Assembly: GCA_950022495.1 (NCBI GenBank)
Contig: CATLLJ010000001.1
Coordinates: forward strand, 1-64,000
Reading direction: 5' to 3'
Source of the DNA: an uncultured bacterium
Lineage (GTDB): Bacteria > Cyanobacteriota > Vampirovibrionia > Gastranaerophilales > Gastranaerophilaceae
DNA length: 64,000 nucleotides
Part shown: one piece after another, positions 1 through 64,000 of the stretch
How positions within the stretch are numbered: the stretch's first letter is position 1
Layout: every line of letters starts with the position of its first letter
Position numbers and translations under genes: made by a program
Notes under the pieces: generated by a model
What the model saw: the letters and a program-made list of their open reading frames with translations, nothing else
The model's database searches: none
Told to the model about the DNA's origin: nothing

Positions 1-209
1 ATTATTTTAGTGCAAATTAGTGCAAATTTAAGAACAAAAGTGCAAGAAAAGACCACCAAATCTCAACTCTCAAAATCAGCCTCAAACTCCCAATAACTCG
101 GCATTTCTACCCAAAATCAAGCGTCCCAAATATCCAGTGTAATTTAAATGAACTAAGATTTATTTTAACCTATTTATCAACCTATACGAATTCAAGAATT
201 GTTAATAGC

Positions 210-238
210 AAAAAAGAGCCTTTGCAGACTCTTTTAAA
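210..238 (-). terminator. Intrinsic terminator downstream of tRNA-Ser
   Basis: On minus strand AAAAGAGTCTGCAAAGGCTCTTTTTT: approx. 10-bp stem (one G-U) followed by T-run. Confidence 0.75.
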
Positions 239-241
239 ATT

Positions 242-328
242 AGGAGGAGGTGGGATTCGAACCCACGGTACGCTCGCACGTACGACGGTTTTCAAGACCG
301 CTCCGATCAACCGCTCTGGCACTCCTCC
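242..328 (-). tRNA. tRNA-Ser (anticodon UGA)
   Basis: Minus strand GGAGGAG...CGGT-CTTGAAA-ACCG...long variable arm (GTACGTGCGAGCGTAC)...GTGGGTTCGAATCCCAC-CTCCTCC; 7-bp acceptor, anticodon TGA, class II variable arm. Confidence 0.95.
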
Positions 329-442
329 AAGCAATTGTTTCAGATGTATTATTATATTACCAACTCAAAATTAATTGTCAAGAACTTATTTTTAAATTAA
401 CTGTATGATTTATATATCTATCAAAAATGTTATCTTTAATTT

Positions 443-919
443 ATGGAGCAAAATAATATATCAAACAAACAAATCCGAAAGACTTCAACTTTTAAACTAA
501 TATTTCTTACTATTATTACTTTTGGAATTTACTGGTATGTATGGTTATGGAAGCTCATTACTGATATTAACAAATTATATCCAGCTAAGGGAAAATGTAT
601 ACACAGATATAACTGGTTCTGTACTCTTATCGGACTTGATATTATTTCAATTATTCTAGACTTAAAAGGTATTCAGTCTAAATTTATTATTAATATTGCA
701 GATATTTGCTGGATGTTTATAAATCTTATATTGACTTTACAAATTCTAAAAAATATTGAGCGATTTGTGAAAGAAAAATTTGACATTGTAATAAATCACA
801 ATGTATTTGGATGGCTATTTTTCGGAAGTTTTTATGTCAATTATAAAATTAACCGCTTGAATAAAAGTATCCAAAAAGGAATTGACGAAAAAATCTTACA
901 GTTAAAACTATTTAACTAA
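443..919 (+). CDS. DUF4234-like small membrane protein
   Basis: 158 aa ORF, TFKLIFLTIITFGIYWYVWLWKL motif, several TM segments, terminator downstream. Confidence 0.7.
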   Translation: MEQNNISNKQIRKTSTFKLIFLTIITFGIYWYVWLWKLITDINKLYPAKGKCIHRYNWFCTLIGLDIISIILDLKGIQSKFIINIADICWMFINLILTLQILKNIERFVKEKFDIVINHNVFGWLFFGSFYVNYKINRLNKSIQKGIDEKILQLKLFN

Positions 920-922
920 CAA

Positions 923-950
923 AAAACAGCTTTTTAAAAGCTGTTTTATT
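923..950. terminator. Intrinsic terminator
   Basis: AAAACAGCTTTTTAAAAGCTGTTTT hairpin between convergent genes. Confidence 0.75.
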
Positions 951-956
951 GTTTTA

Positions 957-1613
957 TTATAAATTTGATGAAGCTATTAAATCACTAAAAGAACGATATT
1001 GCTCCGATGCTGCAATTTCATTAAATAATTCAACAGGAGCTTTTACTTCAGAAGTAAGAACTTTTACTTTTCCCGGACTTTTATAATTAACTTTCAAAGT
1101 TCCAACCCCTCTTAATTCTTGAAATTCCATTGCGTCTAAAATATTTCTGACTGAAGGTTCTCCCTGTGCATAATGAGAATAATGCATGAAAGTATCAGAT
1201 TTTAACCCTGCTTCACCTTTTGCACTCATATTAAATATTACTCCTGCTTCATTCGACAAAACTCTGGTTTCAGAAGTATTTATTACACCTTCTGCATTTC
1301 GAGTTAGTGTATTTATAGTAAGTGCACCCTGTTTACTATTTTTACCAGGGCAGCTTTTATTCAAAAACACATCAATAAATGTTTGTGCAGTCTCTGAAAA
1401 AGATTTTGGAAACAAACGCTCACACACAGACCTTAATGATAATCCTTGCGATTTACTTAAACGAGAAGATATAAAGGCATCCAATCCTCCATTAAACTCA
1501 AAATGAGCTTGTGCCTTACCTGCATTTTCCGACCTTACAAGCCTTCTAAGCTTTTGAAGTTCTGAGACATTATTTACCCCTAATGCTCGACCAACAGTTA
1601 ACATATTTCCCAT
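957..1613 (-). CDS. hypothetical protein
   Basis: ORF; start chosen at MGNMLTVG because GGGGGATTTATATG provides an RBS (ORF track start is 1637). Confidence 0.65.
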   Translation of the reverse strand: MGNMLTVGRALGVNNVSELQKLRRLVRSENAGKAQAHFEFNGGLDAFISSRLSKSQGLSLRSVCERLFPKSFSETAQTFIDVFLNKSCPGKNSKQGALTINTLTRNAEGVINTSETRVLSNEAGVIFNMSAKGEAGLKSDTFMHYSHYAQGEPSVRNILDAMEFQELRGVGTLKVNYKSPGKVKVLTSEVKAPVELFNEIAASEQYRSFSDLIASSNL

Positions 1614-1649
1614 ATAAATCCCCCTTTCATGAGACACATATATATTAAT

Positions 1650-2072
1650 CTATTTTTTTACTTTGAATGCAAAATATTTGAACAAAACATAAGTTACTAC
1701 AGAAACTAAAAATATTGATATAAACTGAGACACATATACATTTTTTATTGCAAATTTCACAAGCAGTTCTAATATTACCACATTTAATAAATAACTAACA
1801 GCCCATGTGGAGCAGCATTTTAAATATTCCTTCATGTAATTTCCTTTTGTACAAAACACAAAAAATTTCTGGTTAAAATACGAGAAAATTGAAGATATGG
1901 TCCACTGCAAAATAACACAAGCTTGATAATGTTCAGAACCCAAAATTAAAACAGCTATGGCAAATATTAAATATGATATAGCCGCATTTACTCCGCCGAT
2001 AAATAAAAACCTTAATTTATCCGGAATATTACACCAATTAGAATACATTTTTTGAATTAACGCCATAATCAA
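1650..2072 (-). CDS. GtrA family membrane protein
   Basis: 140 aa, LRFLFIGGVNAAISYLIFAIAVLIL...YFNQKFFVF...FKYFAFKVKK typical of GtrA. Confidence 0.85.
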   Translation of the reverse strand: MIMALIQKMYSNWCNIPDKLRFLFIGGVNAAISYLIFAIAVLILGSEHYQACVILQWTISSIFSYFNQKFFVFCTKGNYMKEYLKCCSTWAVSYLLNVVILELLVKFAIKNVYVSQFISIFLVSVVTYVLFKYFAFKVKK

Positions 2073-2361
2073 AGTTTAACATTAACATAATAAACCGCAA
2101 TAGATTTTATATAAATAAAAAAAAGCTATGTACTGAGGTGCATAGCTGTTGATTAGGGATATGTGTATCTTAGTCTCTAAGGAGTATATTGTTATGTTAT
2201 CATTTCCTCAAAATTTGTAATCATTCAAATTGATGAGATTTTAAATATTATTTTTACATCTTTTAGTGTATTGCCACTTTAAAATATAAAGTTTTCAATA
2301 TATTTTACTAAAAGTTAATTTCTGTTATAATACTATTAAATAAAAAAGGGAGAAGGCTGGT

Positions 2362-2853
2362 ATGAAAAAAACTATTATGATATCTACGTTAGTAATTGCA
2401 TTTACTATTGGAATTACAAATGTTTTAGCATCTGAATATACAAAATTTTCATCCACATTTATCAAAAAATTTAAAGATTGCGATTATTACGAAGAAACTA
2501 CAAATTCAGAATTTGAAGGAAATGCATTTTCAACAAACAGAAAAATTATAGGATGGAAAAATGGTTTTTGTAAATATCAAGAAACCATAAAGTCAAAAGA
2601 AGGGAATTATCAATTAGATTGCTTATTCTCAAGCTTACAGGTTGACGATCTTTACTATTCAATGAAAGACAAATCCAAAACTCCTGAGTCCTATGAACTT
2701 GAAATGTTTGGAGAACAAAAAGACCCCAAAACCGGAAAAATTAAATATGTAAAAACCGGCTCAACAACAATAAAAGGAAATAAAGCCTATATTACATGGG
2801 CAAAATATCAAAACAATCCATATTTTTGCAGACCTCAAAAATTATCAAAATAA
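2362..2853 (+). CDS. hypothetical secreted protein
   Basis: 163 aa with N-terminal signal-like segment MKKTIMISTLVIAFTIGITNVLAS; upstream TATAAT and GGGAGAAGG RBS. Confidence 0.7.
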   Translation: MKKTIMISTLVIAFTIGITNVLASEYTKFSSTFIKKFKDCDYYEETTNSEFEGNAFSTNRKIIGWKNGFCKYQETIKSKEGNYQLDCLFSSLQVDDLYYSMKDKSKTPESYELEMFGEQKDPKTGKIKYVKTGSTTIKGNKAYITWAKYQNNPYFCRPQKLSK

Positions 2854-2859
2854 AATTGA

Positions 2860-2892
2860 AAAAGAGCCTGATTAGTAATAATCAGGCTCTTT
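2860..2892. terminator. Intrinsic bidirectional terminator
   Basis: AAAAGAGCCTGATTAGTAATAATCAGGCTCTTTT. Confidence 0.85.
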
Positions 2893-2906
2893 TATTTATA
2901 TATTAG

Positions 2907-3704
2907 TTATGCAGATTTCTTTTCAGCGTTATCGTTTTTATGAACGAATTTGTTACTTATCCAAGTTGCAATAGGGGTAACGGCTACCGGCGATAAGAAT
3001 CTATAAACAGTACCAAATACTACTAATGATTTAAGTATTTGTAAACCTCTAAGATCTTTTTCTAATTCCGGAGCTTTTACATGTTTTTCAATATAACTTA
3101 GAACTGTAGCTGGTCTATATTTTGTACCTTTTGCAATGGTTCCGTTAGCAATACCTTTTTGATGAGCTTCTTTATGTTTTCTAGCAAATTCTGCAAAGTT
3201 TTTAGCTAAATCTTTGCCGTCTTCGCCAAGGTATTTTTTAGCATATTTTAAAGAAACATTCTTTTCCCATGTGCCATCTAATGCATCATCAATAAGATAA
3301 GAACCAACAGTTGACATCAAGAAAGTTAACCCCTGGTTAATTGCAAGAGTTTTCTTTCTATCTTCGTCTAATTGATTATTTCTTAATGTTTGAGTCATAT
3401 ACATGCCGGAAATAATAACTGAACCTGCAACCTGCATGTGATTTACTATACGACCTAATCTATCACCTTGATTTGCTAGAATTTTTGCTAATTTTGATTG
3501 ATATAATCTTGCGGTATAATTTTTAGCTAACCAGTCAGTAGATTTATCAACAGCTTTTTTGAACGGATCTAAGAATTTAGAATTTGTTGCCGCTGTAAAT
3601 GTCGGCTGAGAATAAGCTGAACCTGCAAATTTTCTTGCACCGGCAGATAAGGTATTATTTCTATATGTTTGATTATTGTAATTTGTATTTAACGTAATAT
3701 TCAT
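2907..3704 (-). CDS. lineage-specific hypothetical protein with hydrophobic segments
   Basis: 265 aa; starts overlapping the stop of the upstream ORF (TAATG). Confidence 0.75.
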   Translation of the reverse strand: MNITLNTNYNNQTYRNNTLSAGARKFAGSAYSQPTFTAATNSKFLDPFKKAVDKSTDWLAKNYTARLYQSKLAKILANQGDRLGRIVNHMQVAGSVIISGMYMTQTLRNNQLDEDRKKTLAINQGLTFLMSTVGSYLIDDALDGTWEKNVSLKYAKKYLGEDGKDLAKNFAEFARKHKEAHQKGIANGTIAKGTKYRPATVLSYIEKHVKAPELEKDLRGLQILKSLVVFGTVYRFLSPVAVTPIATWISNKFVHKNDNAEKKSA

Positions 3705-4510
3705 TATTTAACACCTCCTGCAAATTTAGATAAATCAGGTTTAACTGGAGATGCCACATTTTGAACAGGTTCCTGAACAGGAGCTGCAGGGGCCTTTGCT
3801 TTTTTCTCTATACCAAATACGTATTTCAAAATCGGAGGAATTAAAGCAACTGTCAACATTGCTTTAACAATACCGAATACAAATACATCCGGTGCCATAT
3901 TCAAGGCTTTAGATACTTTTTCTAATGTTGACTTATCTATTCCGGTAAGTTTTCCGTCTTTACTGAATTTACCAAAAATATTTAAGAATTTTTCATTTAC
4001 GAATTTTGCATCTTTAAGAAGTTCTTCTTTAGTAATCTTTCCAACATTTTCTGGTGTAAGTTTTTCAATTACTTTTTCTGCATCTTTCATAAATTTCTTT
4101 GCACTTTTACCCAGCGGATACATAACTACATTTGCAAATCCGAAACCGATTATTCCGGAAGCAATTGAGTGACCTGATGCATAAATTTTGTCATCCTTAT
4201 CTTTTTTACCAGGTAATGACATGATTGCAAGAGGTCTAAATCCTGCTGCTAACACAAGAGCTACGAGGTTTTGTGCAATTACGGTATGATCATTACAAAG
4301 ATCAATCATCATCTTCAAAAATCCCTTAGAAGACTTAGCGGCAGCTCCGTTTAAACCCGTAAAGCTACCGCTATAATAATATCCTCTATTCATATTTTTA
4401 ATGTCACACAAATCCGCACTCTTTTTCATACTCTCCAGCCCATACTTTGGCTTATGTTTGAGTTTGTTCCCTGAAGTGGGATAATTTTTTTTAATTGAGT
4501 CTATATTCAT
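3704..4510 (-). CDS. lineage-specific hypothetical protein, C-terminal hydrophobic region
   Basis: 268 aa; contains YSGSFTGLNG near N-terminus. Confidence 0.75.
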   Translation of the reverse strand: MNIDSIKKNYPTSGNKLKHKPKYGLESMKKSADLCDIKNMNRGYYYSGSFTGLNGAAAKSSKGFLKMMIDLCNDHTVIAQNLVALVLAAGFRPLAIMSLPGKKDKDDKIYASGHSIASGIIGFGFANVVMYPLGKSAKKFMKDAEKVIEKLTPENVGKITKEELLKDAKFVNEKFLNIFGKFSKDGKLTGIDKSTLEKVSKALNMAPDVFVFGIVKAMLTVALIPPILKYVFGIEKKAKAPAAPVQEPVQNVASPVKPDLSKFAGGVK

Positions 4511-4754
4511 TTCGCACCACTTAAAATAATTAACTGCTACACATTCATTTTAAATCAAAGAATATATTTTTTTGCTACATCATTACAAAAATGTTACAAT
4601 TAAATGTACTTTATACAACTTATTCCAAATATACCTATTTAGACTTTGTAAAGTAATTTTTACCAGCAAAAAAAGTAGTACAGTACCCACTCCGGCGAGG
4701 AGTTGAAAAAAAAGGTTTTTTGCATTATCTTTAGTGTAAGAAGGGGCTATATAA

Positions 4755-5714
4755 GTGGATAATAACATAGATCTTAATCTTAGATTAATTTCCGAAGATT
4801 GTGGCATATTTAGCAAAGCCACACCCGATGTTATTATATCCAATATTGATAAATTACAAAAATCATATACTGAAGACGAAGTTGTAAAAATATATAATTA
4901 TATGCTTCAAAATGCACAGAACCCCGACATTATAATGTATCTTATACGATGCGTAGATATGTATAGAAAAGCATCCAGTCTTGAAATTCTTGTTGATATT
5001 TTATTGTTAAGAAACGGTAATTACCAGAATTCAGAACTCAAAGAAAAATATATTAATATAAGAGTTATGTGTGCAAAAGCTATTGCAAACCAGAAAAATA
5101 CAGATGCCGTTTCATCACTATTATATTGTCTTAACAATAAAGATGAACACTACAAAGTCCGTCTTGCATGTGCCGATGCTTTGGGCAGGATAGGAGATCG
5201 GTTTGCTGTTGCACCGCTGATTGAAGTTGTTCAGGATGAAAATGAAAAATCTGTATATTTAAGAGAATCCGCAGTATCAGCACTCGGATTACTGGGAGAT
5301 ACAAGAGCACTGGATCCTATTATTAATATTCTTGAAACAAAGCAAGGCATCATGGATAAATTTTCTTTCCTGAAAGAACGTGCTATTGAAGCTATTATTA
5401 AAATGGGATTTGGTGAAAACGAAAGAGTTTTTAAGGCTTTAAAAAACTCCCTGTCTGATGAATCGTCACAGGTTAGAATAAATGCAATTGAAGCACTTAT
5501 GGAAAGCGACCATCCAAAAGCATTTGAAACAATAAAAAATGTACTTTCTGAAGATAATGATGACGAAGTTAAAAAGAATGCAATGATTGCACTTTACAAC
5601 ATGTCAGACAGAAGTATTTTAGACGAAATAATCAAATCACCTAAATTTTCAGATAATCTAAAAATGGAAGCTGTAAATATTCTTGATGAATATGAAACAG
5701 ATGATGAGGAATAA
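4755..5714 (+). CDS. HEAT-repeat (PBS-lyase-like) protein
   Basis: 319 aa, GTG start; repeated ALGRIGDRFAVAPLIEVVQDE / ALGLLGDTRALDPIINIL HEAT-like units. Confidence 0.85.
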   Translation: MDNNIDLNLRLISEDCGIFSKATPDVIISNIDKLQKSYTEDEVVKIYNYMLQNAQNPDIIMYLIRCVDMYRKASSLEILVDILLLRNGNYQNSELKEKYINIRVMCAKAIANQKNTDAVSSLLYCLNNKDEHYKVRLACADALGRIGDRFAVAPLIEVVQDENEKSVYLRESAVSALGLLGDTRALDPIINILETKQGIMDKFSFLKERAIEAIIKMGFGENERVFKALKNSLSDESSQVRINAIEALMESDHPKAFETIKNVLSEDNDDEVKKNAMIALYNMSDRSILDEIIKSPKFSDNLKMEAVNILDEYETDDEE

Positions 5715-5717
5715 TAA

Positions 5718-6386
5718 ATGGTAAAATCAATTATATTATTATCAGGCGGACTTGATTCATTAGTCAGCCTTGGCTTAAAAAAAGAAGAACTAAACATAAC
5801 ACTTGCATTAACTTTTGATTACGGTCAAAAATCCGTGCAAACAGAAATTGAAGCCTCTAAAAAAATTTGTGATTATTATAATATTGAACATAAAGTAATC
5901 AAATTAGATTGGTTAAAACAAATTACCCATACGTCTTTAGTTTCAGAAGCTTCAGTTCCGACGGGAAAAGATTTAGAAAGACCGGAAGAGTCAGCTAAAT
6001 CAGTATGGGTGCCAAACAGGAACGGTTTATTTCTAAATATTGCCGGAAGTTTTGCTGATTCAGAAAATTACGATTATATATTAATAGGAGCAAATAAAGA
6101 AGAAGCACAAACATTCCCCGATAATACAATAGATTTTATTAATGCAATCAATAAAGAATTTGAATATTCCACTCAAAAAAAGCCTAAAGTTTGTGCCCCC
6201 TTGATAAATTATATTAAAAATGATATAGTCATGTTAGCTCTGAAGCATAATATTCCGTTAGACCTGACTAGAAGCTGTTATCAAGGCGGAGAGAGACATT
6301 GCGGAATATGTGAATCATGTTCAAGATTAAAACATGCACTTGAAGCAAATCATGAAACTTACTACAAAAAAATATTGTTCGGATAA
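5718..6386 (+). CDS. queC: 7-cyano-7-deazaguanine synthase QueC
   Basis: LLSGGLDSLVSL PP-loop, LTFDYGQKS, C-terminal CYQGGERHCGICESC zinc motif. Confidence 0.95.
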   Translation: MVKSIILLSGGLDSLVSLGLKKEELNITLALTFDYGQKSVQTEIEASKKICDYYNIEHKVIKLDWLKQITHTSLVSEASVPTGKDLERPEESAKSVWVPNRNGLFLNIAGSFADSENYDYILIGANKEEAQTFPDNTIDFINAINKEFEYSTQKKPKVCAPLINYIKNDIVMLALKHNIPLDLTRSCYQGGERHCGICESCSRLKHALEANHETYYKKILFG

Positions 6387-6390
6387 AGGG

Positions 6391-6945
6391 ATGAAAACAC
6401 ATTTTATAGAAAACGAAATAAAATATATAGGTTCTCAACTTGCACCGCACTGGATTTATAAAAACTTTAAAATTCAGGGGGATGCAATTGTTGCTTTTAT
6501 TGGAGAATGCGAAGTTCAATTAACTGAAATGGTTGATATTGAAGACGTTATCAATAACGAACCTATTTACAGCAAATATATGCTTAGTTTCATCACTGAA
6601 CAATTTAATGTAAATCTTGTTGAAGGAGTTTTTAGACAAAGATTGTTGATGTGCATAATTAAAGAAGCTCTGGAAAAACGAGGTTTCTTAGTTAAAAGAA
6701 ACGGTGATGATTTGTTTGTTAATGATAAAAAATTATCAGTTTCTATTGCTACAAAATCGTTAACTTCTATATTGATACATACCGGAATAAATATTTTATC
6801 GGAAGGTGCCCCGATACCAGTATCAGGATTGGAAAGCGACCTTGGTATTAAGGATATTAAAGAATTTGCATTAGAAGTAATGAAAAATTATAGTGAAGAA
6901 GTTGATGATATAGTATTAGCAAGTACAAAAGTCAGAGGTGTATAA
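6391..6945 (+). CDS. DUF366 family protein
   Basis: Start taken at MKTHFIENE; co-directional immediately after queC. Confidence 0.7.
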   Translation: MKTHFIENEIKYIGSQLAPHWIYKNFKIQGDAIVAFIGECEVQLTEMVDIEDVINNEPIYSKYMLSFITEQFNVNLVEGVFRQRLLMCIIKEALEKRGFLVKRNGDDLFVNDKKLSVSIATKSLTSILIHTGINILSEGAPIPVSGLESDLGIKDIKEFALEVMKNYSEEVDDIVLASTKVRGV

Positions 6946-6947
6946 TT

Positions 6948-7679
6948 ATGCTTAAAGATACAGACAAATATGAAAATGATACAACTCACTTTACATACAA
7001 CGAATACAAAAAGAAAGTGAAAAGGACACCGAACAAAGATGTCATGATATTTGCTTCTGTATTTATTATCGGAGTATTAATTATTCTCGGGTTTGCAAAA
7101 ATCTTATCACCGAATGTTGATGTTGGAATAACAGTAGATAATGAAATAGCTTCATCTGTTGAGGATGAATCTACAGGTTCTGTAATTGATGACAGATTAA
7201 AACGCTTCCAGCTTGAAGATACTGGCAAAAAAGATAAAGAAGAGGAAATGTTTTCACCGGAACTCGATGAAAAAGTTGTTTTACCAAAACAGAGAAAGAA
7301 AACTGTCGGAGAAATGGAAGCCCAGATGGCTGACTTGATGAACTCAAAAAAAGCAGAACAACAAGCTGAAAAAGAAGCTAATAAAAAGCATTCAACAGAA
7401 GAACAGCCTCAAACTTCACAGGAAAAGAAAGCCCAGACAACTCAACCTGCACAAATTGTGAACGCAAAAGTTGTTGTAGGTTACTATGCAACAGAAAAAC
7501 AGGCAGAGGTTGCTAAATCAATTATGCAGGATGCCGGAGTTAATACAACACCTGTTGTTAAAAACCTCGGAGGTTATTATACTTTGCAGGTTGGAGCATA
7601 TACCTCAAGAGAAAAAGCTCAGCAGGCTGCTAATAACTTATTAAAAAGCAACTTCCCTGCAAGAGTTATTACCGAATAA
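6948..7679 (+). CDS. SPOR-domain membrane protein (FtsN/DedD-like architecture)
   Basis: N-terminal TM (DVMIFASVFIIGVLIILGFAKIL), charged linker, C-terminal VVVGYYATEKQAEVAKSIMQDAG...YTLQVGAYTSREKAQQAANNL. Confidence 0.85.
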   Translation: MLKDTDKYENDTTHFTYNEYKKKVKRTPNKDVMIFASVFIIGVLIILGFAKILSPNVDVGITVDNEIASSVEDESTGSVIDDRLKRFQLEDTGKKDKEEEMFSPELDEKVVLPKQRKKTVGEMEAQMADLMNSKKAEQQAEKEANKKHSTEEQPQTSQEKKAQTTQPAQIVNAKVVVGYYATEKQAEVAKSIMQDAGVNTTPVVKNLGGYYTLQVGAYTSREKAQQAANNLLKSNFPARVITE

Positions 7680-7752
7680 AAATTAACTTCCAATGTAATC
7701 CTGAGTACATTTACCACTTGTAAAATTCTTATATTTTACATATAATCTGGTT

Positions 7753-8577
7753 ATGGAAAATATTAAGAGAATTAAATTAAGGGATTTTGAGATTGGCGGA
7801 GATAAATTAACTATTTTAGCCGGTCCTTGTGCTATTGAGAGCAAAGAAATTTTAGATGAAACTGCAAAAGGTTTGAAAGAAATTACGAAAGAATTGGATA
7901 TAAATTTTGTATTCAAATCATCTTTTGATAAAGCTAATCGTTCTTCAATTACCTCATTTAGAGGTCCGGGAATGGAAAAAGGTCTTGCAATGCTGCAAGA
8001 AATTAAAGATAAATACGATTTGCCGATTGTAACTGATATTCATACACCTGATCAAGCAGCACCGGTTGCAGAAGTTGCTGATATTTTGCAAATTCCTGCA
8101 TTTTTATGCAGACAGACTGATTTACTTGTTGCAGCTGCAAAAACAGGCAAAATTGTAAATATTAAAAAGGGTCAATTCCTTGCCCCTGAACAAATGGGAA
8201 GCCTTGTAAAAAAAGTTGAAGATTCAGGCAATTCAAATATAATGCTTACAGACAGAGGAACTTCTTTTGGTTATAACAATTTAGTTACCGATTTTAGAGG
8301 AATTCCTTTAATGCAGGAATTCGGATACCCTGTTGTATTTGATGCAACCCACAGTGTTCAGTTACCGGGAGCAAACGGACTATGTTCCGGAGGCGATAGA
8401 AGATTTGTTCCTGTCTTAGCAAAAGCAGCTATGGCAGTTGGGGCAAATGTTTTATTCTTTGAAATTCACCCAGATCCGGATAAAGCACTTTGCGATGGAC
8501 CAAATATGGTTGCATTAAAAGATGCTAAAGAATTATTCTCTACTTGTAAGAAAATATTTGAACTGGTAAGAGGATAG
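7753..8577 (+). CDS. kdsA: 3-deoxy-8-phosphooctulonate synthase
   Basis: LAGPCAIES, FKSSFDKANRSS, GPGMEKGLAML, DATHSVQLPG motifs. Confidence 0.97.
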   Translation: MENIKRIKLRDFEIGGDKLTILAGPCAIESKEILDETAKGLKEITKELDINFVFKSSFDKANRSSITSFRGPGMEKGLAMLQEIKDKYDLPIVTDIHTPDQAAPVAEVADILQIPAFLCRQTDLLVAAAKTGKIVNIKKGQFLAPEQMGSLVKKVEDSGNSNIMLTDRGTSFGYNNLVTDFRGIPLMQEFGYPVVFDATHSVQLPGANGLCSGGDRRFVPVLAKAAMAVGANVLFFEIHPDPDKALCDGPNMVALKDAKELFSTCKKIFELVRG

Positions 8578-8581
8578 GGTA

Positions 8582-9202
8582 ATGATTTTAAAAACCTATG
8601 TAGAAGGACCAATTGACGCTAATAACTATCTTCTTATTGATGAAGACTCAAAAGAAGCAGTTTTAATTGACTGTTCTGCAGCCCGTCCTGAACTTATTGA
8701 AGAAATAAAAAATCTTGGTGTAAAACTTAAGTATATTTTATTAACTCACGGGCATTTTGACCATATTCTCGGGGTTGAAAAATTTAAAGAAGTTTTCGGA
8801 ATTGATGCCTATGTTTCAGAAGATGATATTCCACAGGTAAAAGCAACACCTGATATGATTCAAATGTTCACAGGGTTAAAAGTACCGCAGATTACTGGAA
8901 TTGATAAATTCGTAAAAGATGGTGATGAATTTACCATAGGAAACACTAAAATAAAAGCCCTGACAACACCGGGTCACACAGAAGGCGGAATGTGTTATCT
9001 TGTTGAAGATAAATTATTTTCAGGCGATACACTATTTCAACGCAGTGTCGGCAGAACAGATTTTCCGGGCGGAAGTTTTGAAAAACTTTCTAAAAGTATC
9101 AAAGAAAAATTATTTTTATTACCGGAGGATATAGAAGTTTATCCCGGACACGGTCCAAAAACATCTATAGGGTTTGAGAAAAAATATAACGAAATTTTAT
9201 AA
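8582..9202 (+). CDS. MBL-fold metallo-hydrolase (glyoxalase II-like)
   Basis: LLTHGHFDHILG, TPGHTEGGMCY, LFSGDTLF, YPGHGP motifs. Confidence 0.93.
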   Translation: MILKTYVEGPIDANNYLLIDEDSKEAVLIDCSAARPELIEEIKNLGVKLKYILLTHGHFDHILGVEKFKEVFGIDAYVSEDDIPQVKATPDMIQMFTGLKVPQITGIDKFVKDGDEFTIGNTKIKALTTPGHTEGGMCYLVEDKLFSGDTLFQRSVGRTDFPGGSFEKLSKSIKEKLFLLPEDIEVYPGHGPKTSIGFEKKYNEIL

Positions 9203-9217
9203 TATTGAGGTATAAAT

Positions 9218-10258
9218 ATGAAAGAACAATTAGAAAAAATATATGCAGATGCAGCAGCTGATATTGAAAAAGCTTGTACAGTAAAAGATTTGGAAGACGT
9301 TAAATTTAAATACTTAAGCCGAAAAGGTGAATTTAACGAAATAAAAAAAGGTTTAAAAGATCTTTCTGTTGAGGATAAAAAAATTGTCGGAGCTTTAGCT
9401 AACGATATTACACAGAAACTTGAAACATCTATTAAAGAAAAATTTCAATTGTTCTATGAAAAAGAATTGAATGAAAAACTTCAAAAAGAAAAAATTGATG
9501 TAACATTACCGGGACAATATATTCCGCGTGGACATGTTCATCCGCTGACTTCAACAACAAATGAAATTTGTTCAATCTTCCAGAGTCTTGGATTTTCAAT
9601 TGTACCGGATGAATTTGGTCCGGAAGTTGAAACCGAATACTACAACTTTGATATGTTAAATGTTCCGAAAGATCACCCTGCACGTGATATGCAGGATACT
9701 TTCTATACAAATATTGCAAAGAATGTAGTATTAAGAAGCCAGACTTCAGGTTCTCAAATACACGCAATGGAAGGTAAAAATCCTCCTATTAGAATTATTG
9801 CACCGGGAAGAGTTTATCGTAATGAAAACGTAAATTCACGTAAAAACAACTTCTTCCACCAAATTGAAGGATTGTATGTTGATAAAAATATTACTTTCGG
9901 AGATTTAAAAGGTGTTTTAAACGAATTTATCAGAATATATTTTGGAGAAAGCAGACCTACAAGATTTAGAAGCAGTTTCTTCCCGTTCACAGAACCTTCT
10001 GCAGAAGTTGATGTTCAATGCATTATGTGCGGAGGAAAAGGCTGCAGAACTTGTTCCGGAACCGGCTGGTTAGAAATTTTAGGTTCAGGTATGGTAGACC
10101 CGAATGTTCTTCGCGGTGTTGGTATTGATCCTGATGTATATTCAGGCTTTGCATTTGGTATGGGTGTTGAAAGACTGGCTATGCTTAAGTATGCAATTGA
10201 TGACATTAGATTATTCTTTAATAATGATGTTAGATTTTCCCAACAGTTCCATAAATAA
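9218..10258 (+). CDS. pheS: phenylalanine--tRNA ligase alpha subunit
   Basis: GHVHPLTSTTNEICSIFQSLGF, RSQTSGSQIHAME, FFHQIEGLYVD, GMGVERLAMLKY. Confidence 0.97.
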   Translation: MKEQLEKIYADAAADIEKACTVKDLEDVKFKYLSRKGEFNEIKKGLKDLSVEDKKIVGALANDITQKLETSIKEKFQLFYEKELNEKLQKEKIDVTLPGQYIPRGHVHPLTSTTNEICSIFQSLGFSIVPDEFGPEVETEYYNFDMLNVPKDHPARDMQDTFYTNIAKNVVLRSQTSGSQIHAMEGKNPPIRIIAPGRVYRNENVNSRKNNFFHQIEGLYVDKNITFGDLKGVLNEFIRIYFGESRPTRFRSSFFPFTEPSAEVDVQCIMCGGKGCRTCSGTGWLEILGSGMVDPNVLRGVGIDPDVYSGFAFGMGVERLAMLKYAIDDIRLFFNNDVRFSQQFHK

Positions 10259-10282
10259 AATTTAAGAAATACGAGGATTTTT

Positions 10283-11674
10283 ATGTCAATAATAATAATG
10301 ATTTTATTACTCAGCTTTTTGGTTTTAGTACACGAAGCCGGTCATTTTCTTGCTGCACGTGCATTTAAAATTAAAGTATCAAAGTTCGGATTTGGTTTAC
10401 CAATTGGACCAACCTTGTGGAGTAAAAAAATCGGTGATGTAGAAGTTCTGGTACACGCATTCTTATTAGGCGGTTATGTATCTTTTCCAGATGATGAAAA
10501 AGATTCAGATTTGCCTGCTGATTCCGAAGAAAGATTTATCAACAAACCTGTTTGGCAAAGAATGGTTGTAATCTCTGCCGGCGTTATTGCAAATATTATT
10601 ACTGCGTTTTTACTTGTATTTATCACTGCTGTAGCGTGGGGTAAACTTCCATCCGGCAGCTATGATGTTTATATAAACAAAATCGCAGCAGCCAAAGACG
10701 AATCTGTTTGGCAAAGCGGAATGCAAAACGGCGACAGAGTTATAAAAATTAATGGTTCTGATATTGGTTCAAGTTATGCATTGACTTTATATGCTCAAAA
10801 CAGTAAACCTTTTGACGGTAAAATTGAAAAAGAATTTTACGAACAAAATTTAAAAACTGTTAAACTTTTAAATCCAAAATTTACAGAAGATGAAATAATA
10901 CCGGAAGGTACTGAAATTACTGTTCCTACAATAATTGAAGAGCCTGCATTGAAAATTGATAATGAAGCCTTAAAAGGTTATAAAATATATAAAGATGACC
11001 AAATTACATTAACGGAAAATCAAGTAAACTTGAATAAAAAAATAATGAGAGGCTCTATATGCAAGCTAAAAGAAAATAAAACATTTATTTCTGATGGCAA
11101 GATTTCTCTAAAAGACACTGCTTATGCAATTTCAGACAGCAGACGTCCGTTAAATATTACCGTTTTACGCAACGGCAAAGAAATCAACTTAAATACAATT
11201 TATCCAAATGAAAAAGGTATGATTGGTGTTGCAATAGAAGCCCGTCAAGTTCTTGTCCCTACAAAAAATCTTGGAGCTGCAATTAAAGGAAGCTTCCAGT
11301 ATATGTGGGAACAAACATACATGCTGGTATACGGATTATGGCAATTATTTACAGGTAAAGTTCCATTAAAAGATTTACACGGAATTGTTGTAATTACCAA
11401 AATCGGCGGTGACGTAATCCAAAACAGCGGATTTTTCTCAGGATTACTGCTGACAGCAATGATATCTCTTGACTTAGCACTGGTGAATTTCTTGCCAATT
11501 CCTGCATTAGACGGCGGACATTTTATGTTTTTGCTAATAGAACAGCTACGCGGCAAGCCTGTTGATGAAGAAACAATAAATAAAGTAAGTTCTTTCTTTT
11601 TCTTATTGCTAATTATATTTATGGTTCTTGTTGTATTTAATGATATTTACGCTCTTGTAAAACATAAATTATAA
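10283..11674 (+). CDS. rseP: RseP-like M50 site-2 metalloprotease
   Basis: HEAGHFLAAR, NFLPIPALDGGHFMFLLIE, RGKP; 463 aa. Confidence 0.92.
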   Translation: MSIIIMILLLSFLVLVHEAGHFLAARAFKIKVSKFGFGLPIGPTLWSKKIGDVEVLVHAFLLGGYVSFPDDEKDSDLPADSEERFINKPVWQRMVVISAGVIANIITAFLLVFITAVAWGKLPSGSYDVYINKIAAAKDESVWQSGMQNGDRVIKINGSDIGSSYALTLYAQNSKPFDGKIEKEFYEQNLKTVKLLNPKFTEDEIIPEGTEITVPTIIEEPALKIDNEALKGYKIYKDDQITLTENQVNLNKKIMRGSICKLKENKTFISDGKISLKDTAYAISDSRRPLNITVLRNGKEINLNTIYPNEKGMIGVAIEARQVLVPTKNLGAAIKGSFQYMWEQTYMLVYGLWQLFTGKVPLKDLHGIVVITKIGGDVIQNSGFFSGLLLTAMISLDLALVNFLPIPALDGGHFMFLLIEQLRGKPVDEETINKVSSFFFLLLIIFMVLVVFNDIYALVKHKL

Positions 11675-11727
11675 TAAAAATCTCCTGTTTGTGGTACAAT
11701 TGAGCTTGTATAAAGGGAGATAGAGAA

Positions 11728-13062
11728 ATGTTAGATTTTATTCAGTCGCATGGCATGATAATATCAGGTGCAATACTTTTAATTGCATATATTTTTATTG
11801 CCAGCGAAAAAATTCAAAAATCTGTTGTAGCATTAGTTGGAGCTTCTTTAACAATGTTACTGGGATTAATTCCTTTTGCTGGTCATTTAGATACTAAGAC
11901 AATGACTTATGTAAAAGGTGTTTTTGAACACGTAGATTTTGAAGTAATTTTCTTACTTATTGGTATGATGATTATTGTAAATATTGCAAGCAGAAGCGGT
12001 GTGTTCAAATGGATGGCACTAAATCTTTTAAAGGCTACAAAAGGACATCCAAAAACTGTACTATTCGCACTTGCTGCATTTACTGCAATTGCATCAGCAT
12101 TTTTGGATAACGTAACCACAGTTGTTCTTATGATGCCTATTACTTTTGTTATTGCAAAAGAATTTGATACAGATCCAATACCATTCTTGATTACTGAAGT
12201 TTTAGCTTCAAATATTGGTGGTACTGCAACATTAATTGGCGACCCTCCAAATATTATTATCGGTACCCGTGCGGGTCTAAGTTTCATGGATTTTGTTAAA
12301 GAACTTACGCCAATTGTATTCGTGATATTTATGATTGCTATTGGTGCACTAATCTTTTTATTCAGAAAAGGTTTAAAAGCTACACCTGAAAAAATGGAAC
12401 ATATTGCAAATCTTGATAACTCGCAAACAATCACAGATAAAAAACTTATGATTCGTTCAGTTTTAACTCTGGCATTTGTAATCTTAGGTTTTATTACACA
12501 CGATATTACACATATTTCAGCATTTGTATTTGCGGTTGCCGGTGCATCATTCTTATTGTTATTTGAGAAACCAAAAGAAATTTACAGAGATGTAGAATGG
12601 TTAACAATATTTTTCTTTGTAGGTTTATTCATAATTATTGGCGGATTTGAAGCAAATGGCGGCATCAAATACCTTGCTGACCAGTTAATTGTTTTAACTC
12701 ACGGAAGCTTAAATGCGGCAACAATGATTATTCTTTGGGCTTCAGGAATTCTATCAGGTATAATTGATAATATTCCTTATACAGCAACAATGGCTCCGCT
12801 AATTGAAGAGTTAATCAGCCCTGCAAACCCTAATGCAATTACAGGTAATGTTCACGCTCTATGGTGGGCTTTATCATTAGGTGCTTGTTTAGGCGGAAAC
12901 TTAACTATTATCGGTGCTGCCGCAAATGTTTTGGTCAGCGAAACCGCAGCATCTAAAGGATATAAAATATCTTTCTTAAGATTTATGAAATACGGTGCAT
13001 TAGTAACATTAATTTCATTAGTTTTAAGTTCAATTTATTTATACTTTAAATATTTACACTAA
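11728..13062 (+). CDS. ArsB/NhaD-type ion transporter (IT superfamily)
   Basis: 444 aa, DNVTTVVLMMPITFVIAKE, IGDPPNIIIGT, NIPYTATMAP motifs. Confidence 0.88.
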   Translation: MLDFIQSHGMIISGAILLIAYIFIASEKIQKSVVALVGASLTMLLGLIPFAGHLDTKTMTYVKGVFEHVDFEVIFLLIGMMIIVNIASRSGVFKWMALNLLKATKGHPKTVLFALAAFTAIASAFLDNVTTVVLMMPITFVIAKEFDTDPIPFLITEVLASNIGGTATLIGDPPNIIIGTRAGLSFMDFVKELTPIVFVIFMIAIGALIFLFRKGLKATPEKMEHIANLDNSQTITDKKLMIRSVLTLAFVILGFITHDITHISAFVFAVAGASFLLLFEKPKEIYRDVEWLTIFFFVGLFIIIGGFEANGGIKYLADQLIVLTHGSLNAATMIILWASGILSGIIDNIPYTATMAPLIEELISPANPNAITGNVHALWWALSLGACLGGNLTIIGAAANVLVSETAASKGYKISFLRFMKYGALVTLISLVLSSIYLYFKYLH

Positions 13063-13067
13063 TAATC

Positions 13068-13105
13068 AAAATGACCTCCTTTAAACTTAAAGGAGGTCAT
13101 TTTTT
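13068..13105. terminator. Intrinsic bidirectional terminator
   Basis: AAAATGACCTCCTTTAAACTTAAAGGAGGTCATTTTTT. Confidence 0.88.
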
Positions 13106-13317
13106 ATTTCTAATAAATCATTTATATCTACATTAAGAAATTTTGCTATTTCAAAGATTTTGCCAACCGATAAATTAAGAATGCCAGATTCAATTTTTGC
13201 AACATAACTCCATGAAACACCCATCAGTTCAGAAAATGTTTCTTGAGTATACCCTTGTTTTATACGGTTTTTTTGAATATTTTTACCTATTTGTTTTATA
13301 ACTGCTTTTTTATCCAT
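13087..13317 (-). CDS. XRE-family HTH transcriptional regulator
   Basis: 76 aa: GKNIQKNRIKQGYTQETFSELMGVSWSYVAKIESGILNLSVGKIFEIAKFL. Confidence 0.93.
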   Translation of the reverse strand: MDKKAVIKQIGKNIQKNRIKQGYTQETFSELMGVSWSYVAKIESGILNLSVGKIFEIAKFLNVDINDLLEIKNDLL

Positions 13318-13354
13318 ATTATTTATTATCGTATATTATAGATATATTTTTGTA

Positions 13355-13382
13355 TTGACATATAATTATATTCATATATAAT
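13355..13382 (+). promoter_or_regulatory. Sigma70-type promoter of pilin-like gene
   Basis: TTGACA-16 nt-TATAAT, 12-bp palindrome ATATAATTATAT in spacer. Confidence 0.6.
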
Positions 13383-13400
13383 TGAATACAAGGAGAGAAT

Positions 13401-14108
13401 ATGAAAAAAGGTTTTACATTAGCCGAAGTTTTGATTACTATCGGCATAATTGGAATTGTCGCAGCAATCACTATACCTTCAATTATTACAGCATATAGAA
13501 GAATTGCATACCCGATACAATTAAAAGCCGTCTATAGTAAACTTTTAGTTGCACAAAAAACATTAAATGATGAATATGGGACACCGGATGAGTGGCAATA
13601 TACAAACTACATAACAGACAAGGACGATAGTCTAAATGTTGAAATATTTAATAGATATGCAACAGAACTTTCTGCGTTATCCACTAAAGATAGAGGTGTT
13701 TATAAATATTTAGAAGCAGGATTATCGCCATCCGCCTTACAACTAAATGGAAAGGCTGCAAAGGGAGTTCCTGGATGGGCTACAGGATATTATATTTTTG
13801 AAGGAGGACACTGCAGAAGTATGCAATTAAAAAGCGGTGCTACAATCGTTGTGTATTTCGCAAATGGAACATCCGGTGCTGTATTATGGCCTTTGATTAA
13901 TAAAAAAATGTATGCTGCATTCATGATTGATATAAATGGTTCTTCAAAACCAAATATTATTGGAAGGGATATATTTGCATTCGGATTAAAAGGCGGTTCA
14001 AGTTCAATAGTTCCATACATGGATGATACTTCGGATTGTAACAAATTGGGTGCCGGCTTATCCTGCTCTAGAAAAATAATTGAAGATGACTGGAAAATGA
14101 ATTATTAA
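13401..14108 (+). CDS. Type IV pilin-like / pseudopilin (prepilin N-methylation signal)
   Basis: MKKGFTLAEVLITIGIIGIVAAITIPSII class III signal. Confidence 0.92.
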   Translation: MKKGFTLAEVLITIGIIGIVAAITIPSIITAYRRIAYPIQLKAVYSKLLVAQKTLNDEYGTPDEWQYTNYITDKDDSLNVEIFNRYATELSALSTKDRGVYKYLEAGLSPSALQLNGKAAKGVPGWATGYYIFEGGHCRSMQLKSGATIVVYFANGTSGAVLWPLINKKMYAAFMIDINGSSKPNIIGRDIFAFGLKGGSSSIVPYMDDTSDCNKLGAGLSCSRKIIEDDWKMNY

Positions 14109-14113
14109 TTTGT

Positions 14114-14149
14114 AAAAGAGCATTTTGAAATACTCAAAATGCTCTTTTT
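14114..14149. terminator. Intrinsic terminator
   Basis: AAAAGAGCATTTTGAAATACTCAAAATGCTCTTTTT. Confidence 0.85.
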
Positions 14150-14172
14150 AGGTAATGAATGGTAATTATGCC

Positions 14173-16191
14173 TTATTCATTACATCCAAAAGCGATAGTA
14201 AGATGTTCTCTTGGATTTACTGCAGATATTTTATATCCGCGAGGATCAACAAGGTAAGCAAATTCATCACCGGTAGTTTGGAATAAGCCCATTGTACCTG
14301 ATAAAGCAGTTCTTGTTACGTCAATAGGAGCTTTAACTGTTTCCCATAAACCGTCACCTAAGTTACGAGCAGCAGCACCGAATTGTCCCTGGAATGCGTG
14401 ACCTAACATATAACCTGCATCATTAGATACGTTTTCAACAGCGTTACCAACGTTAGTTAAGATACCGCCTGCAGTTCTGCCGACAACACCAACAAGGGAA
14501 CCTGCCCATGTGAATGGCATTTCGACAAGTCTTGCAACAGGGTTAACATTTTTAGATTTGTTAATTTGAGCTTGTAAGATTTGTTTAGGTAATTTTGTCT
14601 TACAGTCACCATTTTTGATTTCAGTGAATGAAAGTTTTAATGCACCTTTGTCGCAGCCAGAAGGTCTGATAACTTCTACAACCTGACCTGTTACTGTTGA
14701 ACCGCAAGGATACGTTCTGCCGTTGATTGTAATATCTTCAAGAGTATTTGCTCTGAAGTATTGTCCTACGTGAGAAGATTTAGCAGTAATCTGGTCTATC
14801 ATTGATAATTTCAAAGTAGGGATTTTAACTATTTCTTCATGTTCTACAAATGCATTCTTTTCTACAGGGCAAGCCGGACAAATGCTGTTTGCAGTTTTAG
14901 GATTTGTGTCATAACCCAATGCTACACGAACTGTTTGCATCATTGAAGCAATATCAGCACGGGATGCATCTTTGTTTGGCATAATCATGTTAGGTGTAGG
15001 TGAATCTTTTAATGCACCATTTTCTAATGATTTTGCAACAGGAATTCTCGCCCAATCAGGAACTTTATTTCCATCAGCATATCTGCTTAAAATTTCATCA
15101 GCTTTGCATCTGTCAATATCACAAGTCATACCTTTAGCAATTGAAGTTAAAGCTTCAACACGTGTTACAGGAGCCTGTGGTCTGAATGTTCTATTTGGAT
15201 AGCCTTTTAACAGGTCTTCGTCAACAGCTTTTGCAATTGCTGCATTAGCCCAGTTTGAAGTTGGAACATCTGAGAACATAGCTTGTCTGTCTAAATCACA
15301 GTTAAGGTTAAAACCTTTAACTAGCATTGTTGCAAATTCTGCACGAGAGATATTTCTGTTTGGTTTAAATAAACCATCAGGATAACCTACAACAACATCA
15401 TTTACAGCTAATTTATCAATATCACATGATGCCCAATGACTATTTGGAACATCCGGGAACATGCAACCGCCGAAAGGGGCTGCCGCACCTGTGATATTAT
15501 TTTGAATTTGTTGAGGAATTTCGTATGGAATTAATGTTTTTTTTACGGCATTAATTGAATTTGCAGACTGAATATCTATGGGACAAGCGTTTCCGTCTAC
15601 TCGGCATTCATTTCTGTCAATAGGAATACCATTATATTTATTAGGACATTCATTTAAGCATGGCATTTGAGTAGCTGCACCGGTAATTTGACCTTGAGTT
15701 GCAACTGTTGTACCTGCAATATTTGAAGACATTCTGCCAGCAGGACATCCTCTCATAGCAGTTTCTGTTGAGAAAATTGAGTTTGCAGGTTCACCAACAT
15801 AGTTGTTTGTACCATAAACAGCTTGAGGGTAACCGTAAACTTGTTTCATTTCTGCTCTGTCAGGTTTTCCTGTTTGCGGGCATAATGCGGCAGATGGAAC
15901 AGCCGGTTTATCACAACTTATTTCATCAGGACATCCGCAATCTTTTTTTACAGGACATGGGTCTTTTACAGGGCAAGGATCTTTCTTCTTGCATCCGCAA
16001 TCTGTTTTTACTTTTTTACATTTGTTGCAGGTTTGCGGAGCCTGAACTGGACATGCCGGTCCTGTTACTACAGGAAGAGCTTCCTCCGGTGCTTGGGTAT
16101 TGCACGGGCAGGCTGCCATCGCAGAAGTCAAGGAACACGTTGCTATTCCAACGGCAATCGCAGCTGCCACAGTTAGTTTTTTAATTGACAT
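14173..16191 (-). CDS. Cys-rich S-layer homology (SLH) domain envelope protein
   Basis: 672 aa; signal peptide; SLH units FPDVPNSHWASCDIDKLAVNDVVVGYPDGLFKPNRNISRAEFATML and MFSDVPTSNWANAAIAKAVDEDLLKGYPNRTFRPQAPVTRVEALTSI; Cys/Pro-rich N-terminus. Confidence 0.9.
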   Translation of the reverse strand: MSIKKLTVAAAIAVGIATCSLTSAMAACPCNTQAPEEALPVVTGPACPVQAPQTCNKCKKVKTDCGCKKKDPCPVKDPCPVKKDCGCPDEISCDKPAVPSAALCPQTGKPDRAEMKQVYGYPQAVYGTNNYVGEPANSIFSTETAMRGCPAGRMSSNIAGTTVATQGQITGAATQMPCLNECPNKYNGIPIDRNECRVDGNACPIDIQSANSINAVKKTLIPYEIPQQIQNNITGAAAPFGGCMFPDVPNSHWASCDIDKLAVNDVVVGYPDGLFKPNRNISRAEFATMLVKGFNLNCDLDRQAMFSDVPTSNWANAAIAKAVDEDLLKGYPNRTFRPQAPVTRVEALTSIAKGMTCDIDRCKADEILSRYADGNKVPDWARIPVAKSLENGALKDSPTPNMIMPNKDASRADIASMMQTVRVALGYDTNPKTANSICPACPVEKNAFVEHEEIVKIPTLKLSMIDQITAKSSHVGQYFRANTLEDITINGRTYPCGSTVTGQVVEVIRPSGCDKGALKLSFTEIKNGDCKTKLPKQILQAQINKSKNVNPVARLVEMPFTWAGSLVGVVGRTAGGILTNVGNAVENVSNDAGYMLGHAFQGQFGAAARNLGDGLWETVKAPIDVTRTALSGTMGLFQTTGDEFAYLVDPRGYKISAVNPREHLTIAFGCNE

Positions 16192-16433
16192 TTTTACCTC
16201 CTTGTTTAGTGTGAGTTTTGTTTAAAATAAACAAAAGTTTTATTTAAAAAACAAACTTATAACCAGATTATGTACTTTTCAAAGAGTTGAAAACATTAGC
16301 AGAATTACTTATTCAACAGGGTAATCTTGTAACTGCTAAGTTTGTAACAATTTGTGTACAATTAGCAATTTTTCGCTAAAATATGTTTTATTATATATGT
16401 GTGAAGTTTTAAATTAGGCAAGTGTGTATTATT

Positions 16434-16580
16434 ATGTATAGTAAAGAATTTATGAAATTTTTATACGGATATCAAAAGGATGAGTTCAAGCCGAAAGAAC
16501 CACCTAAATACGAAATTCGTTTCAAAACTCCAAGTTCGGGCAAATTAGCTAAAGTTTATGTAACTGAAGAAGCTAAATAA
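16434..16580 (+). CDS. small hypothetical protein (48 aa), below the ORF-track size threshold
   Basis: MYSKEFMKFLYGYQKDEFKPKEPPKYEIRFKTPSSGKLAKVYVTEEAK; fills an otherwise empty intergenic gap; no strong SD seen. Confidence 0.5.
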   Translation: MYSKEFMKFLYGYQKDEFKPKEPPKYEIRFKTPSSGKLAKVYVTEEAK

Positions 16581-16589
16581 TTAGTAGAA

Positions 16590-17441
16590 TTAGTTTACAT
16601 AAGCTGCTTCGAGCAATTTTATTTCAAAAGAACTTCCTGACGGAATTGACAGATTGCCCCCTGTCGATTTTAGTGCAGTTAACGGAGACAATAATGTACA
16701 AACAGAATATCCGGCAAATCCTGCTATTGTTGGAATTGGAGATAAGATAACTAATATAGGGTTATCTGCCATTTTTGCAGAAGTTCTTCGAGATTTTCTA
16801 TAAAAAGCTTCACCCTTGTCTATTTGTTTAGCAATCCCTTTCCAATATTGGCGTTTGCCTTTTATGTTATTAAAAAATATTTTCTTTGAGTTTGCTTTAG
16901 TAATCTTTGCATTTACGGGAAAGTTTCTGCCGTTATAGCTCATACCGGTAACTCTAATCACAACAAGTCCGCCATTTCCTGTTTTTTGAGGACGGTGAGA
17001 TTCTTCAATTACACCATAAAATTTTGTCCCTGAAGGAATAGAAACAGCCCCCTTATAGAGTGGAGCATAAGATGTAAATGAAATATTAGTACCGGAACGC
17101 TGCCAATCAGATATTGCGTGATTTGAACGAACCTGAAATTTTGTACCTGAAGAAATTTTTAAACCACCTTTTGAACTTACTTTAGTAACATTAGGAAGAT
17201 TGACTGAATACACAGGTGTTGTTTTTGGAACAGAAGATTGTCCAACATTAGAAGAAGAAGATGTTGATGGAGCAGTTTTTGGCAAAGGCGGAACATCATA
17301 CTTAAGCTTGTCTGCATCATATTTTTTCTTAATTTCTTCATCTACAGACATATCCAGTTCATACGAAAAAACCGGCAATATTCCAAATATTACTGCCATC
17401 AAAAATACTAAAACTTTTTTGATATTTAAAAAATTTTTCAT
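16590..17441 (-). CDS. hypothetical secreted protein with beta-rich domain
   Basis: 283 aa; signal peptide MKNFLNIKKVLVFLMAVIFGILPVFSYE; SGTKFYGVIEES...VIRVTGMSYNGRNFPVNA. Confidence 0.75.
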   Translation of the reverse strand: MKNFLNIKKVLVFLMAVIFGILPVFSYELDMSVDEEIKKKYDADKLKYDVPPLPKTAPSTSSSSNVGQSSVPKTTPVYSVNLPNVTKVSSKGGLKISSGTKFQVRSNHAISDWQRSGTNISFTSYAPLYKGAVSIPSGTKFYGVIEESHRPQKTGNGGLVVIRVTGMSYNGRNFPVNAKITKANSKKIFFNNIKGKRQYWKGIAKQIDKGEAFYRKSRRTSAKMADNPILVILSPIPTIAGFAGYSVCTLLSPLTALKSTGGNLSIPSGSSFEIKLLEAAYVN

Positions 17442-17442
17442 A

Positions 17443-17847
17443 CTATTTTACCAATTTTCCGCGAACCAAAATCATACACATATAAACAATAAATGATAAA
17501 AATTTCAAACCTGTAAAAAACAAGACGATATTTAATAAAAATAGAATAATTGCAAAAAGCAGCCCTTTACGCTTTTGTTCACACAAATCCCAGAAACGTT
17601 TTGAATCGTTAATTACTGTTAAAAACATAAGAACAGATAAAATCAAAAAAACGACTATAAAAACCGCAGGCAAAAGAAGATTAGCAAGTTCAATATACTT
17701 TACTAAAACGCCTAAAACAAGCATTATTGCACCAATAATAAATGAGATGATAAAGTATCTTTTCCTGCCTATCGGCATATCTAATTTTAACAAATTAGTT
17801 TTTGAATCATCAAAAACAACATCTTCTTGTTGAAATTGTTCTTCCAC
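17443..17847 (-). CDS. small integral membrane protein
   Basis: 134 aa, multiple hydrophobic segments. Confidence 0.7.
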   Translation of the reverse strand: MEEQFQQEDVVFDDSKTNLLKLDMPIGRKRYFIISFIIGAIMLVLGVLVKYIELANLLLPAVFIVVFLILSVLMFLTVINDSKRFWDLCEQKRKGLLFAIILFLLNIVLFFTGLKFLSFIVYMCMILVRGKLVK

Positions 17848-17872
17848 GCTTATTTCCTTAAAATTATGAAAA

Positions 17873-19243
17873 TTAACCTAACATATCATTGATTGCTTTA
17901 GCCGCCTTTTTACCGGCACCCATAGCATTAATTGCATTTGAAGCCCCAACAGGTGCAACATCTCCGCCTGCAAATACACAAGGAAGGTTTGTGGAACGAG
18001 TTTCATTGTCTACACAAATATAACCTTTTGAATCAGTAATAATTTCTAAACCTTCAGCTTCTGCAGATTTTTGAATAATCGGATTTGGACCGGTACCCAG
18101 AGCAACAATAACAGTATCAACATCTTCAATCACATACTCGCCGGTACCTACAGGTCTCCTTCTTCCTGACGCATCTGGTTCACCGAGTTCCATAATCTCA
18201 AACTTCATACCATCAACATAACCATCTTTTTCAAGGATTTCAACAGGTGCGTGTAAGAATTTAAATTGAACACCTTCTTCTTTTGCGTGTCTTATTTCTT
18301 CAAGACGTGCTGGGAGTTCTTTTTCAGTTCTGCGGTAAAGAATTGAAACTTCTTCAAACCCAACACGAACCGCCGTACGTGCAGCATCCATTGCAACATT
18401 ACCGCCGCCGATAACCGCAACTTTTTTACCTATTTTTAGAGGAGTAGCACACTCACCGCGTCCTGCTCCCATTAAATTTACACGAGTTAAAAATTCATTT
18501 GCTGAAAATACACCATTAAGATTTTCACCCTTGATACCCATCATTTTTGGAAGCCCTGCACCTGAACAGATAAATATTGCATCAAAGCCATCTTCCTTTA
18601 GTTGTTTTAAAGTAATTGATTTTCCAACAATTACATTTGTATGGAACTCAACTCCCATTTCTTTAAGGTTTTTGATTTCTCTATCCAAAATAGTTCTAGG
18701 AAGTCTAAAAGGAGGGATTCCATAGCGAAGTACTCCGCCTAGTTTATGTAAAGCCTCGAAAACAACGACTTCATGTCCTGCTTTTCTCAAATCCGCAGCA
18801 GCAGTAATACCTGCACAGCCTGAGCCAACTACCGCAACTTTTTTACCAGATGGTTTGATTTCAGTTTTTTCAGCAGAAGTATTATCACCCACATATCTTT
18901 CAAGAGCACCAATAGCAACAGGCTGCCCTTTAATACCTAAAACGCAGTTGCCTTCACATTGTCTTTCCTGAGGACAAACCCTGCCGCAAACAGAAGGCAG
19001 CATACTGGTTTGACGAATAATATTTCCGGCTTCTTCTAGATTATCTTCTTTTAAAGCTTTTATAAAATCAGGGATTTGAATATTAACAGGGCAGCCTTGA
19101 ACGCATCTTGGATTTTTACAATTTAAGCATCTGGAAGCTTCTAATTTCACCTGTTCCGGAGTTAAATTACTTTCAACCGGATCAAAATTTGAACGTCTTT
19201 GTATTTTATCTTGTTCTTGAACTCTTTGTCTTTCAACTGCCAT
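17873..19243 (-). CDS. gltA: NADPH-dependent glutamate synthase small-subunit-like oxidoreductase (GltA/NfnB type)
   Basis: CxxCxxPxC-type CLNCKNPRCVQGCPVNIQIPDF, GSGCAGITAAADLRKAGHEVVVFEAL, ADGGNVAMDAARTAVR-like GGGNVAMDAARTAVRVG. Confidence 0.92.
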   Translation of the reverse strand: MAVERQRVQEQDKIQRRSNFDPVESNLTPEQVKLEASRCLNCKNPRCVQGCPVNIQIPDFIKALKEDNLEEAGNIIRQTSMLPSVCGRVCPQERQCEGNCVLGIKGQPVAIGALERYVGDNTSAEKTEIKPSGKKVAVVGSGCAGITAAADLRKAGHEVVVFEALHKLGGVLRYGIPPFRLPRTILDREIKNLKEMGVEFHTNVIVGKSITLKQLKEDGFDAIFICSGAGLPKMMGIKGENLNGVFSANEFLTRVNLMGAGRGECATPLKIGKKVAVIGGGNVAMDAARTAVRVGFEEVSILYRRTEKELPARLEEIRHAKEEGVQFKFLHAPVEILEKDGYVDGMKFEIMELGEPDASGRRRPVGTGEYVIEDVDTVIVALGTGPNPIIQKSAEAEGLEIITDSKGYICVDNETRSTNLPCVFAGGDVAPVGASNAINAMGAGKKAAKAINDMLG

Positions 19244-19329
19244 ATTAAATCCCTTCTTAAAACTGTACTATATAATGGTATTTTAATTTAAAAATACCAT
19301 TAGTGCAAATGTTATATATTTCCTCTAGC

Positions 19330-19614
19330 CCATTTCTTTTCTTTTGATTGCAACGCAAAAGAAATGGGCGGAAAGAAAAGAAAACACGCCTGATAAAATG
19401 GTTCAAGTAATCAGAAACTACGTTTCCGAACCTTCCTTGAATATTCAAGTCAAACCCCCTCCTATATTAAAAAAGCTGGATTGCTTCGCATTCGCTCGCA
19501 ATGACAATACTTATTACATCATTGCGAGGGCTTTAGCCCGCGGCAATCCATTAGACCAATAATACAAAGAATAGACGACGCCTAAACAATATTTCCCCCT
19601 AATATTGTTTATGT
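19330..19614. repeat. Degenerate copy C of dispersed structured repeat, fused to a palindromic REP-like unit
   Basis: AATCAGAAACTACGTTTCCGAACCTTCCTTGA (19409-19440) shared with 40.3 and 53.7 kb copies; TAATATTGTTTATGT at 19600-19614 matches the right TIR of the other copies. Confidence 0.7.
19478..19549. repeat. Nested palindromic repeat (REP-like)
   Basis: GGATTGC...CTCGCAATGA...TCATTGCGAG...GCAATCC nested inverted repeats. Confidence 0.8.
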
Positions 19615-19695
19615 TATATGAATATTTTGTTTTCAGACTTTTAATATTCTAAAAAATATGATATATTGAAGAAAAATTAAAAGAAAGAGTTTTGG

Positions 19696-20871
19696 ATGTT
19701 TTTTGAAATTATAATTCTAAGTTTGAGCGTTGTTCTGGCTATAGTTATAACCTGGATTGCCGCATCATTTTATTACAAGAACAAAATAACAAATCTTCGT
19801 ACTGAAAATACTGAACTGAAATCTCGTATATCTTTAAACGAAAATATAGTAAACGAAGTTAAAATAGAGTTTGCAAAAATTGCACAGGAATCACTAAAAA
19901 ATCAGCAGGAACAACTAATATCAGAACACTCCAATGATTTATTAAATAAACTTAATCTCTTTAAAGCAGAAGAAATTCATCCGATTAATAAACTTTTAAA
20001 AGACTTTAAAGAAAGTATTGATAACTACCAAAAAAATCACCAATCAGAATCCGTAGAAATAAAAAATGCTATATCAACAGCGGAAAAATACGCCCGTGCA
20101 TTAACCACTGACCAGAACTTAAAAGGCGAATTTGGCGAAGAATGGCTGGAACAAATTCTAAAATTTGCTAACCTTCAAGAAAATGTACATTACACAAAAC
20201 AGTTTTGTTCTGATACTGTAAAACCGGATTTCTTGCTCAAATTACCTGATGACAAACATTTAATTATTGATTCAAAAGTTATCTTGAAAAATTATATTGA
20301 ATACAGGCAAACAAACGACGAGACCTGTAAAAAAGCGTTCCTTACAGACATGACTAATTGTATAAATACTCTAGCCAAAAAGAACTATGAAGAAATTCCT
20401 CAAACTAACCAGCCTGGGTTTATACTAATGTTTATACCTGTTGAAGCTTGTGTTAACCTTATCTACACCGATTATGATTTCAACAAAATAGTAGAACTGG
20501 CTAATTCTAAAAATATTATTATTGTAGGAACAGCATCATTAATTGTTACACTAAGATTGGTTAACCAGCTATGGGCTTCTAAAACCCGTTATGATAATGT
20601 ACAAAATATAATTAATGTCGGACAAAATTTGTACAATAATATTGCCACTCATGCACAAAGTCTTATTAATATTCAACAGGCAATTGAAAAAGCTTCAATA
20701 AGTATTCAAACTGAAATCAATCGTTTTACAACACGTAATAACGGCAGTGTTTTTAAAGAGGCAGAACGATTAAAAGAATTTGGCATAGAGGGTAAAAATT
20801 CAAAGTCCGGTAAAAAAATTATAGAAAATTCAATTCCGAATGAATTACTTGAAAATATAAAAGGAGAATAA
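19696..20871 (+). CDS. rmuC: DNA recombination protein RmuC
   Basis: N-terminal TM, coiled coil, KGEFGEEWLEQILKFANL, VKPDFLLKLPDDKHLIIDSKVILKNY. Confidence 0.93.
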   Translation: MFFEIIILSLSVVLAIVITWIAASFYYKNKITNLRTENTELKSRISLNENIVNEVKIEFAKIAQESLKNQQEQLISEHSNDLLNKLNLFKAEEIHPINKLLKDFKESIDNYQKNHQSESVEIKNAISTAEKYARALTTDQNLKGEFGEEWLEQILKFANLQENVHYTKQFCSDTVKPDFLLKLPDDKHLIIDSKVILKNYIEYRQTNDETCKKAFLTDMTNCINTLAKKNYEEIPQTNQPGFILMFIPVEACVNLIYTDYDFNKIVELANSKNIIIVGTASLIVTLRLVNQLWASKTRYDNVQNIINVGQNLYNNIATHAQSLINIQQAIEKASISIQTEINRFTTRNNGSVFKEAERLKEFGIEGKNSKSGKKIIENSIPNELLENIKGE

Positions 20872-20872
20872 A

Positions 20873-22072
20873 ATGGAAGATAACTATTTTAGTGAAAATA
20901 ATAAATTCTTTAGCTTAAAAGGGATTCTAGACCGCAGAGGAATGGTTACAAACTTTTTCATAATAGAATTGGTAGAATCATTATTATTTGTCACTCCTTT
21001 TATGTATTTGATATTGACGCATCCAAAATTAATTATGGATTTTACAAATTCAGCAAAAACGTTTCAGTATCCGCAATGGTGGTCGATATGGCTTGTCGCT
21101 ATCGGACTTATAGAATGTGTGTTATATTTTCCAAGCATTGTAAGAAGAGTACGGGACATAATCGGAGAAAATGACAATAATCGTATATTTATTATATCCG
21201 CAATATTATCTGTGCTTATCCTGTTAGGTTATTGTCCGATTTATAATCCATTCACGCAAGTATTAAAATGGATGTCGTTTTTAATATTATTAATTTTAAT
21301 GTTTACAAAAGGCAAAATTTCAGGTGTAAAACCTAAAAACGAGCTTATTAAATTCAACTGGGGTGCCTGTCTTGGAACATGGTTGTGGGGATTATTCAAT
21401 AGAACGCCTATTACACTGCTAATGCTTCCATTATTATTAACTACAGGCTGGTTTCCGTTTATGATTATTTGCGGATTGAAAGGTAATGAATGGGCATATA
21501 AAAACAATTCAAAACAATCTAACTTGAATGATTTTCACAAATCCCAATCCAATCAGGCAATAATTTGGGTAATTTTACTGCCATTTGTGGTAGTCTTTGG
21601 CTTTATCGCAATCTCAATTGGAAGCGGAATTGCAATTAATAAATATATAAAATCACATCCGCAAGCCCTTCAAAATATGACAAGAATAGTTAATGAATAT
21701 CAAGAAGCCGCAGTAAAAACTAACTTTAACAAAATAGAATTAACTGACGATGAATATAAATTCTACATTGAACCGCAAATTTGGATTAATCTGCCGGAAA
21801 CTTCACGAAAAAATATGTTTCAGGTTGCAGCAAATTATATTCAAATTGAAAAGAAATCAGATAAAAAAACTAAAGGAAATATTGATATTATCAACAAGAT
21901 AAAAATATACAGCTCATATAATAACGAACTATTAGGCGAAAGACACATAGATGAGGCTGAACTAAAAGCTCTTGCAGAAAAATCTAAAGCAGGCGAAAAG
22001 GGCAGCTTGAAAAAATATATGGATTACTTAAATGGAGGTTATAAATTTAACCTTCACCCAAGTTTACCTTAG
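20873..22072 (+). CDS. DUF805-like membrane protein
   Basis: 399 aa; FFSLKGILDRRGMVTNFFIIEL...FPSIVRRVRDIIGENDN; multiple TM. Confidence 0.65.
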   Translation: MEDNYFSENNKFFSLKGILDRRGMVTNFFIIELVESLLFVTPFMYLILTHPKLIMDFTNSAKTFQYPQWWSIWLVAIGLIECVLYFPSIVRRVRDIIGENDNNRIFIISAILSVLILLGYCPIYNPFTQVLKWMSFLILLILMFTKGKISGVKPKNELIKFNWGACLGTWLWGLFNRTPITLLMLPLLLTTGWFPFMIICGLKGNEWAYKNNSKQSNLNDFHKSQSNQAIIWVILLPFVVVFGFIAISIGSGIAINKYIKSHPQALQNMTRIVNEYQEAAVKTNFNKIELTDDEYKFYIEPQIWINLPETSRKNMFQVAANYIQIEKKSDKKTKGNIDIINKIKIYSSYNNELLGERHIDEAELKALAEKSKAGEKGSLKKYMDYLNGGYKFNLHPSLP

Positions 22073-22078
22073 GTTTAT

Positions 22079-22116
22079 AAGAAGCGGGGCGGCATTAAAA
22101 TGCCGCCCCGCTTCTT
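22079..22116. terminator. Intrinsic bidirectional terminator
   Basis: AAGAAGCGGGGCGGCATTAAAATGCCGCCCCGCTTCTT, 17-bp stem. Confidence 0.9.
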
Positions 22117-22126
22117 ATTTAATATC

Positions 22127-22588
22127 TTATAATTGAACTTTACTATCCTGTTCTGCTAAATATTTATCAAGGATTTTACACGCATCCGCAACAAGCTCTT
22201 CACATGGCCGTTTTTTGTAATATTCCTCGGTTCTTTTTGAAGGTGTTGGTTCATCTTTTTTCTTATCTAGTCCTAACAATTCTCTGCACACAATTGAACC
22301 ATTTATCTTTTCAAATTCTTGAGCGAGATATTGAACTCTTTGATAGTGTTCTTTTTTAGAGTTATATTCATTATCGCTGTAACCCTTAGCCAATCCTAAT
22401 ACCATAAACATTCCGCTCACTGCACCGCAAACCTCACGCAAACGCCCCATTCCTCCGCCAAAGGAAGATGAAATTTTCAATGCTGTTTCAAAATCTATCC
22501 CGTATCGTTCTGCATAAGCTGCAAAAATCGATTGCGAACAGTTATATCCGCTCTTGAATAAGTCTCTAGCCCTTTGTTCAGTGTTCAT
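22127..22588 (-). CDS. C_GCAxxG_C_C family protein
   Basis: SGYNCSQSIFAAYAERYG...SSFGGGMGRLREVCGAVSGMFMVLG. Confidence 0.88.
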   Translation of the reverse strand: MNTEQRARDLFKSGYNCSQSIFAAYAERYGIDFETALKISSSFGGGMGRLREVCGAVSGMFMVLGLAKGYSDNEYNSKKEHYQRVQYLAQEFEKINGSIVCRELLGLDKKKDEPTPSKRTEEYYKKRPCEELVADACKILDKYLAEQDSKVQL

Positions 22589-22602
22589 TATTATTTCCTC
22601 TA

Positions 22603-23349
22603 TTAAACAAATAACTCGTACAAAATAACCGAAACTGATGTCGCAAGATTTAAAGATTCAACAGTTTCAGCCATCTCTATTTTTACCGAATCAGTTGAAA
22701 AATCTATCAAATCTTGACTCAAACCATTTGCTTCGCTGCCAAACATTATGACACAAGGTGTTTGAATTTTAAAATCTTTTAGTAAATTTTTTGCACGTGG
22801 CAACGTCGCAACTCTTTCAAAATCTGCAAATAATTCTTTTAACTCAAGCAAGTCAGAGATTTCAACCACTGGAAGTTTCCATAAATTCCCGACAGAAGCA
22901 CGTACACATTTCGGATTATAGATATCAACACTTTCTCCAAATAAAACAATTGCATCAGCACAAAATGCAACTGATGAGCGAATTATTGTACCAAGATTAC
23001 CGACATCTTTTATATCTTCTAAAAGTAAAACTTTTTGAGAATTTTTCAGGATATTTTTATCATATTTTTTTTGAAACCCAACTGCAACAGCTTCCGGAGC
23101 GGACTCAGTTGTTGAAAGTTTTTTCAAAACAGGCTCAACTGTCTCAATTATTAAATCTTCTGCAAAGTTGTACTCATTCGTTTTACTTTTATCAACAAAA
23201 ATTTTCTCTAATTTAATACCGCTGTCAAATGCTTCTTTTATGGCTTTGTATCCTTCTAACAAAAACTTTCCGCTTTGAGTTCTGTATTTTTTTTGTTGAA
23301 GTTTTACAGTTTCTTTTACTAATTCATTATTTACACTTGTAATTTCCAT
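22603..23349 (-). CDS. TrmH/SpoU family RNA methyltransferase
   Basis: LLLEDIKDVGNLGTIIRSS, CVIMFGSEANGLSQDLID, VESLNLATSVSVILYEL. Confidence 0.95.
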   Translation of the reverse strand: MEITSVNNELVKETVKLQQKKYRTQSGKFLLEGYKAIKEAFDSGIKLEKIFVDKSKTNEYNFAEDLIIETVEPVLKKLSTTESAPEAVAVGFQKKYDKNILKNSQKVLLLEDIKDVGNLGTIIRSSVAFCADAIVLFGESVDIYNPKCVRASVGNLWKLPVVEISDLLELKELFADFERVATLPRAKNLLKDFKIQTPCVIMFGSEANGLSQDLIDFSTDSVKIEMAETVESLNLATSVSVILYELFV

Positions 23350-24905
23350 TACTTAACCTCAAATTCCTTAAGCCATTCTTTTTCTTGTTCTGACAACATA
23401 TTATAGTCGATTAATTTATTTTCATAATTCATATTAACAAAAGATTGAATTTTACCATCTTTAAAATAACAAGAATTTTCTAACCTGACACCAAAGAAAC
23501 ACTCTTTGTACAGCCCGGGTTCAATAGAAAAACACATTCCGTTTTCAAACGAAACTTTAGCCATTTCATGAGAACTCAAATTAGGAGGGTATTCGTGAAC
23601 ATTTATACCAATCCCGTGTCCTAAACCATGGTTAAAAACAAAACCGTCTAACTCCTGAGTGGCAAAAAATTCTCGAACCATTTTATCAATATCATACCCG
23701 TTTTGTGGATTTTGATAATTAAATGCTCTTAAAAATGCTTTCAATACCGTTGTATAAATCTTTTTATGAAGCTCTGACGGCTGCCCTTTTACAAAAACTC
23801 TTGTAATATCAGTAGCTAACCCACCTTCAAAATATCCACCGCAATCAATTAAAACTAAACTGCCGTCAGTAATTATTTCATCTTTTGAAGATTTTGAATA
23901 ATGTGCAAGTGCTGAATTTTTATCTTTGGCTACAATAGAACTAAAGCTTAATCCAACTGCTCCCTGACTTTTGAATTCCTTTGCAAGCTGCACGGCAATG
24001 TCAAATTCCGATATATTATCAGTATTTTCAATAAAATCCCTAATTGCAGAAACCGCATTATCTGTACGTTTGAATGCATCTTTCAAATGCTCTATTTCTG
24101 CCTCATTTTTAACTGCTTTCATTTTTTTTACAGGATTGGTTGCAAGCTCTTTTACCCTATCTTCAATTAATTTATAATCGAAACCATTAATTGAAGATTT
24201 ATCAACATAAATTTCTTTTTGCAAAGTTTTAAGAAAATCTTCTGCATTTTTTAATTTATCCTGAGTAAATAAAACCGCATTATCTTTCAAAATAACTGCC
24301 TTGCCTCTAATTTTTGCAGAATAAACCTGTGAAAAATTCCTCAAATTAAATAGATAAGAAACTTCATCACAATCAGTCAAATAAATTGCTTCATTATCAG
24401 ATAAATTTTGAGAAATTTTTGATATTTTATCTTCAGAAGTTTCACCGACCAACTCAATATTTAATGATATATTATCATCTTTTAAAGAAACATTTTGAGT
24501 ATCCAGCGGATCTTTATCAAACAATTTTATTGTTCTTTTAGAAGATATATTTTCTATTTTTGTTTGAGAATTTTTCTTTGAAAATAAGCCTAAAATTTCC
24601 TGCTCGGGAACTCGATTTAATAATTCATCAAGATACTTTTGACCTTGCTGAAGCTTTACTACAGTAATTTTTTCATGGTCAACTTCCAAATCTGCCTGAA
24701 TATGATACCTGCCATCAACAAACAAATAAATTGTCTCCGGAGTAACCAGAGCCTCGCCGGTTGAACCCGAGAATTTAGTCAGTTTGTAACGTGAATTTTC
24801 TTCCAGAGTATTATATTCAACTAAAAATTCGTTAGTTGAATTGACTAACAAATAATTAATTTGGTTATCAACCATGAAATTTTTTATTACTGCAATATTA
24901 TCCAT
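23349..24905 (-). CDS. M24 family aminopeptidase P-like Xaa-Pro peptidase
   Basis: SSIVAKDKNSALAHYS, LVLIDCGGYFEGGLATDITRVF, FNHGLGHGIGINVHEYPP, FSIEPGLY. Confidence 0.94.
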   Translation of the reverse strand: MDNIAVIKNFMVDNQINYLLVNSTNEFLVEYNTLEENSRYKLTKFSGSTGEALVTPETIYLFVDGRYHIQADLEVDHEKITVVKLQQGQKYLDELLNRVPEQEILGLFSKKNSQTKIENISSKRTIKLFDKDPLDTQNVSLKDDNISLNIELVGETSEDKISKISQNLSDNEAIYLTDCDEVSYLFNLRNFSQVYSAKIRGKAVILKDNAVLFTQDKLKNAEDFLKTLQKEIYVDKSSINGFDYKLIEDRVKELATNPVKKMKAVKNEAEIEHLKDAFKRTDNAVSAIRDFIENTDNISEFDIAVQLAKEFKSQGAVGLSFSSIVAKDKNSALAHYSKSSKDEIITDGSLVLIDCGGYFEGGLATDITRVFVKGQPSELHKKIYTTVLKAFLRAFNYQNPQNGYDIDKMVREFFATQELDGFVFNHGLGHGIGINVHEYPPNLSSHEMAKVSFENGMCFSIEPGLYKECFFGVRLENSCYFKDGKIQSFVNMNYENKLIDYNMLSEQEKEWLKEFEVK

Positions 24906-25187
24906 TTAGTTTTTACCGGTTAATTGAATTAAGTGCCATCCGAATTGAGTTTCAACAGGCTGAGAAAGTTCACCAACTTCCAAAGAAAAAGCGGCATCTT
25001 CAAAAGGTTTAACCATCATACCTTTACCAAAGAAACCTAAATCTCCGCCGTTTTGACCTGATGGACAAAGAGATTTTTCTTCAGCAGCTTCAGCAAAACT
25101 TTTACCGTTAACAATTTCATTGTATAAATCTTTAGCTTCTTGTTCTGTTTTAACAAGAATATGGCTTGCTCTAACTTCAGTTGTCAT
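24906..25187 (-). CDS. parvulin-type peptidyl-prolyl isomerase
   Basis: VRASHILVKTEQEAKDLYNEI...GGDLGFFGKGMMVKPFEDAAF...TQFGWHLIQL; start MTTEVRASH chosen over ORF-track start 25259. Confidence 0.93.
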   Translation of the reverse strand: MTTEVRASHILVKTEQEAKDLYNEIVNGKSFAEAAEEKSLCPSGQNGGDLGFFGKGMMVKPFEDAAFSLEVGELSQPVETQFGWHLIQLTGKN

Positions 25188-25297
25188 ATATATTCTCCTA
25201 TTTTTACTACCTGTGCGATTATAAAATAAAAAGGTTTGTCTTGCAACTTTACAAAACAAACCGGAAGTTATAAAACATGAAAAATTTTCTGAATAAA

Positions 25298-25387
25298 GTG
25301 TAAGTTCAAAGAGTTTTAAACCAAACCGTTGGAAGAAAAAATCTTATCGCAACCCCGAAAAAGTGCTTGGACAATTTGAACTTACAT
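25298..25387. other. Compact inverted-repeat element / candidate structured RNA
   Basis: GTGTAAGTTCAAA (25298-25310) pairs with TTTGAACTTACAT (25375-25387), 13-bp stem with one G-U, ~64-nt internal segment. Confidence 0.5.
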
Positions 25388-25564
25388 ATATATGATAAAC
25401 GGTCATGGAAGATATTTACACCCTTCTTAAGAATAAATATTTTAAGGTCTGCATGAGCAAATACTACTAGTACTTAAAAATTACATGAACATATAAGAAA
25501 AAAAAAATCTTGATTTTACAAAATGTTTATAGTAAAATTTATTTGTGACAATTAAATAAGCTAT

Positions 25565-25637
25565 GCGGAAGTAGCTCAGTTGGTAGAGTATCTGCCTTCC
25601 AAGCAGACTGTCGCGAGTTCGAGTCTCGTCTTCCGCT
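25565..25637 (+). tRNA. tRNA-Gly (anticodon UCC)
   Basis: GCGGAAG...TCTGC-CTTCCAA-GCAGA...GCGAG-TTCGAGT-CTCGT...CTTCCGC-T cloverleaf. Confidence 0.97.
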
Positions 25638-25640
25638 ATT

Positions 25641-25674
25641 TAAAACAGATGGACATTTAGTTCATCTGTTTTAT
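25641..25674 (+). terminator. Intrinsic terminator after tRNA-Gly
   Basis: AAAACAGATGGACATTTAGTTCATCTGTTTTATTT. Confidence 0.75.
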
Positions 25675-25679
25675 TTATT

Positions 25680-25766
25680 AGTACGAGTAAACATTACAAT
25701 ATTTTAGCTCTTGGTGAACTTGCAAGAGTTAAAGATATACAGTACCTATTGGGTTTCCACAAATAA
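25680..25766 (+). pseudogene. Possible tyrosine-recombinase C-terminal fragment
   Basis: STSKHYNILALGELARVKDIQYLLGFHK* without start codon; resembles integrase '...LxDIQxLLGH' segment; directly downstream of tRNA-Gly. Confidence 0.3.
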
Positions 25767-25813
25767 AAAGCCTCGCCTAATAGTGTGACTTTTTTATTAT
25801 TAAAAATTTAAAT

Positions 25814-27274
25814 TTATGATATCATTCCATTTATAACATCATCAATAAATTCAATATCTTTAGTTGCCAGATAACTGCTTTTTGTAATGTTTATACCATC
25901 TTCTTGTGCTTTTTTGATAAGTCTTACTACTAATTCTTTTATTTTATCTGTATAAGGCTTGCAACTATCACTTGACAACATTATTGATTTACAGCCAACA
26001 TCTTTTACAATATTATAAAAGCCGTCAACATCTTTTTCGTTATCATTGACGCCATCTAAGAAAATATATTTCATTTTAAAATCAATATCTTTTAACGGGT
26101 ATCGTTTCAAGTTTTCAACCACTTTATTAAAACAATCAACCCTTTTAATAGCCTTATATGTTTCAGGAGTACCTGAATCAAGTGAAGTTAAAAGATTCAC
26201 GGTTCTGCCTGTTTTTAAAAATTCAGCAAATTTTTCATTGTAGATTGTCATATTAGATACAAATCGAACTTTCCATTTATTTTTTAATAAAATATCAAAT
26301 ATTTCATTACAGTATTTATTCGCACAAAATTCTCCATTAGACAATTCTATACAAATATTTGAACGGTTATATTCAGGCATTTGTGACAATTGTTTAATAA
26401 TTTCATAGGTTGTATAACCTTCTTTGTCACTGCGATTGAGTTCTTTGAAACGATTTTCTACAAAACAGTAAGTGCATCTAAGGTTACAAACATCTCCAGG
26501 ATGATTTGTTGCAAAGCAAATATAATCAAGCTCAACCTTTTTAGGCCAAAAACCCTCTTTTAGATGTCTGCAATTTGTACAGTAATTTGGTCTATCGTTT
26601 TTAATATCATCAATAAGTTGTCTGACATGTCTTTCCCAATGAGCCATTCTTTCAGGAATCGTTCCACTTGTTGGAACTTTTGAGTTACTTGATACACAAC
26701 AAGGTGAAAAATTATCTACACGATAATCTATAAAATGCCCTAAAAAGTTACAACCTTTTCGATATTCTAAATCAGCCTTAAAAAAATTAATCCTATCCGG
26801 AGAAACTTTCTTTAATATTCTTTTTGCGGCATTATTTGCCACTCTATAAGTAACCCAAACAATAGCATCAGGGTAGCGATTTAAGGCTTCATCTAATGAT
26901 ACAATATCATATTTATCAAACAAACGCTGACCTAAATACTGTGGTAAATTTTCATCCTTTTCAACTATAAGTTTTGGTTCACCCGTCATTTCAACAAAAT
27001 TGTGAAAACTTTTTTTCATGTTTTCTGATATGCCGTAATAAATAATCGGTTTATCTGAGGCATCGTGTTCAGTTATAGATATACTTTGTACAGGAACTAT
27101 GGCATTGGGCAATTCTTTTTTCAGAACAATTGTTCTGGTTTCATTTGCATATACTTCAACTTCAATACCAAAAGCAGGTTCAAAATCCAAATCGTCTTTT
27201 TTAAGTTCTAATAACCTGCCATCATCCGTACCAATTAAAATTGTTTCACCTTCAATTTTTACTATTTTTCCCAT
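25814..27274 (-). CDS. Radical SAM protein of uncertain function
   Basis: GDVCNLRCTYCFVENRF (CxxxCxxC), FVSNMTIYNEKF, LLTSLDSGTPETYKAI; extra Cys-rich segment CCVSSNSK...YCTNCRHL. Confidence 0.9.
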   Translation of the reverse strand: MGKIVKIEGETILIGTDDGRLLELKKDDLDFEPAFGIEVEVYANETRTIVLKKELPNAIVPVQSISITEHDASDKPIIYYGISENMKKSFHNFVEMTGEPKLIVEKDENLPQYLGQRLFDKYDIVSLDEALNRYPDAIVWVTYRVANNAAKRILKKVSPDRINFFKADLEYRKGCNFLGHFIDYRVDNFSPCCVSSNSKVPTSGTIPERMAHWERHVRQLIDDIKNDRPNYCTNCRHLKEGFWPKKVELDYICFATNHPGDVCNLRCTYCFVENRFKELNRSDKEGYTTYEIIKQLSQMPEYNRSNICIELSNGEFCANKYCNEIFDILLKNKWKVRFVSNMTIYNEKFAEFLKTGRTVNLLTSLDSGTPETYKAIKRVDCFNKVVENLKRYPLKDIDFKMKYIFLDGVNDNEKDVDGFYNIVKDVGCKSIMLSSDSCKPYTDKIKELVVRLIKKAQEDGINITKSSYLATKDIEFIDDVINGMIS

Positions 27275-27363
27275 ACTTATCTCCGCAAAAGCTGAAATAT
27301 ATTATAAATACTACTGATGATTTTATCATAAAAAGGGTCTCTAATCAAGGTTAAAAATAATAC

Positions 27364-28116
27364 CTACTCTAAATCTGAATTAAAGTAGCCGGCAATATAT
27401 TTAAAAGTTTTTAGTGCAGTATCTATATCCATTGTTTGAGGTTGATTTTTACGTTTTTCTTTAATCGTTATTGTATTATTTTTCAAATCCACATTTTGTA
27501 TAATATAAACATGCCATCTTCTACCGTCAAACTTTTTCTGACCGCTTCCGATAATAAAACTGTAATCTTTCTCGGCTTCCATTTGTTTAAAAAGTTTCAT
27601 AACTTCATCTTTATAACCCTTTAAATTCCAATTAAAATCTTGTTCGGCGATTACTCGAGGTTTCACTCCGGTTAAAGTCTCCATAAAATGAGATGTTAAA
27701 TTATTCTCAAATTTATATTTTTTAAATATTTCACTAATTCTACATATCCACGGTTTTGATTTATGTTTCTGCTCATATTGAGCGACAGAAATATCTAAAC
27801 TTCTAATTATATCATTATTCTGCATCGAATAAAGTTCCTCGTACTGAGCAATAGCTTTATCCGCAGGCACTGAATACTTTTCTCGATCTCCCGTTGGTGA
27901 ATAAAAATAACAGTTTATCTGATTAGGATTATTATCATCCCGTTCAATCTGATTTTTTAAAATCTTTCGTCCATTTTGAGTCTGTGCTAGAGTTTCAATA
28001 GTAGACATCAGATAACAATCACTTAGATGTTGCGTTGCAGTTTTAAATGATTCAATATCGTTATCCGTTATTGAACCTTTAAACATTATATTAAAATTAG
28101 CAAAACCTACCTTCAC
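27364..28116 (-). CDS. Divergent calpain-like cysteine protease candidate
   Basis: 250 aa; HLSDCYLMSTIETLA (calpain-like GDCxLL), RRWHVYIIQNVDLKNNTITIKEKRKN (His/Asn region), DIDTALKTFKYIAGYF. Confidence 0.55.
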   Translation of the reverse strand: MKVGFANFNIMFKGSITDNDIESFKTATQHLSDCYLMSTIETLAQTQNGRKILKNQIERDDNNPNQINCYFYSPTGDREKYSVPADKAIAQYEELYSMQNNDIIRSLDISVAQYEQKHKSKPWICRISEIFKKYKFENNLTSHFMETLTGVKPRVIAEQDFNWNLKGYKDEVMKLFKQMEAEKDYSFIIGSGQKKFDGRRWHVYIIQNVDLKNNTITIKEKRKNQPQTMDIDTALKTFKYIAGYFNSDLE

Positions 28117-28178
28117 ATATATATAAAGTATTATTCAATAAAATTTTTGCCTAATATAGAAAATTTAAACAAATATAA

Positions 28179-29237
28179 TTACTTCTCTGCTTGTATTTGT
28201 TTATACAATTCTATTTGTTTTTTAGTGAGATTTTCAGATAAAACTATTTTTACTCTAGCATTCAGGTTACCATAACCACCGGATTTTTTAGGTAAGCCAA
28301 GATTTTTCAACCTTAGCATTTTCCCGGTTGAAGTCATTGGAGGTATTTTAATTCCAATATTTCCATGCAGAGTTTGAATATCTTTTTTACATCCTAGAAC
28401 AGCTTCCGGTGGTGTAATTTCAACGTCTTTTGTCAAATCTGAACCTTTTATCTCATATTCAGAATCCTGAGGTGTTATTATTAAATATAAATCACCTTTT
28501 TGACCGTAAGCATCAACTTTACCTTCACCTTTCAGCCTTATTTTTTGACCTTCTTTTACTTCTTTTGGAAGTTTAACTTTTAGAGATTTGTTTTCATTAA
28601 TTATACCGGTTCCGCCGCAAGCAGAGCAATATCCCCCGCCGCCCGGGCATTGAGTACATTTTCTCATATCATTGAATTTCACTGTAATAGGGTCATCTGA
28701 AAACAAATCTTTTGCAGTTACATTCAATGTTTTTGTAACATCTAAATCTTCACTTTTTTGAGAGGTTCTTCTATTTGCATTAGTACGTCTTGTATAGGTT
28801 TGACCTCCAGCTCCGCCTAAATCTCCAAAATCAAATCCTGAAAATCCGCCTTGAGGCCCTCCTCCTGCAGCTCCGCCCATCATGTCTCCGAATAGAGAAC
28901 TGAAAAAGTCTGAGAAACCACCCATATCTTGACCGCCAAAGTTAAACTGCTGATAACCCTGACCTCCGCCGAAATTAAAGTTTTCAAATCCCGGAGGCGG
29001 TGTATAATCTGCTCCGCCCTGCCAGTTAGAACCTAAACTGTCATATCTTTGACGTTTTTGTTTATCGCCTAAAACTTCATAGGCTTCATTTATTTCTTTA
29101 AATTTTTCTTCTGCTTCTTTTGTTTTATTTACATCAGGGTGAAATTTTCGTGCCATTTTTCTATAAGCTGATTTAATTTCTGCATCTGTTGCATCTCTTT
29201 TCACCCCTAGGGTTTCATAATAGTCTTTGTATTTCAT
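28179..29237 (-). CDS. DnaJ-family co-chaperone with reduced zinc finger
   Basis: [36 protein letters not shown]-rich linker; [19 protein letters not shown]-terminal substrate-binding domain. Confidence 0.93.
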
Positions 29238-29313
29238 AAAAAAAATCTCCTAATGTCATAATAATATAAAATAGAAGATTTTTTGTTATTTTTAATTATT
29301 TCTTAATTATATT

Positions 29314-29721
29314 TTATTTATTTAAAAGTTTTTCACTCATTTGAGTAAGATCATCCATAATTTGTTTAAGGGAATTATTATCCTTTAAAAATTTGAGGAT
29401 GTCATCCTTTGAACCATATATTATCGGACGTTTCACTTCTATTTGCATTGTTGGATGAAGCATTAATATTTCAAATGTATGTTTTGCTTTATTTTCTGCG
29501 TCTTTTGAAATATTAAAAGCAATAGCTCTACAATACAACTGTTTATCTTTATTTACTAAATGTTCATTAATTGGACGATAATATGTAGAGTCCTTAACCT
29601 CACATTCTGCACGATTGTAGATTTCCTTTAGAATTTGAGCAAGTTTTTTTTCTGTTGTCATAGACAAATCTTTTCCCTTGACTTTAGCTGACTTGAAATT
29701 TAGATTGTTTAATTTTATCAT
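29314..29721 (-). CDS. hypothetical protein, putative partner of upstream RelA/SpoT-like gene
   Basis: 135 aa, 16 nt downstream of 29738-31186 on same strand. Confidence 0.7.
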   Translation of the reverse strand: MIKLNNLNFKSAKVKGKDLSMTTEKKLAQILKEIYNRAECEVKDSTYYRPINEHLVNKDKQLYCRAIAFNISKDAENKAKHTFEILMLHPTMQIEVKRPIIYGSKDDILKFLKDNNSLKQIMDDLTQMSEKLLNK

Positions 29722-29737
29722 ATTTACCTCTATTAAT

Positions 29738-31186
29738 CTATATTATAAATGATCTTTGTGCATCTTGTTCAATATGAGGAACAAATGTTTGCATTTTTCT
29801 TGCCTGATCAACTTCGTTGAGATGATGCAGCCGCTTCATTGATTCTTCTGAAAGTATCGGGTCAAAACCTGCAGGAAGCTGTGGTTTTGGAACTTGTATA
29901 CCTAATTCTTTCATTCGATAGTAATCATAAGTTCTGCTTATATAACTATCATACACAGGCATCTGAGTTTTTGAAAGACTCTGGACTGCTTTTTTATAAG
30001 GTTGGAAAATTTCACCAAGAGTATTTTTGTCTAATACTGAATCATATTTGAGGTGTTCATACTCTCCAAAAGGACCGGAACCTCGAATTTGGATTTCGGC
30101 AAAGCTACCGTCTTTCAACGTAACATTTACTTGAGCCGTTGTGTAACCACTCGGTTTTATCGCATCCTGTGCATTTTTAGAAAGACCTTCAAGACCATAT
30201 TTTGCTAAATCAATATTTTCAGAACAGGTAATTATATCAAATCTTTCACCTGTTGCCATCTGTAATCTTTCAAACTGTCTTATTTGCCTGTCTGAAAAAT
30301 AAGATACTCCGTCGATACCCTTATAGTTATTGATTTCAGTCATTCTAACAGGTTTAATTTTTGGATTTGTCTGCAATTCCTTAATTAAATCTTTACTAAT
30401 ACCTGCTTGTTCCAGCTTTTCAATAGTAGTAACATTTCTATCCAGAGCATCACGCAAGCCGCCAAGAATAAATCTGCGGAACACAGGTTCGGATTGTTTT
30501 TCGGCAAGTGCAATTTTTATAGGTTTTGCTAAACGGTTTGCAATGGCCAATTCTTTTTTTGACAATTGTCTGCCGCTGAATAAACTCATCACAAGATGTT
30601 TTTCCCGATTAGACAATCCATTACCGTCTATCTTAATTGTATTTAATGTATCAATAATATCTTTTCTTGTAATATCTTGAAGCTGAATTCTGCCCCCAAT
30701 AGCATCTTGAATAATCTGGCGTGCTTCTTCATCTGTTTTTATTGATTTTTTCTTTTTAATCAATACTCTTTCAAGCTTTGAAAATACTGAATTAGCACCT
30801 TTTGCTCTTACGGAAACATTAAAACCATCAAAGACTTCTTTAATTTCTCTTTCGGCTGAAGGTAAAGCTTTTTCATAACTTTCTGCAAGTCTCAATGCAG
30901 TATTTCCTAATTCTGCCTGTTGAAATGAGTTTTTAACCTTTAATAAATCAGGTTTAATTTCAAATGCAGGATTATTGTAATGTCTTGTGTGAATATTCAT
31001 TGGCATTGTAATATCAGGTTTCACACGGTATTGTGCGACACCGGGTTTTTCGTAACTGCCTATGGCTGTTTCAATACCTCTATATCTTAATGAATTTTCT
31101 GCAACAGGATTTGTTACTGTCTTAGCAACAGTTTTACCACGTAAAAATGTTCTTGTTCCACTAATTATTTTAGTGATTAATGACAT
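29738..31186 (-). CDS. Divergent RelA/SpoT-fold nucleotidyltransferase-like protein
   Basis: VRAKGANSVFSKLERV (RxKxxxSxxxK), IQDAIGGRIQL, KPSGYTTAQVNVTLKDGSFAEIQIRG...EYEHLKYD. Confidence 0.6.
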   Translation of the reverse strand: MSLITKIISGTRTFLRGKTVAKTVTNPVAENSLRYRGIETAIGSYEKPGVAQYRVKPDITMPMNIHTRHYNNPAFEIKPDLLKVKNSFQQAELGNTALRLAESYEKALPSAEREIKEVFDGFNVSVRAKGANSVFSKLERVLIKKKKSIKTDEEARQIIQDAIGGRIQLQDITRKDIIDTLNTIKIDGNGLSNREKHLVMSLFSGRQLSKKELAIANRLAKPIKIALAEKQSEPVFRRFILGGLRDALDRNVTTIEKLEQAGISKDLIKELQTNPKIKPVRMTEINNYKGIDGVSYFSDRQIRQFERLQMATGERFDIITCSENIDLAKYGLEGLSKNAQDAIKPSGYTTAQVNVTLKDGSFAEIQIRGSGPFGEYEHLKYDSVLDKNTLGEIFQPYKKAVQSLSKTQMPVYDSYISRTYDYYRMKELGIQVPKPQLPAGFDPILSEESMKRLHHLNEVDQARKMQTFVPHIEQDAQRSFII

Positions 31187-31255
31187 AGCATTTTCCTTTA
31201 CAAATATCCCCTGTATTTATATAAAGTATTTTTTTTATATAAAATTGCCTTTTAA

Positions 31256-31291
31256 AAAAAGAGATATTACGTAATTGTAATATCTCTTTTT
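31256..31291. terminator. Intrinsic terminator
   Basis: AAAAAGAGATATTACGTAATTGTAATATCTCTTTTT. Confidence 0.85.
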
Positions 31292-31319
31292 ATATTTTAA
31301 ATGTGTAAACTGGTTATTA

Positions 31320-31544
31320 CTATCTTAGGCTAACTTTTACAGCAGGTCCTTTTTGAGAAATTTCAACTTTGTTTTCTCTTGCTAACCAGCCTAAACCTAA
31401 ATCTGCAAAGTTACCTTTTAGGTCTAATTCTTTTTTCATTTTTGCAAAAGAAGTTGTTCCGTTTTCATTTAAGTAGTTGTAGATTTCTCCTGCTGCAAAT
31501 CCAATTCTTTCTTCTTGTGATAAAGTTACTTTTTTAACTGCCAT
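31320..31544 (-). CDS. winged helix-turn-helix protein (DUF2582-like)
   Basis: 74 aa: SQEERIGFAAGEIYNYLNENGTTSFAKMKKELDLKGNFADLGLGWLARENKVEI. Confidence 0.85.
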   Translation of the reverse strand: MAVKKVTLSQEERIGFAAGEIYNYLNENGTTSFAKMKKELDLKGNFADLGLGWLARENKVEISQKGPAVKVSLR

Positions 31545-31684
31545 AATCTCTTTCCTCCATTAACTATTGTATGTATAACACTTTTTCGACAGTTCAATAA
31601 TAATCTATTTTCACATTTAAAAAATCATTTTAAATACGTAGTTTTTTAAGGTGTATTTTATGCTAAAATACACTATAAGGAGTA

Positions 31685-34600
31685 TTGAAATTGATTATTG
31701 AGGGAAGCATAGCATCAAATAAGACAGAAATCCTTATAGATAAGTATGTTGAACTTATCAACAGCGGAATTTCTGCATCAAAAATCCTTGTTATACTCCA
31801 AAACTCTACATTGAAAAACGAATTCAAAGAAAAGGTCTTTGAAAAAATAAATGTAAATTGCATTGAAAAACTTCAAATACATTCGTTTTTCTCTCTTGTA
31901 TACAATACAGTATCGGATAATTGGGCATTTCTGGAAGACCGAAATATTTACGACAATCCTGTTATATTACCAAATCTTGCAGGCTTGGAAGTATCTCAAT
32001 TTTTGTTAAAAGACATTTTAAAAGAAGTTCCTTTTAAAGGTTACAACTCCAGAATGTCATTGCTGCACCAAATTTTTCGCCGTTATTCTCTTATAATCCA
32101 AAATAATTTAACACAAAAGGATGTAAATAAACGTGCTGAAATTTTGAAAGAAGGATTTTCGGATGAAGCATCCCTTGCAATACGCAAATTTCTGAAAAGG
32201 ACTTTAGAATTAAGAGATTTCGATTATATTAGACAATGTCTGATGTTTAATTTTATTTATCAGAATACTGATTACTTTAAAGATGTTGAATATTTGATTG
32301 TAGATGATGCGGATGAATGCACACCAATTTGTCTTGATTTTATTGAATATTTATCAAAACAGCTCAAAGACTATTGGATTACAGTTGACCCGCTGGGCTC
32401 AAGCCGCTGCGGATATTTAAGTGCGGATAAAAACAATCTTGAAAAGTTGAAAAATATTTTTAAAACCGATATAACAAAACTTACTGCCAATTCAAAATTA
32501 CTTAACGATGCTCAAACTCTATTTAACAATATTTATCAGGATGAAGAAAATATATTAAACAATTTCAGCTATAATTCGTTTTCAAAACGTTCTGAGACAG
32601 TTGACTCAGCTATTAATCTAATTAAGGACTTATTCAAAAATAAAATTCTTCCGTGCGAAATTTCAATTATCACACCTGTAATTGATGACATGCTAAAATT
32701 TACGTTAAAGGAAAATTTTGCTTCAAATATTAATTTAATGTACTTAACAGGAAGCGAAAAGCTAATCCAAAACAAACTTGTACTTGCTGCAATAACCATC
32801 CTGAAACTTAACACCGAATTAAAAAATTTCTTAAGCGAATTTGATATACGAATACTTCTATCAAATTTTTTACGTATACCTTTAAAATATTGTGAAGAAA
32901 TTCTCAATGCATTTCAGCAGAACAAAACTCTTATTCCTTATGATTTCAAAGATGAGGAGTATACGCAAAAATACAATAGATTATTAAATTTGATTGATAA
33001 TCTTGCAAATTCAAATTCAAAAATTTCAGAACAAATTATACTAATATATAATCAATTATTTGATACCAGCCAGAATGATAAATTAGAATTAAAGAAATTC
33101 AATTTCTTTTTAAAACAGATTACTGATTTTGAAAATATATTCGGCGAAAAATTTAATTCCAGAAAATCAGATATTATAATTCAGATAGAAAATTCAATAA
33201 TTTCTGAAAATCCTTATTCTGTCTTAGAGATAGAGAAAAATGATTTAATAATATCTACTCCGCAAAAAATTATTGATAACAAATTAAAAACAAAGTATCA
33301 AATATGGTTAGATATCTCATCATCAGAATGGATAAAATCAGATACCGGACCTTTATATAACGCATGGGTATTCCAGAAAGACTGGGACAAACCGGAATAT
33401 ACAATCGAAGATAATATTGAGCTTTCAAAAGAAAAAAATGCCAGAGTTTTAAGAAAACTGACACTATGTGCCGAAGAGAAAGTATTCTGTTATTCAAGTT
33501 TATTTGATTCTAACGGGGTTGAAAATTACGGGGCATTAGAAAACTTTATTATTGTTGATGAAAAAAACTCAACAGACGAAAATCAACAGCAAACCACATT
33601 TAAAATAATTCCGCGTGAAGACCAGAAACCTGTACTTGACTATAGCAATGGATATATGGGAATTTCAGCGGTACCGGGGGCTGGTAAGACAACAATCCTT
33701 CTTGCTCTCATTGTAAAACTTTTGGAAAGAAAAATTCCGCCCGAACATATTTTTGTTTTAACGTATATGGATTCCGCTGCACGGAACTTCAGAGAAAGAA
33801 TTAAAAATATCCGCAGCCGTTCCGCAAAACTGCCAAATATAAGCACAATTCACGGGTTGGCTCTAAGAATATTAAAAGAAAACGGTAACTTTGAAAAACT
33901 CGGACTCTCTGGGGATTTTGAAATTTGTGATGATGCTCATCGCGGAAGAATTTTACGTGAAATTGCTTCAAAATTAAAAATTGAACAAAAAACTGCTGAA
34001 GAATTTGACAGGGCAGTATCTGTTTTTAAAATTGCAGGGGGAATTTTTCCGGCTGCAATTCAAGATGAAAAACTCAAAAAATTCAAAGTATTTGTTGAAG
34101 CTTATAAAAACAACTTAAAAGAATATAATCTTATTGATTATGATGATATGCTGACAGGTTCTGTTCGTATTCTGAAAGAAAATCCTGATATTCTGGCATA
34201 TTATCAAGATATTTGCGAGTACATTATTGAAGACGAAGCTCAGGATTCCTCCGGTGTGCAGCAGGAACTCATAGCCCTTCTTTCAGGGAAACACAAAAAC
34301 ATTATTCGCTGCGGAGATGTTAATCAATCTATCACTGCAACTTTTTCAAATGCGGACGTAGAAGGTTTTAGGAACTTTATTACCGAAAATAATAATGTCA
34401 GCATGAATTGTTCGCAAAGATGTGCAAAAGGAGTTTGGGAATGTGCCAACAAGCTGGTTGAAACTTTCAGCCAAAAAGAAGACAGCAGTAATTCTTTTTA
34501 TAAAATGTACATGCAGCCTGTTGAAGGCAGAAATCCGGAGAGCAAAAATGCTGTTGAAGGAATTTTATTCAACAGCCCAGTAGAAGAAAAAAATTACATT

Positions 34601-35566
34601 TTAAAAATTATTAAAGACACACTGAATAAGAACCCAGAATACACTGTGGGAATTCTATTGAGGTACAATTATCAAATATCGGCATGGCAGGAATTAATTG
34701 AAAACTGTGGTTTAAAAACTATTACACGTAACGAATGTCTGGAACAAAAAGCCATTTTCAAAGCAATTTTTGCAGTTATGAAGATAATTTTAAATCCATT
34801 TGACAATGAATTAGTTGGAAGCAACTATGATATTCTTGCAGATTTAGGGTTTTATAAGAGGGGATTTGGTTCTGAAATCAAAAAATACGAAAATCCGTTT
34901 ATTCAGATAAATGCTGACAATATAGATAACATTCATCTTGAAAGATTTTATTGGGATTTAAATTACTGGGTATCATTATGTCATCTTCCGCCTAACGAAC
35001 TTGCAATCAAAATCGGACTTAATTTCTTTAAAAGCGATATCGAAAAATCCAATATTTATTTAATTTCTACATTAATTAAAAGAATATGTATAAAAAATAA
35101 TTCGTTAGAATATACGTTGAACAGATTGTCTGAATTAGCGAAAAAACCTAATCTCAGCGGATTTAAATTCTTCTCGGAAGTTGACGAAGATGACAAAAAA
35201 TCATTACAGGGTAAAGTTCAAATTATGACTATGCATAAATCAAAAGGGGATGAGTTTAACCTTGTATTTATACCGGAAATGACTGAAAAGAATTTACCGC
35301 TCACACTTGATGCGATAAATCTTAAATCATCTGACTTCATTGAATCTGTCAGGGCTTTAAACCCGAATTATAAAAAGAAATCAGAATACGAATTAAAAAA
35401 AGAAATTCTGTCAGAAAATCTCCGGCTTTTATATGTCGCAGTAACCCGTGCTAAACATAAATTATTTATCACAACCAGCACAAAATCTAAACGATATGGC
35501 AAAGAGTATAATTTGGAACCAAATATAATTTTTGATGAAATTTTGGAAGGAGTACACAATGAATAA
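31685..35566 (+). CDS. Tandem SF1 (UvrD/AddA-like) helicase, degenerate N-terminal helicase module
   Basis: 1293 aa, TTG start after AAGGAGTA; N-terminal GSIASNKTE and YLIVDDADE; central SAVPGAGKTT, VLTYMDSAARNFRERI, IIEDEAQDSS, MTMHKSKGDEFNLVFIPEM, RLLYVAVTRAKHKLFI. Confidence 0.92.
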   Translation: MKLIIEGSIASNKTEILIDKYVELINSGISASKILVILQNSTLKNEFKEKVFEKINVNCIEKLQIHSFFSLVYNTVSDNWAFLEDRNIYDNPVILPNLAGLEVSQFLLKDILKEVPFKGYNSRMSLLHQIFRRYSLIIQNNLTQKDVNKRAEILKEGFSDEASLAIRKFLKRTLELRDFDYIRQCLMFNFIYQNTDYFKDVEYLIVDDADECTPICLDFIEYLSKQLKDYWITVDPLGSSRCGYLSADKNNLEKLKNIFKTDITKLTANSKLLNDAQTLFNNIYQDEENILNNFSYNSFSKRSETVDSAINLIKDLFKNKILPCEISIITPVIDDMLKFTLKENFASNINLMYLTGSEKLIQNKLVLAAITILKLNTELKNFLSEFDIRILLSNFLRIPLKYCEEILNAFQQNKTLIPYDFKDEEYTQKYNRLLNLIDNLANSNSKISEQIILIYNQLFDTSQNDKLELKKFNFFLKQITDFENIFGEKFNSRKSDIIIQIENSIISENPYSVLEIEKNDLIISTPQKIIDNKLKTKYQIWLDISSSEWIKSDTGPLYNAWVFQKDWDKPEYTIEDNIELSKEKNARVLRKLTLCAEEKVFCYSSLFDSNGVENYGALENFIIVDEKNSTDENQQQTTFKIIPREDQKPVLDYSNGYMGISAVPGAGKTTILLALIVKLLERKIPPEHIFVLTYMDSAARNFRERIKNIRSRSAKLPNISTIHGLALRILKENGNFEKLGLSGDFEICDDAHRGRILREIASKLKIEQKTAEEFDRAVSVFKIAGGIFPAAIQDEKLKKFKVFVEAYKNNLKEYNLIDYDDMLTGSVRILKENPDILAYYQDICEYIIEDEAQDSSGVQQELIALLSGKHKNIIRCGDVNQSITATFSNADVEGFRNFITENNNVSMNCSQRCAKGVWECANKLVETFSQKEDSSNSFYKMYMQPVEGRNPESKNAVEGILFNSPVEEKNYILKIIKDTLNKNPEYTVGILLRYNYQISAWQELIENCGLKTITRNECLEQKAIFKAIFAVMKIILNPFDNELVGSNYDILADLGFYKRGFGSEIKKYENPFIQINADNIDNIHLERFYWDLNYWVSLCHLPPNELAIKIGLNFFKSDIEKSNIYLISTLIKRICIKNNSLEYTLNRLSELAKKPNLSGFKFFSEVDEDDKKSLQGKVQIMTMHKSKGDEFNLVFIPEMTEKNLPLTLDAINLKSSDFIESVRALNPNYKKKSEYELKKEILSENLRLLYVAVTRAKHKLFITTSTKSKRYGKEYNLEPNIIFDEILEGVHNE

Positions 35567-36215
35567 CTTTTCTCCAAATATTTTAAAAACTTATGAAACC
35601 TGTCCGAAAAAATTTTATTATCAGCATATTGAAAAAATAAGTATGCCTTCATCTGCCTCGGCATTTGAAAAAGGGAAGAAAATTCACGCTCTGGCGAATT
35701 ATTTTTTACGAGGGGTAAATATTTCCAGAATTGAAACAGCACTAAATGATGAAGAAAAAATCCTATGGAATTTATTACTGGATAATAGTTTCTATCAAAA
35801 AGAATATTTTAAATCTGAATTCACACTTTCTTGTAAAATAGAGGATTACTGGATTGGCGGAAGAATTGATGCTATTGTCCGCGACGATAACAAGTATTAT
35901 ATTCTGGATTATAAAACAGGTTCTATTCCAAAAAATCCTGAATATGATTATCAAACAATGGTGTATTTATTATGTTTAGACCTGTATTTAAAAAACTATG
36001 ATTTCTTAGCTTTTGTATATATTGATTTGAAAAACAAGCAAAACCATGTAATTGAATTTAATGAAACTTTAAAACAGGAATATGAAAAAAGAATTATAAA
36101 AGCGTGCAGCACCATAACTTCCGATACAATTTATAATTGCCATACACAAAATTGTAAATACTGCGAATATTCAAAATTATGTAACTGTGAAGATTTAAAC
36201 GAACAATATTTATAA
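35559..36215 (+). CDS. PD-(D/E)XK nuclease with Fe-S cysteine pattern (AddB-C/Cas4-like)
   Basis: FSPNILKTYETCPKKFYYQHIEKI, YYILDYKTGSIPK, CKYCEYSKLC; start MNNFSPN overlaps helicase end by 8 nt. Confidence 0.9.
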   Translation: MNNFSPNILKTYETCPKKFYYQHIEKISMPSSASAFEKGKKIHALANYFLRGVNISRIETALNDEEKILWNLLLDNSFYQKEYFKSEFTLSCKIEDYWIGGRIDAIVRDDNKYYILDYKTGSIPKNPEYDYQTMVYLLCLDLYLKNYDFLAFVYIDLKNKQNHVIEFNETLKQEYEKRIIKACSTITSDTIYNCHTQNCKYCEYSKLCNCEDLNEQYL

Positions 36216-37133
36216 AACAGACTTTATAGCCGCCAGCATTCCGGAACAATCAGCAAGATTTTTTCCTGCAATATCAAAAGCTGTACCATGCCCCGGTGAA
36301 GTTCTAATAATATCCAAACCGATAGTTGTATTAATAGTCTTGTCTCCAGCCACTGTTTTAATTGGGATTAACCCCTGATCGTGATAATTGGCAATATAGC
36401 AGTCATAATCATCTTTTGTGCCGGTATAATAATGCTTTGCCGCATTAACAAACAAAGTATCAGCAGGCAGCGGCATTGAAATATTTATACCGTTTTTTCT
36501 TAATTCTTCAACTGCAGGAATAAGAATTTTAATTTCTTCATCCCCTAATATTCCATCTTCACCTGAATGAGGATTAAAACCGCATAATGCAAATTTGGGG
36601 TTTTCAATATTAAATTTGGTTCTAAATGTTTCAACAAGATTAATTATTTTAGTAACTACGATTTCCTTTGTTAAGTGAATATCTTTTAATGCACAGTGCC
36701 GCGTTAAAAGTAAAACCCTGAAATTATCTGCAACAAAAAGCATTTCCGCAAGCTGATTATCATGAGCAAGAAATTTTTGTAAAATTTCAGTCTGACCGTT
36801 AAAATGATGACCTGCAAGATAAAGAGCATTCTTTGCAACGGGAGCTGTAACAATTGCTGCAGGTTTCAGTTCACAAACAGTTTTCAAAGATTGATAAGAA
36901 AATTCACCGGCTTCTTTTGTAACCAGACTGGGTTTTATATTGTTTAAGTCATACGAAATTTCAATAATTTCGTATTTATCAACAATTTCAGAACCGCCAT
37001 AATATTTCAGAATCTCTTTATTGCTGATAAGAACAACTCTTTCTGGAGGCAAATCAAGCTTTTTTAAAGCTTTAATAGTAATTTCAGCCCCTATTCCGTT
37101 TGGATCTCCTGTTGTAATTGCAATTTTATCCAT
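36210..37133 (-). CDS. PdxA family dehydrogenase (probably PdxA2-like)
   Basis: ITTGDPNGIGAEI, APVAKNAL, GHTEILQ-like FNGQTEIL, NYHDQGLIPIK, TSPGHGTAFDIAG; adjacent to DUF1537 kinase. Confidence 0.93.
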   Translation of the reverse strand: MDKIAITTGDPNGIGAEITIKALKKLDLPPERVVLISNKEILKYYGGSEIVDKYEIIEISYDLNNIKPSLVTKEAGEFSYQSLKTVCELKPAAIVTAPVAKNALYLAGHHFNGQTEILQKFLAHDNQLAEMLFVADNFRVLLLTRHCALKDIHLTKEIVVTKIINLVETFRTKFNIENPKFALCGFNPHSGEDGILGDEEIKILIPAVEELRKNGINISMPLPADTLFVNAAKHYYTGTKDDYDCYIANYHDQGLIPIKTVAGDKTINTTIGLDIIRTSPGHGTAFDIAGKNLADCSGMLAAIKSVL

Positions 37134-37137
37134 TTGC

Positions 37138-38454
37138 TTATTCTTCATGTTTTTCAAAATATTTTAAAATTTCAATAAGAGTATTAACACCGCCCAAATT
37201 GCCGGATTTTGTTACAATCCATTGATTAGAATTAACACTTCTACCAAGTGCGATTGCAGGTAATACTTCATCAACAAGCTTTAACTGGTTAGCATTGATA
37301 GCATTACAGCATTTATAAGAAGTTTCACCGCCCAGAGTAATCAAAACAGCATTTTTCTTCTCTAGAACCTGTTTAGTTAAATCTGCAAGAAAGTCTGTAA
37401 TCAATGCAGCAAGTCCGGATTTTGTTAAATCAACATTTGCAGTATCTGAAAATCCATCAAAATTATTTAATAATTTTGATGTGTGTATCAAAACAATATT
37501 ATCGTTTCCGAGATTTGAAACAACACGCTCTACCAGTTCATCTTTAACTCCGTCCAAAATTGTATTTACATTGAGTTCAATAACCAGACAGTTTTCATCA
37601 TATTCATCGCTTTGTTCAAGTTTATCAATTTGATTTGCTGTTATATTAGTCGCACTGCCTGAAACTATTAGTTTAGGTAATTTTGGTAATTTTACTGGCA
37701 ATATTTCTTCTTCTTGATATTGAGGAAACCATTGGTTACTTAAAATTTTTGCAGCTGCAGCAGTACCTACAGGAAGAATTTTAAAATTAGACTTTTGCAT
37801 GGCAAGAACAATTTGTTCTAAATCTGTTGTAAAAACCGAATCTGCAACAATAATTTTCTTACCCTGCTCTACCAGTTCATTCAATCGCATCAAGATTGGT
37901 CCGGCACCGTCCATTATAGTTTTTAAACCAATTTCACCAACCAAGTTTTCTAAATTCCCGCCTAGCTGAGATTTTAACAATGTAGGTAAATGTGATTCAG
38001 TTATCGGGGAATGCGGATCCCGTGCCATTTCCGTTCTTTCAATCGGAATACCGCGAAGCAAATGATATCCGCCTACGGTAATACGACCTTCTTGCGGGAA
38101 AGCAGGCATAATAACAGCAGAATCCCATCCTAAAACTTCAAGCATAGATAGAACTTCAACCGCAATATTACCTCTAACTGTTGAATCTATTTTTTTGTAG
38201 AAAAAATCAGGATTAATTTTTTCTACTAATAATTGAGTTGCCTCTTTAACTTTTTCAAAAGCATCCTGCAAAGAAACATTTCTGGACTCTGTAGAGATTG
38301 CCCAGGCTTGAGACAAATCAGAATTAGTGCTTATAACATCAGTGTTCAACAAAATATTTGTATCCGCACCATTCAATTTGAATTGTAATGCGGTATCATT
38401 AGCACCTGTTAAATCATCTGCAATAATACCGGCAATATTTGAAGTTCTTATCAT
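37138..38454 (-). CDS. Four-carbon acid sugar kinase family (DUF1537/OtnK-DtnK-like)
   Basis: GIIADDLTGANDTALQF, KKIDSTVRGNIAVE, VMPAFPQEGRITVGGYHLL, LITLGGETSYKCC. Confidence 0.92.
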   Translation of the reverse strand: MIRTSNIAGIIADDLTGANDTALQFKLNGADTNILLNTDVISTNSDLSQAWAISTESRNVSLQDAFEKVKEATQLLVEKINPDFFYKKIDSTVRGNIAVEVLSMLEVLGWDSAVIMPAFPQEGRITVGGYHLLRGIPIERTEMARDPHSPITESHLPTLLKSQLGGNLENLVGEIGLKTIMDGAGPILMRLNELVEQGKKIIVADSVFTTDLEQIVLAMQKSNFKILPVGTAAAAKILSNQWFPQYQEEEILPVKLPKLPKLIVSGSATNITANQIDKLEQSDEYDENCLVIELNVNTILDGVKDELVERVVSNLGNDNIVLIHTSKLLNNFDGFSDTANVDLTKSGLAALITDFLADLTKQVLEKKNAVLITLGGETSYKCCNAINANQLKLVDEVLPAIALGRSVNSNQWIVTKSGNLGGVNTLIEILKYFEKHEE

Positions 38455-38798
38455 AATACAGCTTCTTCTGCGTCTTTTCTTGAACCTAATAATCTTATAG
38501 TGTTTGCTCTAACATAGAAGTTTTCTCTGTCATTACCTGTGGTTTTATCAACCCAGCGATTGTTAGCAATCGCACCATCAATAGCAACAAGTCTGCCTTT
38601 TTTCACGTATTCAGCAGCAAATTCAGCTTGTTTATCCCAAACATCAATGTTAAACCAATCAGTAACTTCAGATTTTGTTTTAGAATCCCATCTATTAACT
38701 GCAACAGAAAAAGAAGCTTTCATTTTACCGGAATCAAAAGCTTTGAACCCTTCAGATGCATCCCTTCCAACTCTACCTACTACTGTAACTGTATTCAT
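38451..38798 (-). CDS. ssb: single-stranded DNA-binding protein
   Basis: MNTVTVVGRVGRDASEG...FSVAVNRWDSKTKSEVTDWFNIDVWDKQAEFAAEYVKKGRLVAIDG OB fold; start at internal Met chosen. Confidence 0.9.
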   Translation of the reverse strand: MNTVTVVGRVGRDASEGFKAFDSGKMKASFSVAVNRWDSKTKSEVTDWFNIDVWDKQAEFAAEYVKKGRLVAIDGAIANNRWVDKTTGNDRENFYVRANTIRLLGSRKDAEEAVL

Positions 38799-38852
38799 AT
38801 ATTTTACCTCTTTCAATTTTTATATTATACATTATATATTTTTAAAGTCCAA

Positions 38853-39854
38853 TTAGTACATTTTTACTAATTTTCGGACTTCGGCAAGAACAGCCTGTGC
38901 TTTAACTCTAGCTTTTGCAGAACCTTCCGCGATAATTTTTTCGACTTCTTCAGGATGTTCTTCATAATATTTGCGTCTTTCTCTAATTTCAGCAAGCTTT
39001 TCATTAATTTTATCACCAAGCTGACGTTTGCATTGTGCACATCCGCGAAGACCTTTTTCACATTCACATCTTACTGTTGAAACTTCATCTTCATCTCCAA
39101 AGATTGTCCAGTATTTAAATGCAACTTCGCAATCATCAGGATGTCCCGGATCATCTTTTCTAAGTCGAGAACGGTCAGTTATTGCACTCATTACTTTTTT
39201 AGAAGTAACTTCTGCGGTATCTGAAATTTTTATATCATTATTGAATGATTTACCCATTTTGTTTCCATCCAAACCGCAAATTAAAGAGCAATGATTTAAT
39301 AGAGGTTTAGCTTCGTGGAAGAATTCACCATATAGATTATTAAAGCGTCTTGCAATATCACGGGTAATTTCAATATGTGCCACCTGATCAATTCCTACAG
39401 GTACACAATCTGCATTAAACATCATAATATCTGCACTCATCAATACAGGATAACCCATTAATCCGTAATTTATTTGAGAAGCTTGACCTTCTTTTGTTTT
39501 TAGGATTTTTGCCATATCTTTTAATGTCGGATCTCTTTCAACCCAATTTTGAGGTGTAATCATTCCTAAATAAATATTTAATTCTGCAATTTCAGGAACT
39601 AAAGATTGAACATAAAGGGTTGATTTTTCAGGGTCAATGCCGCAAGCAAGCCAATCCATAACAACATCAAGAATATTCTGTCTTAAATCATCTGTTTTAT
39701 CGTATTTTGTAGTCAGGGCATGCCAATCAGCAACAAAAAAGTTACAATCATATTTATCTTGAAGCTGAACCCAGTTTTGAATAACGCCAAGATAATGTCC
39801 TAAGTGTAATTTTCCTGTTGATCTCATACCTGATACAATAACGTCTTTTTTCAT
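38853..39854 (-). CDS. trpS: tryptophan--tRNA ligase
   Basis: SGMRSTGKLHLGHYLGVIQNW (HIGH), DGNKMGKSFNN (KMSKS-like). Confidence 0.97.
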   Translation of the reverse strand: MKKDVIVSGMRSTGKLHLGHYLGVIQNWVQLQDKYDCNFFVADWHALTTKYDKTDDLRQNILDVVMDWLACGIDPEKSTLYVQSLVPEIAELNIYLGMITPQNWVERDPTLKDMAKILKTKEGQASQINYGLMGYPVLMSADIMMFNADCVPVGIDQVAHIEITRDIARRFNNLYGEFFHEAKPLLNHCSLICGLDGNKMGKSFNNDIKISDTAEVTSKKVMSAITDRSRLRKDDPGHPDDCEVAFKYWTIFGDEDEVSTVRCECEKGLRGCAQCKRQLGDKINEKLAEIRERRKYYEEHPEEVEKIIAEGSAKARVKAQAVLAEVRKLVKMY

Positions 39855-39926
39855 AAAACAGTCCTTTCTATAACATTAAGTATTATATAACAAACAGTAT
39901 GCGGGATATATTTTATTGTAAATTTG

Positions 39927-40360
39927 TTTACATAAACAATATTAGGGGTAAATATCAAACCGATATTTTTATAGGGGGTTCGGGGGCGATGCCCCTGATG
40001 ACTCGAATCATTCAATCAAGCGTGTTTTTCTTTTTCGGTTCTACTTTTTCTTGCTTGGTTGTTCGCATTAAACGGGACTACCGCCAAAGCTGAACGCTTT
40101 GAGCGTTCGCCCTCTGCTCGCTATACGCTTTATTGCGAGTAAAAGAGAAAGAAACGCAAGCAAAGAATGCGTAAGCCGGAGTGTAAGCACTCGCTCGGCG
40201 GCGTTGAGCCGGCGAAGAAGTGCTGAACTTAATATCTGCGAAGTAAAAGCGTAGCTCCACAGGAGCAGAAAGAGAAAAACGCGACCCAATGAAACTAGTT
40301 ATCAGAAACTACGTTTCCGAACCTTCCTTTGATTATCCTGCGGATAATATTGTTTATGTT
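39927..40360. mobile_element. Copy B of MITE-like element (~434 bp)
   Basis: Left TIR TTTACATAAACAATATTA (39927-39944), right TIR TAATATTGTTTATGT (40345-40359); ends with TTATCAGAAACTACGTTTCCGAACCTTCCTTTGATTATCCTGCGGATAATATTGTTTATGT identical to copy A. Confidence 0.8.
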
Positions 40361-41094
40361 TATGCAATATAGAACAATAAATTTATCAAAAAGTCTGCAA
40401 CCAGCATGTAAATAGTTGAAAGGATTGCTGCCTGTGTTGTCGAAATACCAACTTCCTTTGCTCCTCCGCGTGTTTGATAGCCCTTTGTGGCACATACAAG
40501 AGCAATTAATGCTCCAAAAATACAAGCCTTTAACAAACTTATATAAATATCTTTTGTCGCCATCCATGCCCATGCTGAAGTCATATATCTTGCAGGATTA
40601 AGATTGATTGTTTCATAAGCTACAAACATTCCGCCTAAGATGCCGACAAATTCTGCAATCAAGACAACCATAGGCACTGTTATTGCAGAAGCCAAAATCC
40701 TTGGTGCAAAATAATATCCGACAGGGTTAATTTTCAATGTTTTAATCGCATCTACTTGAGAGGTAACCTGCATATTAGCAATTTCTGCTGAAATTGCCGT
40801 TCCTGCTCTTGCACCAATAGCAAGTGCAACAAATCCCGGAGCTATTTCTCTAATCATTACAACTGCAATGGTTCCGCCAATATATGCCTCTGCTCCGGTC
40901 ATAAGAAATTCTTTAGAAACCTGAATTGCAATTACCGCCGCAGAAATAAATGCAATAACCAGAGAAATTGGCAATGAATCATAACTAATTGCGGCTGCTT
41001 GCGATATAACAGTTTTAAATCTTACATTCCCATCTAAAATGTACTTAATACATTCTATTAAATTTTGAACACAAGCACCTAAAAATTTAATCAA
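40360..41094 (-). CDS. MlaE-family ABC transporter permease
   Basis: 244 aa; MIREIAPGFVALAIGARAGTAISAEIANMQVTSQVDAIKTLKINPVGYYFAPRILA. Confidence 0.93.
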   Translation of the reverse strand: MIKFLGACVQNLIECIKYILDGNVRFKTVISQAAAISYDSLPISLVIAFISAAVIAIQVSKEFLMTGAEAYIGGTIAVVMIREIAPGFVALAIGARAGTAISAEIANMQVTSQVDAIKTLKINPVGYYFAPRILASAITVPMVVLIAEFVGILGGMFVAYETINLNPARYMTSAWAWMATKDIYISLLKACIFGALIALVCATKGYQTRGGAKEVGISTTQAAILSTIYMLVADFLINLLFYIA

Positions 41095-41153
41095 AGTTCC
41101 CGATTCCTTATTCTTTTATAATATAACATAAAAGTAGGAAGTCGGGAAATTTA

Positions 41154-41846
41154 TTACTTTTTATTTTGTCCGATTTTTGTTTTGTCGACTGTTGCAATAA
41201 ACTTTATGGCTTCGTTAGATGGAATTGCAAATCCAATACCGATATTGGAAATATTATGATCAGGATTATAAATTGATTGGCTGATTCCTATTACTTCACC
41301 GGTTGAGTTTAACAACGGCCCTCCGGAACATCCGGGATTTATTGCCGCATCAGTTTGGAACCTGTTTTTTACATAATCGATACGTGAAATTATACCCTGA
41401 GTTAAAGTATTAGAAAACCCGAAAGGATTTCCGATAGATAATACTTTTTGACCGACTTTCACTTCTTCCGAATCTCCGAAAGAAACAACCTGTAAAGGTC
41501 TTTTTGCTTCAATTTTTATTAGAGCAAGGTCTTTATTTTTACCCATATTTGCTACAAATTTTGCCCGATATGTCTGACCGTTATGAGTAGTAACATCAAT
41601 TTGAGATGCGTCTTCCACAACATGAGAGCCGGTTAAGATTAACCCGTCAGGAGTAACTATACATCCTGTTCCGGCAGAAACTCCATCTGGTACCTGAGCA
41701 TCTATTGCTACAATTGCAGGACTTATTTTTTCGTATACACTAATATTTATTTGTTCGTCTGTTGCATAACGCTGTTGGGCTGGGACTACTCCCACTCCCA
41801 GAAATAAAAATGTAATTATCAATAGTGTTATTCTTTGCATTTTCAC
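41154..41846 (-). CDS. Secreted S1C trypsin-like serine protease (HtrA/Deg-like, no PDZ)
   Basis: LTGSHVV, KDLALIKIE, TDAAINPGCSGGPLLNSTGEVIGI; signal peptide. Confidence 0.93.
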   Translation of the reverse strand: MKMQRITLLIITFLFLGVGVVPAQQRYATDEQINISVYEKISPAIVAIDAQVPDGVSAGTGCIVTPDGLILTGSHVVEDASQIDVTTHNGQTYRAKFVANMGKNKDLALIKIEAKRPLQVVSFGDSEEVKVGQKVLSIGNPFGFSNTLTQGIISRIDYVKNRFQTDAAINPGCSGGPLLNSTGEVIGISQSIYNPDHNISNIGIGFAIPSNEAIKFIATVDKTKIGQNKK

Positions 41847-41993
41847 CTCGTTATTCTTTTAAATTATTTTCTCCAGAACTTGAAAAATTAATCCCCATTA
41901 TTAAGGTTTTCGGGTTAGTTCTTGAAAATATTCAAATTTTAATGTATAATTCAAAAGACGTTAAGTCCGTAAAATTTAATTAAGGAGAAAATT

Positions 41994-42752
41994 ATGACAA
42001 GAATTGATTCATTCAAACATCATTTAGAAGAAAAACGTGCAGTAAAAGTTATTGCAGGTATTGATAACTTTGATATTGAAAACATTAAAAAAGTTGTAGC
42101 TTCAGCTGAAAAAGCTCATGCTAGTGCAGTAGATATTTCAGCAAGAGAAGATATCGTTAGAGAAATCCGTTCAATGACAGATATGCCTATTTTTGTATCT
42201 TCAATCGTTCCATCAGAATTAGTTAGAGCAGTTGAATTAGGTGCTGATGCTATTGAACTTGGTAACTTTGATGTTCTTTACAAAAAAGGTACTTCTTTCT
42301 CTGCTGCTGACGTTTTATCATTAGTTGAAGAAACAAAATCATTATTAGGAAACAGAGAAGTATTTTTCTCAGTAACTATTCCTGGTGAAATTTCAATTAC
42401 TGAACAAATCGAATTAGCTTCTAAATTAGAATCTATGGGTATTGATTTAATTCAAACAGAAGGTCATTACTCATCAGAAGTTGAATTAACAGGTGCCAGA
42501 GCATTGATGGATAGAGCTGAATTAACAATTTCAAATACTATTGAACTTGTTAGAAATGTTGAAATGCCAATTATGACAGCTACAGGCATCAACCCTACAA
42601 CTGCACCGTTTGCATTTGCTGCAGGAGCTTCTGCTATTGGATGCGGATCTTGCATCAACAAATTATCTTCAGACCTTTCTATGGTTGCAACAATTTCATC
42701 TTTAGTTGAAATTGCTAACAAAAACGCTGTAAAAGTTGCTGAATTAGTTTAA
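41994..42752 (+). CDS. DUF561/Ycf23 family protein
   Basis: RAVKVIAGIDNFDIENIKKVVASAEKAHASAVDIS...GADAIELGNFDVLY. Confidence 0.82.
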   Translation: MTRIDSFKHHLEEKRAVKVIAGIDNFDIENIKKVVASAEKAHASAVDISAREDIVREIRSMTDMPIFVSSIVPSELVRAVELGADAIELGNFDVLYKKGTSFSAADVLSLVEETKSLLGNREVFFSVTIPGEISITEQIELASKLESMGIDLIQTEGHYSSEVELTGARALMDRAELTISNTIELVRNVEMPIMTATGINPTTAPFAFAAGASAIGCGSCINKLSSDLSMVATISSLVEIANKNAVKVAELV

Positions 42753-42771
42753 TTAAAATTTATTTCAATAA

Positions 42772-42805
42772 AAAAGACCATCTGAAATTTCAGATGGTCT
42801 TTTTG
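42772..42805. terminator. Intrinsic bidirectional terminator
   Basis: AAAAAGACCATCTGAAATTTCAGATGGTCTTTTT. Confidence 0.88.
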
Positions 42806-42825
42806 TATATTACTAACCTACTCAC

Positions 42826-43605
42826 TTACTTACTTTCTGCCTGATATGCCCACGCTGAATGATTATGAATACTTTCAAAAGCTTCACAGTCTACTTCAAA
42901 TTCATTAATAAGAGGGTGTTCTCTCAATTTAACAACAACATCACGGAGAACATCTTCAACAAATTTCGGGTTTTCCCACGCCTTTTCGGTTACAAACTTT
43001 TCATCCTGACGTTTTAAAAGCGGATGCAACGGGCAAGATGCACAGGATTCAACAAGTTCAATTAAATCTTCAAGCCAGACTTGTTCGGTTTCGTCATAAG
43101 AAACCTTAACAGAAATTAAAGCTCGCTGGTTGTGGGCACCGTATTCTGAAATTTCTTTTGAGCAAGGACAAAGTGTTGTCACTGGAACCTTTGCTCCTAA
43201 AATAAATTTATAATCTTCTCCGTCAATTTTGCCTTCAAATGAGCAGTCATAGCACATTGGAGCTGAAAGTTTGGTTACTGGAGATTTTTTATCAATAAAA
43301 TACTTAAAATTAAATTCCAGTTCTCCGCTTTTTGCGTGTAATTTTTTAACAATTTTTTCAAGGCAGCCTTTTATATCCACACCTAAAAGCTTTTTTGTTC
43401 TCCATTCGTTTAAAACTTCTACAAAGCGGCTCATGTGGGTACCTTTATATGCTCTTGGTAAAGATACGCAGACTCGGGCTTCAGCATAAACAACTTTATC
43501 TGACTTGTTTTTCCGCTGGACGGTTAAAGGTAATTCAACATGCTTTATTCCAACTTTTTGAATATCTACATTTCTTGTATCTTGAGTATTTTGTACATCT
43601 TTCAT
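42826..43605 (-). CDS. folE2: GTP cyclohydrolase FolE2
   Basis: VGIKHVELPL, KGTHMSRFVEVLNEW, VPVTTLCPCSKEISEYGAHNQRALISV. Confidence 0.96.
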   Translation of the reverse strand: MKDVQNTQDTRNVDIQKVGIKHVELPLTVQRKNKSDKVVYAEARVCVSLPRAYKGTHMSRFVEVLNEWRTKKLLGVDIKGCLEKIVKKLHAKSGELEFNFKYFIDKKSPVTKLSAPMCYDCSFEGKIDGEDYKFILGAKVPVTTLCPCSKEISEYGAHNQRALISVKVSYDETEQVWLEDLIELVESCASCPLHPLLKRQDEKFVTEKAWENPKFVEDVLRDVVVKLREHPLINEFEVDCEAFESIHNHSAWAYQAESK

Positions 43606-43612
43606 AAATCAC

Positions 43613-44392
43613 TTATTCTCCGGCAGTCACTTTCTTAGCTTGTTTCCAAAGTTCATCAAACTCTTCAAATGAATAATCATTTAACGGTTTTTCTGCGAGT
43701 TCTTCCATCTTGCGGAAACGTTTTTCAAATTTCTTATTAGCTTTTAATAAAGCCTGTTCTGCATCAATTTTATTCCATCTTGCAAGATTTACTGTTGCAA
43801 ATAAAATATCTCCAAACTCTTCTTCCATGTGAGTTTTATCACCTTCCTGAACAGCTTCTTTAAACTCGTTAAATTCAGACATTATGCAGTCGTATAAAGA
43901 GTCTTCATTTGGCCATTCAAACCCCGTTTTTACCGCCTTTTTAGAAATCTTTTGAGCAGAAATTAATGCAGACTGGCTGCGAGAAATTCCATCCATTGCA
44001 GATTTTCTGTGTGATTTTTCTTCGGATTTTCGTTTATCCCAAACCGCAAGAACATCGTCCGCGTTATCAATTTTCATATCGCCAAAAACATGAGGATGGC
44101 GATGGATTAGTTTGTCTTTTAATTCTTTTGCAACATCATCAATATTAAATTCGTTATTTTCAGATGCAATTTGAGAATGCAAAAGAACTTGCAATAATAC
44201 ATCACCGAGCTCTTCTCTCAAATGAATCATATCATTATCATCAATTGCATCAACAGCCTCATAAGCTTCTTCCAGCATATTAGGTCTTAATGTTTGGTGA
44301 GTTTGTTTTCTATCCCACGGACAGCCGTCAGGTGCACGCAGTTTTCTTATAACTTCAACTAATTCTTCAAAATTCTTATATTTCATATTCAT
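43613..44392 (-). CDS. mazG: nucleoside triphosphate pyrophosphohydrolase MazG
   Basis: RKLRAPDGCPWDRKQTHQTLRPNMLEEAYEAVDAI...HLREELGDVLLQVLLHSQIA. Confidence 0.96.
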   Translation of the reverse strand: MNMKYKNFEELVEVIRKLRAPDGCPWDRKQTHQTLRPNMLEEAYEAVDAIDDNDMIHLREELGDVLLQVLLHSQIASENNEFNIDDVAKELKDKLIHRHPHVFGDMKIDNADDVLAVWDKRKSEEKSHRKSAMDGISRSQSALISAQKISKKAVKTGFEWPNEDSLYDCIMSEFNEFKEAVQEGDKTHMEEEFGDILFATVNLARWNKIDAEQALLKANKKFEKRFRKMEELAEKPLNDYSFEEFDELWKQAKKVTAGE

Positions 44393-44480
44393 ATTCTAAC
44401 ACAAATCCTACAAAAGGTTGATTTATAAATCTGACACTATGATAAACTTTATACGTGGATAATTAAGAGAGAGGTTAAAT

Positions 44481-45032
44481 ATGTCAACAATTGAAAGACT
44501 AAATCAATTCAGCCATCGTATATTTAATACGAGCCAAAATGAACAATCAACTTCAAGAACTAGCAATCCTTTTGCCGCTTCAAATTTCCAAAAAAATATT
44601 TTAACAGAAGATGTTTTTGAATCAAGCAAGGCAAAACAAAATGATAAAGTAAGTTTCACAGGAAATTTAACTGCAAGTTCTAAGAGAATATATTCTACAT
44701 TTGTAGGTTCTATCAATGATATGGGCAGCAAATTCTATGAAGGTATTGAATCTATAAAAGCTATATATGGAAGAGTTAAAGACAGCGTAATCAATACTTG
44801 GAATAAAATTCAAGAAATCGGCAACAAAGAAGTTAACGTTAATATCAACTTAGACGGTGCTAGAGAACTTCTAACAAAAGAATATCATATTAAAGATATT
44901 GCATCAGCTATCGTTGGCGGCAAAAACAGAGAAATCACAAGAATGTCAAAAATGGACCCTCATTCAGAAGTAAAACCAATGTTCCAACAAGCTTTAGAAG
45001 CCCTGGAAGCAGATATGGTTATGGTTGCGTAG
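44481..45032 (+). CDS. lineage-specific hypothetical protein
   Basis: 183 aa; contains NDKVSFTGNLTAS; good RBS. Confidence 0.75.
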   Translation: MSTIERLNQFSHRIFNTSQNEQSTSRTSNPFAASNFQKNILTEDVFESSKAKQNDKVSFTGNLTASSKRIYSTFVGSINDMGSKFYEGIESIKAIYGRVKDSVINTWNKIQEIGNKEVNVNINLDGARELLTKEYHIKDIASAIVGGKNREITRMSKMDPHSEVKPMFQQALEALEADMVMVA

Positions 45033-45043
45033 GAGGAGAATAA

Positions 45044-45433
45044 ATGAATAGTAATATGATGAAAAACAATAAAAACTTTAATAAAGTAAGCAACATTATT
45101 GAATCATTAACAATTAATCCAAGTCCTGATTCAGTTGCAGTATTAGAAGAAATCGGTACAAACTCTACAATCGATGAAGTTAGAGAATTAACATCAAGAG
45201 CTTTAGTAAGAAGAAATGAATTTGAATCTCTTTCTGTTGTAATCGAAAACAGAGGTAAAGGTATCAATGATATGTCAACAGTTGTTGCAATGAGCACAAT
45301 TAACGAATTATTATCATTAGAAAATAAAGAAGAAGCAATGAGAGTGTTAGAAAACACTATTTCTTCAGAACATTTTGATGATGAAGTTAAAGAAAATGCT
45401 CGTTCAGTAAAAGCATTGATGGCTCTTAGTTAG
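45044..45433 (+). CDS. hypothetical protein, helical
   Basis: 129 aa; 11 nt downstream of previous CDS, likely co-transcribed; AGGAGG RBS. Confidence 0.75.
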   Translation: MNSNMMKNNKNFNKVSNIIESLTINPSPDSVAVLEEIGTNSTIDEVRELTSRALVRRNEFESLSVVIENRGKGINDMSTVVAMSTINELLSLENKEEAMRVLENTISSEHFDDEVKENARSVKALMALS

Positions 45434-45459
45434 TTGACATATAATAAATAAAATATATA

Positions 45460-45484
45460 AAAAGACCGCTTAAGCGGTCTTTTT
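45460..45484. terminator. Intrinsic terminator
   Basis: AAAAGACCGCTTAAGCGGTCTTTTT. Confidence 0.85.
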
Positions 45485-45518
45485 TATTGGCAAAATTATT
45501 AAAACGAAAAATGAACAA

Positions 45519-46991
45519 TTAGAAAAGTTTTTTTAATTCATTTTCAATTTCTTTAAACACACCATGCCAGTCGCCGTGTTCTTTTTGCCTGAAAACTCTT
45601 ACGCTGTCATACCAGTCACATTTACTCAAATCAGTATGCCATCTCCAGTTATAAACATAAGGTAAAAGTACCCAGCAAGGTTTTCCCATTGCTCCTGCAA
45701 GGTGAGCTAATGAGGTGTCATTACAGATTATTAAATCCATGTTTTCTACAGCACCTGCGGTATCAGAAAAATTAGAAAAGCTTCCGGCAAGATCAATTAC
45801 ATCATATTTGCCTTTAATTTTTTCAAACTCTTCTGCACCTTCAAAAGTCTGACAGGAATAAAATTGAGTATTTTCCAACTCAAAAAGATTGAAGAAGTCT
45901 TCAACTTTTAAAACTCTATCCTTTTCGTAGAAAGTATTTCCCTGCCATTTGATACCAATCTTAAATTTATCATTATTAAAAAAACGTTCTTTATAATAAT
46001 TTATTTTTGCAGGATTTGCTTTTATATAACCGTCATCATGATGAACAAACATATCGTCTGTGTTAACTCCGAGGATGTGCGGAATACTTAAAAACGGTAT
46101 ATGATAATCAAAATAAATATCTTTTTCGAAATCGAAAAGTTCCATTATTTCAGCACCATAAGAGTTTTCCCTGAATAAACCTGCAAGCTCTTTCTGGGGT
46201 TTAAATATAACTTTTTTACACATAGAAGTCAATTGTGGCATAAAGCGATAAAACATTAAAACATCCCCAAAACCTGCTTCGTAATATGTGTACAAAACTT
46301 TGTCTTTTAAATCTTGTCCTGTCCATAATGGTTTTTCTTTCATTAAATTAGGATATGTTTTTTCTTGCGAAACAATTGCACTGTGTCTGCAAAGTCTTGC
46401 TTCAAAGTTTTTAAGCCCTTCTTCATAATTTTTTGCCTGCATTTGTGCAAGTGATAAGAAATAAACTGATTCCCAATCTTCAGGATTAATTTCAAGTGCT
46501 TTTTTATAATATTCTATAGCCCCTTGAGGATTTAAATCATTAAAACATAACGCAGCAAGATTAAAATAAGATTCGTGGCTTTTAGGGTTGATTTCTAAAG
46601 CTTTGTAGTATGCATTTTTCGCTTTATTCCAGTCCTGATGATTTTTATATGACATTGCTAAGTTAAACCAGTATTCATAACGGTTAGGGCAGTTTTTAAC
46701 TAATTCCTTATATAGTTCGACAGAAAGTTCAAAGTCACCTTTTGTTAAATATAATCTTGCTAAATTCTCAACATAATACAGTATCGGTTTTATTGAAATG
46801 GCTTTCTTTATGCAGACTTCGGACTCAATATAGTCTTTAGCCTGATAGTATAATAATCCTAATAAGTCCCAAACTTCATGGTTATCAGGTTCAGTTTTCA
46901 AAATTTCCATATACATATCACGGGCATCAGTAAGTTTACCCTTTTGATGTAATGCAAACGCTTCATTAAATTTTTCAGATTGTTGAACCAT
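45519..46991 (-). CDS. TPR-repeat protein with glycosyltransferase (GT9-like) C-terminal domain
   Basis: Multiple TPR units; FKIGIKWQGNTFYEKDR, NMDLIICNDTSLAHLAGAMGKPCWVLL. Confidence 0.88.
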   Translation of the reverse strand: MVQQSEKFNEAFALHQKGKLTDARDMYMEILKTEPDNHEVWDLLGLLYYQAKDYIESEVCIKKAISIKPILYYVENLARLYLTKGDFELSVELYKELVKNCPNRYEYWFNLAMSYKNHQDWNKAKNAYYKALEINPKSHESYFNLAALCFNDLNPQGAIEYYKKALEINPEDWESVYFLSLAQMQAKNYEEGLKNFEARLCRHSAIVSQEKTYPNLMKEKPLWTGQDLKDKVLYTYYEAGFGDVLMFYRFMPQLTSMCKKVIFKPQKELAGLFRENSYGAEIMELFDFEKDIYFDYHIPFLSIPHILGVNTDDMFVHHDDGYIKANPAKINYYKERFFNNDKFKIGIKWQGNTFYEKDRVLKVEDFFNLFELENTQFYSCQTFEGAEEFEKIKGKYDVIDLAGSFSNFSDTAGAVENMDLIICNDTSLAHLAGAMGKPCWVLLPYVYNWRWHTDLSKCDWYDSVRVFRQKEHGDWHGVFKEIENELKKLF

Positions 46992-47005
46992 TTAAAACCT
47001 CTTTT

Positions 47006-47995
47006 TTATAACTGAATACCAATAATGTTAAAAATATGATTTATATTAAACAGGTTATATTGAAATATTAAACCAACGATTGAAGATACAGCTACAAGTA
47101 TTGAAATTATAATACAAGTATCTTTTATATCGTGATTGCGTTTTAACAGAACAAGAATACCTAGGCCTCCTGCAGAACACAGACCTGCAAGCAGTGAGCC
47201 AAAACTGATTGTGTTTTTAACAAATAATAATGTTAATAGTACAGATATTGCACAATTAGGAATTAAACCTATTAATGAAACAATTACCGGTTGTAACGGT
47301 GAGTTTAAAAGACAATATTTTGCAAGATTTTCTTCTGTTCCGACAATTGATAAAGTATACCCTAGTATCAAAGATACGATTAGTATAAAAATAAAAATAT
47401 TTAATGTATGTTTTAACGGATGCAGCCAAAAATCTTTTGTTTTTGCAGCATCTGCAATATGGTGATGACAGCAGCCATCCGGAATAGACTTAGTTGATTC
47501 TATAACTGGTTCTTTTGCTTTATATGCAACAAGCCAATCAATAAGATAACCGACAATAATAGCAATTATAATTTTAATAATAAGCATTGGTATAATTAAA
47601 TAAGCTTTACTCGGGTATGTTAATAATATTGGTATAGCTTCATCTGAGGTTGCAAGATAAACTGAAATAAGCGTTCCTCGGCTTAATATCCTTCTTGTGT
47701 ATACTGTTGCTGCTATAACCGAAAATCCGCATTGTGGAATTGATGCAAATAAACTGCCAAATAAAGGTCCGACTTTTTTTATAAAAAATACAAATAAATG
47801 TCTTTTCTTTGTGTAATACTGTTCAATTATTTCAATCAAGATAAAAATAACAAACAAAAACGGTATTAAATTCAAGCTGTCAATAAGAGCTTCTTTTGCA
47901 AATTCAGGTAAAAACCCTATTGGTTCAATTAGATTTTCAGCAAATCCATTAAAAAATTCTATTATTTTCATTATTGAATTCAATAGTGCATGCAT
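47006..47995 (-). CDS. ArsP_2-type putative metal/arsenical permease, paralogue 1
   Basis: 329 aa, IPQCGFSVIAATVYTRRILSRGTL, CCHHH motif, IPNCAISVLLT. Confidence 0.75.
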   Translation of the reverse strand: MHALLNSIMKIIEFFNGFAENLIEPIGFLPEFAKEALIDSLNLIPFLFVIFILIEIIEQYYTKKRHLFVFFIKKVGPLFGSLFASIPQCGFSVIAATVYTRRILSRGTLISVYLATSDEAIPILLTYPSKAYLIIPMLIIKIIIAIIVGYLIDWLVAYKAKEPVIESTKSIPDGCCHHHIADAAKTKDFWLHPLKHTLNIFIFILIVSLILGYTLSIVGTEENLAKYCLLNSPLQPVIVSLIGLIPNCAISVLLTLLFVKNTISFGSLLAGLCSAGGLGILVLLKRNHDIKDTCIIISILVAVSSIVGLIFQYNLFNINHIFNIIGIQL

Positions 47996-48012
47996 ATAAT
48001 TAAACCCTTATA

Positions 48013-49029
48013 TTAACTTACAAAATATTCTTTTATTAAATCAACAAACATCATGTTATAGTATACAAACAAACCTGCAGCAATCGCTACAACAAGTAAG
48101 ATTGTTGAGATTAAAGAAACATCATTTTTGTTCTGCGACCTTTTAACAAGTGTAGCCAGGCCAAGTCCTGTAACAGTTATCAAACCTGACAAAAATGCAG
48201 GGAAACTTATAATACCTTTCAAATAAGCAATTGCTAAGAATACCGAAACAAAACAATTAGAAACCATACCGATAACAGCAGTTGCAACAACTTGTAAAGG
48301 TGAATCCACCATCATAAATGATGCTAGATTTTCAGCTGAACCAACACCGTTAAGTAAACAATAGTAAAACGCTAAACATATAAATGTAAACATAAACATA
48401 TTAAATGTATGAGTTAATGGATGCATCCACCAGTAAGGAGGATATTCAACGGTTTGAATTCTATGATGGCAGCAGGCAGGTTCATTCAAGTCGCAGTTTA
48501 TTGCATTCGCTTCTTCAATAAGTCTTTTCTTACCGTGTATAATCAAGTCAATAATATCTACGGAGTAAGCAACTGCAATACCTAAAATTACTTTTATAAC
48601 AATTATCGGAATAATTATTAATGCCTTGCTTAAATCCATAAATAACAACGGCAATGCATCATCAGAGCAAACAATTAAAAATGCAAGGAGTGTACCTCTG
48701 GTCATCATTTTTCTGGAATAAAACGTACTCGCAATGACTTGATATCCGCATTCCGGTACAATTGAAATTACAGCACCGAATAAAGCACCAAATTTTTGCA
48801 ATAATTTTATAAATAAACCTATATTTTTAAGGAAAAATCTTTCTAAAAGTTCAATACCATAGTATAAAAAGTATAAAAACGGTACAAATTTAATACTTTC
48901 AATCAGTGATATTCTTATAAATTCAGGAAGAAAGGTACATTGATTTATTAAAAACTCCGGTACTTTTAAAACTTCTTGAATATGCTGTATTAACTCTTCC
49001 ATAAATCTTAAATCCTTATTATTTCTCAT
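48013..49029 (-). CDS. ArsP_2-type putative metal/arsenical permease, paralogue 2
   Basis: 338 aa, VPECGYQVIASTFYSRKMMTRGTL, ACCHHR motif, MVSNCFVSVFLA. Confidence 0.75.
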   Translation of the reverse strand: MRNNKDLRFMEELIQHIQEVLKVPEFLINQCTFLPEFIRISLIESIKFVPFLYFLYYGIELLERFFLKNIGLFIKLLQKFGALFGAVISIVPECGYQVIASTFYSRKMMTRGTLLAFLIVCSDDALPLLFMDLSKALIIIPIIVIKVILGIAVAYSVDIIDLIIHGKKRLIEEANAINCDLNEPACCHHRIQTVEYPPYWWMHPLTHTFNMFMFTFICLAFYYCLLNGVGSAENLASFMMVDSPLQVVATAVIGMVSNCFVSVFLAIAYLKGIISFPAFLSGLITVTGLGLATLVKRSQNKNDVSLISTILLVVAIAAGLFVYYNMMFVDLIKEYFVS

Positions 49030-49136
49030 TTTTATACTATCATATTTTACTTGAAGATGTATCAGGTAATTGATGTAGATATTTATAACAATACAAATTG
49101 CCGTAAAATCGATTTTGGTATATACTGTAACGAGTT

Positions 49137-50264
49137 ATGAAAAATACTAGACAAACAAATATTAATATACACAGAGATGCCTGGGTTGAGATTAATATAT
49201 CCAACCTTGAAAATAATATTAAAGAAATCAAAAAAAATGTTCCGGAAGGCGTAAAGCTTCTGGGAGTAGTAAAAGCTGATGCTTACGGACACGGAGCAGC
49301 TATGCTTGCCCCGACAATTCTGGCAAGCGGAATAGATATGCTTGGTGTTGCTTCAATTGACGAAGGTGTTGACCTTAGGCAGGCTGGAATTGATTGTGAA
49401 ATCCTTGTTCTTGGTGCTGTGCCTATATGGACTGTAGAAAGTGCGGTGAAAAACAATATTACTATTTCAATTTTTACACCTGAACACATTAAAGCGTGCG
49501 AGCAAACATTCAAAAGAACAGGTATAAAACCAAAAGTTCATATTAAACTTGATACCGGCATGAATCGTATTGGTGTCAGATATGACGAAGCTATAGAATT
49601 TATACAAAAAGTACAGCAATGCAATTGGATTGAATTAAAAGGGATTTTCACTCACCTTGCAGCAGCAGAAGAACTTGATAAAGCAACCGAACAAATCAAC
49701 AAGTGGAATTCTGTAGTTGATAATGTAAATACTGATGGGCTGCTTCTCCATATTTTAAACACCGCAGGAACTATCTGCTATGATGTTCCGAATTCAAATA
49801 TGAGAAGAGTTGGCATTTCATTATACGGATTGTACCCTGATTTTCCGGAAATTGAATTTAAAAAACCAAGATTAAAACAGTTAATATCTTTAAAAGGACG
49901 CATCGTAAATATTCACACTGCAAAAGACGGTGAAGGTGTTAGTTACTGCCATACATATTCTGCAAAAGGGCAACGTACAATTGCAACTGTCCCAATCGGA
50001 TATGCAGACGGACTGCCAAGACTTTTATCGAACAAAATAACAGGGATTTTGAACGGAGTAGAAGTTCCTCAGGTCGGTAACATTACAATGGATCAAATAA
50101 TGTTTGATATAACAGGGGTAAAAGCCGTTCCTGGCGATGTTATAACCCTATTAAACGAAAACAAATCCATTGATGAATGGGCTAAAATTTTGAATACTAT
50201 AAATTATGAACTTACTTGCAGGCTGAAAGTAAGACTGCCGCGAATTTATACACGCAGTGAATAG
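49137..50264 (+). CDS. alr: alanine racemase
   Basis: GVVKADAYGHGAAMLAPTI, KLDTGMNRIGVR, GNITMDQIMFDITG. Confidence 0.96.
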   Translation: MKNTRQTNINIHRDAWVEINISNLENNIKEIKKNVPEGVKLLGVVKADAYGHGAAMLAPTILASGIDMLGVASIDEGVDLRQAGIDCEILVLGAVPIWTVESAVKNNITISIFTPEHIKACEQTFKRTGIKPKVHIKLDTGMNRIGVRYDEAIEFIQKVQQCNWIELKGIFTHLAAAEELDKATEQINKWNSVVDNVNTDGLLLHILNTAGTICYDVPNSNMRRVGISLYGLYPDFPEIEFKKPRLKQLISLKGRIVNIHTAKDGEGVSYCHTYSAKGQRTIATVPIGYADGLPRLLSNKITGILNGVEVPQVGNITMDQIMFDITGVKAVPGDVITLLNENKSIDEWAKILNTINYELTCRLKVRLPRIYTRSE

Positions 50265-50285
50265 GAAAAATTTCAGGAGAATAAT

Positions 50286-51524
50286 ATGGAAAATTTCGAT
50301 TTAGGTATTATAGGAGGAGGACCGGCAGGTTATACAGCTGCAATTCATGCAGCAAATTCAGGCAACAAAGTTGTTTTATTTGAAAAAGAACACATTGGCG
50401 GTGTCTGTTTAAATAAAGGCTGTATTCCTACAAAAAGTATTCTCCACGCATCAGAAGTTTACAGCAATATAAAAAATTGTGAAAGCTGCGGAATTTCCGT
50501 TAATGAAGTTACACTTGATTATTCAAAAGTTCTAGAACGAAAAAATCAAACTGTTCAAAAACTTAGAAAAGGTATTGAACTAGCATTAAAAAATTCAAAA
50601 GTTACCGTTGTAAATGATGAGGCAAATATTAACTCTGCAAATGAAATTCAGACAAAATCCGGCGAAAATTATCATTGCAAAGAAATAATATGTGCAGTCG
50701 GTTCTTCCCCGCGTGAACTTAAAGGACTGGAATTTGACCATAAATTCATCCTGTCTTCTGATGATATTTTGAATTTAGAACAGCTTCCTAAAAGTATTCT
50801 AATAATAGGCTCAGGAGCTATTGGAATAGAGTGGGCAAGGATATTTTCAAACTTTGGTGTTGAAACTACTGTACTTGAACTTGCTCCACACCTTTTGCCT
50901 CTTGCAGATATTGAAGTTTCTAAACGCATAGAACGTATTTTTAAATCCAATAAAATTCAATTTTATACAGAAACTTCAGTGCAAAGTATTGAAAATAAAA
51001 TAGTTACACTTTCTAACGGTAAAATAATCGAACCTGAAATTATATTAGCCGCAACCGGCAGAGTTCCAAATATAACAAACAGAATTGACGGAGTAAAATA
51101 TATTGGTGATACTGCCGGCGAAATTCAGTTAGCACACTATGCAATAAAACAAGCTTTAGAATCCGTTAATAATATTCCGTTTAAAAAGGATTTAACCCCG
51201 AGTGTTGTATACGGAACCCCTGAAATTGCATGGGTCGGAAAACGAGAACAAGACTTGGAAGGTCAAGAATTTAAAAAGTCTAATATTCTAATATCTGCAC
51301 TTGGGAAATCCCACTGTGATGGTGCAACTGATGGATTTATAAAACTACTGGAACAGGATCGAAAAATTATTGGAGCTCACATTGTTTCAGTTGAAGCTTC
51401 TGCTCTTATTCAACAAATAACAATAGCTATACAAAATAACATTTCAGTTGAAAAGCTAAAAGAAACCTGTTTTGCACATCCAACATATTCAGAAGGTATA
51501 TTTGAATGCCTTTTAAAATTATAA
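50286..51524 (+). CDS. Dihydrolipoyl dehydrogenase-like pyridine nucleotide-disulfide oxidoreductase (shorter than typical)
   Basis: GGGPAGYTAAIHAANSGNKVVLFEKEHIGGVCLNKGCIPTKS; C-terminal FAHPTYSEG. Confidence 0.93.
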   Translation: MENFDLGIIGGGPAGYTAAIHAANSGNKVVLFEKEHIGGVCLNKGCIPTKSILHASEVYSNIKNCESCGISVNEVTLDYSKVLERKNQTVQKLRKGIELALKNSKVTVVNDEANINSANEIQTKSGENYHCKEIICAVGSSPRELKGLEFDHKFILSSDDILNLEQLPKSILIIGSGAIGIEWARIFSNFGVETTVLELAPHLLPLADIEVSKRIERIFKSNKIQFYTETSVQSIENKIVTLSNGKIIEPEIILAATGRVPNITNRIDGVKYIGDTAGEIQLAHYAIKQALESVNNIPFKKDLTPSVVYGTPEIAWVGKREQDLEGQEFKKSNILISALGKSHCDGATDGFIKLLEQDRKIIGAHIVSVEASALIQQITIAIQNNISVEKLKETCFAHPTYSEGIFECLLKL

Positions 51525-51642
51525 AAACGGGAACCCCCTCCTATACATTTTCGGAATGACGTAGTTTCCTCGTGTTCTAAGAAGGGGCTCAAATCTGGGG
51601 TACCTTTTACCTGTATGGTATCAGGTATGTATACAAAATGGC

Positions 51643-53262
51643 TTAACCCATTTTTTCTTCATAATCCGTACCGCCGACTATGCGTAAATGTCTATTTTCG
51701 CCTTCACCGACAGATTTACTTTCCAGATTATGCTGTTCAACTAATTCATGCTGAAGCTTACGAATATGAGTACTTTGCGGAGTTAACTCAACATCAGGTG
51801 CTCCGGCTAAAACTTTTTCAATAGCAGATTTTGCTTCATCTAAAGCTTTTTCTGTTATGTCGTAAAAACTTTGTTTTTCATTCAATTCTGCAATATCAAG
51901 TGCATCTTTAATAACTTTTTGAATTTGTGCCATTGAATTTGTTTTTACATAGAATATTTGAATACGGCTTTCTTCTGCTGTGCTCAATACCTTTGCTCCA
52001 CCTTTAACAAAGTTTTTGTGAGCAATTACAATATCTGCATCGTCAAGATTTCTTGTAATCTCAGCATTTAAATCAAGTCTTTCAATAACTTTTTCAGCTA
52101 TACTTCTTGATACCGCATACAGATATATTTTTTTGAATTTTTTAACTTCTTCAACATATTTTTGTCTTGAAAAACTGAATTTCAAACTTTCAGGATGTTC
52201 AATTTTGTTATCAAGAGCGTTAATTTTATCAATTACATTAGGAACTCTTGCCGGAACAGGAGCCTGAGGCAGTGAGAAATCATAAGCTTTGTCAACTTTA
52301 CGAATTTCAGGTCTAATAGGCCAGCCTCTTAATATATAATCAACAGCTTCTGTGGTGTCTTTATATACTGCAAGAGTGTTTCTGTCAAGAATTTCGATTA
52401 CAATATCAAATGTCGGTTGTTTTTCTCTTTCTAATACTGTTTTTTGAGAAGAACGTCGTTTTGCTTCATCATCACCTAATGTTACAGATTGGATACCTCC
52501 CACTAAATCTGATAACGTAGGGTTTTTAATCAAACTTTCTAAACTATTACCGTGAGCAGTAGCAATAAGCATTACACCACGCTCAGCAATTGTCCTTGCG
52601 GCTTGAGCTTCTGCTTCAGTACCAATTTCGTCAACAACAATGACTTCAGGAGTATGGTTTTCAACAGCCTCAATCATAATATCTTTCTGATATTCAGGTT
52701 GGCGAACCTGCATTCTTCTTGCGTGACCAACTGCCGGATGAGGAGTATCGCCATCACCTGCAATTTCATTTGAGGTATCTACAATAACAACTCTTTTACC
52801 TAAATCGTCAGCAACAAGTCTTGAGATTTCTCTAAGTTTGGTGGTTTTACCAACGCCAGGTCTGCCAAGAAATAAAATACTTTTATTTTGTAAGCATATA
52901 TCTTTAATACAAGAAATTGTACCTGTTACAACACGTCCGATTCTGCAAGTTAAACCTACAACTTTGCCCTGACGGTTTCTAATAGCACTAATTCTGTGAA
53001 GTGTTCCGGGAATACCTGAACGGTTATCGGAAGTAAATTCTTGAACTCTTGATGTGATATATTCAATATCATCATAGCAAACATCAGAAGCTTCAATGTA
53101 TTCAATTTTGCCGTCTGCGTGTCTAATTTCAGGAGGTCTGCCAATATCTAGAACAATTTCAATTACATCTTCCATACGACCGTAAGAAATATGCTGCCTG
53201 ATTCTATCGGGTAAAATCTCCACTAATTTGTCTAAATCATTTTGAAATTGTAAGTTGCTCAT
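51643..53262 (-). CDS. Ycf45-like AAA ATPase with C-terminal R3H domain
   Basis: ILFLGRPGVGKTTKLREISRLVADDLGKRVVIVDTSNEIAGDGD; EVIVVDEIGTEAEA; C-terminal SAIEKVLAG...STHIRKLQHELVEQHNLESKSVGEGENRHLRIV (R3H). Confidence 0.9.
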   Translation of the reverse strand: MSNLQFQNDLDKLVEILPDRIRQHISYGRMEDVIEIVLDIGRPPEIRHADGKIEYIEASDVCYDDIEYITSRVQEFTSDNRSGIPGTLHRISAIRNRQGKVVGLTCRIGRVVTGTISCIKDICLQNKSILFLGRPGVGKTTKLREISRLVADDLGKRVVIVDTSNEIAGDGDTPHPAVGHARRMQVRQPEYQKDIMIEAVENHTPEVIVVDEIGTEAEAQAARTIAERGVMLIATAHGNSLESLIKNPTLSDLVGGIQSVTLGDDEAKRRSSQKTVLEREKQPTFDIVIEILDRNTLAVYKDTTEAVDYILRGWPIRPEIRKVDKAYDFSLPQAPVPARVPNVIDKINALDNKIEHPESLKFSFSRQKYVEEVKKFKKIYLYAVSRSIAEKVIERLDLNAEITRNLDDADIVIAHKNFVKGGAKVLSTAEESRIQIFYVKTNSMAQIQKVIKDALDIAELNEKQSFYDITEKALDEAKSAIEKVLAGAPDVELTPQSTHIRKLQHELVEQHNLESKSVGEGENRHLRIVGGTDYEEKMG

Positions 53263-53563
53263 ATATTCGCTGCCTTTCTATTTTGATTATAACAAAATAT
53301 TTACTGGCTATTAGATGCGATTTATAGTAGGGTATATCTTCTATATATATTATACTACATGTAACGACAAAATTACTATCCATCTTTACTATTTTTGTAG
53401 CAATTTTAACAAAATTTTACATTTTAAATTAGTTTCAAAACGTGTAAAATCAACACTTTTCATTTTAAAAAATAGAAAAAAAATAAAATTCTAAATCCAT
53501 AGATTGAACTTTAAAATAGCACTTTACAAACTGAAATAAAACAGAAAATTGTATTACGATTTA

Positions 53564-53740
53564 TTTACATAAACAATATTATTGGAAGCTTCTTGGGCAT
53601 CTTTCTCTTTTATTGCGAGTAAAAGAGAAAGATGCCCAAACCCAGAAAGAGAAAAACGCTGACCAAATGAAACGAGTTATCAGAAACTACGTTTCCGAAC
53701 CTTCCTTTGATTATCCTGCGGATAATATTGTTTATGTAAA
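53564..53740. mobile_element. Copy A of MITE-like element (177 bp)
   Basis: Perfect 18-bp TIRs: TTTACATAAACAATATTA (53564-53581) / TAATATTGTTTATGTAAA (53723-53740); internal hairpin GGGCATCTTTCTCTTTTA-TTGCGAG-TAAAAGAGAAAGATGCCC. Confidence 0.88.
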
Positions 53741-53791
53741 AGTTTCGTCATTTTTGTTTCAATTAAATGCAAAATATGATACGCTATATTT

Positions 53792-54436
53792 ATGTTTACG
53801 GGTATTATTGAAGAAATCGGAAAAATTAAATCTTTTTCTAAAGCATCAAGCGGAGCAACTCTTGTTGTTAACTGCCATACTGTTCTCAATGGAACTAATA
53901 TTGGAGATAGTATCGCAATTAACGGAGTTTGTGAGACTGTCACAGATATGACAAATGACAGTTTTACTGTTAGAGTAAGCGATGAAACCCTTTTTATTAC
54001 AACTTTGGCAGAATCGAAACAAAATACTTGTGTAAACTTAGAAAGAGCATTGACTCCAACTTCACGTCTTGGAGGTCACATTGTCTCAGGTCACGTAGAC
54101 TGCAAAGGCAAAATTATTGAAAAAGAACAATTAAATGACTTTTACAATCTGACATTTCAAATACCTGTTGAACAACAAAAATATATTATTCATAAAGGCT
54201 CAATAACAGTAAACGGAATAAGTTTAACTATCGCAAAAATCAATAATAATATCTTTAAAGTTGCAGTAATACCACATACATTTGAAAATACGAACCTCAA
54301 AACCTTAAAAATTGGAGACTTCGTAAATATTGAAACCGACATTTTAGGAAAATATGTTGAAAAATTTTTATCTGCGAATGATAATAAAGAAAGCCGGATA
54401 AGTATGAGTTTTTTACAAGAGAATGGATTTGTATAA
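53792..54436 (+). CDS. ribE: riboflavin synthase
   Basis: MFTGIIEEIGKI, NGVCETVT, LGGHIVSGHVD repeats. Confidence 0.97.
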   Translation: MFTGIIEEIGKIKSFSKASSGATLVVNCHTVLNGTNIGDSIAINGVCETVTDMTNDSFTVRVSDETLFITTLAESKQNTCVNLERALTPTSRLGGHIVSGHVDCKGKIIEKEQLNDFYNLTFQIPVEQQKYIIHKGSITVNGISLTIAKINNNIFKVAVIPHTFENTNLKTLKIGDFVNIETDILGKYVEKFLSANDNKESRISMSFLQENGFV

Positions 54437-55650
54437 TGGAAGAAAAACAATTTAAATTTGATAGCATAGAAGAAGCACTTAAAGATTTTGCTCAAGGCAA
54501 ACCTATTATTGTCGCAGATGACGAAGATAGAGAAAACGAAGGTGATGTAATAATTTCAGCAGAAAAAGTTACACCAGAGTTAATAAACTTTTTAGCGTCT
54601 GAAGTTAAAGGTCTTATCTGTCTTGCTATATCAAGTGAAATTGCAGAACAATTGGACTTACCGCAAATGGTTGACCAGAATAGCGAAGGTTTGAAAACCG
54701 CATTTACCGTAAGTATTGATGCAGCCGAAAAATACGGCGTAACCACAGGAATTTCAGCTTATGATAGAGCAAAAACAGTCGAAGTTGCAACAGCAAGAGA
54801 TGCTCAACCGTCAGATTTAAGACGTCCGGGACATTTATTCCCTTGTGTAGCTAGAAAAGGCGGGGTTCTGGAACGTACAGGACACACAGAAGCGGTTGTT
54901 GATTTAGCAAAACTATGCAGTCACAGACCTGCCGGTGTTATGTGCGAAGTTATGGCACCTGACGGACACATGGGAAGAAGAGATTATTTGAGACAATTTG
55001 CTGACGAACACAACATGAAATTTATCTCTGTTGCTGAACTTATCGCATACAGACTAAAATCAGAAAAACTTGTAACACGTGAAGCTGAAACAATGCTGCC
55101 GACTCCTTATGGGGAATTCAAACTGTACGCTTACAAAAATCAGATTAACGGAACAGAACACGTGGCACTTGTTAAAGATGACGGCTCTGACAAAATTCCG
55201 GCAGTAAGAGTTCACAGTATGTGTCTGACCGGTGATGTTTTTCATTCTCTAAAATGTGACTGCAATTCGCAGTTATTTAACGCACTTAAGTATTTAAACG
55301 AATACGGAAAAGGTGCTGTTGTATACCTGACTGATCACGAAGGAAGAGGAATCGGTTTATGTAATAAAATCAAAGCCTACAAACTTCAAGAAGAAGGTCA
55401 AGATACCATTGAAGCAAATATTTCATTAGGATTTAAATCTGATTTAAGAGATTATGGCACAGGGGCACAAATCCTTGTTGATTTAGGATACACAAACTTC
55501 AATTTAATGACAAACAATCCTAAAAAAATTATCGGATTGGAAGGTTACGGACTTAAGGTTAATGATATTGTGAAACTGTCATCTGAAATCACACCTTACA
55601 ATCAAAGATATTTAGATACTAAAAAAGAAAAAATGCACCACTTTTTATAA
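54436..55650 (+). CDS. ribBA: bifunctional DHBP synthase / GTP cyclohydrolase II
   Basis: ADDEDRENEGDVIISAEKVTP, GHTEAVVDLAKL; RVHSMCLTGDVFHSLKCDCNSQL, DHEGRGIGL. Confidence 0.97.
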   Translation: MEEKQFKFDSIEEALKDFAQGKPIIVADDEDRENEGDVIISAEKVTPELINFLASEVKGLICLAISSEIAEQLDLPQMVDQNSEGLKTAFTVSIDAAEKYGVTTGISAYDRAKTVEVATARDAQPSDLRRPGHLFPCVARKGGVLERTGHTEAVVDLAKLCSHRPAGVMCEVMAPDGHMGRRDYLRQFADEHNMKFISVAELIAYRLKSEKLVTREAETMLPTPYGEFKLYAYKNQINGTEHVALVKDDGSDKIPAVRVHSMCLTGDVFHSLKCDCNSQLFNALKYLNEYGKGAVVYLTDHEGRGIGLCNKIKAYKLQEEGQDTIEANISLGFKSDLRDYGTGAQILVDLGYTNFNLMTNNPKKIIGLEGYGLKVNDIVKLSSEITPYNQRYLDTKKEKMHHFL

Positions 55651-55659
55651 GGAGCAAAC

Positions 55660-56640
55660 ATGTATAATACAAGAATTTTAACTGCAAATAATTATGAAAA
55701 ACTTAGAAGCCTATATGAGGACTTTAAAAACAGAGCAAAAACAGAATATAACTTTGAATTAGAACCGCTTGATTATGACGGGTTTCTTGAAGCTATAGAC
55801 AAAGATTTAATAAAATGTGTTGTTGCATTAGATGACGAAGATGATATTGTTGGATTTTTGGTATACACGACTGCGATATCTGAAGCAATTGAACTTAATA
55901 TCATACATACAAAAAATAATGATATTTTATTAGATTGTGCAAAAGATTTATTAACAAAATTTATTGATATAACACAAAATTTAAGAAGAGAAAAAATCGT
56001 TTGTTATCCAATGTTAGGAGCTCAAAAATCACTGATAAGCGTAATCGCAAAATTAGGTTTCAAATTCGTTGGAATTGAAGTTTTGAGATTTATGATGAAC
56101 GGTACACCATCAAGAGAATTATTCTCAAGAGCAAGAGTAGTAAAACTTCCGGAAGATTACAAAGTAGTTGCATGGAGTGATAGATATTTTGAAGATGCAG
56201 TAAGTGTAATACAAGAATCTTTTAACGATAGTTCTGATGCATTGTTTGACCCGAGATTTAAATCAATTGAAGGCACAAGAGATATTATTACAAAAATTGT
56301 TAAAGATGTTTATGCTGAATTTATGCCAAAAGCAACAAGTATCTTACTATACAATAATGAACCTGTCGGATTTTGTTTCATGAATATTACAAGCGGAACT
56401 ATTGTTAATATTCCACTGGTTGGAATTAAGCAAGAACACCAGAATAAAGGGCTTTCAACAATAATGTTGAAACACTCAATGGATGTTATTTTTGATGAAA
56501 TTGACAGTTACAACAGTCCTATTTCTGAAATAAATACGACAACTGAAACTAACAACTTACAGGCACTGAGACTTTACAAAAACTTAGGATTTCTTGAAGA
56601 CTACAGCTATCCTCAATCATATATGCCGATTGAAGGGTAA
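55660..56640 (+). CDS. GNAT family N-acetyltransferase (two-domain)
   Basis: 326 aa; IPLVGIKQEHQNKGLSTIMLKHSMDVIF, TETNNLQALRLYKNLGF. Confidence 0.88.
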   Translation: MYNTRILTANNYEKLRSLYEDFKNRAKTEYNFELEPLDYDGFLEAIDKDLIKCVVALDDEDDIVGFLVYTTAISEAIELNIIHTKNNDILLDCAKDLLTKFIDITQNLRREKIVCYPMLGAQKSLISVIAKLGFKFVGIEVLRFMMNGTPSRELFSRARVVKLPEDYKVVAWSDRYFEDAVSVIQESFNDSSDALFDPRFKSIEGTRDIITKIVKDVYAEFMPKATSILLYNNEPVGFCFMNITSGTIVNIPLVGIKQEHQNKGLSTIMLKHSMDVIFDEIDSYNSPISEINTTTETNNLQALRLYKNLGFLEDYSYPQSYMPIEG

Positions 56641-56686
56641 ATGGCTAAATATTGATTTTATCAAAAAAATCAGTTAAATTAGTTGT

Positions 56687-57829
56687 ATGTCAGGCATAGA
56701 TATTAGAAGATTTTTAAATAACTTCGGACAAAATAATGCACATCAAAGAATGTTAGCAGCTCAAGCAAAATTCAATGCTCCAGCTCAGCCTTCTGCTGAA
56801 GTTCAGAAATCTGCTGAGCTGCTCGCAAATAATACACAGCAGCTAACTTCCGGCAGTACAGCCTCACAAATTCAGCAAAATTTACAATTAAACACTCTGC
56901 AAAGTATGGACAGAGCAATTTATGCAAAAGATTTATTACAGGTGCCTAAAAATATGAACGAATTGATTTATATGCTTCAACGAGGCATGAATCAGGCACA
57001 GTTCAACCAGATGTTTGCGAACCAGCTTGCTGCTCAGCGAAACACCCTGTCACAAATGCAGGCACAAATTCTTGCACAACTTCAAGGACTTGAATTTTCA
57101 ACATCAAAAGAAATGGTCAATGTCCAACTTGCTTCACAGCTTCAATCGTCACTTAAAGATTTGAAAATTCTATCAAATGGAATGATAAACCTCGGGGATA
57201 TTTCTATTTTACTGCAGAAAAATGGCAAAGAAGCTCTTACAAAACTTATAATGAATATGACAGAAGCTTCTAAAGCAGGTGTCACAGATTTAACCCAGAT
57301 GAAAGAAATGGCAAAACTAATCAATGCAAGTATTTCTGTTGCATCTGAAAACAATCCGCAAAAAACATTAAAACTGCTTTTGATGCTATATCTGCCTTGG
57401 TTACCGCTAGAAGATGGTGTTGGATTTGACTTAGAAATTGAAACAAAAGAAAATAGTTATCAGGAAAGTGACAGCATAATCACAATTACAATCACAACTG
57501 TAAATTATGGAACCGTAATTGCAACAATATTTTTAGAAACTTCAAATTCAGTACAAATAGCAATTGAATGCAGTGAAAAGTTTCCAAAATCAGAATTAGA
57601 ATTAAGAATTGACGGAGATAAAAAACATTATGCAGTAGATACCGTCACAACATTCAGTGTAAATAACACAAAACCTAAAACAGACAAGGCTAGTGCAAAC
57701 ATAAACATGTCACAAACTACAGAGATAAATCCTTATTTACTCCTAATGGCACACACAATAATCAAACACGTAATTGATATTGATAACAATACCTCTGCAG
57801 GTATAATTTCACATACCGATAAAGATTAA
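56687..57829 (+). CDS. hypothetical protein, Gln-rich N-terminus, beta-rich C-terminal region (weak FliK-C-like resemblance)
   Basis: 380 aa; LKLLLMLYLPWLPLEDGVGFDLEIETKENSY...ITITTVNYGTVIATIFLETSNSVQIAIEC. Confidence 0.7.
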   Translation: MSGIDIRRFLNNFGQNNAHQRMLAAQAKFNAPAQPSAEVQKSAELLANNTQQLTSGSTASQIQQNLQLNTLQSMDRAIYAKDLLQVPKNMNELIYMLQRGMNQAQFNQMFANQLAAQRNTLSQMQAQILAQLQGLEFSTSKEMVNVQLASQLQSSLKDLKILSNGMINLGDISILLQKNGKEALTKLIMNMTEASKAGVTDLTQMKEMAKLINASISVASENNPQKTLKLLLMLYLPWLPLEDGVGFDLEIETKENSYQESDSIITITITTVNYGTVIATIFLETSNSVQIAIECSEKFPKSELELRIDGDKKHYAVDTVTTFSVNNTKPKTDKASANINMSQTTEINPYLLLMAHTIIKHVIDIDNNTSAGIISHTDKD

Positions 57830-57919
57830 AAATTGTTAACAAAGTAACAAAATTTTTAAATTTTGTGTTTTAGAAATTAGATAACAACCCAAAAGCCTAC
57901 ACTAATATAATGATAAAAC

Positions 57920-57948
57920 TTTACAAAAAGCAAAACGGTTGCTATAAT
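57920..57948 (+). promoter_or_regulatory. Strong sigma70-type promoter
   Basis: TTTACA-17 nt-TATAAT upstream of 58019 CDS; 5' UTR hairpin GGATTAA-GGGG-TTAATCC at 57974-57991. Confidence 0.65.
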
Positions 57949-58018
57949 TGGTGTAAGGTTAATGAAGGAAACTGGATTAAGGGGTTAATCCAAAATATAC
58001 AATAGAATAGGAGTTAGT

Positions 58019-58747
58019 ATGGCAGTATTACCGGTTAGTAGTGTTAGGTTTAATAATAGCACCACAGTAAACTTTGGACGTCGGGGACATAAAGAAACAG
58101 AAAATCAAGAAAACAATTATAAATCACAAAAAGCAAGCGGAATGGTAACCGTACCTGCGGCATTGCTTCTGGCATTAGCAACAAGTGCGATAAATTCAAG
58201 CCAGCCTGTTGCAGCACAACCAACAGAAAGCGAAACCAGAGTAGAAATGGTTTCAACTGTAGGCCAAGCTTCTAGAAGTAGTTCTGCACCACAATTTAAA
58301 GATGTATTTCACAAACTTCCATATTATTCCGAATATCTTAGCGAAATGCGAATGAAAATGTCATTACCAGTAAAAGCTAATGGAAAAAATTATAATCTTG
58401 TATTTGCCAGTTTAGGAAAAACAAATAATTTTGATGTTGAAAATATTTATTTTATACAGGATGGTTTTAAAAACAAAAAATCTTATGTCCAGCCGCCAAA
58501 AGTAACATCCTTAGTTTATCATAACTTAGGAGACTCAAATAAAGATTTTTGTGGTGTAGCGATTGAATCTTATACTCCAAATGAAGATGGAAGTTACAGC
58601 AAAGTTACCTACGAAACCCGTATTGATGATGACACTGCTAATCTACTAATTGACTTAATTGCAGGAGATTCAAAATATAGAAACTTAGCAGGATTAGAAA
58701 TGGTAGAAACAACATCTCCAACCGTTAGAAAAACGAAATTTTATTAA
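58019..58747 (+). CDS. lineage-specific hypothetical protein
   Basis: 242 aa; VNFGRRG near N-terminus, internal hydrophobic segment. Confidence 0.75.
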   Translation: MAVLPVSSVRFNNSTTVNFGRRGHKETENQENNYKSQKASGMVTVPAALLLALATSAINSSQPVAAQPTESETRVEMVSTVGQASRSSSAPQFKDVFHKLPYYSEYLSEMRMKMSLPVKANGKNYNLVFASLGKTNNFDVENIYFIQDGFKNKKSYVQPPKVTSLVYHNLGDSNKDFCGVAIESYTPNEDGSYSKVTYETRIDDDTANLLIDLIAGDSKYRNLAGLEMVETTSPTVRKTKFY

Positions 58748-58832
58748 GATTTGTAAAAGTATCTATAATTACCGAAAAAACAGAGAATAGAAATTTTTAC
58801 ATGTAATATATGTAATATTAGAAAAGATAACT

Positions 58833-61800
58833 ATGGCTTTAAATGTAGATAAATTAAAACAAACCAATACAGTATCAACCCCGGTATCAACATCTACCGA
58901 TACTTCTACACGTACAAATAAAAAGCCTATCGATTTTAATTATAAAAATGGTGAGAATACTGAGACTGATAATGATATTTTAGCTTCAATCAACTCAAAA
59001 GAATGTAAAGGTTTGAAGGATGAAGCTGAAAAAATAGAATGGTTGAGACAAAACAATCCTTCTTTAAAAGGAGCCAGTGATAAAGATATAAAAAATTATA
59101 TTACACTCGCTCAACAAATAGAAGAAGAAAATAAAAGTAAAGACACTAGTGTAACTACTTCATCATCGCCAACTGTAGAAAACAAAGACGAAACATTAAC
59201 AACTGAAGAAACAAATAGTGTTGCAGTTGAATTTAATGAACAAGAAACACCTGCAATGCGTCAATTTAATAAAAAAACTACAGAATACCTTAAATCAATT
59301 AATTATAATGGTAGTATCGAGAATTATATTCAAGAAGTTTCAACTAAAGAAATTTCAGAATTAACAAATGTAGAAAAAGGTATATTACAAGAATTTAAAG
59401 CTGCAAATTTGCCTCCAGCTAAGAATTCTGCTAAAAATAATGAACTTTTTAATGTACATCAATTACTATCGCCTCAATTTACAAAATTAAACAACGAACA
59501 AAAATTAAAAGAGCTATCTAAAATATTTTTAAGTGCCAACGATTCTAAATATACAGAATTATCACCAAAAGAAAAGGCAAAATATGAAAAAGATACGGTT
59601 GAAATTCTAAAAAAATTAATAAATTATAATGAAAAAAATAAATTAAATAATTTAACTAGTTCATTAAATGCTGTAGCACTATTGCAATATGCACATACTA
59701 CAGGCAAAACTATTGATGATTTATCAAAACTAAAAAAAGAAAATATTAATGAAATTATAAATAATTCTGTTGAAAACATTATAAATGTGACCCTAAAAGA
59801 AATTAAAAATATTCCAGGGGAAAGCAATGTTGAAAAGGTAAATAAATTTGCTGATGCAATACTTATGGCAACTGACAAAGAATATGAAAAACTTAAACCT
59901 GGTAAAGAGAAAGATGCCTATAGAAATGCTAAAATAAAAGAATTTTTTAATGACATAGGGATACCTGTAGATTCTATTTCAAACGCAACACACATGCATG
60001 AAGAGGAATTATTTAAAAATTTAATAGAAATAGTTTCAAAATTATCAAAAAATGGCGACTTATTACCGGTATTAAAGGCGTTTCAATCTGATGATCCAAA
60101 ATTAAAAACTCAAGCGTTTAATAAAGTAATAACTAGTCTGCCAGATGACTTGAAGCAGAAATATAAAACTTCAATTGAAATAATGAAGGTAACCAATGAT
60201 GTTAGAATAACCATTGGTAAAAAAGATCTAACCGGTGCTGATATATATAAGTATTTAAAAAACAAACCGAATCTTTCCGAAGTGGAAAAAAATCTGCTTG
60301 AAATGTATTCTCGTTTAGACAAAATAATAGACTTAAAAGAAGATAATATTGATTTAAAACTTATTAATGAAGTTGCAGCTGAAATGTCTGGAATGGGCAT
60401 TGATGAATACATTACAACTACAATCAACAATGCAAACTTTAATCGTGGCGAAGGTGGACTAAAGCAAATTAAACAATTGATTGCTTCAGCACATGCCTCT
60501 GGTAATGCAGATCAATTAAAACTTATTGAAAATTTATTAAATAATAGAAAAGATATAAACCCCATATTACGAAAAAAATTCAATGCCCTTCTAAGTGCGG
60601 AAACATTTGCAAAGACTGGAGTCTCAGCAATGATTGTACATAATAACGGAACAGAAGCCGCAAAAGCAACTTGCATGCTAGAAAAGAAAAATCCGGAAAT
60701 GGCAATCAAAGTGACTAGAATGATGCCTGCTTGTGCTAAAGATGAAACAGCTTGGAGTAAGTTTGCTGAAGGAACATTCCATTCTAAAAATTTAAGAACA
60801 GCTGCAGCCCAGGGATTAAATGATTTGCCGGATAGAGTAAAAGCTAATAGGTATGCTTTAGCGGCAGCTAACAACTCCAACATTGCAGATAGTTACAAAT
60901 CTCAATTTACTAAAGAATTAATTGTTGATGCAAAAAGACTTGGAACAGAAGAACAATTAAGATATGCTAAAACTTTATCTCAGGTAAACAATCCTGCCGT
61001 TACTGAAGGTTTAGCAGCAGCATCAAAATCTGTTGATTCAAGTGCTAGACAGCAATATGACTCTTATGTTGACAATGCAATGAAGAATTACACTCCGGAA
61101 CAGCAGGCTGCCATCAGGCAAGCTCGTGAAACCGGCGAAATTTCATCTTCAACATTAGCTCAAACTAATACTTCTAACGGCAAACCTATTGAAAATTCAG
61201 GTTCAAGTACATCCGGCAGTACAAATTCTGTAGGTCATGGCACCGGTTCAGCTTCTGCACCGGCATCTGCAAATAATGCCGCAGGCAGTAATACAGCTCA
61301 AGCCTCCGGCGGTAGTGCTAATGCACCAGCTTCTTCATCAGCTAATCAATCCGGAATAAGCACTGCAAATCAAACTTCAAGAAGTGCATCAGCAAATAAA
61401 ACTGTTTCATCTTCAAACAACAAAAGTTCCGTTGCAGCTTCAGTAAGCAGTTCTTCAGCTTCTCCAATATCTTCAAGCAAGACTCAAACTTCTAATAGCC
61501 CTTCTGCAGTTGATGCAAATGATTCAGAAGTTTCAACCGAATCAAAAACAACAACGCTTCCAACTATTTCTCCTGAGGAAACTCAAAAATTAAAAGAAGA
61601 AGCTCAAGTTTTGATGGACAGAATTGAAGAATTCATGGAAACTCAAGCTGAAAGCATTCAAGCTTACGAAGAAGAACAGTCTAAAAAACTCGAATCAAGA
61701 TTTGAAGATATTGTTGCAGAATTAACAGGTGAAACTGAAGTATATTCAGACCTTAATATAAGCAAATATGAAAATCTTCCTCAAGAATTAAAAAATGATA

Positions 61801-62468
61801 TTAAAGAATACTTCCAGGATTTATACGAAAAGAATGGTATCAATGCAATCTATAATGCACTAGATGGCAACAAAAAAGATTCATTCGTTGAAAGACTTGC
61901 CAGTACAAAATCACATGAAGCGATTATGGCTTTTGCCAACGAACATAGAAGTGACAGAGGCATCATAAAAACATTATTCAAATATAGTCAAAATAGTGAA
62001 TTAATTAGATTTATGGATTCAGCTGATATTATTGATTTGTATATGAAAGGTCAAATTCAAGATATCAACTTAATCAAAAATAATTCAGAAGCATTAGCCA
62101 AAATTATTGAATTACAATTAAAAGGCGGAGAAGAACCTAGAAATCTAAAAGGACTCTATGCATTATTAACAGCAGAATTTCAAAGCGATATTTTAGCAAA
62201 TTATCCTGCTTTAGCTGAAGAAATTCCGGGAACAGATGCCCACTATGCTAAACATATCCAAAGTATGAAAACTGCACCATCTACAAACCCTAATCCTGCC
62301 ATAGCTGCAACAAATTCTGATAGTGGTATGATTACACTTGAAAATGAAATACCTGCAGAACACGAAAATCCATACATTTATGACAAAGGCGATGGACATA
62401 GTGTAACATTACCTTTTGGCAGAGATTATGACAGACAAAAGAAAAAAGGTCACATATATTTCGCATAA
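58833..62468 (+). CDS. Large helical hypothetical protein with Ser/Ala/Thr/Asn-rich linker
   Basis: 1211 aa single ORF; low-complexity GSSTSGSTNSVGHGTGSASAPASANNAAGS... between helical regions. Confidence 0.8.
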   Translation: MALNVDKLKQTNTVSTPVSTSTDTSTRTNKKPIDFNYKNGENTETDNDILASINSKECKGLKDEAEKIEWLRQNNPSLKGASDKDIKNYITLAQQIEEENKSKDTSVTTSSSPTVENKDETLTTEETNSVAVEFNEQETPAMRQFNKKTTEYLKSINYNGSIENYIQEVSTKEISELTNVEKGILQEFKAANLPPAKNSAKNNELFNVHQLLSPQFTKLNNEQKLKELSKIFLSANDSKYTELSPKEKAKYEKDTVEILKKLINYNEKNKLNNLTSSLNAVALLQYAHTTGKTIDDLSKLKKENINEIINNSVENIINVTLKEIKNIPGESNVEKVNKFADAILMATDKEYEKLKPGKEKDAYRNAKIKEFFNDIGIPVDSISNATHMHEEELFKNLIEIVSKLSKNGDLLPVLKAFQSDDPKLKTQAFNKVITSLPDDLKQKYKTSIEIMKVTNDVRITIGKKDLTGADIYKYLKNKPNLSEVEKNLLEMYSRLDKIIDLKEDNIDLKLINEVAAEMSGMGIDEYITTTINNANFNRGEGGLKQIKQLIASAHASGNADQLKLIENLLNNRKDINPILRKKFNALLSAETFAKTGVSAMIVHNNGTEAAKATCMLEKKNPEMAIKVTRMMPACAKDETAWSKFAEGTFHSKNLRTAAAQGLNDLPDRVKANRYALAAANNSNIADSYKSQFTKELIVDAKRLGTEEQLRYAKTLSQVNNPAVTEGLAAASKSVDSSARQQYDSYVDNAMKNYTPEQQAAIRQARETGEISSSTLAQTNTSNGKPIENSGSSTSGSTNSVGHGTGSASAPASANNAAGSNTAQASGGSANAPASSSANQSGISTANQTSRSASANKTVSSSNNKSSVAASVSSSSASPISSSKTQTSNSPSAVDANDSEVSTESKTTTLPTISPEETQKLKEEAQVLMDRIEEFMETQAESIQAYEEEQSKKLESRFEDIVAELTGETEVYSDLNISKYENLPQELKNDIKEYFQDLYEKNGINAIYNALDGNKKDSFVERLASTKSHEAIMAFANEHRSDRGIIKTLFKYSQNSELIRFMDSADIIDLYMKGQIQDINLIKNNSEALAKIIELQLKGGEEPRNLKGLYALLTAEFQSDILANYPALAEEIPGTDAHYAKHIQSMKTAPSTNPNPAIAATNSDSGMITLENEIPAEHENPYIYDKGDGHSVTLPFGRDYDRQKKKGHIYFA

Positions 62469-62472
62469 CAAG

Positions 62473-62703
62473 TTATTTTGAAATTATTAGACAGTCATAA
62501 ATTTTGTCAATTTTGTCTTTAATTTCTGTAAATTGAGATTTTAAATCCTTGTAACTGTTTATTGTAACAAAACGGTTTTCTACATCTGTTAAAATTTCTC
62601 TGTGTTTTCTTTCTAATTGTTCAGGTGTGACAACAATACGCTGCTGGATTAAAAATACCAGAACAACTATTATTACAGGCGAATAATATAACAAAGTTTC
62701 CAT
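62473..62703 (-). CDS. small membrane protein (phage-module associated)
   Basis: METLLYYSPVIIVVLVFLIQQRIVVTPEQLERKHREILTDVENRF; start at METLL preferred to ORF-track 62754. Confidence 0.65.
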   Translation of the reverse strand: METLLYYSPVIIVVLVFLIQQRIVVTPEQLERKHREILTDVENRFVTINSYKDLKSQFTEIKDKIDKIYDCLIISK

Positions 62704-62735
62704 GTTAAAAAGTTTCCTTTCTAAGTAATGTTTTT

Positions 62736-64000
62736 TTATAAAACAATCGGCCAATAAAAATCTACAAGATATGATGCAGCATCAAAAGGATGTGATAAAA
62801 ACTTCAACTCTTTTGACTGTTTTATCTGAGTATATGTAGGCACATCAATTTTTGAAGAACCTTCAATATAGCGTAAATTATACATATTATAGAGAAGCTT
62901 TTCGCATTTTGGAGAAATAAATAAGCAGATTTCTCCCTTTGCATTTTTAACTTTAGCATTAAAAGCGGCTATCCTGTTTTTTATTGGAGGATTAAATGCC
63001 TTGATTCTAATTTCGACATTATAACCGAAAGATTCAAGCTTTTTCTTGATAATTACATAGTTTGTATATTCGCTCATACAACTTCTGTTATCACCGGAAG
63101 CATCACCGTTAATAATAATTTTACCCTTATGATTTGGATATCTGTTATAGAATTCATCACAAGTTTTAGAGGTTGTTGTATTTTCAATAACAAGTTCATC
63201 AAAATAAAAAACCTTGTTTTCAGTTTTATGAGCCAGAACCCAGGCCATAGGGTCAACGTTAAAATCACAGCTTATGTGAACATCCAAATCAGGTTGATAC
63301 TTGATATCTCTAACATTTTCATTAGTAAAATCTTTGACAACAAGATTTTCATTATAATTTCCGGTCTTACCAAGAACAAATGTTTCATAATAACTTTTGT
63401 CATACAACTTTTTAAGTTCTTCACAAAAACCCTCCGGCAAATAGATATTTTGAGTTGTTGGTGCACAAATCAAACGATAATTTGGCGGCGGATTGATAAA
63501 AAAAGTTTTATAAATCCACCCTTGCTGAATTTCGGGATTAGTGTGCCCGAAAATTCTATAGGTAAAATTTTTCCATTCTGGAAGAATTTTCTGCCTCATT
63601 CTTGCAAGAAGCATCTTGAAAGTATCGTAAGGGATATCCGACATTTCTTCAATTTCAACAAATCCCAGATTTAATGACTTTAACTTGTTAGGTTCATCAA
63701 AATGCCTGAAAAGGATTTCTGAATTGTTGCGAAAAATAAGCTTCTGTTCAGAACTCATCCATTTGTAATCTACACCATCAACCAGCTTCATACTATCAAG
63801 ATGTTCAAAATAACTCTGAAGTGTGGTATCCCTGACAAGAGTATAAGTTTGAGCACCCACAAGCCCTCTGATACCATTAAACTTTAAAGCAAGAAGTATC
63901 CCGAGTAAAGATCCGGCAAAAGTTTTACCGGACCCATACCCGCCCTGATAGACAGCCACATCAAGGGAATAATTATGAGGGATTTCCAGAAATTCACGCT
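62736..64000 (-). CDS. Phage terminase large subunit (TerL), truncated by window edge
   Basis: REFLEIPHNYSLDVAVYQGGYGSGKTFAGSLLG (reading frame continues to window end), FVEIEEMSDIPYDTFKMLLARMRQ, HISCDFNVDPMAWVLAH nuclease-domain Asp, INGDASGDNRS. Confidence 0.92.
   Translation of the reverse strand, partial: REFLEIPHNYSLDVAVYQGGYGSGKTFAGSLLGILLALKFNGIRGLVGAQTYTLVRDTTLQSYFEHLDSMKLVDGVDYKWMSSEQKLIFRNNSEILFRHFDEPNKLKSLNLGFVEIEEMSDIPYDTFKMLLARMRQKILPEWKNFTYRIFGHTNPEIQQGWIYKTFFINPPPNYRLICAPTTQNIYLPEGFCEELKKLYDKSYYETFVLGKTGNYNENLVVKDFTNENVRDIKYQPDLDVHISCDFNVDPMAWVLAHKTENKVFYFDELVIENTTTSKTCDEFYNRYPNHKGKIIINGDASGDNRSCMSEYTNYVIIKKKLESFGYNVEIRIKAFNPPIKNRIAAFNAKVKNAKGEICLFISPKCEKLLYNMYNLRYIEGSSKIDVPTYTQIKQSKELKFLSHPFDAASYLVDFYWPIVL

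What the first reader, a model, noticed from the sequence alone, without database searches (positions are those of the whole stretch)
29314..31186. Divergent RelA/SpoT-fold protein with an adjacent small partner gene
The 482-aa protein carries the RxKxxxSxxxK segment (VRAKGANSVFSKLERV), a D-x-x-G-x-R-I strand (QDAIGGRI) and the later GYxxxQxxV...(F)AEIQIRG...EYEHLKYD block expected of RelA/SpoT synthetase folds. A large insertion lies between these blocks and ~120 residues precede them; no HD hydrolase or ACT/TGS domains are apparent. A 135-aa gene follows after 16 nt on the same strand. This fits a toxSAS-like toxin-antitoxin/immunity pair, an alarmone regulator, or an exported nucleotidyl/pyrophosphotransferase effector.
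Basis: inference. Interest (0 to 1): 0.68.

Follow-up and report, generated by a model that had tools for sequence, protein, structure and literature searches.

The report
RelA-fold toxin with immunity partner
This gut cyanobacterium carries a probable nucleotide-modifying toxin related to the bacterial stress enzyme RelA, paired with a small gene that probably protects the producer; relatives build the same enzyme into giant multi-part toxins, in a lineage where such weapons were thought rare.

Summary
Window 29738-31186 (-) encodes 482 aa; a 135-aa gene follows after 16 nt. The AlphaFold model (pLDDT 85, pTM 0.80) matches small alarmone synthetases in the PDB (prob 0.99) and the catalytic residues are conserved. 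The organism is a Gastranaerophilales (non-photosynthetic gut cyanobacterium) with a separate canonical RelA/SpoT.

The domain occurs in 273 of 383 genomes of the order, in ORFs of about 440 to over 6000 aa. A homologous partner gene nearly always follows: 210 of 213 partner-bearing genomes also have the domain. Two giants, 77% identical over their first 1110 residues, differ afterwards; only the one with the RelA/SpoT domain has the partner. Genomes lacking the pair have the flanking genes directly adjacent. Toxin and partner diverge together.

Best reading: a RelA/SpoT-family pyrophosphotransferase toxin with a cognate immunity protein; the window holds the compact version of a polymorphic-toxin cassette. 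Gln replaces the guanosine-contacting His in all 70 readable partner-bearing sequences, so ATP/ADP or tRNA is a likelier acceptor than GTP. Toxicity, substrate, neutralisation and export are inferred, not shown. New variant of a known kind; no library searched describes the partner family.

The parts
29738..31186 (-). 482-aa RelA/SpoT-fold enzyme (probable toxin), P0001
   Evidence: ORF with RBS-like AAAGGAAAA before the ATG; AF2 model and Foldseek to SAS2/RelP prob 0.99; dN/dS about 0.1
31043..31186 (-). N-terminal 48 residues, predicted disordered (pLDDT below 50) and variable; possible export or sorting segment (inference)
30776..30808 (-). R127-x-K129...S133...K137: donor-ATP motif of RelA/SpoT synthetases
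   Evidence: R 71/73, K 72/73, S 65/73, K 71/73 in partner-bearing homologues
30689..30706 (-). D161-x-x-G-x-R166: strand with catalytic Asp
   Evidence: invariant in A1 and A3; D 63/73 in the automatic alignment
30131..30157 (-). K344-P-S-G347-Y348-T-T-A-Q352: acceptor loop (syn3); Gln where (p)ppGpp synthetases have His
   Evidence: Q in 70 of 70 readable partner-bearing sequences; H or N in 11 of 13 readable sequences without a recognised partner
30053..30097 (-). E364-x-Q366-x-R-G ... E377-Y-E-H region: catalytic Glu strand and following helix
   Evidence: E364 70/73, Q366 71/73, E377 and H378 71/73
29314..29721 (-). 135-aa partner, probable immunity protein, P0002; alpha + four strands + two helices, conserved G-[SNT]-[KR]-x-[ED]-I-[LIV] near the C-terminus
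   Evidence: AF2 pLDDT 86, pTM 0.75; homologues follow the RelA/SpoT domain across the order
31320..31544 (-). upstream flank: 74-aa conserved winged-helix-like gene; directly adjacent to dnaJ in genomes lacking the pair (insertion-site marker, not part of the system)
   Evidence: L228, L229, L230, L232-L236
28179..29237 (-). downstream flank: dnaJ-type gene (insertion-site marker)
31256..31291 (.). 16-bp perfect palindrome plus T/A run, terminator-like, separating the upstream gene from the pair

Best explanation
The pair is a toxin-immunity module. The 482-aa protein is a RelA/SpoT-fold pyrophosphotransferase (shown: fold and catalytic residues) that probably moves the pyrophosphate of ATP to a 3'-OH of an acceptor other than GTP, most likely ATP/ADP giving (p)ppApp, or a tRNA CCA end (inferred from Gln at the guanosine-contacting His position), stopping growth of the cell it acts in (inferred). 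The 135-aa protein made from the next gene probably binds the catalytic domain and blocks it in the producing cell (inferred from its tie to this domain). In relatives the same domain is one warhead inside giant modular proteins with interchangeable payloads, each payload with its own small gene, i.e. a polymorphic toxin system; the window carries the compact, stand-alone cassette. The export route is unknown.
For: Fold: AF2 plus PDB and viral Foldseek hits to SAS2/RelP, RelQ, SaEAS and phage RelA/SpoT. Catalytic residues conserved, purifying selection. Partner follows the domain in 25 of 25 readable loci of other genera, 3-265 nt downstream or slightly overlapping; 210 of 213 partner-bearing genomes have the domain; 12 of 15 apparently unpaired partners turned out to be paired on inspection. 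Partner follows the domain and not the carrier: L108 and L224 share 1110 aa at 77% identity, and only L108 has the RelA/SpoT domain and the partner; G066 holds two giants with related N-termini, and the genome's only partner follows the RelA/SpoT one. A second payload, calpain-like, is shared by L031 and L227, which also share a different 98/114-aa neighbour gene (45% identity, 4e-19). Distances of toxin and partner correlate (rho 0.53; within-genus shuffles at most 0.41, 0 of 1000 reach it). Empty sites. Intact partner next to an interrupted toxin frame in G011.
Against: No toxicity, binding or enzyme data. The partner fold matches no known RelA-type antitoxin in sequence or structure searches. 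No recognised trafficking domain on P0001; no T6SS sheath or VirB4 gene in 36 relatives. In G342 and G268 the partner lies away from the RelA/SpoT giant, unusual for an immunity gene. Statistics are not corrected for phylogeny.
Confidence: 0.72

Rival explanations
1. Type II toxin-antitoxin or phage-defence (toxSAS/CapRel-like) module acting inside its own cell: the same enzyme and neutraliser, released from inhibition by phage infection or stress, never exported.
For: Stand-alone two-gene cassette gained and lost as a unit at one chromosomal site; toxSAS TA modules use the same fold and bicistronic layout (PMC11782079).
Against: The same domain and partner family sit in giants with exchangeable N-termini and other toxin-like payloads. 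The partner has no DNA-binding domain in the model. No PADLOC hit. Toxin gene comes first. No defence genes noticed around it.
Confidence: 0.18
2. Partner is a dedicated secretion chaperone or adaptor of the effector rather than an immunity protein.
For: Small protein with a disordered N-terminus, encoded just downstream; some partners carry a short F-x-G motif near the N-terminus.
Against: Carriers with a nearly identical 1110-aa N-terminus but no RelA/SpoT domain lack it. The domain lies mid-protein in many giants, an odd place for a substrate signal. Two intact partners stand apart from any RelA/SpoT gene. The F-x-G motif is not enriched genome-wide.
Confidence: 0.14
3. Alarmone regulator: a (p)ppGpp synthetase with a small regulatory subunit serving the cell's own stress response.
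For: RelA/SpoT synthetase fold with conserved catalytic residues.
Against: Separate canonical 746-aa RelA/SpoT in the genome; patchy presence within the genus; His to Gln at the guanosine contact; existence of giant forms.
Confidence: 0.05
4. Inactive relic or structural RelA-like fold without enzymatic function.
For: Below the Pfam cut-off; very divergent.
Against: Catalytic residues retained in nearly all homologues; low dN/dS.
Confidence: 0.03

Closest known systems
Tas1/Apk1 (T6SS) and Apk2 (MuF prophage) adenosine 3'-pyrophosphokinase toxins with Tis1/IapK immunity
   Same: RelA/SpoT synthetase fold as a toxin domain, small immunity gene downstream, modular N-terminus in polymorphic toxins; guanosine-contacting SxH altered (GxN in Apk2, PMC12226406).
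   Different: No detectable sequence similarity to PDB chains; partner unlike Tis1 among the listed structure hits; Gln at the His position; no PAAR, Rhs or MuF carrier seen; long insertion between the catalytic blocks.
toxSAS toxin-antitoxin modules (FaRel2/ATfaRel2, PhRel2, CapRel)
   Same: Fold and two-gene layout; neutraliser encoded next to a toxic small alarmone synthetase (PMC11782079).
   Different: No conserved YXXY motif in the partner alignment; no such antitoxin fold among listed hits; domain also present in giants with exchangeable payloads.
Exported alarmone synthetases (SaEAS, VpEAS, AaEAS; PMC12691689)
   Same: RelA/SpoT synthetase domains linked to export; PDB 8vx3 (SaEAS) is among the structural hits.
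   Different: That survey (1,369 Apk1-like sequences) does not mention Cyanobacteria (0 occurrences); Sec-type EAS lack immunity genes, whereas ours have a partner.
RelA/SpoT toxin domain of polymorphic toxins and XopAD-type T3SS effectors (Zhang et al. 2012, PMC3482391)
   Same: RelA/SpoT-like nucleotidyltransferase as an interchangeable payload.
   Different: Known carriers are T7SS, MuF and T3SS; here new N-terminal carrier types in Gastranaerophilales. That survey calls such systems relatively rare in cyanobacteria.
Canonical long RSH RelA/SpoT
   Same: Synthetase core motifs.
   Different: No HD, TGS or ACT domain; His to Gln; patchy; a true RSH is encoded separately.

Membership tests
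RelA/SpoT synthetase (SYNTH) superfamily | SYNTH/nucleotidyltransferase fold | tested here: met
   AF2 pTM 0.80; Foldseek PDB 6fgj prob 0.99, 5dec 0.90, 8vx3 0.85; viral RelA/SpoT E 1.4e-4 prob 1.00. Individual PDB E-values are modest (0.015) but nearly all top hits are this fold.
RelA/SpoT synthetase (SYNTH) superfamily | Catalytic residues: R-x-K...S...K, D-x-x-G-x-R, G-Y, E-x-Q | tested here: met
RelA/SpoT synthetase (SYNTH) superfamily | Pfam PF04607 curated cut-off | tested here: not met
   No hit for P0001; 9 of 15 homologues and two giants hit below the cut-off. A sensitivity limit rather than a biological criterion.
(p)ppGpp synthetase (RSH/SAS) | Guanosine-recognition motif SxH in syn3 | tested here: not met
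   TxQ in P0001; Gln in 70 of 70 readable partner-bearing sequences
(p)ppGpp synthetase (RSH/SAS) | Makes (p)ppGpp | not testable with these tools
   needs biochemistry
toxSAS toxin-antitoxin | Neutralising gene in the same operon | tested here: inconclusive
   Adjacent conserved gene is present; neutralisation not tested
toxSAS toxin-antitoxin | Antitoxin of a known type (Tis1-like, pZFD with YXXY, SAH hydrolase, Panacea) | tested here: not met
   No Pfam/NCBIfam/PADLOC family for P0002; no clear PDB fold match; no conserved YXXY. Not filed under a known toxSAS subfamily.
toxSAS toxin-antitoxin | Toxic to the producing cell without the antitoxin | not testable with these tools
   needs expression assays
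Polymorphic toxin system | Shared N-terminus with interchangeable C-terminal payloads | tested here: met
   For giant relatives: L108 vs L224, 77% identity over 1-1110 then no similarity; L098 vs L223 likewise at 42% over about 1020 aa. Not shown for the compact P0001 itself.
Polymorphic toxin system | Payload-specific immunity gene downstream | tested here: met
   Presence and payload specificity of the gene met; immunity function not tested
Polymorphic toxin system | Recognised trafficking domain or secretion system | tested here: inconclusive
   None recognised by Pfam; VirB4 and T6SS sheath absent in 36 relatives; other routes untested

The most novel reading that the evidence does not exclude
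Non-photosynthetic gut cyanobacteria (Gastranaerophilales) hold a previously undescribed, order-wide polymorphic-toxin system: carriers up to more than 6000 aa with several enzymatic warheads, exported by an unknown route, whose commonest warhead examined here is a RelA/SpoT-fold enzyme with a Gln-marked, non-guanosine acceptor specificity, neutralised by a new immunity-protein family.
Probability: 0.35. Interest if true: 0.78.

Novelty: new variant of a known kind. Interest (0 to 1): 0.62.

Why it matters
RelA/SpoT-type toxins are known from T6SS, T7SS, MuF phages and TA modules, but polymorphic toxins were reported as relatively rare in cyanobacteria (PMC3482391). Here one RelA/SpoT toxin domain and one dedicated partner family extend over most of an order of gut and environmental Cyanobacteria that is mostly uncultured. 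It supplies about 200 natural toxin-partner pairs, in stand-alone and giant formats, for asking what sets acceptor choice in RelA-type enzymes (His versus Gln versus Asn in the same bacteria) and how an immunity protein keeps up with its toxin. It also points to an unknown export route, since T4SS and T6SS markers are absent.

Tried and rejected
(1) Pfam, NCBIfam, PADLOC and PDB sequence searches of P0001 and P0002: nothing above cut-off. (2) A secretion-signal idea from the recurrent N-terminal F-x-G in partners and neighbours: no enrichment over internal background in 431 crude gene calls (1.4% vs 1.0%); dropped. (3) Partner as general chaperone of the giants: rejected as the main reading because RelA/SpoT-less giants with the same N-terminus lack it. 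(4) Partner-like hit inside the 1211-aa window ORF (59982-60320, E 0.006): not recovered with the broader profile A4; chance. (5) Phage origin: no P0001 relatives in 50,697 phage records or in viral contigs by the sensitive-to-close-relatives scan. (6) Partner fold search: only weak Whirly/Pur-alpha-like hits (TM about 0.4); not interpreted. (7) A first regex count of the syn3 residue was wrong because it caught earlier NY motifs; replaced by aligned columns. (8) search for related loci with the diverse alignment failed for lack of conserved stretches; the single-protein scan returned 5 relatives, two of them labelled Candidatus Gastranaerophilales.

Full report
What is there. The window belongs to a 1.93-Mb genome (G000). 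A scan of named genomes finds the closest relatives of the protein in uncultured bacteria, two of the five labelled Candidatus Gastranaerophilales; with the neighbouring gene content this makes the host a non-photosynthetic gut cyanobacterium. Two genes lie head to tail on the minus strand, 482 aa (29738-31186) and 135 aa (29314-29721), 16 nt apart, each with a ribosome-binding-like sequence. They lie between a 74-aa winged-helix-like gene and a dnaJ gene. A terminator-like palindrome (31256-31291) separates them from the upstream gene.

The fold. Sequence libraries do not name either protein. Nine of 15 close homologues reach PF04607 RelA_SpoT below its cut-off (best E 5.9e-4), as do two giant relatives (1.4e-4 and 0.0035). 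An AlphaFold model from 15 homologues has pLDDT 85.3 and pTM 0.80; residues 1-48 are disordered. Against the PDB the best hits are S. aureus SAS2/RelP (prob 0.99), B. subtilis SAS1 (0.90) and the exported synthetase SaEAS (0.85); Tas1 also appears. Against viral models the top hit is a phage RelA/SpoT protein (E 1.4e-4, prob 1.00). The PDB E-values are modest (0.015 at best) because of the long insertion, but nearly all top hits agree on one fold. I regard the RelA/SpoT fold as established by prediction.

Active or not. R127, K129, S133, S136, K137, D161, R166, K344, G347, Y348, Q352, E364, Q366, E377 and H378 are invariant in the close set, and most are conserved in 73 partner-bearing homologues across the order. 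dN/dS is about 0.06-0.11 for the enzyme and 0.10-0.24 for the partner (dS is saturated in some pairs). So an enzyme is being maintained. One difference from (p)ppGpp synthetases stands out: the His of the syn3 SxH motif, described as guanosine-recognising (PMC12226406), is Gln in all 70 partner-bearing sequences that could be read. Among 13 readable sequences without a recognised partner it is His in 7, Asn in 4 and Gln in 2. The Asn group has its own small downstream genes (119-138 aa) too divergent for the profile or barely reaching it. The His group are solo proteins of about 350-400 aa. These are clades rather than independent events, so the association is suggestive only.

The partner. 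It is not a local accident. A profile of 23 partners found 26 strong hits in 59 relatives; all those examined lie beside a RelA/SpoT-type ORF. In 25 of 25 readable loci from other genera a homologous 134-165-aa ORF follows within 265 nt or slightly overlaps (L090 is cut). In 383 genomes of the order, 273 have the domain (E<=1e-6), 213 have the partner (E<=1e-4), and 210 have both (Fisher p about 2e-45, not corrected for phylogeny). Of 150 listed partner genes, 131 have a listed domain upstream on the same strand. I fetched 15 of the other 19: 12 are paired, one reaches a contig end, and two (L151, L153) stand apart from the RelA/SpoT giant that the same genome encodes elsewhere. In a phylum-wide sample, every listed partner match is inside the order.

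What the partner tracks. Domain-bearing ORFs range from about 440 aa to 4366 aa in the listed set (46 below 600 aa, 23 at 2000 aa or more) and 6282 aa in G342. Giants carry other toxin-like domains: an ADP-ribosyltransferase in L032 (2.5e-9) and a calpain-like protease in L031 (8.6e-6). Using the N-terminal part of L031 as query I found giants without the RelA/SpoT domain. None of the five examined has the partner. The cleanest case is L108 against L224: 77% identical over residues 1-1110, unrelated afterwards; L108 has the RelA/SpoT domain (2157-2484) and the partner, L224 has neither. G066 has both kinds of giant and a single partner gene, next to the RelA/SpoT one. A second payload behaves the same way: L031 and L227 share a calpain-like region and also share a different 98/114-aa neighbour gene. 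So small genes go with payloads, not with carriers. That is the pattern of polymorphic toxins and their immunity genes, and it argues against a general chaperone.

Evolution. In genus members without the pair the winged-helix-like gene and dnaJ are neighbours with a short gap (L228-L230, L232-L236), so the pair behaves as a unit that is gained and lost. In G022 this site is empty and the module sits in a giant elsewhere. Distances of toxin domain and partner correlate (Spearman 0.527 over 59 loci); shuffling partners within genera never reaches that (maximum 0.412 in 1000). For example the 4003-aa protein of L152 (genus g30) has its nearest domain and its nearest partner in L035 (genus g1). 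In G011 the toxin frame is interrupted by stops while the partner is intact, as expected if immunity outlives a toxin, though an assembly error is possible.

How it most likely works. Shown: fold, catalytic residues, two-gene unit, domain-specific partner. Inferred: the enzyme transfers pyrophosphate from ATP; the acceptor is ATP/ADP or a tRNA CCA end rather than GTP; the product or ATP drain stops growth; the partner binds and blocks the enzyme in the producer; giants, and perhaps the compact form, are delivered to other cells. Not known: export. No VirB4 and no T6SS sheath gene was found in 36 relatives. The compact form could also act inside its own cell as a toxin-antitoxin or phage-defence module (0.18).

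What is known. RelA/SpoT domains as polymorphic-toxin payloads were predicted in 2012 for T7SS, MuF and T3SS carriers (PMC3482391) and shown biochemically for Tas1/Apk1, Apk2 and exported synthetases (PMC12226406, PMC12691689). toxSAS antitoxins fall into Tis1-like, YXXY/pZFD and other types (PMC11782079). The present partner shows none of these features in the searches done. The 2012 survey called polymorphic toxins relatively rare in cyanobacteria, and I found no paper on such systems in Gastranaerophilales in the open library. I therefore call it a new variant of a known kind, not a new category.

Noticed in passing
window 27364-28116 (-); L031:3044-3811 (-): 250-aa calpain-like cysteine protease candidate (Pfam C2 E 0.009, below cut-off) just past dnaJ; a close relative sits directly after the partner gene of the giant in G022, so the two may travel together.
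   Followed up: partly
L168, L169, L173-L177: Solo RelA/SpoT-like proteins of 350-400 aa in the same order, most with an N-terminal 'PLxxDTVSF' segment and the canonical His in syn3, without a recognised partner gene.
   Followed up: partly
L166, L171, L172, L179: Third clade (about 330 aa, Asn in syn3) followed at 30-81 nt by a 119-138-aa gene that the partner profile barely or not detects; probably a divergent partner.
   Followed up: partly
L031:4325-4621 (-), L227:11677-12021 (+): 98/114-aa gene family (45% identity) after two giants that share a calpain-like region: candidate immunity gene for that payload.
   Followed up: partly
L032 residues 786-922 of the 2959-aa ORF: ADP-ribosyltransferase exoenzyme domain (PF03496, 2.5e-9) upstream of the RelA/SpoT domain in the same giant protein.
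   Followed up: no
L202:18147-19127 (-), own genome: 326-aa protein with the same N-terminal 'KDTVSFG' segment as the solo RelA/SpoT proteins, followed by a kinase-like start; the segment may be a lineage-specific sorting signal.
   Followed up: no
window 62736-63959 (-): Phage terminase large subunit-like ORF at the window end, suggesting a prophage border.
   Followed up: no
window 58833-62468 (+): 1211-aa helical, Ser/Thr-rich lineage protein of unknown role, after a 242-aa ORF with N-terminal 'NFGRR'.
   Followed up: no
L151:11788-12231 (+), L153:4741-5187 (+): Partner genes standing apart from the RelA/SpoT giant encoded elsewhere in the same genome (G342, G268).
   Followed up: yes
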